Part shown: positions 1 through 37,345 of the stretch, one piece after another
Position numbering within the stretch: the first letter of the stretch is position 1
Layout: every line of letters begins with the position of its first letter
NCBI GenBank assembly: GCA_021158225.1
Contig: JAGGUZ010000009.1
Location: 1-37,345, forward strand
Length of the DNA: 37,345 bases
Origin: a bacterium
GTDB lineage: Bacteria > Patescibacteriota > Gracilibacteria > UBA1369 > PNNO01
Direction: 5' to 3'
Made by a program: the position numbers and the translations under genes
Notes under the pieces: generated by a model
The model's input: only the letters and a program-made list of their open reading frames with translations
Told to the model about the DNA's origin: nothing
Database searches by the model: none

Positions 1-2804
1 AGGAAAGTAGATGGATTTACATTTTCTTCTCCAGACAACAATTTTTTGGGAGATGTAAATTTTGATAGACCTTTCATTTTGACAAGTGCTCCGCGTGAAA
101 ATTTAACAAGACCCGGGAATCTTATGGTCATACTTTCTGAGACGGCGACTTTCTCAAGTGTATTCATTATAAATTTCGCTGATCCGACAGCTGCCAAAGA
201 TAATGCAAAGGCAAGCGCAAAATTCTTACCCATGCTTTTCGGCTCCCATATGTGTTTTGCCCCTCCGAAATTTACAAGGCCAAGAGAGTCGAATCCTTGC
301 ATTACAAGTCTTGATCCAACTACGCTTCCGGCTGCAACACCTGTCATAGACATTGTAGTTGAAGCCACACTTGCAAAACTAAATCCTGTCGCCGCTGTTG
401 TGCCAAATAGCTGTGCACTTAAAGCACCAGCCGCTAACCCTCCGCCTACCGCCGTAGCTATAGCTGCGGCCATTATAAGCGTGGTAGCTATGCCCTTCCA
501 AGCACCTTCTTTAATATACCTATCCCTGCTCTTCTTAACTTCATTTACCTGCTGTTCGACCTTTTTTATTGCAGCAAGGCTTAACGGTGATTTTGGACTG
601 TTTAATGCAATATCAAGCTTTTTTAGTACGTTTTTCAAATATCTTTTTCGTTGAAGAATCATTGATTGAGGCAATCCTTTTGTTTTTGCAGGATCATCCA
701 ACGAAGCCTCTATTTGTTTTTTAATATCAATAGCATCATTACGAGCTGATACCATTGTTTCCTTTAAATATTTTATTTTCTCGATTCCTTCGTCAAAGCG
801 CAATACAACAAATTGAGGATTTTGTTTCGCTTGTTTTTCTATAATTTTCCCAATATATGGAATTGGTCTTGCCGCATCCTGTATTTTCTCCATGTCTTTT
901 TCCATTTTCTGAAGGTGTGGACTTATTTCTTTTTGTATTAACGGTGCAAACAGAGGGGAATTTATAAGAGCATCGGTATTATTTAAAGATGGGTCTTGTT
1001 TCATACCCATGAATTTTGATACGGCGTTTATGTTGTTTGCGAAATATCTCACCCTTTTTTTCATTTCACCGATTTTTTTTGTTATTTTTTCGTCGTCAGG
1101 AGAAAGTATTTTTAACATTTGTGCATTTCCTATAAATTTTAATGCTGCCGAGTGCATACTCTTAACTAGTGTCAAATAGCCGGAAAGTTTTACTAAAATA
1201 TCTCTCGCTTCTTCTTTTGGAATGTCGGAGATTGTCTTGTATTTTTTTGTTATCTTTTTAAAAGAATCAAATCCGTCTTGTTCATTGTCCAAATTGTCAA
1301 ATACCAAATCTTCCAATTTCGCTGATTGATGTGTTGTTTGCTCTCTAATTGCGCGTCTTGCTCCAAAAGATAATTTTCCTGTTTTATAAAATCTATTAAG
1401 TACATCATGAAGATTTAATGGATTATCTATCATTGGATTTCGCTCATACCAATTTTTTACTTGAACATCTTCCTGAGCCATTCCAAATTGGAGTTCTTGC
1501 GCTCTTAAAAGTTGCAATTGCGGTATTTCGGCAACACCACAGTTGTCTACAGCAAGTCGCTCAAGTTTTTCGCTATCTTTGGCTTTTAATATTTCCGCCA
1601 TAGTTTTTTTTGAACTTGTGCTTGAAGGATTCATTCTTTTCATTGATAAGAATGAATTTGCGAGTGATCTTTTCGCGGATATAAGTACAAGTTCTTTTCT
1701 ATACCATGTTGCATTGTTCACCAGTACGGCAATATTCCTTTGTAAGAGCGCAATTTTTTTATCTATTGTTACGTGCGGATGTTTTTTTTGGTATTCTCTA
1801 AGCTCATTTGTCGTTTCTTTTATTCGAGCTGGTATTTTTTTTAATTTATTTACAGCTTCTTTCTGTTGATTCAAAAGTGTAGACTCCATTTGTAGGGTCA
1901 TCTTTATGGCATCAACCGCTTTAAGAGTTTTTCCTTCACTAACTGCGATGATTGAAGTTAATAAAAACTTTACCAGAGAATTCTGGTTTAAATTTTTTGT
2001 TAATTGTTCAAAGTTTTTTGGATCTAATTTTTTTAGTTTTTCAACATTTTTTACGATGAATATGTCTACGGTTTCCTTTTTTACTCCGGTTTTAATTAGG
2101 GCTGACATAATTGTATTTAAGCCTTTGTTTCCTATTTGCAGGCCAGTTTTTTCCCTTATATCTTTGCATTTTTTAAAAAAATCTATATGCTCTTTAAGTC
2201 TTTGAGTCTCTTTTTTTGCAGCATCTAGATTGCCCCAACAATAATGATTAAAAATTGTATAGAATAAATTCTTATGTTTTTGGATATCTCCTATTCTTAA
2301 AATATAAGCATTTTCTACAATTTGTTGCATTGCGAGATTAATTTTTTTTAGAGGAATTCTCTTTGTTTTCGCCAGTGATAAATAAGTTTTTACATTATCC
2401 GAGATATTTAAAGAAAGCCCAATATCCCTAAAAGCTTCAACTGTGCTTTGTAATTCATTCTCTGTCTCTCTTACTTCCATCGCATGTCTTTCTTGGAGCA
2501 ACTTGTTTTTTAATTCGTTTGATTTTTTATATAAAAGGCCGTTGTACTTGGTCATTTCGTTTTTTGTAGCCTCGTTCCCATCGATTACATCGTCAATGGC
2601 TCTGTCCATTGAGGCCAAATATTCCCCTTTATCCTTTTCTTTACCGGGGTAATTTAGTTTATTTATAAAACCGGAAACTTCTCTTTGTTTTTTTGTTAGA
2701 TATAGTTTTGCTTGATTCGTAAAATCCTTCCAATTTCCTTCAACTTTTTTTGGAGCCTGATTTGTTTTTGTTTCGAAATTTTGTTTTGCCTGTTCAAAAA
2801 CCAT
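1..2804 (-). CDS. Large unrecognised helical protein with C-terminal hydrophobic segments (partial, runs off left edge)
   Basis: The minus-strand frame from ATG at 2804 is open without a stop to position 1, giving 934 codons with the C-terminus missing. I do not recognise the family. Roughly the first 760 residues are hydrophilic, rich in Lys, Glu and Gln, and look mostly alpha-helical or coiled coil. Around residues 765-850 there is an Ala/Gly/Thr-rich hydrophobic stretch with at least one membrane-like segment, and a second hydrophobic helix lies near residues 858-880, followed by another basic stretch. There is no N-terminal signal peptide. It follows the 107-residue gene by 3 nt, so the two are probably co-transcribed. 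A cytoplasmic helical domain anchored near its C-terminus is the simplest picture; the function is unknown. Confidence 0.8.
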   Translation of the reverse strand, partial: MVFEQAKQNFETKTNQAPKKVEGNWKDFTNQAKLYLTKKQREVSGFINKLNYPGKEKDKGEYLASMDRAIDDVIDGNEATKNEMTKYNGLLYKKSNELKNKLLQERHAMEVRETENELQSTVEAFRDIGLSLNISDNVKTYLSLAKTKRIPLKKINLAMQQIVENAYILRIGDIQKHKNLFYTIFNHYCWGNLDAAKKETQRLKEHIDFFKKCKDIREKTGLQIGNKGLNTIMSALIKTGVKKETVDIFIVKNVEKLKKLDPKNFEQLTKNLNQNSLVKFLLTSIIAVSEGKTLKAVDAIKMTLQMESTLLNQQKEAVNKLKKIPARIKETTNELREYQKKHPHVTIDKKIALLQRNIAVLVNNATWYRKELVLISAKRSLANSFLSMKRMNPSSTSSKKTMAEILKAKDSEKLERLAVDNCGVAEIPQLQLLRAQELQFGMAQEDVQVKNWYERNPMIDNPLNLHDVLNRFYKTGKLSFGARRAIREQTTHQSAKLEDLVFDNLDNEQDGFDSFKKITKKYKTISDIPKEEARDILVKLSGYLTLVKSMHSAALKFIGNAQMLKILSPDDEKITKKIGEMKKRVRYFANNINAVSKFMGMKQDPSLNNTDALINSPLFAPLIQKEISPHLQKMEKDMEKIQDAARPIPYIGKIIEKQAKQNPQFVVLRFDEGIEKIKYLKETMVSARNDAIDIKKQIEASLDDPAKTKGLPQSMILQRKRYLKNVLKKLDIALNSPKSPLSLAAIKKVEQQVNEVKKSRDRYIKEGAWKGIATTLIMAAAIATAVGGGLAAGALSAQLFGTTAATGFSFASVASTTMSMTGVAAGSVVGSRLVMQGFDSLGLVNFGGAKHIWEPKSMGKNFALAFALSLAAVGSAKFIMNTLEKVAVSESMTIRFPGLVKFSRGALVKMKGLSKFTSPKKLLSGEENVNPSTF

Positions 2805-2807
2805 ATT

Positions 2808-3131
2808 TTAGAGTGAGTCTAGTTTTTTGAGGATTTCTTCTGGATTTTCATTGTTTTTTAATTTTGTTTTTTCTGAAGATTTTATTGTTTTTTCAATGTA
2901 TTTATTTGAAATTTCTTTAATTTTTTTTAAATATTCTTTTCCGAATCCAAATTTATGAATAGTTTTAAACTTGTGTAAATCTTGCGCTTTTTTGGCTTTC
3001 GCAAAAAAAGCATTAATTTTTACAAGTTCATCATCAGTTGCGGAATCAACTAATTTAAGCCATTCATGCCTTGATTTCGTATCGAGATACATTGTACTTT
3101 GAATCATTTTTTTGATTTTGTTTTTATCCAT
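2808..3131 (-). CDS. Small basic hypothetical protein (107 aa)
   Basis: A complete frame of 107 codons begins at ATG 3131 and ends 3 nt before the large helical protein. It is Lys-rich and appears all-helical, with no signal peptide, membrane segment or cysteine pair. I do not recognise the family. The tight spacing to the large downstream gene suggests a two-gene unit, perhaps with physically interacting products, which is inference only. The 87-nt gap to aspartate aminotransferase upstream could hold its own promoter, but no convincing pair of hexamers is visible there. Confidence 0.65.
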   Translation of the reverse strand: MDKNKIKKMIQSTMYLDTKSRHEWLKLVDSATDDELVKINAFFAKAKKAQDLHKFKTIHKFGFGKEYLKKIKEISNKYIEKTIKSSEKTKLKNNENPEEILKKLDSL

Positions 3132-3218
3132 TTGTTTTGAGGCTCGAAAATATCTATATATTTTATCACAAAAAATGCATAGAATAAAGGAAAACGCAAT
3201 GTCTATACTCTTTTGAAT

Positions 3219-4382
3219 TTATCCAAAAAACTTTTCCAGCCTTATCAAACATTCGTTAATCTTCTCTTCCGATGTTGCAAACGAAAGTCTTACATGTTCA
3301 TCTGTTCCAAATGCTGCTCCCGGGACAGCTGCGATATGGGCTTCGACAAGCAGTTTTTCAGCCATTTGAGTTGAATTTGTAATATTGCTATCGTAATGAC
3401 TCGACAAATTTGGATATAAATAAAACGCTCCTCCCGGTTTAACACATTTAATTCCTTCGATTTTACTCAAACCATCTAAAAACATATCCCGTCTTTTTTT
3501 GTATATTTGAATCATTTTCCCTACTTCGTCTTGCGAGCCGTTAAGCGCTTCTATTCCCGCAATTTGAGCAATCGTATTGGGGTTTCCCGTTATGTGAGAC
3601 AGTGCACCTCCTATTTTTTTAGCTAATTCCAAGGGTATTCCGGCATAACCGATTCTCCATCCGGGCATTGCGTAAGTTTTGGATAGTCCATTTAAAGTTA
3701 TTGTTTTATTCCAGATGTCTTCACCAAGTGAAGCTATGCTAAAATATTCTTCCTCAAACACAAGCCTTTCATAAATTTCATCCGACAAAATCCAAATATT
3801 ATGTTTTAAGCAAAGCTCGGCAATTTTTTCTTTTTCTTCTTTTGGAATAATTGCTCCGGTTGGGTTTGATGGATCATTAAGAATGAGCAAGCGAGTTTTA
3901 TCTGTTATTTTTTCGGCAATTGCATCGGCTGTAATTGCAAATTTATTTTCTTCTCTTGCTTCTACAAAAACAGGGTTTGCCCCACATAGTCTAATGTCAT
4001 CCGGATAGGTTACCCAATAAGGGGCAGGAACTATTACTTCATCACCGGGATTGCATAGTGCGAGCACGGTCGCGAATAAAATCGGTTTTGCTCCTGAAGC
4101 TACAACTATTTCGTTTACATCATATTTAAGATTATTTTCACGCTTAAATTTTCCGGAAATAGCCTGTCTAAGCTCAATTTTTCCAGTGGCCGGTGTATAC
4201 TTGCCATGACCTTCTCTAGCGGCTTTTTCGGCTACAAGTCTAATATTCTCAGGTACTTGAAAATCCGGTTGTCCTACCGCCATGTTTATTATGTCTATTC
4301 CTTGTTTAGTCAACTCTCCCGCCTTTTGATTTAAAGAAAGAGTTGCGGATGGTGTCATTTTTTGAATTCTTTCCGATAACAT
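3219..4382 (-). CDS. aspC: Aspartate aminotransferase, PLP-dependent, class I
   Basis: 387 residues, the usual length for the short (Ib, Thermus/Bacillus-like) aspartate aminotransferases. Fold-type I landmarks are in order: NPTG at 173-176, the Asp201/Tyr204 pair that contacts the cofactor ring, the Schiff-base lysine Lys235 in a SKTYAMPGWRIGY context, and the carboxylate-binding arginine at about 365 (RLSF). Known for the family: oxaloacetate plus glutamate gives aspartate plus 2-oxoglutarate, in the cytosol. It begins 11 nt after pckA, so both enzymes of the PEP/oxaloacetate/aspartate node are probably made from one transcript. Related transaminases (aromatic, alanine, MalY-like) cannot be fully excluded from sequence alone. 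The start lacks a Shine-Dalgarno, as elsewhere in the window. Confidence 0.9.
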   Translation of the reverse strand: MLSERIQKMTPSATLSLNQKAGELTKQGIDIINMAVGQPDFQVPENIRLVAEKAAREGHGKYTPATGKIELRQAISGKFKRENNLKYDVNEIVVASGAKPILFATVLALCNPGDEVIVPAPYWVTYPDDIRLCGANPVFVEAREENKFAITADAIAEKITDKTRLLILNDPSNPTGAIIPKEEKEKIAELCLKHNIWILSDEIYERLVFEEEYFSIASLGEDIWNKTITLNGLSKTYAMPGWRIGYAGIPLELAKKIGGALSHITGNPNTIAQIAGIEALNGSQDEVGKMIQIYKKRRDMFLDGLSKIEGIKCVKPGGAFYLYPNLSSHYDSNITNSTQMAEKLLVEAHIAAVPGAAFGTDEHVRLSFATSEEKINECLIRLEKFFG

Positions 4383-4393
4383 GATTTTAAGTG

Positions 4394-5941
4394 TTATCTA
4401 AATACCGCGGAAATTTTGGGATCCAAGTGCGGATATTTTGCAAAATATTCAAGCCGTTCTTTTTTAAGCTTTTCAACAATTTTGTTGTATTCATCCAATC
4501 GATCGGTTCGTTCGTAAAGCTTTTTTGGTTGGATTATTTCAATGTCTTTAATTTTTGGTACGCTTGATGCAATCATATACCCAAAATCAGGATCTTGTTC
4601 CCATTGGATTGTTCCTTCTGCGATTCCTTTAACTACTGCTGAAGAATGAGGAATTTTAATCTTTTTGGAAACGTCATTTTCTTTCGGACCACCCACTCTG
4701 CCGGTATTCATCATAAATACTTCCATATCGATTTTTTCCAGCAACTCCTTGAGTCTATTGCCCTGCATGTCATCAAGTAGTGGGAAGAATGGATTGGTTC
4801 CCGGGATTCGTAGCGCTTTTCCCGCTTCCGATTTGCCACCTGCCGAAGTTCCTGTTGTTTCTCCGAGCATAAAATATGCGGCAGCCTGTTCACTCGGCAA
4901 TTTGGTAACTGCCGGAATAACATTTGAATTTCTGTTTAAAATAATTAGTGCATCAGCTTTGCCGGTTTCGTTTGCCGGTGCAGCATTTTTAATCTCTTTT
5001 AAAGAGAAAACAGCCCGTCCGTTCTTTGTATATGATGTGTCGAAAAAATCCAGTTCGCCTTCTTCGTTTTGAGAAACATTTTCCAAATATGCCTCTTTGG
5101 AAATAGTAGCCGAGTGAATAGCAGCTTCTGTTTCCGGATTTAATCCGAAAGTTTTTGCAAAACAACCGGCTTCCGTGGCATAAACTCTGCCGTTTGGCAT
5201 AAGTGCAATAAAATCATCCTGAACAGGTTTTGAATTATTTTGACTGGTAAAAGTGGTTGTTGTTTTCCCGGTACCTGAAAGACCTATAATAAGCAATGTT
5301 TTATCACCTTGATTAGTCGGAACAATTTTACATCCTGCATGGAGCGCAAGTCCTCCTCTTTTATAAATAATATTATTCCACATTCTAAGACCGGCCTTTT
5401 TCGATTCCCCAAAATAATCGGAATTGCAAACACGAGTTATGTTATTTTCAAGATCAACTGTGATTACTCTGTCATCCGGATAACCCTGAACAGCCAAATT
5501 CGGTGTCATAATTATTGTTAATTCCGCTTGAAAATTTTCATTCTCATAACTTTCCAAGGGGTAGTACATCATCTTTTGCATTGCCGCAATATTTGCTGTA
5601 GATTTCTCGATAATAAGTCTTGCCTTGGTTCTAAAACTCAGGTCATCTCCAATATAGCCGTCAATTACAACAACTTCTTTCCCCTTTAAATAATCATTTT
5701 GGAGTTGTGCGACTTCATCACCTTTTCCTCTGCTAATTGATTGCATGGTGTGATTCTCGGGATGATCGGTTATGATAAAAGTACTTGGTGCGCTACGTGA
5801 CGTTACTCTGGTTGAAACATTCCAATTTCCATATTTTGTTTTTTTTGCGTTTGGCATGGTAGCAATCATTTCATCGAGTTGCTCAAAAGAAGGATTATAC
5901 AAAAATGTACAATCGTCTGGGAGTTGTACAGAATTATTCAT
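4394..5941 (-). CDS. pckA: Phosphoenolpyruvate carboxykinase (ATP), divergent subgroup
   Basis: Interconverts oxaloacetate + ATP and PEP + CO2 + ADP. The frame opens at a TTG (5950), but the ATG at 5941 is the likelier start, giving 515 residues. Numbered from the TTG, the kinase-1a P-loop GLSGTGKT is at 223-230, the kinase-2 metal motif QDDF at 244-247, and a metal-site histidine in LALHAGC near 204. The C-terminal half is unusual. Where E. coli-type enzymes read YxxSGxTAKxAGTE and NTGWxGGPYG, this one has YFMLGETTGTSAGG and NTGRVGGPKE, so it is an atypical subgroup although nucleotide and metal sites are intact. It is followed after 11 nt by aspartate aminotransferase. A candidate promoter lies at 5980-6008, making pckA-aspC a likely operon. 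Confidence 0.9.
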   Translation of the reverse strand: MNNSVQLPDDCTFLYNPSFEQLDEMIATMPNAKKTKYGNWNVSTRVTSRSAPSTFIITDHPENHTMQSISRGKGDEVAQLQNDYLKGKEVVVIDGYIGDDLSFRTKARLIIEKSTANIAAMQKMMYYPLESYENENFQAELTIIMTPNLAVQGYPDDRVITVDLENNITRVCNSDYFGESKKAGLRMWNNIIYKRGGLALHAGCKIVPTNQGDKTLLIIGLSGTGKTTTTFTSQNNSKPVQDDFIALMPNGRVYATEAGCFAKTFGLNPETEAAIHSATISKEAYLENVSQNEEGELDFFDTSYTKNGRAVFSLKEIKNAAPANETGKADALIILNRNSNVIPAVTKLPSEQAAAYFMLGETTGTSAGGKSEAGKALRIPGTNPFFPLLDDMQGNRLKELLEKIDMEVFMMNTGRVGGPKENDVSKKIKIPHSSAVVKGIAEGTIQWEQDPDFGYMIASSVPKIKDIEIIQPKKLYERTDRLDEYNKIVEKLKKERLEYFAKYPHLDPKISAVFR

Positions 5942-5979
5942 GGCACACAATGTTTAAATAGTGAAAACTTTATGTGTGC

Positions 5980-6008
5980 ATCTTAGAATGAACATGTGAT
6001 GTGAGCAA
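5980..6008 (-). promoter_or_regulatory. Candidate promoter for pckA-aspC
   Basis: On the minus strand TTGCTC (6003-6008) and TAAGAT (5980-5985) are separated by 17 bp, the spacing seen at other promoters here. Transcription would begin about 30 nt upstream of the pckA ATG. The leader holds a 7-bp inverted repeat, GCACACA at 5943-5949 and TGTGTGC at 5973-5979, which ends just before the start codon. Confidence 0.5.
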
Positions 6009-6017
6009 GATTAAATT

Positions 6018-6902
6018 TCAATCTCCCCAATGAAGCTTTGATCGAAGCATCTTATAATAATTTCCTCCGGTTAATCTGATCATATCAAACCATCTTGAAG
6101 ACTTTCGGATCTTTATTTCATCTCCGTATTCAAGGTCAAATGTTTCTTGCCCGTCAAGTGTTAATCCAACATGCTCTTTAACTCGATGTGTTTGGACGAC
6201 TAGTTTTAACTGCCTGTCGTTTGGTATGACAATCGGGCGAACAGAAAGTGAAGCCGGGCATACCGGTACAACAACAAATGAGTAAACGGATGGATGAACA
6301 ATTGGTCCTCCGGCTGATAAGGCGTGAGCCGTTGAGCCGGTTGGTGTTGCTACAATAATGCCGTCCGCTTCAAACTCTATAATCTTTCTTTGGTTAACCT
6401 CCAGACGCAAGTCGATTAACCGTGCGAACAGCCCTTGATTAATCACCGCGTCGTTCAGTGCTAAGTTTGTGTATATTTTTTCTCCGTCTCTATAAACCGT
6501 AATACGCAGAATGAATCTTCTGTCGATTACATAATTATTCTTAAAAACTCTATCTAATGCTCCGTACATTTTTTCCGGAGTTGTCTCTGTAAGAAATCCA
6601 AGGGTTCCCATATTTACTCCTAAAACGGGAACTTTTTTATTTCCCATCCTTCTGGCTGTTTTTAAAAGAGTTCCATCTCCGCCCAAACAAATTACCATAT
6701 CCGCTTCTCTTAAAAGTTTTTCTTTTTTGTGCCCAAGCTCGTTTCCCATAAGCGGGGCGCTGTTGTTATCAAAAAGAATTTTTTTCCCTTTCTTTTTTAG
6801 ATATTTTACAAGCTCAAATACTTCATCTTTGTGCGTGATTATATTTCGCTTGGTGATGATAGCAATTGTATCTAAGATTTTCGGGTTTTTTGTTTGGCTC
6901 AT
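6018..6902 (-). CDS. nadK: NAD kinase
   Basis: ATP (or polyphosphate)-dependent phosphorylation of NAD to NADP in the cytosol. The 294-residue protein has the family's GGDGTLL motif at 74-80, NMGTLGF at 97-103, the NDAV segment at 150-153 and the glycine-rich PTGSTAHALSAGGP stretch at 187-200. All are NAD kinase signatures, and length and order are normal. It starts 16 nt after the glycosyltransferase gene and probably shares its transcript. NADP made here is the cofactor of the Zwf and Gnd dehydrogenases encoded at 23.5-26.3 kb; that link is functional, not an operon. The region between nadK and pckA carries a separate candidate promoter. Confidence 0.95.
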   Translation of the reverse strand: MSQTKNPKILDTIAIITKRNIITHKDEVFELVKYLKKKGKKILFDNNSAPLMGNELGHKKEKLLREADMVICLGGDGTLLKTARRMGNKKVPVLGVNMGTLGFLTETTPEKMYGALDRVFKNNYVIDRRFILRITVYRDGEKIYTNLALNDAVINQGLFARLIDLRLEVNQRKIIEFEADGIIVATPTGSTAHALSAGGPIVHPSVYSFVVVPVCPASLSVRPIVIPNDRQLKLVVQTHRVKEHVGLTLDGQETFDLEYGDEIKIRKSSRWFDMIRLTGGNYYKMLRSKLHWGD

Positions 6903-6918
6903 ATTATCTCAATATTAA

Positions 6919-8019
6919 CTAAACTTTATTTATGATAGCAAGGAGTTTTCTTGCACTGGTTTTCCAGGAAAATTTTTTATATTGTTCAAGACCTTTATTT
7001 TTTAAATTTTCTCTTAAAGAAGGTGTTGATAAAAGCTTGTGCAGGGTGTTTTTTAATTCTTCTGTGGAATTTGGATTAACTAAAATTGCAGCATCTCCTA
7101 CAACTTCGGGGAGCGAGGAGGTGTTAGAGGTTATTGCTGGGCATCCACATTTCATAGCTTCAAGAGGTGGTATTCCAAACCCTTCATATAAGGATGGATA
7201 AGCGAAAATCGTTGCCAGATTATAGAGTTTGGCAAGCTCGTTTTCTGTTACATATCCTAAAAAAATAACATCATTTTCTAACTTAAGTTCTTTGACTTTC
7301 TTGAAAATATTTTCACTTTTCCAGCCGTTTTTGCCGGCTATAACAAGTTTTACTTGCGGATGATATGCCCTTATTTTTGAATAAGCTTCAATTAAGGTCT
7401 CATAATTTTTTCGCGGTTCAAGAGTTCCTACGCTAAAAATAAATTCCTTGGGAAGTTTTTTATGTTTGCGTAAAATCTCACATTCTTCTTTCTCAATAAT
7501 TCCAAAAGAGTCTGAAGCCGCATTATGAATTATTTCAATAAGACTTTCTTTTACTCCAAATCGATTTATTAGATCTTTCTTTGTGTTTTCAGATACACTA
7601 AGTACTTTTTTGATTTTTTTAAGTGCTTGTCCGAGTGTTAATTTCTCTATTAATACGGCTTTTTTATTATGATTCTCCGGATATAAAAAAGCTATTAAAT
7701 CATGGACGGCCATCAAAACCTTTATTTTATTTGGATTGTGAAGTGCTGGGATTATATAACTTGTAGGTGCTATAAAAATTTCCAAATTTTCCTTGTACGC
7801 GTCAGATAAAACTTTTTTGTGCCAGAATAATCCTTTTTTATCGATGATTTTAACTGTCGCATTCTTAAAATTATCATACGAATCAATGCTCTTATTACTA
7901 TATAAAATGTATTTATTTCCATTGTTCAGAGATAACAATGCTTTCACTAAATGAAAAGCATAGTATCCTTTCCCAGCTTTTTCGTTAACGGTTCCTCTTA
8001 TGTCTACTCCGATTTTCAT
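6919..8019 (-). CDS. Glycosyltransferase, GT4/family 1 (GT-B fold)
   Basis: 366 residues, typical for retaining GT4 enzymes. The C-terminal nucleotide-sugar domain is clear: [11 protein letters not shown] at 195-205 opens it and the E-x7-E motif is at Glu279 and Glu287 ([15 protein letters not shown]), followed by a [15 protein letters not shown] segment typical of mannosyl/glucosyl transferases. The N-terminal acceptor domain begins with MKIGVDIRG. No membrane segment is visible, so it is probably cytosolic or peripheral. It may transfer a sugar in envelope glycan or exopolysaccharide synthesis, but donor and acceptor cannot be told from sequence and no other glycan genes are adjacent. It precedes nadK by 16 nt. 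A TATAAT -10 at 8045-8050 with a palindrome just upstream probably controls it. Confidence 0.85.
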
Positions 8020-8044
8020 GTGTTTTGAGTTGGAATTCGTATTT

Positions 8045-8116
8045 ATTATAGAGTACCTGGTACAAAATTAAAAATGACTTATGTAAGCCGTTTCATGAAT
8101 TGTACCCGGGTACTCT
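8045..8116. promoter_or_regulatory. Divergent control region with two GTACC/GGTAC dyads
   Basis: Two dyads sit between the divergent glycosyltransferase and membrane-protein genes: GTACCTGGTAC at 8053-8063 and the perfect 12-bp palindrome GTACCCGGGTAC at 8102-8113. Their flanks match too, so 8050-8069 and 8098-8116 also form one long inverted repeat with centres about 50 bp apart. The left dyad lies directly upstream of a minus-strand TATAAT (8045-8050), in the -35/-10 spacer of the glycosyltransferase promoter. This arrangement suits a dimeric repressor binding two sites; an RNA hairpin is the alternative. Confidence 0.5.
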
Positions 8117-8174
8117 TTACATTTTTGGCTACTGTGTTATCTTTTATAGCGTTATATAATTAATATTTTTTATC

Positions 8175-8975
8175 GTGCCTACTCAAAATATAACCAAGCG
8201 TATAAAATCTAAATTAATGCGTTTGCCTATGGCGCAAAAGCTTATAGGGATAGGGTCTATTGTGATAATAGTCAGCTCGTTTCTAGTGTGGTATAGAGAT
8301 GTTGATGCGTTCAATCGTGGAGGTGTATATCTTGGCATTACCGGGCCACTTTACTTAATTGGATATGTTATTGTTTGTTTAAGTGTTTTTTCGTTGGCAC
8401 TTGTAAGTTTTCATTTGCTAGATAAAAAAATTCCATCACTCCCGATTAAAGAATCTATGGTTTATATATCAGGCGGAGCTATCTCGCTTTTTCTTTTGAT
8501 TATCGCGAATTCTATTTATTTTCATCCTCAATTCGGACTAAATATCACATCAAAAGAATATGGAATTGGAATGATACTTGCTTTTATAGGTTCGATTTCA
8601 GTGATTGTAGGAGGGGTGCTTCAAAGCAAAGAAAGTGGTACGAGTAGATTAATAAAGGAGTTTCAAGAGGAAGCAAAATTGCCGGATAGTGATCCGGTTA
8701 TAGAACTTAATAATTTTCAAAGAGAACAAGAGAAAAGAAAAGAAAAACTCAGTGAAAACCCTCGTCAAAACAATCCTTTGCCGGAAAGAGGACGTGAATA
8801 TAAGATTAAGTCTCACGGAATTACGGAGTCTAATAATCCTACAAAAGTAAGGATGGAACCTTATCCGGATGTTTCTCAAATTAAAAGGGAAAAAGATCTT
8901 GCGCCGTCTTCTTCAAGCCCTAAAGCGGAAAAAGATAATATAAATCCGAATTCAGTTATTCGTATGGATCTTTAA
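8175..8975 (+). CDS. Four-helix membrane protein with long charged C-terminal tail
   Basis: 266 residues from a GTG start; an ATG at residue 15 (8217) is an alternative. Four hydrophobic segments are visible, at about residues 20-42, 52-82, 93-116 and 126-147. They are followed by about 110 hydrophilic residues rich in Glu, Lys, Pro and Ser that look disordered and should be cytoplasmic. I do not recognise a family. A TATAAT lies 15 nt upstream (8155-8160), which would give a very short leader. The zinc-ribbon gene follows after 14 nt and is probably co-transcribed. Confidence 0.7.
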   Translation: MPTQNITKRIKSKLMRLPMAQKLIGIGSIVIIVSSFLVWYRDVDAFNRGGVYLGITGPLYLIGYVIVCLSVFSLALVSFHLLDKKIPSLPIKESMVYISGGAISLFLLIIANSIYFHPQFGLNITSKEYGIGMILAFIGSISVIVGGVLQSKESGTSRLIKEFQEEAKLPDSDPVIELNNFQREQEKRKEKLSENPRQNNPLPERGREYKIKSHGITESNNPTKVRMEPYPDVSQIKREKDLAPSSSSPKAEKDNINPNSVIRMDL

Positions 8976-8989
8976 CATGTTGATTATTT

Positions 8990-9199
8990 ATGAATAAACA
9001 AAAATCCGGAGTATTCGGAGAAAAAATTTTATATTATTGCAAAGATTGTGAAAAATTTGTTGACGCTCAGCAAGTTGGGAGAAGATATGTCTTTAGATGT
9101 CCGATATGTAAAACGAAAAATGTGGCATTTGGTACGGAGAAGAGTTTAAGGAATTTCTTCCATATAGATGATGAGAAGGAGGAAGTTACTAAAAAATAA
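8990..9199 (+). CDS. Small zinc-ribbon protein (69 aa)
   Basis: 69 residues from an ATG 14 nt after the membrane-protein gene. Two CxxC pairs (Cys17/Cys20 and Cys37/Cys40, in YYCKDCEKF and FRCPICKTK) about 17 residues apart form a classic zinc-ribbon knuckle, followed by a charged tail. It is probably a single-domain zinc protein that binds nucleic acid or protein. The partner is unknown, and no longer homologous domain is visible. Confidence 0.7.
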   Translation: MNKQKSGVFGEKILYYCKDCEKFVDAQQVGRRYVFRCPICKTKNVAFGTEKSLRNFFHIDDEKEEVTKK

Positions 9200-9230
9200 T
9201 TTAAGAAAAAGTTTATTATTTATTTAAAAA

Positions 9231-9259
9231 TAAGCGATATAATGCGCTTAGGAATTTTT
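9231..9259 (+). terminator. Possible weak terminator or second dyad upstream of recA
   Basis: TAAGCG (9231-9236) and CGCTTA (9245-9250) form a 6-bp stem with an 8-nt loop, followed by GGA and five T. It could end the zinc-ribbon transcript. Because it lies 12 bp upstream of the recA -35 box, it could also be a protein-binding dyad. Confidence 0.35.
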
Positions 9260-9262
9260 CTA

Positions 9263-9292
9263 TTGACAGGTGAGTGCGCACTCACCTATACT
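9263..9292 (+). promoter_or_regulatory. recA promoter with palindromic operator filling the spacer
   Basis: A consensus TTGACA (9263-9268) and TATACT (9287-9292) are 18 bp apart, and the whole spacer is the perfect palindrome GGTGAGTGCGCACTCACC, extending one base into each hexamer (20 bp, 9268-9287). A regulator bound there would block RNA polymerase directly. By analogy with other bacteria it should be the SOS repressor site, but it matches neither the LexA box of Bacillus nor those of E. coli or alpha-proteobacteria that I know. Confidence 0.85.
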
Positions 9293-9329
9293 CGAATTAC
9301 ATAATAATTATTTTTTAACGAAACATATT

Positions 9330-10340
9330 ATGACAGGTCAAGTGGATGAGCGTAAAAAAGCAATTGAGTTGGCTCTTGCTCAAATTGAAAAATCTTATGG
9401 CAAAGGTTCTATTATGAAACTCGGTGATGCTAAAAGAGTTTCAATAGAAACAACTCCAACGGGGTCGTTATCACTTGATATCGCACTTGGCGGAGGAGTT
9501 CCTCGTGGAAGAATTGTTGAGATTTACGGTCCTGAAAGTTCGGGGAAAACCACTTTAAGTCTTCATATAATTGCTGAGGCTCAAAAAAAAGGTGGTCAGG
9601 CTGCTTTTATAGATGCTGAGCATGCTATGGATCCTGAATATGCATTTCGAATTGGAGTTAACATCAAAGATTTACTTGTTTCTCAGCCGGATAGTGGTGA
9701 GCAGGCCTTGGAGATTGTTGAAACATTGGTTCGTTCAAACGCACTTGATGTTATAGTTATAGACTCGGTTGCCGCTCTTACTCCTCGTGCAGAAATCGAA
9801 GGTGATATGGGTGATGCTCATATGGGGCTTCAAGCTAGATTGATGAGTCAGGCTTTAAGAAAACTCACAGCTGCTATAAGTAAATCTAAAACAACTGTAA
9901 TTTTCATAAATCAAATTCGTATGAAGATTGGAGTTATGTTTGGAAATCCGGAAACGACTACAGGTGGGAATGCTCTTAAATTCTATTCTTCCATTCGCAT
10001 GGAGATTCGTAATATAGGTAAAATTGAGAATGGAGCTGGAGATACTAAAGAAATTGCCGGCAATAGAGTAAGAGTAAAAGTTGTAAAAAATAAAATTGCT
10101 CCACCTTTTAAGATAGCGGAATTCGACATTATGTATAAAAAAGGAATCTCTTTTGAAGGTGATTTGGTTGATTTGTCTTCAAAATATGAAATTACAAGAA
10201 AATCTGGAGCTTTCTATAGTTATAAGGAGTTAAAACTTGGTCAAGGAAGAGAAAATGTTAAACAATTCCTTATCAAAAATCAGAAGGTTGCAAAAGCTAT
10301 AGAAAAGGAAGTTAGAGATACTATTGCAAAAAATGATTAA
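9330..10340 (+). CDS. recA: Recombinase RecA
   Basis: 336 residues from ATG 9330. The longest open frame begins at a GTG (9270), but that codon lies inside the promoter's palindromic spacer and cannot be transcribed from it; ATG 9330 also gives the family's usual length and N-terminus. Walker A GPESSGKT is at 67-74. Loop 1 ([18 protein letters not shown]) and loop 2 ([19 protein letters not shown]), the DNA-binding elements, are intact. RecA forms the strand-exchange filament on ssDNA and triggers cleavage of SOS repressors. recX follows after 9 nt. The leader is about 30 nt with no Shine-Dalgarno. Confidence 0.98.
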
Positions 10341-10349
10341 TTAGCCTTT

Positions 10350-10805
10350 ATGGAAAATTATTATGATGTACTTCTCCATTATGCTTTAAGATTAATTACA
10401 AGGAAAAGATATACTGAACAAGATCTTAAGAAAAAACTTTTTGCAAAAAAAATTGGGACAGAGCATGATAAATTTAAAGTGATTAGTCGACTTAAGGAGC
10501 TTAAATATATTGATGATAAAGCTTTTGCAAGGGATTATATATCTACGAAGGTAGCGATTAATCCAAAAGGGGAAAGACTTCTTAAGATTGAACTTCGTAA
10601 AAAAGGAATTGATGCTTTTATTATTGAAGATGAGATTGAAAGTGCTCATATCGATGAAGAATTCTTAGCAAAAAAGGTTATATCTAAATACAAGAGAAGA
10701 TATAATGGGTTAGATAAGTATAAAAAGAAGGAGAAAATTATGAGGCTTTTAGTTTCACGCGGGTTTAAAATTGATACTATTTACAAGGTGTTAGATAGGT
10801 GTTAG
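10350..10805 (+). CDS. recX: RecA regulator RecX
   Basis: 151 residues, starting 9 nt after recA. The sequence fits the RecX three-helix repeats: LLHYALRLITRKRYTEQDLKKKL near the N-terminus, then LKELKYIDDKAFARDYI, a later IELRKKGI segment, and a C-terminal IMRLLVSRGFKIDTIYKVL. RecX binds in the groove of RecA filaments and limits their growth. The size and the immediate recA-recX linkage are standard. The pair ends at a hairpin with a T run (10829-10854), although a promoter-like TATAAT lies between the recX stop and that hairpin. Confidence 0.93.
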   Translation: MENYYDVLLHYALRLITRKRYTEQDLKKKLFAKKIGTEHDKFKVISRLKELKYIDDKAFARDYISTKVAINPKGERLLKIELRKKGIDAFIIEDEIESAHIDEEFLAKKVISKYKRRYNGLDKYKKKEKIMRLLVSRGFKIDTIYKVLDRC

Positions 10806-10811
10806 TATAAT
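10781..10811 (+). promoter_or_regulatory. Candidate nusA promoter ahead of the leader hairpin
   Basis: A perfect TATAAT lies at 10806-10811, immediately after the recX stop. The best -35 is TTACAA (10781-10786) with a long 19-bp spacer, so the promoter is uncertain. If it is used, transcription starts near 10818 and the hairpin at 10829-10854 becomes part of the nusA leader. Confidence 0.4.
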
Positions 10812-10828
10812 AGCGAAATGATAGAAAG

Positions 10829-10854
10829 CAGGATAGAAATATCCTGTTTTTTTT
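10829..10854 (+). terminator. Rho-independent terminator between recX and nusA (possible attenuator)
   Basis: CAGGATA and TATCCTG form a perfect 7-bp stem with a GAAA tetraloop, followed by eight T. This is the cleanest intrinsic terminator in the window. It ends recA-recX. Because it also lies 21 nt before the nusA start codon and downstream of a TATAAT, it may act as an attenuator of nusA. Confidence 0.85.
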
Positions 10855-10874
10855 GTAAACTTAACAATATAAAT

Positions 10875-12131
10875 ATGCAATCTCAATTTATGGCCGCAAT
10901 TAATCAAATTTGCGATGAGAAAAATATTCCGCGAGATAAAGTTGTGGAAACCATAAAAGCTGCTTTAAGAGCTGCTTATAGGAAGGATTATGGGCATAAG
11001 GATGAAAATATAGATATCGATCTTAACGAAGGAGCAAATTTTGCTACGGTTTTTTTGGTAAAGGAAGTTGTAAAGAAGGTTGAAAATAAATATCTTGAAT
11101 TAACTGTTGCGGAGGCGAAAAAGTATAAGAAAAATCCAAAAGTCGGTGATGAAATTCGCATAGATGTTACGCCTCTTGAATATGGTAGAATTGCCGCTCA
11201 AGCTGCAAAACAGGTCGTTATTCAAAGAATACAGGAGGCGGAAAGAGAAGTGATGTATGATAATTTTAAAGATAGAGAAAATGAGCTTGTTAATGCTCTT
11301 GTGCATAGAGTTGAGCATCAGCAAGTTTATGTGAATTTAGATAACAAAATTACTACAATGTTACCTCCGGATCAGCAAATTCCCGGAGAACAATATTACG
11401 GTGGGCAAAGAATAAAACTTTATTTGGATAAGGTGATTAAAACTACAAAAGGTCCTCAGCTTGTGATTTCAAGAACCCATCCGAATTTGGTTAGAAAATT
11501 GCTTGAACTTGAAATTCCGGAGATTAAATCCGGAGTTGTGGAAGTTAAGGGTATTGCTCGTGAAGCAGGTGTAAGGTGTAAAGTCTCGGTTTCTTCCAAT
11601 GATGAGAAAATAGATCCTATAGGTTCTTGTGTCGGTCAAAAAGGTGTCCGTGTACAAAATATTATGGAAGAGTTAAATGGGGAAAAAATAGATATTATTC
11701 CTTGGATTGAGAATCAAGAAGAGTACATCAAAATTGCACTTGCTCCGGCAAAAATTACTTTTATAAAGCTTGATGAAGGTGGGAAAAGAGCTTCTTGTTA
11801 TGTTAACCCGGATCAAAGGCCTCTTGCAATCGGAAAGAACGGACAAAATGTAAGGCTTGCTTCAGAACTTACGGGTTGGGAAATTGATATATTGGATATA
11901 GGGGATCTTAACGATAAAGATATGTCAAAGCCTGCGAAGGATAAAGAAAATAAAGTTGAGACTATCGAGGCTCTTGATTTAAAAAAGTCAATCTTGAAGA
12001 AGCTAGAAACTGCTAATTTAACGCTGGTCGAGCAGCTTAAAGGACTTAGTGTTAAAGATCTTACTTCTGTTGAAGGAATTGGAGCAAAGTCGGCGGAGGA
12101 GATTGTTTCAGCTGTGAAGAAAGCTAAATAA
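10875..12131 (+). CDS. nusA: Transcription termination/antitermination factor NusA
   Basis: 418 residues from ATG 10875. The open frame extends upstream to 10818, but that stretch is the terminator hairpin, so the internal ATG (or the one at 10890) is the real start. Domains in order: N-terminal RNA-polymerase-binding domain (1-130), S1 (about 136-200), KH1 with GSCVGQKG (250-257), KH2 with AIGKNGQN (318-325), and a C-terminal helix-hairpin-helix-like segment (about 378-418, SVEGIGAKSAEEI) after a charged linker. NusA slows polymerase, stimulates hairpin terminators and takes part in antitermination. The usual rimP and infB neighbours are absent; it is a single gene here. Confidence 0.96.
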   Translation: MQSQFMAAINQICDEKNIPRDKVVETIKAALRAAYRKDYGHKDENIDIDLNEGANFATVFLVKEVVKKVENKYLELTVAEAKKYKKNPKVGDEIRIDVTPLEYGRIAAQAAKQVVIQRIQEAEREVMYDNFKDRENELVNALVHRVEHQQVYVNLDNKITTMLPPDQQIPGEQYYGGQRIKLYLDKVIKTTKGPQLVISRTHPNLVRKLLELEIPEIKSGVVEVKGIAREAGVRCKVSVSSNDEKIDPIGSCVGQKGVRVQNIMEELNGEKIDIIPWIENQEEYIKIALAPAKITFIKLDEGGKRASCYVNPDQRPLAIGKNGQNVRLASELTGWEIDILDIGDLNDKDMSKPAKDKENKVETIEALDLKKSILKKLETANLTLVEQLKGLSVKDLTSVEGIGAKSAEEIVSAVKKAK

Positions 12132-12134
12132 ATG

Positions 12135-12160
12135 CTGGTTTAAGCACTATAAAAGACCAG
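12135..12160 (+). terminator. Hairpin after nusA, no T run
   Basis: CTGGTTT (12135-12141) pairs with AGACCAG (12154-12160), 7 bp including one G-U pair, just after the nusA stop. The following bases are AT-rich but lack a T tract, so intrinsic termination would be weak. Confidence 0.35.
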
Positions 12161-12322
12161 ATTAATTGTAGTAATTTCAAACATCTAGGATGCTGTAGTT
12201 AAGTTTTTGTTTCTGTAAGCGGTATTTCAGAATTCCAAATTTCAGTGGCGGTAGAAAATGTTTGTATCCATATAGTTGATATTGAAGTGTAATCAGCTTG
12301 CATTTAATCCCTGTTGTAACGT

Positions 12323-12541
12323 CTAAGCCCGTGTATTGATATACTCATCTAATATTCCTTTTCCAATAGTAAAAACACTCCTGCTGATATCAAACTTTCG
12401 GCATATTATACACACATTTCTACACTTCTTGTACTCTTTAAACCATTGATATCTCATCTTTGCCAGTGCTTTTTCTTTTACTTCTTGGTGAATTTTGCGT
12501 AGTTTTGCTTTGGACATCGTGTTTTGGTTAGGGGTAAACAC
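12323..12541 (-). pseudogene. Remnant of an IS481/IS3-like transposase N-terminus
   Basis: A 72-codon frame from ATG 12541 (or ATG 12517) holds a helix-turn-helix resembling the N-terminus of IS481/IS3-group transposases: RYQWFKEYKKC, then CRKFDISRSVF, matching the pattern in which a Trp-Lys-rich segment normally follows. Here that segment is corrupted (TIGKGILDEYINTRA) and stops. No DDE catalytic domain is present, and another frame runs open for about 50 codons downstream (to about 12165) without recognisable similarity. It lies in a 434-bp gap between nusA and pilB. I read it as a decayed insertion; a stand-alone small regulator is less likely. Confidence 0.5.
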
Positions 12542-12622
12542 TTTTACCTTACTACGGTGTTCTAAATGTTTGTGTATTGTATACGGAATTTACTTTCAAG
12601 CCTTTATTTAAAGGGGTTTTTC

Positions 12623-12631
12623 TGGTATAAT
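12623..12631 (+). promoter_or_regulatory. Extended -10 promoter for pilB
   Basis: TGGTATAAT (12623-12631) is a perfect extended -10 element. The -35 position (TTTATT, 12603-12608) is poor, as is common with extended -10 promoters. Initiation near 12638 leaves an 18-nt leader before ATG 12656, which supports that start over the upstream ATG at 12566. Confidence 0.65.
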
Positions 12632-12655
12632 AGAAAGAAAATAAAAATTGAACAT

Positions 12656-14353
12656 ATGACTGAGGATGCAAAAATGAAAAAGGCTGCCGGAGTTTCCGGA
12701 GATTTGAAGTCTCAAAAGACAATGTCTCAAGGACTTGAATCTATCGACAGGGATTACCTTGAGCAAGCAACACTGGAGAAAGCAAAACAACTTGGACTTT
12801 CTTATATTGATGTTGCAAAGTCTCCGATTAATCCTGATTTATTAAAAATTTTAAAACCGGATACTGCTAAAAAAGCAATGATGATGCCGTTTTTTCGTAT
12901 TGGGAAAAGAATTAGAATAGCACTTACAGATCCTGAAAATCCGGAGGCAAAACGTGTTCTTGAAGAATTAAAAAAACAAAAATATCTTGTGAATATTAAT
13001 TTAGCTTCAGAATCGGGAATTAAAGAAGTTTTAAAATTATATGATTCCGATCAATACAAAGTTAAAAAAGAGTTGGAGACAACTTATAAAGAAAAGGATG
13101 TGGAAGCGTATGAAAAGGAACTCATACATTTAAGTGATTTAAAAGTACAAGTTGAATCGGCGACTTCTGAAGAAGGGCTTCAGCTTATTAATATGGGGGC
13201 TATGAAAACGGGAGCTTCAGATATACATTTTGAGCCTGAAGCAAAGACTGTTCGTGTCCGTTTTAGAATTGATGGAATTCTTCATAAAGTTTTTGAACTT
13301 GATAGCGGGATATACAAGAATTTGGTTAATCAAATTAAGTATCTTTCCAAGATGAAACTTAATGTAAATAATGTTCCGCAAGATGGAAGGTTTAGTTTTG
13401 ACCTTAATCAAAGAAAGATTGATGTTCGTGTGTCCGATATTCCTACTCAGTTTGGAGAGTCTTTTGTATTCAGGCTACTGGATTCCGAGAAAGGATTACT
13501 ATCTTATCAAGATATGGGATTTCAGCATGATTACTTAAAAAAGATGCAAAATCTAACAAACTCAAATCATGGAATGATTTTATGTACGGGTCCTACGGGA
13601 GCGGGAAAAACATCTACGCTCTACACGGTTTTGAATAAATTTAATTCGCCGGAATCAAAAATTATTACTTTGGAAGATCCTATTGAATACAATCTTAAAG
13701 GGGTTTCTCAGAGTCAAATAAATGAAAAGCGGGGATATAATTTTGCGGATGGATTAAAATCGATTCTAAGACAAGATCCGGATGTTGTGATGATTGGAGA
13801 AATTCGCGACATAGATACTGCGCAAACAGCTTCGCAAGCCGCACTTACCGGACATGTTGTACTGAGTACACTGCATACAAACAGTGCCGTGGAAACGATT
13901 CCAAGACTTATTAATATGGGACTTCCGCCGTTTATGGTGGCTCCTTCAATTCACACGATTATTGCGCAACGTTTGGTTAGACGAGTTTGCGAGCATTGCA
14001 AGGTGATGCGTTCTATACCTGAAGCGGAATTGAAAGATATTAAAAATACTGTTGATGCTATAAATAAAGTTAGGCCTGATCTTAAAATTGAAATTCCTGA
14101 TAAACTTCCGCAACCGGCCGGTTGCGATAAATGTAGTCATACGGGCTATAGTGGGCGAATAGCAATTCATGAGATTATAAATATGGATTATGAAATCAGA
14201 GATATGATTTTAAAAGAAGAAAGCAGTAATAATATTCTTCTTGCTGTTCGTCGAAAAGGATTTATTACAATGCGTGAAGATGGAATTTTAAAAGTTCTCG
14301 AGGGAGTTACTACTCTTGAAGAGGTGTTTAGAGTAACCGGAATTAGCAACTAA
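12656..14353 (+). CDS. pilB: Type IV pilus assembly ATPase PilB (GspE family)
   Basis: 565 residues from ATG 12656; the 30 extra codons upstream overlap the promoter. The N-terminal MshEN/GspE-like domain (to about 160) precedes the ATPase core: Asp box near LEDPIEY (339-345), Walker A GPTGAGKT (312-319), Walker B VVMIGEIRD (377-385) and His box STLHTN (404-409). A zinc tetracysteine follows: Cys445/Cys448 (CEHC) and the later CDKC. These features mark an extension ATPase rather than PilT. It would power pilus extension at the cytoplasmic membrane face. No pilC, pilin or pilT is adjacent. It ends convergently with dprA, overlapping by 11 bp; both families act in natural transformation, so the proximity is suggestive. 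Confidence 0.93.
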   Translation: MTEDAKMKKAAGVSGDLKSQKTMSQGLESIDRDYLEQATLEKAKQLGLSYIDVAKSPINPDLLKILKPDTAKKAMMMPFFRIGKRIRIALTDPENPEAKRVLEELKKQKYLVNINLASESGIKEVLKLYDSDQYKVKKELETTYKEKDVEAYEKELIHLSDLKVQVESATSEEGLQLINMGAMKTGASDIHFEPEAKTVRVRFRIDGILHKVFELDSGIYKNLVNQIKYLSKMKLNVNNVPQDGRFSFDLNQRKIDVRVSDIPTQFGESFVFRLLDSEKGLLSYQDMGFQHDYLKKMQNLTNSNHGMILCTGPTGAGKTSTLYTVLNKFNSPESKIITLEDPIEYNLKGVSQSQINEKRGYNFADGLKSILRQDPDVVMIGEIRDIDTAQTASQAALTGHVVLSTLHTNSAVETIPRLINMGLPPFMVAPSIHTIIAQRLVRRVCEHCKVMRSIPEAELKDIKNTVDAINKVRPDLKIEIPDKLPQPAGCDKCSHTGYSGRIAIHEIINMDYEIRDMILKEESSNNILLAVRRKGFITMREDGILKVLEGVTTLEEVFRVTGISN

Positions 14354-15413
14354 TATAGTAGTTTCCCGCACGATTTTTATCTATATATTGTTCTATTTCA
14401 AGTTCTGTTAGAGCTATATTTATATCTTGCGCCGACATGTTTGTTTTTTCTATGAGTTGACTTTTTGAAAGTGATCTTTTGGATAACGCTTCCATAATGT
14501 TTTTTTGCTTAATCGATTTTATTTTAGTTGTTGGTTCATGTAATTTATTTATTCCCAAGATAGAAAGAATATCTTTAATATTTGCAACAAGGTTGGCCGA
14601 AGATTGGTTTATAATTCTATTTGTTCCGAGTGATTTTTCTTGATAAATATTTCCCGGAATAGCCATTACATCTCTGCCTTGATCAAGTGCATATTGAGCT
14701 GTTATAAGTGCGCCTGATTTCTTACCGGCTTCCACTACAAGTGTTGCTTTAGATATGCCCGAAATTATACGATTTCTTAACGGAAAGTAATATTTTTGAG
14801 CCTGTAGATGAGGAGGATATTCGCTTATTAAAGCTCCATTTTCTGTTATCTGATCGCTTAAATTGTTAACATAAAATGGTACATTATAAATTCCATAGCC
14901 GAGTACGGAAATAGTTGGTAAGTTATTTTTAAGCGCATTTATATGCGCTATAGTATCTATTCCTCTTGCAAGTCCGCTTACTATGCATATTTTATAGTCG
15001 GCTAGTTTGCTTAATAGATGTGTAGTTACTTGCTCGCCGTAAGGTGTCATAGTTCTTGTCCCAACTATGCTTAAATATGTATAGCCTTGTGGAAGATTCC
15101 CTTTTATATATAAGATTGCAGGAGGTAAATGGTTGTTTAAATTTCTTAAATTTTTCGGATACTGCTTGTCTTTAAAATCTATGGCTTGAATATTGTTTTT
15201 TTGAAAATCATCAAAATGTTTGAATGGTTCACCACTTTTTCGTAGCTTTTCAAAAGCAGTTTTATATGGTCCTCTTAAGCCTTTTAACTCGAGTTCTCTA
15301 ATATCGGCTTTTTCCCATGCGTATTTAAGATCTGAAAAATTTCTGTATAAATTCCAAAACGGTTTTGGCAGGCCTTCAAAGACACAATTCCATGCATGAA
15401 AATATTTAGACAT
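14343..15413 (-). CDS. dprA: DNA-processing protein DprA
   Basis: 356 residues. The Rossmann-like DprA/Smf core is clear: SIVGTRTMTPYGEQ, SGLARGIDTIAH, then SVLGYGI, ISEYPP, FPLRNRIISG, SGALITAQYALDQGRDVMAIPG and LGTNRIINQSSA. A C-terminal winged-helix-like domain (about 300-356) follows, and an N-terminal extension of about 100 residues precedes the core. DprA loads RecA on incoming single-stranded DNA during transformation. It is last in murD-ftsE-dprA, 108 nt after ftsE. Its end overlaps the convergent pilB end by 11 bp, leaving no room for a terminator between them. Confidence 0.95.
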   Translation of the reverse strand: MSKYFHAWNCVFEGLPKPFWNLYRNFSDLKYAWEKADIRELELKGLRGPYKTAFEKLRKSGEPFKHFDDFQKNNIQAIDFKDKQYPKNLRNLNNHLPPAILYIKGNLPQGYTYLSIVGTRTMTPYGEQVTTHLLSKLADYKICIVSGLARGIDTIAHINALKNNLPTISVLGYGIYNVPFYVNNLSDQITENGALISEYPPHLQAQKYYFPLRNRIISGISKATLVVEAGKKSGALITAQYALDQGRDVMAIPGNIYQEKSLGTNRIINQSSANLVANIKDILSILGINKLHEPTTKIKSIKQKNIMEALSKRSLSKSQLIEKTNMSAQDINIALTELEIEQYIDKNRAGNYYISC

Positions 15414-15453
15414 AAATCAAACATTATTATGTCTATTATTCTACAATTCAAAT

Positions 15454-15486
15454 CTAAAATATTTCTAAAATATTTCTAAAATTTTA
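15454..15486. repeat. Short 11-bp tandem repeat between ftsE and dprA
   Basis: CTAAAATATTT occurs twice in perfect tandem (15454-15464, 15465-15475) and a third, partly altered copy follows. It fills part of the 108-nt gap upstream of dprA. It is probably a slippage-type AT-rich microsatellite and could affect promoter spacing. Confidence 0.7.
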
Positions 15487-15521
15487 TATCTTTGATAAAA
15501 ACATACAGCAAATAAAATTAA

Positions 15522-16199
15522 TTATTTGTCGTATCCGCTTTTATTGTTATCGCTTTTTATTATCCCGTTTTCAAGTCTTATAACACGTCTTTTAAGGGTA
15601 TCTACAATATGTTTATTATGAGTTGCAAGCAAAACCGTTGTCCCGTTTTTATTGATTTTTACCAATAAATTTAGAACATCATTTGAAGCTTTTGGGTCCA
15701 GATTTCCTGTAGGTTCGTCGGCTATAAGCAGTTTAGGGTCATGTACAAGAGCTCTTGCTATTGCAACTCTTTGTTGTTCTCCCCCGGAAAGTTGATGAGG
15801 GAAATGTTTTTTTACTTCTGTTAATCCTACCATTTCGAGCACTTTATCAACTTTTTTATCGATGAGAGGTTGATGTACTCCTGTTGCTTCTAATGCAAAA
15901 GCTATATTTTCATGAACATTTTTTCGTTGTAACAATTTGTAGTCTTGAAAAACAATTCCAAGTTTTCTTCTGTAAAATTGAAGTGCTCTTTCGGACATAA
16001 CATGTACCTTGTAATCGTCTACCAAAATGCTTCCGTTGTCTATTCTTTCCGCGCCAATAAGCGTATAAATCAAAGTTGATTTACCAGCCCCTGAAGGTCC
16101 TACTATAGAAACAAACTCCTTTGGTCTAATTGAAATAGAAATACTATCTAAAATTTTTCGTGTCCCGTATTGTTTGGAAACGTTGTCGAAGATGATCAT
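15522..16199 (-). CDS. ftsE: Cell-division ABC ATPase FtsE
   Basis: 225 residues, a single ABC nucleotide-binding domain: Walker A GPSGAGKST (34-42), Q-loop in VFQDYKLL (83-90), signature LSGGEQQRVAIARAL (137-151), Walker B LLIADEPTGNLD (157-168) and a His switch in LATHN. The VFQDYKLL and ADEPTGNLD wording favours FtsE over LolD or MacB ATPases, but the family is hard to separate. FtsE normally pairs with membrane FtsX to control septal peptidoglycan hydrolases. No ftsX follows; the next gene is dprA. murD lies 38 nt upstream, consistent with an envelope/division operon. Confidence 0.85.
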   Translation of the reverse strand: MIIFDNVSKQYGTRKILDSISISIRPKEFVSIVGPSGAGKSTLIYTLIGAERIDNGSILVDDYKVHVMSERALQFYRRKLGIVFQDYKLLQRKNVHENIAFALEATGVHQPLIDKKVDKVLEMVGLTEVKKHFPHQLSGGEQQRVAIARALVHDPKLLIADEPTGNLDPKASNDVLNLLVKINKNGTTVLLATHNKHIVDTLKRRVIRLENGIIKSDNNKSGYDK

Positions 16200-16237
16200 A
16201 ATTTGCGAATTCGTAAAGTGACATTATTACTATAGGG

Positions 16238-17557
16238 CTATGTTTGTAACGATTCAACCCATTTTCTAAAAGTATTTCCGCGGACTTTGTAGTTTTTAAA
16301 CATGTCAAAACTTGCAGATGCAGGAGAGAGTAGCACGGTATCTCCTTCTATAGCTTTTTCGTGAGCTAAATCGAAGGCTTTTTGATAAGTGTTCACTGTT
16401 ACAATTTTTTTGTTGGATTTAACTGTTTTTTTAATTCTTGGTCCTGTATCTCCCATTAAAATAATTAATTTTAAATTATCGGTTTCGGAGATTATTTTCC
16501 CGAGCTTTGTGTAATCGGAATGTTTTTCTGAACCTCCGGCAATTAAAATAAGCGGAGTTGAAAATGATTGAATAGCTGCGATGCAGGTTTCCGGAGTGGT
16601 TGAAAATGAATCATTGTAATATTTTACGCCTTTAACTTCTTTAATTAACTCTAATCTATGAGGCAATCCGGTGAATGTTTTTACAACTTTTCTTATCCTT
16701 GTTAAAGGGATTCCCAGTTTATGACATACAACTGAGGCGGGCATAATATTTTCTTGATTATGAGCTCCGATTAATGAGGCTTCATCTGTTTTGCAAACGA
16801 AATGGATATTTCCATTGTCGACTAAAGCGATTTTTTTGTCTTTGATACATGCTCCGTTTTCTACTATTTTATTTCGACTTACTCTAAAACATTTCCCTTT
16901 TGATAAAGCAATATAATGATCTTCGTACGGATAGTCGTCATTTATTATAAGTATGTCTTTTCCTGTTTGATATTTAACAATTCCTTCTTTTGCCGATAAA
17001 TATTCTTCTCTATCTTTATGATAATCCAAGTGATCGGAAGTTGTATTTAGAATAACTGCGATATGAGGACTTTTTGTGATATCGTGAAGCTGAAAACTTG
17101 AAAGTTCCAACACAACCAGCGAATCTTTTTTAAGAGTGTCTAAAAATTTCAGAGGGGATTGACCTATATTGCCTCCGAGGTACACATCTTTGCCTGCTTC
17201 TTTTAAAATTTCGTATATTAAAGATGATGTTGTCCCTTTTCCTTTCGTTCCGGTTACTCCTATAATTTTACATGGACAATTATCAAAGAAAAATTGTGTC
17301 GAACTACTGACGACTGTGCCCGAGTTTCTTGCTTTAATAAGCTCAGGATGATCTTTATGAATACCGGGACTTCTGTAGACAAAATCATATTTGTCTAGTT
17401 CGCAAATAATGTGTTTAAATGATGACTTGGCGGTATTTTCATCAAAAATGTCTATGTTCTTATAATTGTGTCTACTTAAATAATCATAAAGTGCTTTCCC
17501 TTCAACTCCATATCCAAGAATTGCGATTTTGCTTTCTTTTTTAGGATTTGAATCCAT
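16238..17557 (-). CDS. murD: UDP-N-acetylmuramoyl-L-alanine--D-glutamate ligase
   Basis: 439 residues, the usual Mur ligase length. The N-terminal Rossmann domain (IAILGYGVEGKA, 11-22) binds the UDP precursor. The ATP P-loop GVTGTKGKGTTS is at 100-111. GGNIGQSPL and a later NTTSDHLDYH carry Mur-ligase contacts, and YYNDSFSTTPE and LIAGGSEKHSDY belong to the C-terminal domain. MurD adds D-Glu to UDP-MurNAc-L-Ala in the cytosol. It heads murD-ftsE-dprA. A TGGTAAAAT extended -10 on the minus strand just upstream (within 17575-17595) is a likely promoter. Together with murB, it shows this organism makes its own peptidoglycan. Confidence 0.95.
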   Translation of the reverse strand: MDSNPKKESKIAILGYGVEGKALYDYLSRHNYKNIDIFDENTAKSSFKHIICELDKYDFVYRSPGIHKDHPELIKARNSGTVVSSSTQFFFDNCPCKIIGVTGTKGKGTTSSLIYEILKEAGKDVYLGGNIGQSPLKFLDTLKKDSLVVLELSSFQLHDITKSPHIAVILNTTSDHLDYHKDREEYLSAKEGIVKYQTGKDILIINDDYPYEDHYIALSKGKCFRVSRNKIVENGACIKDKKIALVDNGNIHFVCKTDEASLIGAHNQENIMPASVVCHKLGIPLTRIRKVVKTFTGLPHRLELIKEVKGVKYYNDSFSTTPETCIAAIQSFSTPLILIAGGSEKHSDYTKLGKIISETDNLKLIILMGDTGPRIKKTVKSNKKIVTVNTYQKAFDLAHEKAIEGDTVLLSPASASFDMFKNYKVRGNTFRKWVESLQT

Positions 17558-17615
17558 ATGAATATATTAGATCAAACATATTTTACCATAAAAAATTTTG
17601 ACTAAATATAAAAAA

Positions 17616-17658
17616 GAAGGCAAAAAGTTGATACCTTCGTATTTTTGCCGAGAAGGAG
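17616..17658 (+). promoter_or_regulatory. Mutually exclusive hairpins over a Shine-Dalgarno-like site
   Basis: Three pairings compete here. GGCAAAAA (17619-17626) with TTTTTGCC (17642-17649) gives 8 bp. GAAGG (17616-17620) with CCTTC (17634-17638) gives 5 bp. CCTTC with the second GAAGG (17652-17656) gives 5 bp, and that copy is part of AGAAGGAG, an ideal ribosome-binding sequence. No promoter for this segment is evident, so it may simply be repeated sequence. Confidence 0.3.
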
Positions 17659-17665
17659 AAGCATC

Positions 17666-17713
17666 ATGCAGACAATACGAGAAATTAAGTATGGAGTTCT
17701 ATGTTTTGAATAA
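17666..17713 (+). CDS. Possible 15-codon peptide upstream of RNase J
   Basis: ATG 17666 opens 15 codons ending TAA at 17713 (MQTIREIKYGVLCFE). AGGAG sits 7 nt before the ATG, the only textbook Shine-Dalgarno spacing I found in a window where genes otherwise lack one. Its stop codon overlaps the -35 box of the RNase J promoter, so it is not in that promoter's transcript. It could be a leader peptide from an upstream promoter or chance. Confidence 0.2.
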   Translation: MQTIREIKYGVLCFE

Positions 17714-17734
17714 ATATTAAAGATATGTTATAAT
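17706..17734 (+). promoter_or_regulatory. Promoter of the RNase J gene
   Basis: TTGAAT (17706-17711), a 17-bp spacer, and TATAAT (17729-17734) preceded by TG in the extended -10 position. Transcription should start near 17741, leaving a leader of about 44 nt without a Shine-Dalgarno. Confidence 0.8.
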
Positions 17735-17784
17735 AAAATTACGAACACGACTGGGACACAAAAGAATTTATTGAACAAACTTTT

Positions 17785-19644
17785 ATGACAAACAAATTAG
17801 ATCGCTGGATCGAAGAAAAGATTCAGGGTTCCGCCTCACCTAAAGAGGTGAAAATTGCTAAACCTGCGAATAATAATCGTAGGTCAAATAATGCAAACAA
17901 TGCTAATAAAAAGCGAAAATACAGGCCGAATAAAAAAAGACATTTTACAAAAAAGCGGGAATTTTACGGTAATAAACCTACGAAAGTAAGAATAATACCA
18001 CTTGGCGGACTTGATGAAGTGGGAAAGAATATGATGGTAATTGAATATGGGCGAGATATCATAGTTATAGATATGGGCTTTCAATTCCCCGAGGAAGATA
18101 TGCTTGGAATTGATTATGTAATTCCGGATATCAGTTGGCTTGAAGAACGTAAACAGGATATAAAAGGAGTTATTTTAACTCATGGACATCTTGATCATAT
18201 CGGAGGGATTCCTTATATGTTGCCACGTTTGAATTTCCCGAAACTTTATGGGACAAAACTTACAATGGGGCTTGTACAAAAGCGTGTTGAGGAATTTGGG
18301 ATTAAGAAAGATACTGTAATGAATATTATTGATCCCAATGAAACGATTAAACTGGGTCCTTTTACATGTAATTTCTTTAGGGTTAATCATAGTATTCCAG
18401 ATGGAGTTGGTATTATTGTGGACACTCCGGAAGGGCGGATAGTCCATACTGGAGATTTCAAATTTGATCCTACTCCCGCGGATCAAATTCAAGCGGATTA
18501 CGATAAAATAAAAGCTCTTGGAAAGAAAAGGAATGTAAGTGTTCTTTTTTCCGATAGTACAAATGCGACAAAAGAAGGTCATACAATTTCCGAAAAGACT
18601 ATTGGGGAAACATTAGATATGATTATAAGAGATACTCCGGGGCGTATTATTATTGCTTCCTTTTCAAGCCTTATTGGGAGGATCCAACAAATTTTAAACT
18701 CTGCTCAAAAGTGGAATAGACAGGTTTATGTAAGTGGACGAAGTCTTGTAGACAACATTGCAATTGCCGAGCGTCTTGGATATATAAAAGTTCCCAAAGG
18801 ACTTATAAGGGATATCAGAAAAGCGGAGAAAACTCCGGGGAAAAGAGCTCTTATTTTAACTACAGGTAGTCAGGGTGAAGCCGTTTCGGCTCTTACAAGA
18901 ATATCGCTTGGTGATCATAAGTATGTAAAAATTAAAAAAGGAGATACCGTCGTTATTTCGGCAACACCAATTGTAGGGAACGAAAGAGCTATTTATACTG
19001 TTATTGATAATTTAACCAAACTTGGTGCAAGAGTTATCAATAATAAAATTATGGATGTTCATACTTCGGGGCATGGTTGCAAAGAAGATTTAAAAATGAT
19101 GCTTAGTATGGTTAAACCGTGGGGTTTTATTCCGATTCACGGACAGTATCATATGAGATTTGCCCATAAAGAACTTGCGCATGAATCAGGGGTTAAGCCA
19201 TCAAATGCTATTATGATGAATAATGGAAATATTCTTGAGCTTCAAAAGGGTAGGATTACTCTTTCAAAAGATAAAGTTGAAACAAATTACATTCTTGTTG
19301 ATGGGCTCGGAATGGGAAATATAGGGTCTAGAGTTCTTGTAGAAAGGCAGGCGCTAGCGGAAAATGGAGTATTTGTTGTTACGCTTAAAATAAGTAAAAA
19401 AAGCAGACAATTAATTGGTAATCCAAAAATAGAAACACGAGGATTTATTTATATAACCGAATCTGAAGAAATCCTTAAAGGAGTTCGTAAGAAATTAAGA
19501 GAGAAATACATGGTTTTATTTAAAAAACATCCAAAGCCCGGGATTGAGAATATTAAAGATTATGTAACTTCGGTAATAGATAAATATACCCACAAGAAAC
19601 TTAACAGGCGTCCATTAATAGTGCCGATTATAGTAGAGGTTTAA
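17785..19644 (+). CDS. rnj: Ribonuclease J
   Basis: 619 residues. The metallo-beta-lactamase/beta-CASP core has the zinc motif HGHLDH at 133-138, further metal ligands in RVNHSIPDG and HTGDFKFDP, the beta-CASP segment (SGRSLVDN, TTGSQGEAVSAL, SATPIVGNE, TSGHG) and HGQYHMR near the C-terminal part of the core. A C-terminal domain completes the usual length. RNase J is a 5'-exonuclease and endonuclease that matures rRNA and degrades mRNA in the cytosol. The N-terminal 65 residues are an Asn/Lys/Arg-rich extension, probably disordered, which may bind RNA. A strong promoter sits immediately upstream. It converges on the tRNA-Tyr/tRNA-Thr pair 3 nt beyond the stop. Confidence 0.96.
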   Translation: MTNKLDRWIEEKIQGSASPKEVKIAKPANNNRRSNNANNANKKRKYRPNKKRHFTKKREFYGNKPTKVRIIPLGGLDEVGKNMMVIEYGRDIIVIDMGFQFPEEDMLGIDYVIPDISWLEERKQDIKGVILTHGHLDHIGGIPYMLPRLNFPKLYGTKLTMGLVQKRVEEFGIKKDTVMNIIDPNETIKLGPFTCNFFRVNHSIPDGVGIIVDTPEGRIVHTGDFKFDPTPADQIQADYDKIKALGKKRNVSVLFSDSTNATKEGHTISEKTIGETLDMIIRDTPGRIIIASFSSLIGRIQQILNSAQKWNRQVYVSGRSLVDNIAIAERLGYIKVPKGLIRDIRKAEKTPGKRALILTTGSQGEAVSALTRISLGDHKYVKIKKGDTVVISATPIVGNERAIYTVIDNLTKLGARVINNKIMDVHTSGHGCKEDLKMMLSMVKPWGFIPIHGQYHMRFAHKELAHESGVKPSNAIMMNNGNILELQKGRITLSKDKVETNYILVDGLGMGNIGSRVLVERQALAENGVFVVTLKISKKSRQLIGNPKIETRGFIYITESEEILKGVRKKLREKYMVLFKKHPKPGIENIKDYVTSVIDKYTHKKLNRRPLIVPIIVEV

Positions 19645-19647
19645 AAC

Positions 19648-19734
19648 TGGTGGGCAGGGAGAGATTTGAACTCCCGTAGACATAAAGTCGTCAGATTTAC
19701 AGTCTGATGCGATTGACCGCTCCGCCACCTGCCC
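19648..19734 (-). tRNA. tRNA-Tyr (GTA)
   Basis: Class II tRNA with a long variable arm. The acceptor GGGCAGG pairs with CCTGCCC, and the anticodon loop CTGTAAA carries GTA between TCAGA/TCTGA. The T arm has one G-U pair, and the 3' CCA is encoded. It lies 14 nt downstream of tRNA-Thr in the same transcript. Confidence 0.96.
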
Positions 19735-19748
19735 TTGGTAATTAATAG

Positions 19749-19825
19749 TGGAGCCACCTGTCGGAATCGAACCGACGACCTACTGTTTACAAGACAGTCG
19801 CTCTAACCAACTGAGCTAAGGTGGC
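19749..19825 (-). tRNA. tRNA-Thr (TGT)
   Basis: 77 nt including an encoded CCA. The acceptor GCCACCT pairs with AGGTGGC, and the anticodon stem ACTGT/ACAGT encloses CTTGTAA with anticodon TGT. It is first in the tRNA-Thr/tRNA-Tyr pair and lies behind the promoter at 19860-19888. Confidence 0.96.
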
Positions 19826-19859
19826 CTAAGATTCAATGAAATGTCAAAATGCAAACATG

Positions 19860-19888
19860 ATGATATTGTAAAAAAAATTGCATGTCAA
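19860..19888 (-). promoter_or_regulatory. Promoter of the tRNA-Thr/tRNA-Tyr pair
   Basis: On the minus strand a consensus TTGACA (19883-19888) is 17 bp from TATCAT (19860-19865). Initiation would be about 27 nt upstream of tRNA-Thr. Confidence 0.75.
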
Positions 19889-19931
19889 TTTTTTATTTAA
19901 TTACAGGGTTGTTTAAGGTAAACTTAAGTAT

Positions 19932-20846
19932 ATGGAAGAAGAAAATCTTGAGTACAATGAGTTTATAAGTAAATTTCCTCAAACCGTGCAACATATGTGG
20001 CTTGCCGAATTAACTTCTTATAAAATCGGAGGGCTTGCAGATCTTTATATTAAAGCCGAAAATATTCTTGATATACCAAAATTTGTGCAAATAGCGCAAG
20101 ATTTGGGGATTCGTTATTACTTACTTGGAGGCGGATGTAATATTATTTTTTCCGATAAAGGTTTTAGGGGGCTTGTTATTCATAATAAAGCCGATAAAAT
20201 CGAGGTTCAAGGAAATAAAATTGTTGCGGAATCGGGAGCTATGCTGGGACAAGTTATAGCTAAAGCTCGTAAACATGAGCTTGGTGGCATAATAAAGATG
20301 ATAGGGCTTCCGGGTACTATAGGGGGCGCAATTTATGGTAATGCCGGTGCTAAAGGGGTGGAAATTGGTGATTTTGTTGAAAATGTTAAGCTTTTTGATA
20401 AAGAATTTGGTGTTAAAGAAGAGAATCATGATTATTTTCAATTTTCGTATAGAACAAGTATTTTAAAAAAAACTCATGAAATTGTGTTATCTGTTAGCTT
20501 GAGTCTCCCTTCTTTAAATGCAGGAGATACGGCTCCGGAAATCGTTAGATTCAGAATTGAAAATCAGCCTAAAGGAAATACGGCCGGATCGTTTTTTAAG
20601 AATCCAACTTTAAATGAATCTGCCGGATTTCTAATTGATAAAGCTGGGCTTAAAGGGCTTGAGAAGGGTGATATTCGGGTATCCGAGCTCCATGGGAATT
20701 GGCTAATTAATAATGGAAACGGGACGCAAGAAGATGTTGTAAGTCTTGCAAGAGAAATTAAAAATGAAGTATATCGACAGTTTAAAATAAGTCTTGAACC
20801 TGAGAATATTATTATAGATGAATATGGGAACAAGGTTGACATATGA
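19932..20846 (+). CDS. murB: UDP-N-acetylenolpyruvoylglucosamine reductase
   Basis: 304 residues, typical of the shorter type II MurB. FAD-binding motifs are LLGGGCNIIFSD (64-75) and GLPGTIGGAIYGNAG (125-139). The substrate-site YRTS is at 173-176, and the catalytic serine is Ser220 in GNTAGSFFKNP. A C-terminal glutamate lies in ISLEPENI. MurB reduces the enolpyruvyl ether to UDP-MurNAc with NADPH, a consumer of the reducing power made by Zwf and Gnd. The start is the first ATG of the frame. The stop is TGA, evidence against UGA recoding as in Gracilibacteria/Absconditabacteria. It is monocistronic; the next gene has its own promoter. Confidence 0.96.
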   Translation: MEEENLEYNEFISKFPQTVQHMWLAELTSYKIGGLADLYIKAENILDIPKFVQIAQDLGIRYYLLGGGCNIIFSDKGFRGLVIHNKADKIEVQGNKIVAESGAMLGQVIAKARKHELGGIIKMIGLPGTIGGAIYGNAGAKGVEIGDFVENVKLFDKEFGVKEENHDYFQFSYRTSILKKTHEIVLSVSLSLPSLNAGDTAPEIVRFRIENQPKGNTAGSFFKNPTLNESAGFLIDKAGLKGLEKGDIRVSELHGNWLINNGNGTQEDVVSLAREIKNEVYRQFKISLEPENIIIDEYGNKVDI

Positions 20847-20867
20847 TTGTATTGTCTTACAAGAGTA

Positions 20868-20896
20868 TTGATTTTATGTCAAATATTTGCTAGAAT
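20868..20896 (+). promoter_or_regulatory. Strong promoter of the pilin-like gene
   Basis: TTGATT (20868-20873), a 17-bp spacer and TAGAAT (20891-20896) preceded by TGC (extended -10). With the terminator at 21382-21416 it makes the pilin-like gene a single-gene unit with a leader of about 48 nt. Confidence 0.7.
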
Positions 20897-20950
20897 TAGA
20901 TGAAAACTTAATAAAAAAGTTTCAAAAATCTCTTATATAACCCAAAAAAA

Positions 20951-21355
20951 ATGACAAAAAGCACTTTGAAAAAAGGTTTCAAGCAAGCATTTATTATTCT
21001 TGGCTTGACTTCACTTTTACTTGTAATCTTCACGGCTATTGGAGGAACAGCAGGTGCACAGCTTATTAATCCTGGAGATGCTCCAAGAGATATTGCTGCT
21101 GGTGGGGGGGACATTAGAGCACTTGTTCTAAACATTGTCAGCTTCGTCTTAGGATTCCTTGGACTTATTGCGGTAATCATGATTATTTACGGAGGAATTA
21201 CTTATGTAACTGCTGCCGGAAACCAAGAAAAAGTAGATAGTGCGAAAAAGATAATTATGTATGCGATTGTTGGTATTATCATTGTGTTAATCTCATTCGC
21301 ATTAGTAAACACCGTAATTAATGGAGCTGCAGTTGGAACTGACGCAGGAGCTTAG
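20951..21355 (+). CDS. VirB2/TrbC-like pilin or small membrane protein with signal peptide
   Basis: 134 residues. A lysine-rich start, a hydrophobic core and a likely AGA-Q signal-peptidase site near residue 37 mark export. Two hydrophobic helices follow: LVLNIVSFVLGFLGLIAVIMIIYGGITYVTAAG and KKIIMYAIVGIIIVLISFALVNTVI, separated by a short charged loop (NQEKVDSA). This two-helix layout with YGGxxYVTAAG fits the TrbC/VirB2 pilin-type proteins that I know to be common in Patescibacteria. The role is uncertain: conjugative-type pilin, or an abundant envelope protein. No type IV secretion gene is adjacent. A strong promoter and a long terminator stem suggest high expression. Confidence 0.75.
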   Translation: MTKSTLKKGFKQAFIILGLTSLLLVIFTAIGGTAGAQLINPGDAPRDIAAGGGDIRALVLNIVSFVLGFLGLIAVIMIIYGGITYVTAAGNQEKVDSAKKIIMYAIVGIIIVLISFALVNTVINGAAVGTDAGA

Positions 21356-21381
21356 CTAAAATAATAGAAGTAAACTAAATT

Positions 21382-21416
21382 AAGCTCCGATTACAACTAA
21401 GTAGTCGGGGCTTTTA
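21382..21416 (+). terminator. Terminator of the pilin-like gene
   Basis: AAGCTCCGATTAC (21382-21394) pairs over 13 bp, with two G-U pairs, with GTAGTCGGGGCTT (21401-21413) around an AACTAA loop. Only a short T run (TTTT) follows. It lies 27 nt after the stop codon. Confidence 0.85.
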
Positions 21417-21427
21417 ATGTGTGAGTT

Positions 21428-21961
21428 TTAAGAAGCTAAGTCTGGATAAAAATTGGTAACTTTATCTTTTTCGCTCTCTCTATACATTTGTTTTGCACAC
21501 TTATTTTTAACCGTAATAAGTCCTTTTTCTATTTTTACTATATCTCTTGCAGATATTAAAAGATTACTTGTCTTAAATAAGCCGAAAAACGATTTATAGA
21601 CAATAATTGTCGTTAAACCAAAAAACTTAACATCTACTATGAAATTATGAACAGTCCCAAGAATTTCTCCTTTTTGCGTTTGAACTTTGGATTTAAGCAG
21701 TCTTATATCTTTCTTGATAACTTCATTTACCCTAACAATGTCATGTGCATCTATAATATCATCCATGTCTCCAATAATAATAGCTTGTCCAAAGAATAAT
21801 ATATTGTTTGGAGTAATTATCTGCATTTTACCGGTATTGACGAAAAAACAAGCTATTTTTCCCGTTTGTGTGTCTATAAGAAGATCTGTGACTCGTGCTA
21901 CTCTGCCAAGTTCTTCTATTGCAACCGAAGTTCCTATAATTTGAGAGTATGTTTTTTTCAT
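21428..21961 (-). CDS. PRC-barrel domain protein
   Basis: 177 residues. Two PRC-barrel-like repeats are visible: the first around residues 1-80 (GTSVAIEELGRVARVTDLLIDTQTGKI, then an IITPNNILFFG segment), the second around 85-150 (VQTQKGEILGTVHNFIVDV, then ISARDIVKIEKGLITV). PRC barrels are small beta-barrels of photosynthetic reaction centre H subunits and RimM, and are often of unknown role. No signal peptide or membrane segment is seen. It converges with the pilin-like gene; 11 nt separate its end from that gene's terminator. The specific function is unknown. Confidence 0.75.
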   Translation of the reverse strand: MKKTYSQIIGTSVAIEELGRVARVTDLLIDTQTGKIACFFVNTGKMQIITPNNILFFGQAIIIGDMDDIIDAHDIVRVNEVIKKDIRLLKSKVQTQKGEILGTVHNFIVDVKFFGLTTIIVYKSFFGLFKTSNLLISARDIVKIEKGLITVKNKCAKQMYRESEKDKVTNFYPDLAS

Positions 21962-21984
21962 ATATACATATTACAAAAATTTCT

Positions 21985-22013
21985 TTGACTTAAAAAGTGA
22001 AATTCCATATAGT
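21985..22013 (+). promoter_or_regulatory. Promoter of tRNA-Pro
   Basis: TTGACT (21985-21990), a 17-bp spacer and TATAGT (22008-22013). Initiation is expected near 22020, 30 nt upstream of the tRNA. Confidence 0.75.
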
Positions 22014-22049
22014 TAATAAGCTTTTAAATTTAGAGAAAAAATATTTCGT

Positions 22050-22127
22050 CGGGGCATAGCGTAGTCTGGTTAGCGCGCTCGGTTTGGGACCGAGAGGTCG
22101 CAGGTTCGAATCCTGCTGCCCCGACCA
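22050..22127 (+). tRNA. tRNA-Pro (TGG)
   Basis: 78 nt with an encoded CCA. The acceptor CGGGGCA pairs with TGCCCCG, and the anticodon arm CTCGG/CCGAG encloses TTTGGGA with anticodon TGG. It is a single gene behind its own promoter, convergent with dcd. Confidence 0.96.
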
Positions 22128-22141
22128 TTTTCGAAGAGGAA

Positions 22142-22672
22142 TTAACTCCTGTCCATAAATACACGACTACCAACCGATTTTTGTTGTCCTTGATATTTTC
22201 CGCTGTATGGGTTTTCAGCCGATTGATCCATTTTGGCGAATACCAATTGGCAAATTCGTCTCCCTTTTTGTAATTTTATAGGGAGTGAATTCGCATTATA
22301 AAGTTCCAAAGTTATTTTGCCTTCAAAGCCGGGATCAACCCATCCTGCATTTTGAATAAACAAGCCAATTCGTCCAATAGAGCTTCGTCCTTCAACAAAA
22401 GCTGTTAAATTGTTTGGTAACTTAATGTATTCTGCAATTGTTGCAAGCAAAAATGTATGAGGAGGAATTGTAATTGAGTCGCTTGTAAGTTCTCGATATT
22501 TACTCTCGCTATCAAGGGTTATAATATCCATATCGGTATCTTCAACAAGAAGATAATGATCACCAAGTCTGCAGTCTATTGAAGCCGGTTGTATAGACTC
22601 ATCGGAAATAGGGTCTACGGTAAGTGATCCATCTGCAAGCATCGCTCGCAGTGTTTTGTCAGATAATATCAT
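22142..22672 (-). CDS. dcd: dCTP deaminase (possibly bifunctional with dUTPase activity)
   Basis: 176 residues with a dUTPase-like fold. Motifs are GRSSIGR at 95-101, a NAGWVDPGFEGKITLEL stretch with the catalytic glutamate at Glu123, and KYQGQ at 159-163. Dcd deaminates dCTP to dUTP for dTTP synthesis. The AGWVDPGF and KYQGQQ wording is closer to the bifunctional deaminase/dUTPase enzymes (Methanocaldococcus, Mycobacterium) than to E. coli Dcd, so this protein may give dUMP directly; that is inference. It is 150 nt downstream of pgl, with no convincing terminator between them, and may be part of that transcript or have its own promoter. Confidence 0.93.
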   Translation of the reverse strand: MILSDKTLRAMLADGSLTVDPISDESIQPASIDCRLGDHYLLVEDTDMDIITLDSESKYRELTSDSITIPPHTFLLATIAEYIKLPNNLTAFVEGRSSIGRIGLFIQNAGWVDPGFEGKITLELYNANSLPIKLQKGRRICQLVFAKMDQSAENPYSGKYQGQQKSVGSRVFMDRS

Positions 22673-22822
22673 AATAATTTATTAATTTGATTTCCAAAGT
22701 CCGTGTAAGGTGCAATATTCTTTTGCTGTTACAATATCGTTATAATATCAGCTTGAGGTGGTTATATTGCTACAGACATTATATTTGTAAGTTTGACTTC
22801 TCTCAGTCATAATAATTTTTTG

Positions 22823-23482
22823 TTATAAAAATAAATATATATTCAGGTTTTCATTATCCAAGATACCTTTTGCCGGCATTTCGTAAATACTTTTTTTGGA
22901 ATTTAAGAGCTCATCAAGCACGATTTTTTTATCTTTAAGAAGCAATAAAATATTTTTACTTTCTTGGATTTTTTTTAATGAAATTGTAAGACGATCATGT
23001 ATCGCGAATTTTTTAGTCTCTGTATAGAGTGCCGGATTTTGATTATCCAAATCTTCTGTGTTGCCGGGGAAAAGTGAAGCAATATGCCCGTCTGTACCCA
23101 TACCAAGAATTGTAAGATCAAATTTAATTGGTCTTATTTTATCCGAGTAATCTTTGATGCACTCTTCTATGCTTAAATCCGTATTAAAATAATAAAAGTC
23201 TTTTAACTTGTCTCCAAGCGGTTCTACAAGTAATTGATTAATCAATCTATAATTTGAATTTTCGTTATTGCGATTAACATATCGTTCGTCAACTTGATAG
23301 AATTCTACTTTTGAGAAATCAACTAAATCTTCACCACTTAGAACTTTATACAAAGGTCCCGGTGTGGAGCCCCCACTTAATGCTATTCGGCAAATATTCT
23401 CGGTTTCCGCAATTACTTTTTTAATCGAGTCTACTGCCGATTTTAGGAAATCTTTCTCGTTATAAAATTTTTCTATTTTCAT
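22823..23482 (-). CDS. pgl: 6-phosphogluconolactonase
   Basis: 219 residues of the DevB/NagB-like type. Motifs are SGGSTP at 36-41, VDERYV at 64-69 and GMGTDGHIASLFPG at 127-140, the active-site loop. It hydrolyses 6-phosphogluconolactone to 6-phosphogluconate. It starts 3 nt after zwf and is last in the pentose-phosphate operon, matching the pathway order Zwf-Pgl-Gnd. About 150 nt without a clear terminator separate it from dcd. Glucosamine-6-phosphate deaminases share the fold, but length and context favour the lactonase. Confidence 0.93.
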   Translation of the reverse strand: MKIEKFYNEKDFLKSAVDSIKKVIAETENICRIALSGGSTPGPLYKVLSGEDLVDFSKVEFYQVDERYVNRNNENSNYRLINQLLVEPLGDKLKDFYYFNTDLSIEECIKDYSDKIRPIKFDLTILGMGTDGHIASLFPGNTEDLDNQNPALYTETKKFAIHDRLTISLKKIQESKNILLLLKDKKIVLDELLNSKKSIYEMPAKGILDNENLNIYLFL

Positions 23483-23485
23483 AAA

Positions 23486-24904
23486 TTAATGAATGTCATA
23501 CCATTTAAATCCATCTATTTTTGTAAGTTTATCTTGCGATTTTGGTCCGGAAGATTTTTCTTTATAAGTCTCGATTTTTACATGATTGCGTCTTGCGAAT
23601 TTTATAATTGAATCTATAAGTTCCCATGTTGTTATAACTTCCGGAAAGCTTAAGAAAAATCTTTTTCGTCCCGCTATGACATCTCGCAAAAGACCCCCAT
23701 GTTCCGGTAAGCAACTGTCATCTTCACACGCTATTGTGTCCGAAGTTGTTATATCCTGATATTGAAAATTGTGTCCTTGTCTGTTTACGAGTTTAATGTT
23801 TATTCTTTCATCGGGATAAAATTCAAGAATTATTCTATTTGGCGGATCGGATTTTGGTTGGAATCTATGTTTTTTAAGCTCTATTACCATATAAGTATGA
23901 TGTTCGTACAATTTCTTCCCCGTTCTAATATAGATTGGGACTTTGTACCAGCTTTGTCTGTCTATAAACAGTCTCAATGCTGCAAAAGTATCTGTAGGCG
24001 AATTTTTTGCAACACCTTTTATGTTTTTATAACTTTCATATTGTCCAAGGACTATGTTATTTTTTGATTTGCCGAATTTAATGGCGGATAGGATACTGTA
24101 TTTCTCTCTATGAAGACTTTCATCTATACTTGTTACCGGAATTGACATTGTTACTAATGCGAGTACCTGTAACAAATGGGATTGAATCATATCTTTGAGT
24201 GTGCCCACTTTCTCAAAATAACCGATGCGTTCTTCAACTCCAACTGTTTCAAATGCCGTAATTTGTATATTCGCAACTTCAGGACCTTCCATTATTAGAT
24301 TAAGAATTTTGTTTGATTCTCTTAACGAAAGAATACTTTGAACAGCCGATTTTCCAAGATAATGATCAAGTAAATATATTTGATCCTCAGTGAAATATTG
24401 TGAAACAAAGTGGAAAAGATCGCTTGCTGATGAAGCATTATCCCCAAAGGGTTTCTCCAGAATAAGCCTTATATCTTCGTGTACGGATTTTCGTGAATTC
24501 CCAAGGTTCTTAATTATATCTTTAAAGACTACTGGCGGAACTGCGAAATAACATATATTGATCAATTTTTTTCCTTTTAATAATTTGTCGATATGACTTC
24601 GATATTTATTAAAATCTTTTAAGTTATCATAGTTGCCGGTTGTATAGTGAAGATGTTTAAGTAGCTCGTTTAAAACATTTGTTTGTACTTTTCTTTTATA
24701 ATATTTCCTAATGTTTTTTGCGACAAAATTTCTAAATTCATCTTCCGACATTTTAGATCTTGCGTATCCGATAATTACAAAATCATTTGGAAATATTTTT
24801 TTTAACATCAGCTCGTAGAGAGTTGGAAAAATTTTAATTGTCGCAAGATTTCCGGATGCTCCGAATATTGAAATAATAAATGGATCTTTTATTTTATTTA
24901 ACAT
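23486..24904 (-). CDS. zwf: Glucose-6-phosphate 1-dehydrogenase
   Basis: 472 residues. The NADP-binding GASGNLA is at 15-21, where the family usually has GASGDL. Arg49 in GYARS is the likely NADP-phosphate contact. EKPFG is at 150-154, and the substrate motif DHYLGK at 180-185 holds the catalytic His181. ETVGVEERIGYFEKVG and DMIQSHLLQ complete the site; the second histidine is in the latter. It oxidises glucose 6-phosphate to 6-phosphogluconolactone with reduction of NADP. It lies 15 nt after gnd and 3 nt before pgl. The residue after the catalytic HYLGK is Ser instead of the usual Glu, a small divergence away from the catalytic residues themselves. Confidence 0.95.
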   Translation of the reverse strand: MLNKIKDPFIISIFGASGNLATIKIFPTLYELMLKKIFPNDFVIIGYARSKMSEDEFRNFVAKNIRKYYKRKVQTNVLNELLKHLHYTTGNYDNLKDFNKYRSHIDKLLKGKKLINICYFAVPPVVFKDIIKNLGNSRKSVHEDIRLILEKPFGDNASSASDLFHFVSQYFTEDQIYLLDHYLGKSAVQSILSLRESNKILNLIMEGPEVANIQITAFETVGVEERIGYFEKVGTLKDMIQSHLLQVLALVTMSIPVTSIDESLHREKYSILSAIKFGKSKNNIVLGQYESYKNIKGVAKNSPTDTFAALRLFIDRQSWYKVPIYIRTGKKLYEHHTYMVIELKKHRFQPKSDPPNRIILEFYPDERINIKLVNRQGHNFQYQDITTSDTIACEDDSCLPEHGGLLRDVIAGRKRFFLSFPEVITTWELIDSIIKFARRNHVKIETYKEKSSGPKSQDKLTKIDGFKWYDIH

Positions 24905-24919
24905 AGCTAAGTTAGTTAT

Positions 24920-26323
24920 TTATATATCCCAGTTTGTATGAAAAGAGCCTTCCATGTCTGTTCTTTCGTAAGTATGTGCTCCAAAATAATCACGGAGTGC
25001 TTGGATAAAATTAGCTGCTAAATGGCTACTTGTAATTTCGTCAAAATATGAAAGTGATGAAGAAAGAGCGGGAACAGGTACTCCGAATTTAACTCCTTGG
25101 ATAACGATTTCTCTAAGTGCCGGTATGGATTTTTTAAGATCGTCTGAGATTTTTGATATATCAAATAGATGTGTATTTTTTTCTTTTAATGCAAGATGAA
25201 TAACATTTAATATTTGAGCTCTTATAATACAACCTCCTTCCCAAATCCGTGCGACTTCGGAAAGATTAATATCCCAATTGTTTTTATCGGAAGCATTTTT
25301 TATTAATCCGAATCCTTGTGCGTAAGAGCTTAACATTCCTGCGTAGAGGGCATTTTCGAGATATTTTGTAAAATCTTTCACACTAAGAGTAGGTTGAACA
25401 TTTTTTTTTATATATAATTTTGAGAGTTTTTCTCGCAAGTTTTTATTGTTTGAAATATTTCTGGCAAAAACAGCTTCGGCTATCGTCGGCGTGGGTGCAA
25501 GGCTTTCAAGCGCATTAATCACCGTCCATTTGCCGGTTCCTTTTTGCTGAGCTCTATCCAGAATTTTATTAATTAAATAGTTATTTGATTTGTCATCTTT
25601 TTTATTAAGTACTTTTCCCGAAATTTCAAATAAATACGAAGATAGAATTCCTTTGTTTAATTTTCTGAAAATATTCGATAACTCTTCCGGATTAAGTTTG
25701 TATATATTCCTTAATAAATCATATGCCTCTGCCATTATTTGCATTATTCCATACTCAATTCCGTTATGAACCATTTTTACATAATGACCTGCTCCACCAT
25801 TTCCAATATAAGTAACGCAAGGATTTTCGTTAAAATCTTTTGCCGCTATCGAAGAGAAAATTTCTTTTATGTTGTTCCAAGAGGGTTTGTTTCCTCCCGG
25901 CATAAGACTGGGACCGTTAAGCGCTCCTTCCTCTCCTCCGGAAACTCCGCAACCTACAAAATTTAATTTCTCTTTAGCTAAATCATTATATCTTCTTTCC
26001 GTGTCGTGGAAATTTGAGTTCCCGCAATCAATTATGATATCTTCTTTTTCAAGAAGAGGTTTAAGTTGTGCAATTACGCTGTCTATGGCTTTCCCAGCTT
26101 GTATCATTAAAATAATTTTCCTTGGACTCTCAAGTGATGTAATAAATTCTTCGAGTGTTTTAGTCCCAACTAGATTTTCGTTTCCGAACTTGTTAATAAA
26201 AGATTCTGTTGTTTTTGCGGTCCGGTTATATACGGAGATCTTATAACGCTTGTTTGCTATATTTCTGGCAAGATTACTTCCCATCGTTCCAAGACCTATA
26301 AGTCCTATATTGTTTTTTGTCAT
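24920..26323 (-). CDS. gnd: 6-phosphogluconate dehydrogenase, decarboxylating
   Basis: 467 residues from ATG 26323, the normal length. The open frame runs upstream to 26458, but those 45 codons overlap the transketolase gene and have no family similarity, so the start is placed 13 nt after the tkt stop. GLIGLGTMGSNLA is the Rossmann turn, and NRT (33-35) is the NADP-phosphate pocket. GGAGHYVKMVHNGIEYGIMQ carries the catalytic Lys and Glu, and the C-terminal RDYFGAHTYERTD with FHTNW is diagnostic. It converts 6-phosphogluconate plus NADP to ribulose 5-phosphate, CO2 and NADPH. Confidence 0.96.
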   Translation of the reverse strand: MTKNNIGLIGLGTMGSNLARNIANKRYKISVYNRTAKTTESFINKFGNENLVGTKTLEEFITSLESPRKIILMIQAGKAIDSVIAQLKPLLEKEDIIIDCGNSNFHDTERRYNDLAKEKLNFVGCGVSGGEEGALNGPSLMPGGNKPSWNNIKEIFSSIAAKDFNENPCVTYIGNGGAGHYVKMVHNGIEYGIMQIMAEAYDLLRNIYKLNPEELSNIFRKLNKGILSSYLFEISGKVLNKKDDKSNNYLINKILDRAQQKGTGKWTVINALESLAPTPTIAEAVFARNISNNKNLREKLSKLYIKKNVQPTLSVKDFTKYLENALYAGMLSSYAQGFGLIKNASDKNNWDINLSEVARIWEGGCIIRAQILNVIHLALKEKNTHLFDISKISDDLKKSIPALREIVIQGVKFGVPVPALSSSLSYFDEITSSHLAANFIQALRDYFGAHTYERTDMEGSFHTNWDI

Positions 26324-26336
26324 TGGATATTTTACA

Positions 26337-28241
26337 TTAAAGTGTTCTGCAAGCTTCCGCAATATAATCAGCTGATATTCCGGCTTTATCATACAGCTCA
26401 TGCCATGTTCCGGAAAGTTGATATTCCTTGACTCCCAGTGATTTAACGTTTTTAACATCTATATGCATTTTGGAAAGATGCGCCGGTAGAGTTGTACCAA
26501 GTCCGGATTTTATATTATGGTCTTCAACCGTTAAAAGTTTCTTTGTTTTACGAACGGATTCAACAATTGTATCGTCAAATTGTTTTATGGAACTTACCGC
26601 AACTATTTCGACTGATAAATCTTTTAATATTTCTCTTGCTTTAAGTGCTTCTGAAATTGTCGCGCCTGTTGCCGCAATTGTTATATCGGTTCCTTCTCTT
26701 ATAATATCCGTTTTCCCGTATTCGTATTTGTAATTTTTATCGTAAAAAATCGATCCGTTTTCCTTTGTAATTACAGGGAATTTATGTCTTCCCATTCTTA
26801 TGTAAAAGTTCCCATAATGTGAAGCGATATAACGTATAATTTTGTCTGTTTGATTAGGATCTGCTGGTTCGATTGTCATTGTATTAAAAAATCCGAGAAA
26901 AGATCCCTTATCATCAATTGCTTGATGAGTAGGGCCGTCCTCGCCAACCGAAAGTCCACAATGTGTAGCTACCATTTTAACATTTGTACGATTTATATCG
27001 TTTACGCGTGCTTGATCTTTTGCTCTGCTTGATAAAAACGCACCGAATGTTGATGTAAAAGGAATAAAATCCATAAAGCTTATTCCTCCTGCACAAGAAA
27101 CCATGTTTTGTTCCGCTATGCCACACTCTATGTGTTGTTTTGGTAATTCTTGCGCTACAAATTTTGTCATTACGGATCCTCTTAAATCGGCGCTCATTGC
27201 GACTACGTTTTTATTTTCTTTCGCCAAATCCAAAAGAGCTTTTCCGTAGGCTGTTCTGCAATCGATTAGCGTTTCCGAGTCATATATGCGTGGTTCTCCT
27301 GTTTCTATATCAATTTTGCTTAATAGTTTCGGATACTCGTTGTGTGGTACTTTCCATTTTATTAAAGGATGAATTTGTTCAATAATTGTTAATTCTTCAA
27401 TGGTTGGATTTAAATCTTTTAACATTTCATCGGCTTGTTCCGGTTTTGGAGCTTTCCCGTGCCATACGGATTTTAATTCTTTTCCATCTTCTTCCATTCC
27501 TTTAACTCCTTTTCCCATTATTGTTTTGCCGATTATTACAGTTGGTCTTCCTTTCATGTTATTTGCTTCCGATAAGGCTGTCCACATTGCTTGATAGTCA
27601 TGCCCATCTGTTTGAATTACATGCCATCCTCCGGCTTTAAACATTGCACTTATGTCTATAGGCATTGTCTGCTCTAAACTACCGGTTAATTGTACCCTGT
27701 TGTAATCGACAAAAAGAATTAAATTGTCCAATGCATATTTCTTTGCAAAAAGCATCATCTCGTGAACTTGTCCTTCGTCCGCTTCCCCATCTCCCATTAG
27801 TGCATATACATTTTTTTTGCTATCTAAATATTTTTCCACCCAAGCTTGTCCGGTGGCAACCGATACTCCAATTCCAAGTGGTCCTGTGCCGTAATTGATT
27901 CCATCAATATGTCTTGTTATATGTCCTTCAAATTTGCTTCCGATTTTACGAAAATCTCGGATGACTTCTTCCTTGGAGATAATATTCATTTCGGCCAAAA
28001 CGGAGTAGACGGCAGGGGATATATGTCCATTGGAAACGATAACTTGCTCGCCGGTTTGACTAATCAAAAAAGAATAAATCAAAGACAAGTAATCTACGGA
28101 AGAAAGCGACCCTCCCGGATGTCCGCTTTGCGAATTTTTTAGCATTGAAATTATTGAATGTCTGCACGATTTTGAAAAAGTGTACAAGAACGTTAATTGA
28201 TCCTTAGATAAACGTTCAAGTAACGATGGAATGGTGAGCAT
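26337..28241 (-). CDS. tkt: Transketolase (single chain)
   Basis: 634 residues. The thiamine-diphosphate motif is GDGE at 150-153 with Asn181 about 28 residues on. HPGG at 41-44 and NGHISPAVY (71-79) resemble the split archaeal/clostridial N-subunit, and the pyrimidine-binding part has IECGIAEQNM with the catalytic glutamate. So the protein is like the two separate subunits in one chain, slightly shorter than E. coli TktA (663). It moves two-carbon units between xylulose 5-phosphate and aldoses. It lies 4 nt after pgi and 13 nt before gnd. DXS synthase is excluded by the overall motifs and context. Confidence 0.95.
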   Translation of the reverse strand: MLTIPSLLERLSKDQLTFLYTFSKSCRHSIISMLKNSQSGHPGGSLSSVDYLSLIYSFLISQTGEQVIVSNGHISPAVYSVLAEMNIISKEEVIRDFRKIGSKFEGHITRHIDGINYGTGPLGIGVSVATGQAWVEKYLDSKKNVYALMGDGEADEGQVHEMMLFAKKYALDNLILFVDYNRVQLTGSLEQTMPIDISAMFKAGGWHVIQTDGHDYQAMWTALSEANNMKGRPTVIIGKTIMGKGVKGMEEDGKELKSVWHGKAPKPEQADEMLKDLNPTIEELTIIEQIHPLIKWKVPHNEYPKLLSKIDIETGEPRIYDSETLIDCRTAYGKALLDLAKENKNVVAMSADLRGSVMTKFVAQELPKQHIECGIAEQNMVSCAGGISFMDFIPFTSTFGAFLSSRAKDQARVNDINRTNVKMVATHCGLSVGEDGPTHQAIDDKGSFLGFFNTMTIEPADPNQTDKIIRYIASHYGNFYIRMGRHKFPVITKENGSIFYDKNYKYEYGKTDIIREGTDITIAATGATISEALKAREILKDLSVEIVAVSSIKQFDDTIVESVRKTKKLLTVEDHNIKSGLGTTLPAHLSKMHIDVKNVKSLGVKEYQLSGTWHELYDKAGISADYIAEACRTL

Positions 28242-28245
28242 AGAA

Positions 28246-29508
28246 TTAAGTTAAAAGTTCTTTTGTGATATTTTTCGAGAGTTCAACGCCGGGCTGATCA
28301 AATGTATTAATATTAAAAAACTCTCCCAAAAAAGCTGTAGCGCATTCAAACAGCATAAACAGTTCTCCAATTGTTTCTTCATTAACATTGTCTATTGTAA
28401 GTATAATATTCGGTCTGCCGTTTTTAGTTAAAGCTTTTATTGTCCCTTCTTGTTCGGTGTGCATTAATTTTTTAAACGAAACTCCCTTTAAATATTTTGC
28501 TGAATTATCATTTAACATTGGGATTTCTTCATCGGCTCCAAAATTGTTAACTTTTATAAATATGAAAAATTTATCGTTTGGTCCTTCATTATAAAGTTGA
28601 CTTTGCGAATGTTGATCTGTTACACCAAGTGCATTTATAGGTGTTAGTCCAACATTAACGGTGTTTCCATTGTTATCTTTTGCTTTACCAATGCTTTCAG
28701 CCAAAAGCTGCCTATACCAATCCGCAAAACGTATGAGCTTCTGAGAATAAGGCATTAAAACTGTCATGGATTTTCCCTCCAGACCAAGTAAATATTGAAT
28801 CGCTGCAATTTGAAAAGGAAAATTTTTGTCTATAGAATCGCTATAAAACAAGTCTCTGCTTGCTTTTGCACCTTTTAGAAGTTTTTTTATGTCTAGACCT
28901 ATTAACGCAGCGGGAAGCAAGCCAACCGGAGTTAATACGGAGAATCTTCCTCCTATATTTTCCGGAACTTCAAACGAAACAACATTCTCGTCGTTGCTTA
29001 CTTTTCTAAAAAAACCTTTTTTTGCGTCAGTAATAAAAACAAAATGATTTTTAATATCTAAATTGTTTTTTTCGACAATAGATCTGAAATAAGAATACTG
29101 AGCTAAAGTTTCCGGTGTTCCTCCGGATTTTGAAATTGTAATAAATAATGTTTTTTCAATATTGATCACATCTTGAATTTGCTTAATCAAAAGCGGATCG
29201 ATATTATCCAAAACATGAAGCTTAGGCCATGTACGCATTTTTAGCTCATTTTCGTATAAATGTTTAAGGCTTTGTTGTAAACAAATTGTTCCGAGTGCGG
29301 ATCCTCCTATGCCGAGTACAACAATATCTTCATATTTTCCTTTAACATTTTCCGTGAACTTCAAAATTTCATTGACCATATTTTCATCGTCAATAACGGT
29401 ATAAAAACCTTGTCCTTTCTGATCGATATTATCCAAATATAAACCTATTCGTTTATGTTGTTTTTTAAGGTTTTCGGTTAAGGCGTTTGATATGTCGAGT
29501 TTAATCAT
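28246..29508 (-). CDS. pgi: Glucose-6-phosphate isomerase
   Basis: 420 residues, the shorter Bacillus/Thermotoga-like form rather than the 550-residue E. coli type. SIS-domain motifs are GIGGSALG (66-73) and SKSGGTPET (126-134). GGRFSVLTPVG and LAESIGK (catalytic Glu), GVTDQHSQSQLYNEG (catalytic His) and FDQPGVELSK (catalytic Lys) are all present. It interconverts fructose 6-phosphate and glucose 6-phosphate, feeding Zwf and allowing cyclic operation of the pathway. It lies 2 nt after tal and 4 nt before tkt. Confidence 0.96.
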   Translation of the reverse strand: MIKLDISNALTENLKKQHKRIGLYLDNIDQKGQGFYTVIDDENMVNEILKFTENVKGKYEDIVVLGIGGSALGTICLQQSLKHLYENELKMRTWPKLHVLDNIDPLLIKQIQDVINIEKTLFITISKSGGTPETLAQYSYFRSIVEKNNLDIKNHFVFITDAKKGFFRKVSNDENVVSFEVPENIGGRFSVLTPVGLLPAALIGLDIKKLLKGAKASRDLFYSDSIDKNFPFQIAAIQYLLGLEGKSMTVLMPYSQKLIRFADWYRQLLAESIGKAKDNNGNTVNVGLTPINALGVTDQHSQSQLYNEGPNDKFFIFIKVNNFGADEEIPMLNDNSAKYLKGVSFKKLMHTEQEGTIKALTKNGRPNIILTIDNVNEETIGELFMLFECATAFLGEFFNINTFDQPGVELSKNITKELLT

Positions 29509-29510
29509 TG

Positions 29511-30161
29511 TTATTGAAGATTTTTAACTTTTTCCCAATCCGATAAAAACGCTTTTACGCCTTTATCGGTTAACGGATGTTTAAATAATTTATCTAAAAT
29601 GGCAGGAGGAACTGTCGCGATATCTGCTCCCATTATAGCGGAATCAACAACATGTCTTGGATGTCTTACACTTGCTACAATCACTTTTGTATCAAAATTA
29701 TAATTGCTGTAAATAGTTATAATTTCATTAATCAATCCCATTCCATCCTCGGATATGTCATCAAGTCTTCCCACAAAAGGACTAACATAAGTTGCTCCGT
29801 TTTTTGCCGCAATAAGCGCTTGGCTGGCGGAAAAGATTAAAGTTATATTAACTTTTATACCCTCTTTGGCAAGAATTTTTAGAGCTTTCATCCCATCAAC
29901 TGTCATTGGAATTTTTACTACTATGTTTTTATGCCATGTAACATATTTCCTTGCTTCTTCAATCATTTCTTTATAGTCGGTTGCCAGAACTTCCGTGCTA
30001 ATCGGGCCATCTACAACTTCTGCTATTTCCTTGATCCTTTTTTCCAAAGAAACACCTTCTTTTGCTATTAAAGAAGGATTTGTAGTAACTCCATCGACTA
30101 TTCCAAGGGCGTTATACTTTTTAATATCGTCGATATTTGCGGTGTCGATATAGAAATCCAT
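29511..30161 (-). CDS. tal: Transaldolase (small TalC/MipB type)
   Basis: 216 residues, the length of the short subfamily. It starts [13 protein letters not shown] and has [11 protein letters not shown] (26-36). The Schiff-base lysine is Lys83 in VVKIPMT, and [20 protein letters not shown] with [11 protein letters not shown] follows. It transfers the dihydroxyacetone unit from sedoheptulose 7-phosphate to glyceraldehyde 3-phosphate. Fructose-6-phosphate aldolase is a close relative, but placement directly between argH and pgi-tkt in a pentose-phosphate operon supports transaldolase. Confidence 0.92.
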
Positions 30162-30186
30162 TGTAAAATTGGTTAATTAAATATAA

Positions 30187-31521
30187 TTATTTTGTGCGTG
30201 ATAAAGTGGCAATTTCTTTTTCTAGTTTTGCAAGTCCAAGATTCCCGGTTCCTCCTTGATGAGTTGATTCATGAAGCATTTTTTTGATTTCTTCCGGAGT
30301 AACTTTAATTTTATCCAAATTTGCTCCGACTTCTATGTATGCATCTCTAAATGTAACTCCTTTTTTAACTTGTTCAAACGCTTTATGAGCCGCAAAAAGT
30401 TCTGGAGTCATTGCTTTTTCCAGAATATCTTTTCGGGGTTTAATGTTTTTAATAATAACGGACATTACTTCAAGTGATGTTTCCGTGTATTTAAGTCCAA
30501 GGAAAAGTGGTCTTTTAATTTCTTGTCCATCACGATGATACCCGGAGATTTTATTCATAATATTCATTGTGATTTCGTTTTTGCAAGATACAACAGTTGC
30601 CGTTCTGCCTCTAACAAGTTCCGCTGCATCCAAATTCTTTTTTTGAGGCATAATCGATGATCCTGTTGCGATTGAATCGGAAATATCGAAAAAGTGAAAT
30701 TCTTGAGTTGTATAAAACAGAAGATCCGATGCCAATTTGTTTAAAGTAAGCATTATTTGTACACATGCTTCTAAAACCATTCCTTCAATTTTCCCACGTG
30801 AATTTTGACAATAAATTACATTGTTTTGCGTTCTTTTAAATCCAAGTTGTTTGGATAGCCAATCTCTGTCAAAATCAAATGGAGAGCCATATCCTGCACC
30901 TGAACCAAGAGGGTTTTGATCAACCAAATTATCTGTAACAGCTTTTAGAAGTCTTGTGTCGTCCAATAAACTTTCTACAAAAGCGGCGAGCCATGTTCCT
31001 ACAGTTGTTGGCATGGCTTTTTGCATATGTGTGTAGCCGGGCATTGGAATAAATTCATATTTTTTTGCAGCCTTTAAAAGGTCTTTTGCAAGTTTTAATG
31101 CGGTTTTTCTTAAACCAATAGATCGTTCTTTTAGGTAAAGTCTCATCATAACAAGTACTTGATCATTTCTGGAGCGAGCCGTATGAATTTTTTTACCGGC
31201 TTGACCCAGTTTTGAAATCAAATATTCTTCTATTTTTGTATGACAATCTTCATCTTCCACTTTTAGCTGGAATTTTCCGGCTTTATAAAGACTTAAAATC
31301 TCATCAAGACCTTTTTCGAGCTGTCCGAGTTCTTTTTTTGTAATAATTTTGTGTTTTTGCAGTAACCTTGCATACATTCGTGAAGCAAAAACATCATTCG
31401 GAATCATTAATTGATCGTAAAGTATATCTTCTCCCGAATTATAATCTTCAACATGAGGATCAAGTTCTACAACTTTTTTTTTGAACCAGATTTTTCTTTT
31501 AATCGTTTTTTTCTTTGGCAT
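30187..31521 (-). CDS. argH: Argininosuccinate lyase
   Basis: 444 residues of the fumarase/aspartase superfamily. Signatures in order: TARSRNDQV (114-122), GYTHMQ (162-167) with the catalytic His, NPLGSGAGYG (203-212), and the mobile catalytic loop GSSIMPQKKN (287-296) with its Ser. ArgH splits argininosuccinate into arginine and fumarate. A 15-residue basic N-terminus (KKKTIKRK) is unusual. It is second in the operon, 12 nt after the amidohydrolase and 25 nt before tal. No other arginine-pathway gene is in the window, so the physiological role is open (arginine synthesis, fumarate supply, or a related lyase). Confidence 0.9.
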   Translation of the reverse strand: MPKKKTIKRKIWFKKKVVELDPHVEDYNSGEDILYDQLMIPNDVFASRMYARLLQKHKIITKKELGQLEKGLDEILSLYKAGKFQLKVEDEDCHTKIEEYLISKLGQAGKKIHTARSRNDQVLVMMRLYLKERSIGLRKTALKLAKDLLKAAKKYEFIPMPGYTHMQKAMPTTVGTWLAAFVESLLDDTRLLKAVTDNLVDQNPLGSGAGYGSPFDFDRDWLSKQLGFKRTQNNVIYCQNSRGKIEGMVLEACVQIMLTLNKLASDLLFYTTQEFHFFDISDSIATGSSIMPQKKNLDAAELVRGRTATVVSCKNEITMNIMNKISGYHRDGQEIKRPLFLGLKYTETSLEVMSVIIKNIKPRKDILEKAMTPELFAAHKAFEQVKKGVTFRDAYIEVGANLDKIKVTPEEIKKMLHESTHQGGTGNLGLAKLEKEIATLSRTK

Positions 31522-31533
31522 AACATTGTTGGT

Positions 31534-32556
31534 TTAAGATATTTTCATCGTGCGATGTCCGTTTTCGCACGCAATTGTTGCAAGTTTTTCGATGTCGTAT
31601 AGTCTAACTGCATCTGCTAGCATGTTAATTTCATCCCAAAGATCCCCATTTGAATTTGGTATAAAAATGTCACTTATATTATCGGTTCCGATTGATACAT
31701 TTATCTCGGCTTCAAGCATTTCAACAACCGGGGCTACAGAATTATGTATAGGCGCTGTCTTGTTTTTCAGCTGAGTCATGCCAATTGCAGCGCGTGTACT
31801 CACGGTTAAATTTGTTCCGGTTTCTTTATATAGTTCATATATTTTCTTTCGGTAATCTTCAGGTTGGCAGGCAAGGGAGATTCCATGAAGAATTGTTAAA
31901 TGTCCGGAATAATTATGTTCAAGTACTTTGTTAAGAATCATTTCGGTGTCTTTTTCATCCGGATTGTTTTCTTGATCGATATGAACATCAAGATCCTTGC
32001 CTAAATTTTTTGCAATGGAAAAAAGTACATCGGTATGTTTCTTGTCACCATTTCCACCTTTTAATTTTCTGTCTCTTGAAGGGAGCCCCCCAACCACATC
32101 ACAAATTTCGCATGCTTTTTCATATGTTTCAATTTTTGACTTATCAAAATCGGTTTCATCATTATTTAAAAATCCCTCCAAAGGTTGAGGTACAAGTTGT
32201 AAAGTAAACGATCCATCGGTTTTATATTTATCTCTTATCTTTGCTGCGATTTCAACTACCCGAAGTCCCACAATGCTGTCTGCATCAACATGTGTTCTGC
32301 ATGCGGTAATTCCTTGTTCTTTCATGTTCCGGATATACATATCAAAGCGTTCTTCCATGTTGTTGAAATATTCTTCCGTTTTTTTAAGATCGCGCATTAA
32401 AATCCATTTGTGTTCCATAAGATCCATTGCTTGACTCCACATTTCTTCGGTGATTGTAAAGGCGCGGTCAATATGGGCATGACAATTAACCATCCCGATA
32501 CCTTTTTTGGCTACCTCTTTAAAGAATAAATCTTTAAAAATAAAAGGGACTGACAT
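31534..32556 (-). CDS. Amidohydrolase, cytosine-deaminase-like
   Basis: 340 residues of the metal-dependent amidohydrolase superfamily. Metal ligands are visible: HxH at His26/His28 in NCHAHIDRAF, a histidine in DVHIDQEN, another in LTILHGISL, and an aspartate in GTDNISD. The RTHVDAD segment (His89) matches the cytosine deaminase subgroup. Substrate is uncertain: cytosine, another heterocycle or a related amide. It heads the operon behind a well-formed promoter (32594-32622) and is followed by argH after 12 nt. Why a deaminase leads a pentose-phosphate operon is unclear; base salvage feeding on ribose phosphate is one guess. Confidence 0.8.
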   Translation of the reverse strand: MSVPFIFKDLFFKEVAKKGIGMVNCHAHIDRAFTITEEMWSQAMDLMEHKWILMRDLKKTEEYFNNMEERFDMYIRNMKEQGITACRTHVDADSIVGLRVVEIAAKIRDKYKTDGSFTLQLVPQPLEGFLNNDETDFDKSKIETYEKACEICDVVGGLPSRDRKLKGGNGDKKHTDVLFSIAKNLGKDLDVHIDQENNPDEKDTEMILNKVLEHNYSGHLTILHGISLACQPEDYRKKIYELYKETGTNLTVSTRAAIGMTQLKNKTAPIHNSVAPVVEMLEAEINVSIGTDNISDIFIPNSNGDLWDEINMLADAVRLYDIEKLATIACENGHRTMKIS

Positions 32557-32593
32557 GATTTTTGGTTATCTTTGGAATAAAGTCTTCTTCGGT

Positions 32594-32622
32594 ATTTTAA
32601 AGCTACAAAAAAGTTTTTGCAA
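32594..32622 (-). promoter_or_regulatory. Promoter of the amidohydrolase-argH-PPP operon
   Basis: On the minus strand TTGCAA (32617-32622), a 17-bp spacer and TAAAAT (32594-32599). Initiation near 32587 gives a leader of about 31 nt. The TTGCAA hexamer is self-complementary and also serves as -35 for the opposing tRNA-Cys promoter. Confidence 0.7.
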
Positions 32623-32645
32623 GAAAATGCAATAAATGGTAAAAA
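32617..32645 (+). promoter_or_regulatory. Promoter of tRNA-Cys/tRNA-Arg, sharing the -35 with the opposite operon
   Basis: TTGCAA (32617-32622), a 17-bp spacer and TAAAAA (32640-32645) preceded by TGG (extended -10). Because TTGCAA reads the same on both strands, two divergent promoters use one -35 box. Confidence 0.55.
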
Positions 32646-32665
32646 TAGGAGGTATTCATTGATAC

Positions 32666-32741
32666 GGCGACGTAGCCAAGTGGCTAAGGCAGTGGTTTGC
32701 AAAACCATTATTCATGGGTTCGATTCCCATCGTCGCCTCCA
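32666..32741 (+). tRNA. tRNA-Cys (GCA)
   Basis: 76 nt with an encoded CCA. The acceptor GGCGACG pairs with CGTCGCC, and the anticodon loop TTGCAAA carries GCA between GTGGT/ACCAT (one G-U). tRNA-Arg follows after 27 nt. Confidence 0.95.
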
Positions 32742-32768
32742 CTCCAATTAGAAATTAGTAATTGATGT

Positions 32769-32845
32769 GCACCCGTAGCTCAGCTGGATAGAGCGCAGCC
32801 TTGCGGAGGCTGAGGTCACAGGTTCGAATCCTGTCGGGTGTACCA
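32769..32845 (+). tRNA. tRNA-Arg (GCG)
   Basis: 77 nt with an encoded CCA. The acceptor GCACCCG pairs with CGGGTGT (one G-U), and the anticodon stem CAGCC/GGCTG encloses TTGCGGA, anticodon GCG. Most bacteria read CGU/CGC with an ACG tRNA edited to inosine; a GCG version needs no TadA editing. Confidence 0.93.
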
Positions 32846-32874
32846 GAATGGTTTTTAAATTGACTGATTTACCA

Positions 32875-32930
32875 GACTATGATAAGCTCCGCTCGTCAAA
32901 TAGTTTTGTTGTCCAAGGGGGAGCATAGTC
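32875..32930 (+). promoter_or_regulatory. Structured leader candidate upstream of the cold-shock gene
   Basis: GACTAT (32875-32880) with ATAGTC (32925-32930) and GCTCC (32886-32890) with GGAGC (32920-32924) together make an 11-bp stem with a 5-nt bulge and a 29-nt apical loop. It lies 60 nt upstream of the cold-shock ATG. A TTGACT at 32860-32865 could be a -35, but no good -10 follows at 17 bp. Confidence 0.4.
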
Positions 32931-32990
32931 GAGTTTCATTCTAGGCATTCAAAGTTTGATACCAAAAACAATTTTCTTACACATTGAAAA

Positions 32991-33191
32991 ATGCAAGAAG
33001 GAACTATAGCTCGTCTTACGGACAGAGGATTCGGATTCATTTCCAGAGATGGAGAAGAAAAAGATCTTTTTTTCCATTCAAATGAGCTTGTAGATGTAAA
33101 GTTTGAAGATCTTCACGAAGGAGACAAGGTAACTTTTGAAGTTGCTGAAGGTCCTAAAGGTCCAAACGCTACTAAAGTTAGCCTAGCTTAA
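32991..33191 (+). CDS. cspA: Cold-shock domain protein
   Basis: 66 residues, a lone cold-shock (OB-fold) domain. RNP1 RGFGFISR (12-19) and RNP2 DLFFHS (25-30) carry the aromatic residues that stack on single-stranded nucleic acid. Such proteins are RNA chaperones that melt structure in mRNA. Constitutive and cold-induced members cannot be told apart from sequence. It is a single gene with a possibly structured leader and its own terminator. Confidence 0.95.
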   Translation: MQEGTIARLTDRGFGFISRDGEEKDLFFHSNELVDVKFEDLHEGDKVTFEVAEGPKGPNATKVSLA

Positions 33192-33203
33192 TTAATTAGG
33201 TAA

Positions 33204-33234
33204 AAGCCTCTCTATTTTCTGAGGGGCTTTTTTT
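33204..33234. terminator. Bidirectional terminator between cspA and the HAD gene
   Basis: AAGCCTCTC (33204-33212) pairs with GAGGGGCTT (33221-33229) over 9 bp (one G-U), followed by seven T on the plus strand. On the minus strand the HAD stop codon (33233-33235) overlaps the A/T flank and a TTTT follows the same stem, so it serves both convergent genes. Confidence 0.88.
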
Positions 33235-33871
33235 AAATATCTATTAATTTTTCCAAATCGGCTGGTTTATTAAAAAGAAATTCCGGCTTGAATTGCTTAA
33301 GAATTTCTTTTGAATGATATCCCCAAGATGTAGCCACACTGTGTACGCAAGCTTTTTTGCCTTCTTTAATGTCGCCTACCGTATCTCCTATATAAAAGGT
33401 GGAATTACAATCAAAACTTAAATTCTGTTTAACTGAGCCTATTTTTTCTACTTTGCTTGTTTGTTCTTCCGCTCCGTGAATTTCTTTAAAAATATTATCG
33501 AACGAATATTTCTTTAAGAATTTTTTTATAATATCTGTATGATTTGAACTGATAATAACAAGAATATGTTTATTATCGTTTAAAATTTGAAGCACTTCTT
33601 TAATTCCATTAAAAGGTTTGTATGAATCTTCATTTTGGAAAGTCAATTTTTTCATATCATTAAGAAAATCATGAGCTTTGTCTTTGTGGAGCCCGAGATC
33701 TATTAATCCTTCATATACATTTTTATAAAACATTTTGCTGATATCCTCGTCACAAGTCGCAAACCGAAGCCCATATTTTTTATGAAGTTTATTATAGAAC
33801 ACGCGTACAAGCTTCATGGAATCGGCAATTACTCCGTCGAAATCAAACAGTAATAATTTTTTATTATTCAT
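33233..33871 (-). CDS. HAD-superfamily phosphatase (Gph-like)
   Basis: 212 residues with the four HAD motifs: I DFDGVIADS (10-18, nucleophile Asp10, acid Asp12), II Ser/Thr in IISSN (106-110), III lysine around 143-148 (EKIGSVK), and IV GDTVGDIKEG (162-171). A helical cap is inserted after motif I (about residues 19-80), the subclass I layout of phosphoglycolate phosphatase and beta-phosphoglucomutase-like enzymes. The substrate is not predictable. The strand runs towards cspA; a TATAAT lies 16 nt upstream of the start. Confidence 0.88.
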   Translation of the reverse strand: MNNKKLLLFDFDGVIADSMKLVRVFYNKLHKKYGLRFATCDEDISKMFYKNVYEGLIDLGLHKDKAHDFLNDMKKLTFQNEDSYKPFNGIKEVLQILNDNKHILVIISSNHTDIIKKFLKKYSFDNIFKEIHGAEEQTSKVEKIGSVKQNLSFDCNSTFYIGDTVGDIKEGKKACVHSVATSWGYHSKEILKQFKPEFLFNKPADLEKLIDI

Positions 33872-34001
33872 AGTGGTGAAAATTATAATACTAAATCTTC
33901 AAAACTTCACAACGAAAAGTTTGACAAAAATCAAAAAAATATTAATGACACTCATCCTAAATAAAAATAGTTGCTAGCTTAAGCCTCGTAACTATATACA
34001 A

Positions 34002-34077
34002 TGGTGGGTCATACTGGGCTCGAACCAGTGACCTTCTCCTTAAAAGGGAGCCGCTCTACCAACTGAGCTAATGACCC
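34002..34077 (-). tRNA. tRNA-Lys (TTT)
   Basis: 76 nt with an encoded CCA. The acceptor GGGTCAT pairs with ATGACCC, and the loop CTTTTAA carries anticodon TTT. One mismatched or weak pair closes the top of the anticodon stem (CTCC/GGAG is sound). Confidence 0.94.
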
Positions 34078-34089
34078 AAATGCCTACAC

Positions 34090-34118
34090 ATTCTACGAAT
34101 AGATAGCTTATATGGCAA
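34090..34118 (-). promoter_or_regulatory. Promoter of tRNA-Lys
   Basis: On the minus strand TTGCCA (34113-34118), a 17-bp spacer and TAGAAT (34090-34095). Initiation is about 6 nt upstream of the tRNA. It overlaps the upstream gene's coding end by none; the membrane-protein stop is at 34120. Confidence 0.75.
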
Positions 34119-34119
34119 G

Positions 34120-34692
34120 TTAATTTTCAATTTTGCCGGAAAATATACTAATTGAAATAAATGCAAGAGCCGGAAGTGCGAACCAAACACTATAATTATT
34201 CACAAGTGTTTTGGCTAAATTCGATTGATTGTAAATATCTTGAAAGGCGTTACTCGCAGAGCCACCACCTCCAATAAAAGAAGTTCCGGAAATAAAAATT
34301 AAAGAGATACTTACTATTAAACACGCACTTAAAAATCCGAATATCATATTTAAAAAGAGTCTTGTTGTTGCTGAGTTGTTTGTGGCGACATCTACAGAAT
34401 AAGACCCTTTAACGGATAAAAGAACTATTATAACTATAAATGTTAATATCTTTGTAAGTACAATCGCTTGATCCGGCGTTGATATATAAAAAAGATGTAG
34501 AAATTTCATAAAATTGTTCGAATTTACTATTGTCGCTCCAATAATATTTCCAACCGCATCTGCAAAAAAAGCTCCGATATATGTTGCGAGAATAACTTTT
34601 AAATTATTGTTTCTTCCTATAATAAAGCTGTATGCAACAATAATTCCAAAGAATACTATAATGAATAAATCCCATGTCAGACGCAAATCCAT
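34120..34692 (-). CDS. Multi-pass membrane protein (190 aa), family unclear
   Basis: 190 residues with about five hydrophobic helices: residues 7-26, 31-54, 75-95, 111-135 and 165-186. Between the last two lies a Gly/Ser/Asn-rich loop (GTSFIGGGGSASN). No signal peptide beyond the first helix and no charged catalytic motif are visible. The topology and length are reminiscent of CvpA-type envelope proteins, but I cannot assign it. It lies downstream of dnaJ (70 nt) and upstream of tRNA-Lys on the same strand. Confidence 0.65.
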   Translation of the reverse strand: MDLRLTWDLFIIVFFGIIVAYSFIIGRNNNLKVILATYIGAFFADAVGNIIGATIVNSNNFMKFLHLFYISTPDQAIVLTKILTFIVIIVLLSVKGSYSVDVATNNSATTRLFLNMIFGFLSACLIVSISLIFISGTSFIGGGGSASNAFQDIYNQSNLAKTLVNNYSVWFALPALAFISISIFSGKIEN

Positions 34693-34762
34693 AAAGTACT
34701 ATGTTAGATCAACTATTAATGTATAATATCTTTTTTCTTTTGGCAAGACTCTAGTTTCAAAT

Positions 34763-35914
34763 TTATTGAAAGAACCCCTTTTTACCGCCGGACTTAAGAT
34801 CAATTTTTGCTTCTTTTGCGAGTTCTCCGTAAAGTTCTCTTTCTTTTTTTGAAAGTTTTGAAGGTATATTTAAAATTATTTTTAAATAATGGTCGCCTTT
34901 TTGATTGGTGTTTAGTCTTGGCATTCCATATCCTTTTAGCTTAAATATTTTCCCGCTCGGAGTTCCTGCCGGTATTTTTAATTTAACATTGCCGTATATT
35001 GTTTTTACATCTATTTCATTTCCTAAAACTCCTTGAATTAAATGGATCGATTGTTCGGAATGTATATCGTCTCCACTTCTTACAAAATTTTTGCTTGGTG
35101 TTACCGTAATATGAAGATATAAATCACCGTATGGTCCGCCTTTTAATCCGGCTTCTCCTTTCCCGCTGAGGCGAATAGTGGAATCGTTACTTATGCCGGC
35201 AGGAATTTTAACTTTAACTTTCTCCGATACTCTTTTTCTTGTTGTGCCATGGCAGATTGTACATTTTTTCTCCGGCATTTGCCCTTCTCCGTGACATTCC
35301 GGACAAACTCTGGATGTGGCTATTTGTCCGAGTATTGTTTGTCTTACTTCTTTTACTTCCCCTGTCCCTCCACATGTTTTACAAGTTGAAATTTTACTTC
35401 CGGGTTCTGCGCCGGTTCCTTTACAGTGGTCGCATTTTTCCGCTTTTGTTATTTCAAGTTCTCTGCTTGTTCCGTTTACGCTCTCTTCAAAACTTATTTT
35501 TATGCGTGCTTCTATGTCTTCACCTCTCTTTGGTCCGTGTGCATGCCGACCTTTGTTTGTTCCATGGGATCCTCCCGTAAAAAAACTTTCGAATATATCG
35601 GCAAAACCACCTCCGAATCCTCCGCTAAACGATGAAAAATCAAATCCTTGCGCGTTTCCACTAAATCCTCCGAATCCTGAAGATCCTTCTGCTCCCTGAG
35701 TAGATCCGAATTGATCGTAAAAACTACGTTTTTGTTTGTCCGAAAGAGTTTCATACGCTTCGTTTATTTCTTTGAATTTTTGTTCGGACTCTTTGTCCCC
35801 TTTGTTTTTGTCGGGATGATATTTTTGAGCGAGTTTTCGATATGCTTTTTTAATATCTTGATCCGATGCGTTTCTATCGACGCCCAGAGTATCGTAAAAA
35901 TCTTTTTGTGACAT
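34763..35914 (-). CDS. dnaJ: Chaperone DnaJ (class A J-protein)
   Basis: 383 residues. The J domain (1-70) has the HPD motif at 33-35, followed by a Gly/Phe-rich linker with a DIF-containing stretch (ADIFESFF, 105-112). The zinc region has four cysteine pairs: 161/164, 178/181, 204/207 and 218/221. Three keep CxxCxGxG and the fourth is [10 protein letters not shown]-terminal substrate domain follows. DnaJ delivers unfolded clients to DnaK and stimulates its ATPase. dnaK and grpE are not in the window. The leader holds three 10-bp-spaced TTCGC repeats behind a clear promoter. Confidence 0.97.
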
Positions 35915-35949
35915 ATGTGATATTTTAGCTATTCTAAATAAGGATTTTG

Positions 35950-35974
35950 TTCGCAGAGTTTCGCCAAAGTTCGC
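35950..35974. repeat. Three TTCGC repeats at exact 10-bp spacing in the dnaJ leader
   Basis: TTCGC occurs at 35950-35954, 35960-35964 and 35970-35974, so each copy falls on the same DNA face. The copies lie between the dnaJ -10 (35989-35994) and its start. Cooperative protein binding or an RNA-level function in stress control are possible; it is not a CIRCE element. Confidence 0.6.
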
Positions 35975-35988
35975 TTCAGGCGGGCTCC

Positions 35989-36016
35989 ATTATATTACAT
36001 ATTGAAATTGAATCAA
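35989..36016 (-). promoter_or_regulatory. Promoter of dnaJ
   Basis: On the minus strand TTGATT (36011-36016), a 16-bp spacer and a perfect TATAAT (35989-35994). The leader is about 70 nt. It overlaps the opposing tRNA-Glu promoter. Confidence 0.75.
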
Positions 36017-36030
36017 ATTTTCGCTATTAG
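36002..36030 (+). promoter_or_regulatory. Promoter of tRNA-Glu, overlapping the dnaJ promoter
   Basis: TTGAAA (36002-36007), a 17-bp spacer and TATTAG (36025-36030). Initiation near 36037 is 4 nt before the tRNA. The dnaJ -35 (36011-36016) lies inside this spacer, so the two promoters should compete. Confidence 0.6.
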
Positions 36031-36040
36031 TAATGAGTGT

Positions 36041-36115
36041 GGCCTTATCGTCTAGCGGTTAGGACATCGCCCTCTCACGGCGGAAACAGGGGTTCGATTC
36101 CCCTTGAGGCTACCA
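36041..36115 (+). tRNA. tRNA-Glu (CTC)
   Basis: 75 nt with an encoded CCA. The acceptor GGCCTTA pairs with TGAGGCT (two G-U), and the loop CTCTCAC carries anticodon CTC between TCGCC/GGCGG. It reads GAG only; a TTC tRNA-Glu must exist elsewhere. Confidence 0.94.
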
Positions 36116-36617
36116 TCGCAATAAACAAAAGAATTCTTCAAGAAAATAGAATAAAAATGTGTCAATTCGATTTTAGAAACAAGCAGGTAGTTTTGATAGT
36201 TTCAAGTGGTGAGTTTTAGAAAGTATTTAAAAGTATTTAAATGGTAACCGCAAGCAAAAATAGTAAGTTGCAGACGAGAATAAATAGTAAGGGGAGTGGC
36301 GTGTATACCGCTAGTAATAGTAAGAAACTCGCATCAATTAATGTTGACTAAGTAGTGCCTATTGTTTAATCTTCATCTGAATACAGCGAAAAACAGGAAT
36401 TTTATGAACTCTCTAACGAGGGCTTAATGTTATTGCGTGCTAAATAATAATACGAATACCTTTATATATAAGCTCATTGAAAATTAGGCGGAGAAACTTA
36501 TAGAAACAACAATCGGTTGAGTCTTTGTACTGGGCTCAACATTTAATATATGCCCTTGGATCTTGGGCTCATAAAGGTCTGATTTTTTACCAATTATTTT
36601 TTTAACCTTAGAAAGCC
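36116..36617 (+). other. 500-bp non-coding stretch with short repeats upstream of the S-layer gene
   Basis: No plausible gene is visible. AAGTATTTAA is perfectly duplicated in tandem (36221-36240). AAATAGTAAG recurs at 36258-36267 and 36282-36291, with a variant TAATAGTAAG at 36315-36324. GTTGAGTC (36517-36524) pairs with GGCTCAAC (36534-36541), and TGGGCTCA recurs at 36532-36539 and 36565-36572, 33 bp apart. TTGTAC (36526-36531) and TATATG (36548-36553) with a 16-bp spacer are a candidate S-layer promoter. A long leader or an unannotated RNA is possible. Confidence 0.5.
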
Positions 36618-37345
36618 ATGGATCTTTCTTTGCGATCAATTCGCAAAAACATCGCGGCTCTCAGCGTTTTCGCACTTATTGCAAGCATGCTTGTGGTAGC
36701 AAATGTTGCAAACGCTGCAGCTACAGATGTTTATGGAGACATTGACGGTGGTGAGTGGTATGAAGACGCCGTTAATTGGGGACTTGACAATGGAGTCCTT
36801 AACGACACACAAGCTTATTTCCGTCCAGGAGATAACGCTTCACGTGCTGAATTCTTTACAATGGTTGCCAAAGGGGCTGCTATTCCGGAAACCGCATGTG
36901 ATGAAACTTTATTCCCGGATTTAGGTGCTGATCACTGGGGATGCGGATATATAACCGCAATGGCCAATGCCGGAATTGTTTCCGGTGATGGTGCAGGGTC
37001 TGCTACCGAAGGATATGTTCGTCCGAACGACCCAATTAATCGTGCTGAAGCTGCAAAAGTTATAGTTGAGGCATATGGTCTTACGGGAACTACACTTGGT
37101 TCAGATGTATTTACCGATGTAGATGTAGACGCTTGGTTTGATTCTTATATGGGAATTGCCAATGAAAATTGCGTTTTTCAAGGTGTTGACGGTGGGAACA
37201 CTGTTGAACCTGGTAGGAACATAAACAGAGCTGAATCTATTACTGTAGTACAACGCGGTGCAAACCCAACTACAGATTGTGCAGCTACAGTTACAACAGG
37301 AGCTCTAACAGTTGCTCTTGACGGATCTACACCTGACAGTGTTGA
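36618..37345 (+). CDS. S-layer protein with three SLH domains (partial, runs off right edge)
   Basis: The frame from ATG 36618 is open to the window end: 242 codons, C-terminus missing. A basic start and a hydrophobic core ending ANA-A (about residues 33-34) form a signal peptide. Three S-layer homology domains follow, at about residues 37-85, 98-155 and 163-215, each with the usual Asp-rich start and PxxxxNRAE-type motif (RPGDNASRAEF, RPNDPINRAEA, EPGRNINRAES). Such domains anchor proteins to secondary cell-wall polymer. A Thr-rich sequence then begins. In a Gram-positive-like CPR envelope this is probably the surface lattice or a cell-wall-bound protein. The base composition is richer in GC than its neighbours. 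Confidence 0.9.
   Translation, partial: MDLSLRSIRKNIAALSVFALIASMLVVANVANAAATDVYGDIDGGEWYEDAVNWGLDNGVLNDTQAYFRPGDNASRAEFFTMVAKGAAIPETACDETLFPDLGADHWGCGYITAMANAGIVSGDGAGSATEGYVRPNDPINRAEAAKVIVEAYGLTGTTLGSDVFTDVDVDAWFDSYMGIANENCVFQGVDGGNTVEPGRNINRAESITVVQRGANPTTDCAATVTTGALTVALDGSTPDSV

Follow-up and report, generated by a model that had tools for sequence, protein, structure and literature searches.

The leader of the nusA gene in the analysed stretch of bacterial DNA (hereafter the window, 37,345 nucleotides in full) carries a putative promoter, a terminator-like hairpin and a T run, in that order, ahead of the start codon. With more confidence than doubt, this element is interpreted as a promoter-proximal intrinsic terminator (attenuator) of the nusA leader, for which NusA is the best candidate input. 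Comparison with related genomes shows the promoter, the hairpin, the T run, and their order and spacing to be selected at nusA, as far as can be judged from sequence. The element is probably an autoregulatory attenuator, for which we infer both actual termination and NusA as the signal.

The nusA locus and its leader

The window comes from a Patescibacteria genome. Its gene order is recA, recX and nusA, followed after some 430 nt by a gene for a PilB/GspE-type ATPase, and the nearest named records among the relatives of the window genome are mostly assigned to Candidatus Peregrinibacteria. The stretch 3' of nusA (12132-12565) is devoid of any clear gene, and the folding of the first 149 nt is not better than that of most shuffled sequences (z -1.2). 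As an observation in its own right, the recA promoter (9263-9292) contains a perfect palindrome, GGTGAGTGCGCACTCACC (9269-9286), located between the -35 TTGACA and the -10 TATACT. The motif GGTGAG-N6-CTCACC precedes recA in 11 of the 13 relatives listed and, with up to three mismatches allowed, recurs at only one other place in the own genome, about 32 nt before a lexA gene (L177:562-1176:-, TIGR00498, 175.6 bits); the motif is probably this lineage's SOS box, its targets being recA and lexA.

The start of nusA is an ATG-CAR common to most relatives, and by eye no Shine-Dalgarno-like sequence is seen in the 20 nt that precede it. An in-frame ATG at 10818, from which the NusA reading frame would run through the hairpin, was considered as the start and rejected, both because the later start is common to most relatives and because a sister genome (L002) shows a stop just past the equivalent ATG (ATG ATA TAA).

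With respect to the promoter, the preliminary description had proposed a TATAAT lying directly after recX, with a weak -35. The TATAAT indeed follows the recX stop codon (TAG, 10803-10805, by direct reading) and the promoter itself stands; its exact -10 does not, being 3 nt off the frame conserved in relatives, and the weakness of the -35 is not borne out either, as TTTACA is a fair hexamer when the -10 is read 3 nt upstream. In this frame a spacer of 17 nt separates TTTACA from the TG-extended TAGTAT (10803-10808), and the putative promoter is best read as TTTACA-17-TGT-TAGTAT, the frame conserved in relatives, rather than as TATAAT. Taken alone, a promoter match has little weight because the region shows no excess of such matches (50 found versus 55.8 expected). 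All six family members for which the sequence is long enough (L001-L006) display, at the 3' end of recX, TTTACA, 17 nt, TG plus one base and then a -10 that starts in or near the recX stop codon. The hexamer doubles as part of conserved RecX codons, but it occurs as well in five leaders (L033, L034, L047, L097 and L098) whose nearest upstream open reading frame (ORF) is on the opposite strand. In some relatives (L041, L043, L044 and L046), the last part of recX reaches into the nusA promoter and even into the hairpin's 5' arm; the bases there serve both as C-terminal codons of RecX and as nusA leader.

Table 1. Features of the nusA leader and of the flanking genes in the window.
Feature	Position	Strand	Remarks
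recX	10350..10805	+	upstream gene here and in many relatives; outside the element
-35 element TTTACA	10780..10785	+	within the recX 3' end (Ile-Tyr-Lys codons); same hexamer and 17-nt spacer in relatives
Extended -10 TGT-TAGTAT	10800..10808	+	first three bases of the -10 are the recX stop codon
TATAAT, alternative -10 frame	10806..10811	+	without a fitting -35 at 17 nt; direct reading
Expected transcription start	10815..10816	+	predicted, about 7 nt past the -10
Terminator hairpin	10829..10846	+	stem CAGGATA/TATCCTG, GAAA loop; core GGAT/ATCC kept across the order
Eight-T run of the intrinsic terminator	10847..10854	+	direct reading
A/T-rich stretch, terminator to start codon	10855..10874	+	direct reading
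nusA coding sequence	10875..12131	+	domains NusA_N, S1, KH and C-terminal helix-hairpin-helix

The perfect 7-bp stem, the GAAA loop and the eight T previously described were all recovered by direct reading at 10829-10854, the arms CAGGATA (10829-10835) and TATCCTG (10840-10846) enclosing the loop (10836-10839) and the T run being uninterrupted; the nusA start, said to lie 21 nt past the T run, is likewise correctly placed, with 20 nt between position 10854 and the ATG at 10875. As expected for an intrinsic terminator, the hairpin contains G+C and is directly followed by the T run. The stem comprises 7 bp in its core and 12 bp (10824-10851) when the A/U extension is counted. The fold of 10823-10854 reaches -14.3 kcal/mol (z -6.7, equalled by none of 200 shuffles), and the 7 core pairs by themselves -7.9 kcal/mol. 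Both the best and the centroid fold predicted for 10815-10874 contain only the terminator hairpin, no alternative structure or antiterminator being seen in them. No relevant Rfam family was found at the leader, either over the window at gathering score or in eight leader loci with E up to 10.

Distribution of the arrangement among related genomes

A nusA match was found in 86 of the 89 genomes of the same GTDB order, three of these lacking the 5' part of the gene, and the 84 nusA leaders compared come from 83 genomes, one of which provides two. Left out of this set were 23 loci (L008-L030), some of which duplicate records of genomes already in the count. The arrangement was defined as a hairpin with a T run no more than 110 nt from the start, with a promoter score at the cut-off just upstream, and was compared in 82 leaders (two being dropped for short upstream DNA) and in a control set of 247 other genes from 20 genomes. 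With the promoter cut-off set at 9, it occurs in 55/82 nusA leaders versus 3/247 control genes, and with the cut-off at 10, in 42/82 versus 0/247. For some leaders, among them L041, L043, L046 and L065, the hairpin scans settled on an incorrect hairpin, which makes the leader counts lower. Promoter scoring covered 79 of the 84 leaders, three without a hairpin and two with short upstream DNA being dropped: 62 score at least 9, versus 8.9% of dinucleotide shuffles, and 48 score at least 10, versus 1.3%. The spacer of the scored promoters is nearly always 17 nt, and a median of 11 nt (61 values) separates the end of the -10 from the stem.

The hairpin and T run alone are found in 73/82 nusA leaders versus 41/247 control genes, a terminator-like hairpin at the cut-off being absent in 9/82 leaders of the order. 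This enrichment, together with the position of the T run on the nusA side, speaks against a stabiliser of the RNA 5' end or a DNA operator in place of a terminator, which the location of the hairpin near the expected 5' end and the inverted repeat formed by its stem might suggest; such a function is hardly credible. The occurrence of G-U pairs and of loops of varied length points, moreover, to an RNA rather than to a DNA operator.

A more serious question is whether the hairpin belongs to recX instead of nusA, as the ordinary 3' terminator of a recA-recX operon, nusA being transcribed from elsewhere or by read-through. The hairpin does begin 24 nt past the recX stop codon, recX lies upstream in many relatives, and any recA-recX transcript reaching the hairpin must also be halted there. 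Among the 84 leaders, however, the nearest upstream ORF (at least 90 aa) is on the same strand in 68, on the opposite strand in 12 and absent in 4; most of the 12 still carry promoter and hairpin, and in other leaders, to which recX is not adjacent, hairpin and promoter are mostly kept as well. Since an opposite-strand gene is the nearest upstream neighbour in 12/84 leaders, the hairpin is taken as that of nusA, and, with a promoter upstream of the hairpin in addition, the recA-recX terminator is largely refuted and very unlikely. The earlier proposal of a terminator within nusA's own leader is thus well supported by the order-wide comparison of promoter and hairpin and by the opposite-strand neighbours.

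Outside the order, 20 of 126 genomes with a nusA match were picked for family spread (15 families), the start codon being placed by extrapolation alone in 5 of the 20 leaders. A terminator-like hairpin with a T run occurs in 18 of these 20 sampled leaders, and 10 have a promoter scoring 9 or more immediately before it. Their stems differ from the GGAT/ATCC core, two further examples being L019 and L020. As the hairpin is kept with other stems, the leader plan either predates the core sequence or reaches further than it.

Sequence and specificity of the stem

Within the order, the core GGAT/ATCC, with up to two changes, is present in the best hairpin of 59/84 leaders from 13 of 16 families, versus 14/346 background non-coding terminator-like hairpins; it is absent from the best-scoring hairpin in the other 25 leaders, and a few relatives display a GGGT core arm with ATCC, ATTC or ACCC. 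A stricter terminator scan gave, with a looser core pattern, 49/75 leaders versus 2/111 background hairpins, and with the exact core, 27 leaders versus none of the background. In an alignment of 40 sequences chosen by eye from the 84 leaders, 92.4% of the cells pair and 7 of 8 pairs show compensatory changes; 33 cells carry such changes versus 11.1 in shuffles, 0/500 shuffles being as high. Because the leaders share ancestry, the pairing and core tests overstate independence, and the spread over 13 families with different upstream genes is a better argument than these counts.

A covariance model was trained on the same 40 hand-picked leaders, including that of the window, which ranks as the best place in its own genome with 37.1 bits, the next place reaching 25.0 bits. 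Applied to the 89 genomes of the order with E up to 0.3, the model returned 86 matches: 50 in the sense orientation of nusA leaders, 4 antisense to such leaders and 32 elsewhere. At 24 bits or more there are 48 leaders, 13 of them in genomes outside the training set, and these outside genomes also contain 13 other places at or above this score. At 30 bits or more, 27 leaders (7 from outside the training set) are accompanied by 5 matches elsewhere, two of which are a single place matched on both strands. The elsewhere matches inspected by eye (8 of 14 fetched loci) sit at the ends of genes, in several cases with a run of A preceding the stem, and are ordinary or two-way terminators, any gene names also being by eye. 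One such place, G006:C34:8426-8464 (L123), equals the nusA leaders in score (38.0 bits) and follows the end of an ORF which, by eye, resembles a small secreted protein; because both strands score, its hairpin looks like a strong two-way terminator.

The conservation of the core has two possible bearings on the reader of the element. It is a tentative idea, less likely to be right than wrong, that the GGAT/ATCC stem is recognised by its sequence, NusA or a partner in this order reading this particular hairpin and not any terminator whatever. The nusA leader would then hold an RNA motif dedicated to feedback, one that arose in a lineage without RimP, separately from the GGGc/gCCC stem of the rimP leader, and that is replaced by other stems in sister orders. 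Alternatively, the terminator would answer to a different factor, either NusG, which also stimulates intrinsic terminators in B. subtilis (PMC8060035), or some unknown protein that recognises the GGAT/ATCC stem, the sequence of which is kept beyond the needs of termination. The location of the element at nusA and the precedent for NusA feedback make such a different factor quite unlikely.

The energy of the hairpin gives no hint of any special NusA dependence, since the leader hairpins are no weaker than others: they stand at -8.25 kcal/mol versus -8.0 kcal/mol for other hairpins with at least 6 T (p 0.50), and this comparison does not support taking weakness of the hairpin to indicate NusA dependence. 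This ordinary strength, the single structure seen in the predicted folds and the free variation of the stems between orders would suit a constitutive terminator, fixing a low level of nusA mRNA or insulating nusA from recX transcription, in either case with no feedback. However, a weaker promoter would be a simpler route to the same result, and regulation is favoured by the upkeep of a promoter and a terminator at one gene across the class, as well as by the NusA feedback known in B. subtilis (PMC12288461); a constitutive role is accordingly regarded as unlikely.

Proposed regulation and known systems

NusA promotes termination at hairpins. In the autoregulatory attenuator favoured here, RNA polymerase would start near 10815, the hairpin would be made within about 35 nt, and the polymerase would either stop near 10854 (about +40), within the T run, or read through into nusA. 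The fraction stopping would set the amount of NusA, more NusA leading to more stopping and hence to less nusA mRNA. With a hairpin that starts nearly at the 5' end of the RNA, a riboswitch, an antiterminator or an upstream reading frame would have little space, and the likely input is therefore a factor acting on the polymerase.

A comparable autoregulation, by NusA-stimulated termination in the leader, is known for NusA of B. subtilis from a review (PMC12288461), a terminator there being likewise situated in the leader between promoter and gene. By sequence comparison the same succession of promoter, terminator and nusA occurs in the present leader. In B. subtilis the response to NusA is reported, whereas the element described here, from another phylum and another gene neighbourhood, is a candidate for such a response. 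In the rimP-nusA-infB operon of S. agalactiae, the study (PMC4448216) describes termination 31 nt past a mapped start and short and long RNAs that share a single start, and proposes a NusA feedback. That operon starts with rimP and was mapped by RNA-seq, whereas the start and the stop (about +40) are predicted here.

A further close parallel is the rimP leader (Rfam RF01770; Naville and Gautheret 2010, PMC2965389), which has a conserved GGGc(...)gCCC stem with NusA as the suggested reader. Like the rimP leader, the nusA leader consists of a short, sequence-conserved terminator hairpin and a T stretch with no visible antiterminator; unlike it, the core is GGAT(c)...(g)ATCC rather than GGGc(...)gCCC, and the gene is nusA itself rather than rimP first. 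The RF01770 covariance model gives in the own genome three places of at most 14 bits, versus a gathering score of 47, and none at nusA. By gene, core and model the element is not a rimP leader, yet it probably works like one. The RimP_N domain (PF02576) was detected in 0/89 genomes of the order, 10 of 14 control genomes being positive, so that the order as a whole seems to lack RimP, a ribosome maturation factor. Owing to this absence and to the unrelated gene that follows nusA in the window, the element is considered to follow nusA and not rimP.

Within the library searched, no paper was found on transcription attenuators of Peregrinibacteria or on NusA leader terminators of Patescibacteria. 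Elsewhere the leader governs rimP, nusA and infB jointly, which makes the guarded product ambiguous; here the leader terminator stays with nusA without RimP, and NusA is therefore singled out as the controlled product and as the natural candidate for the signal. The likeliest view is that a NusA feedback by leader termination, already known from other bacteria, would occur in a distinct form in a large group of very small, uncultured bacteria, as a defined and testable regulatory RNA of this group.
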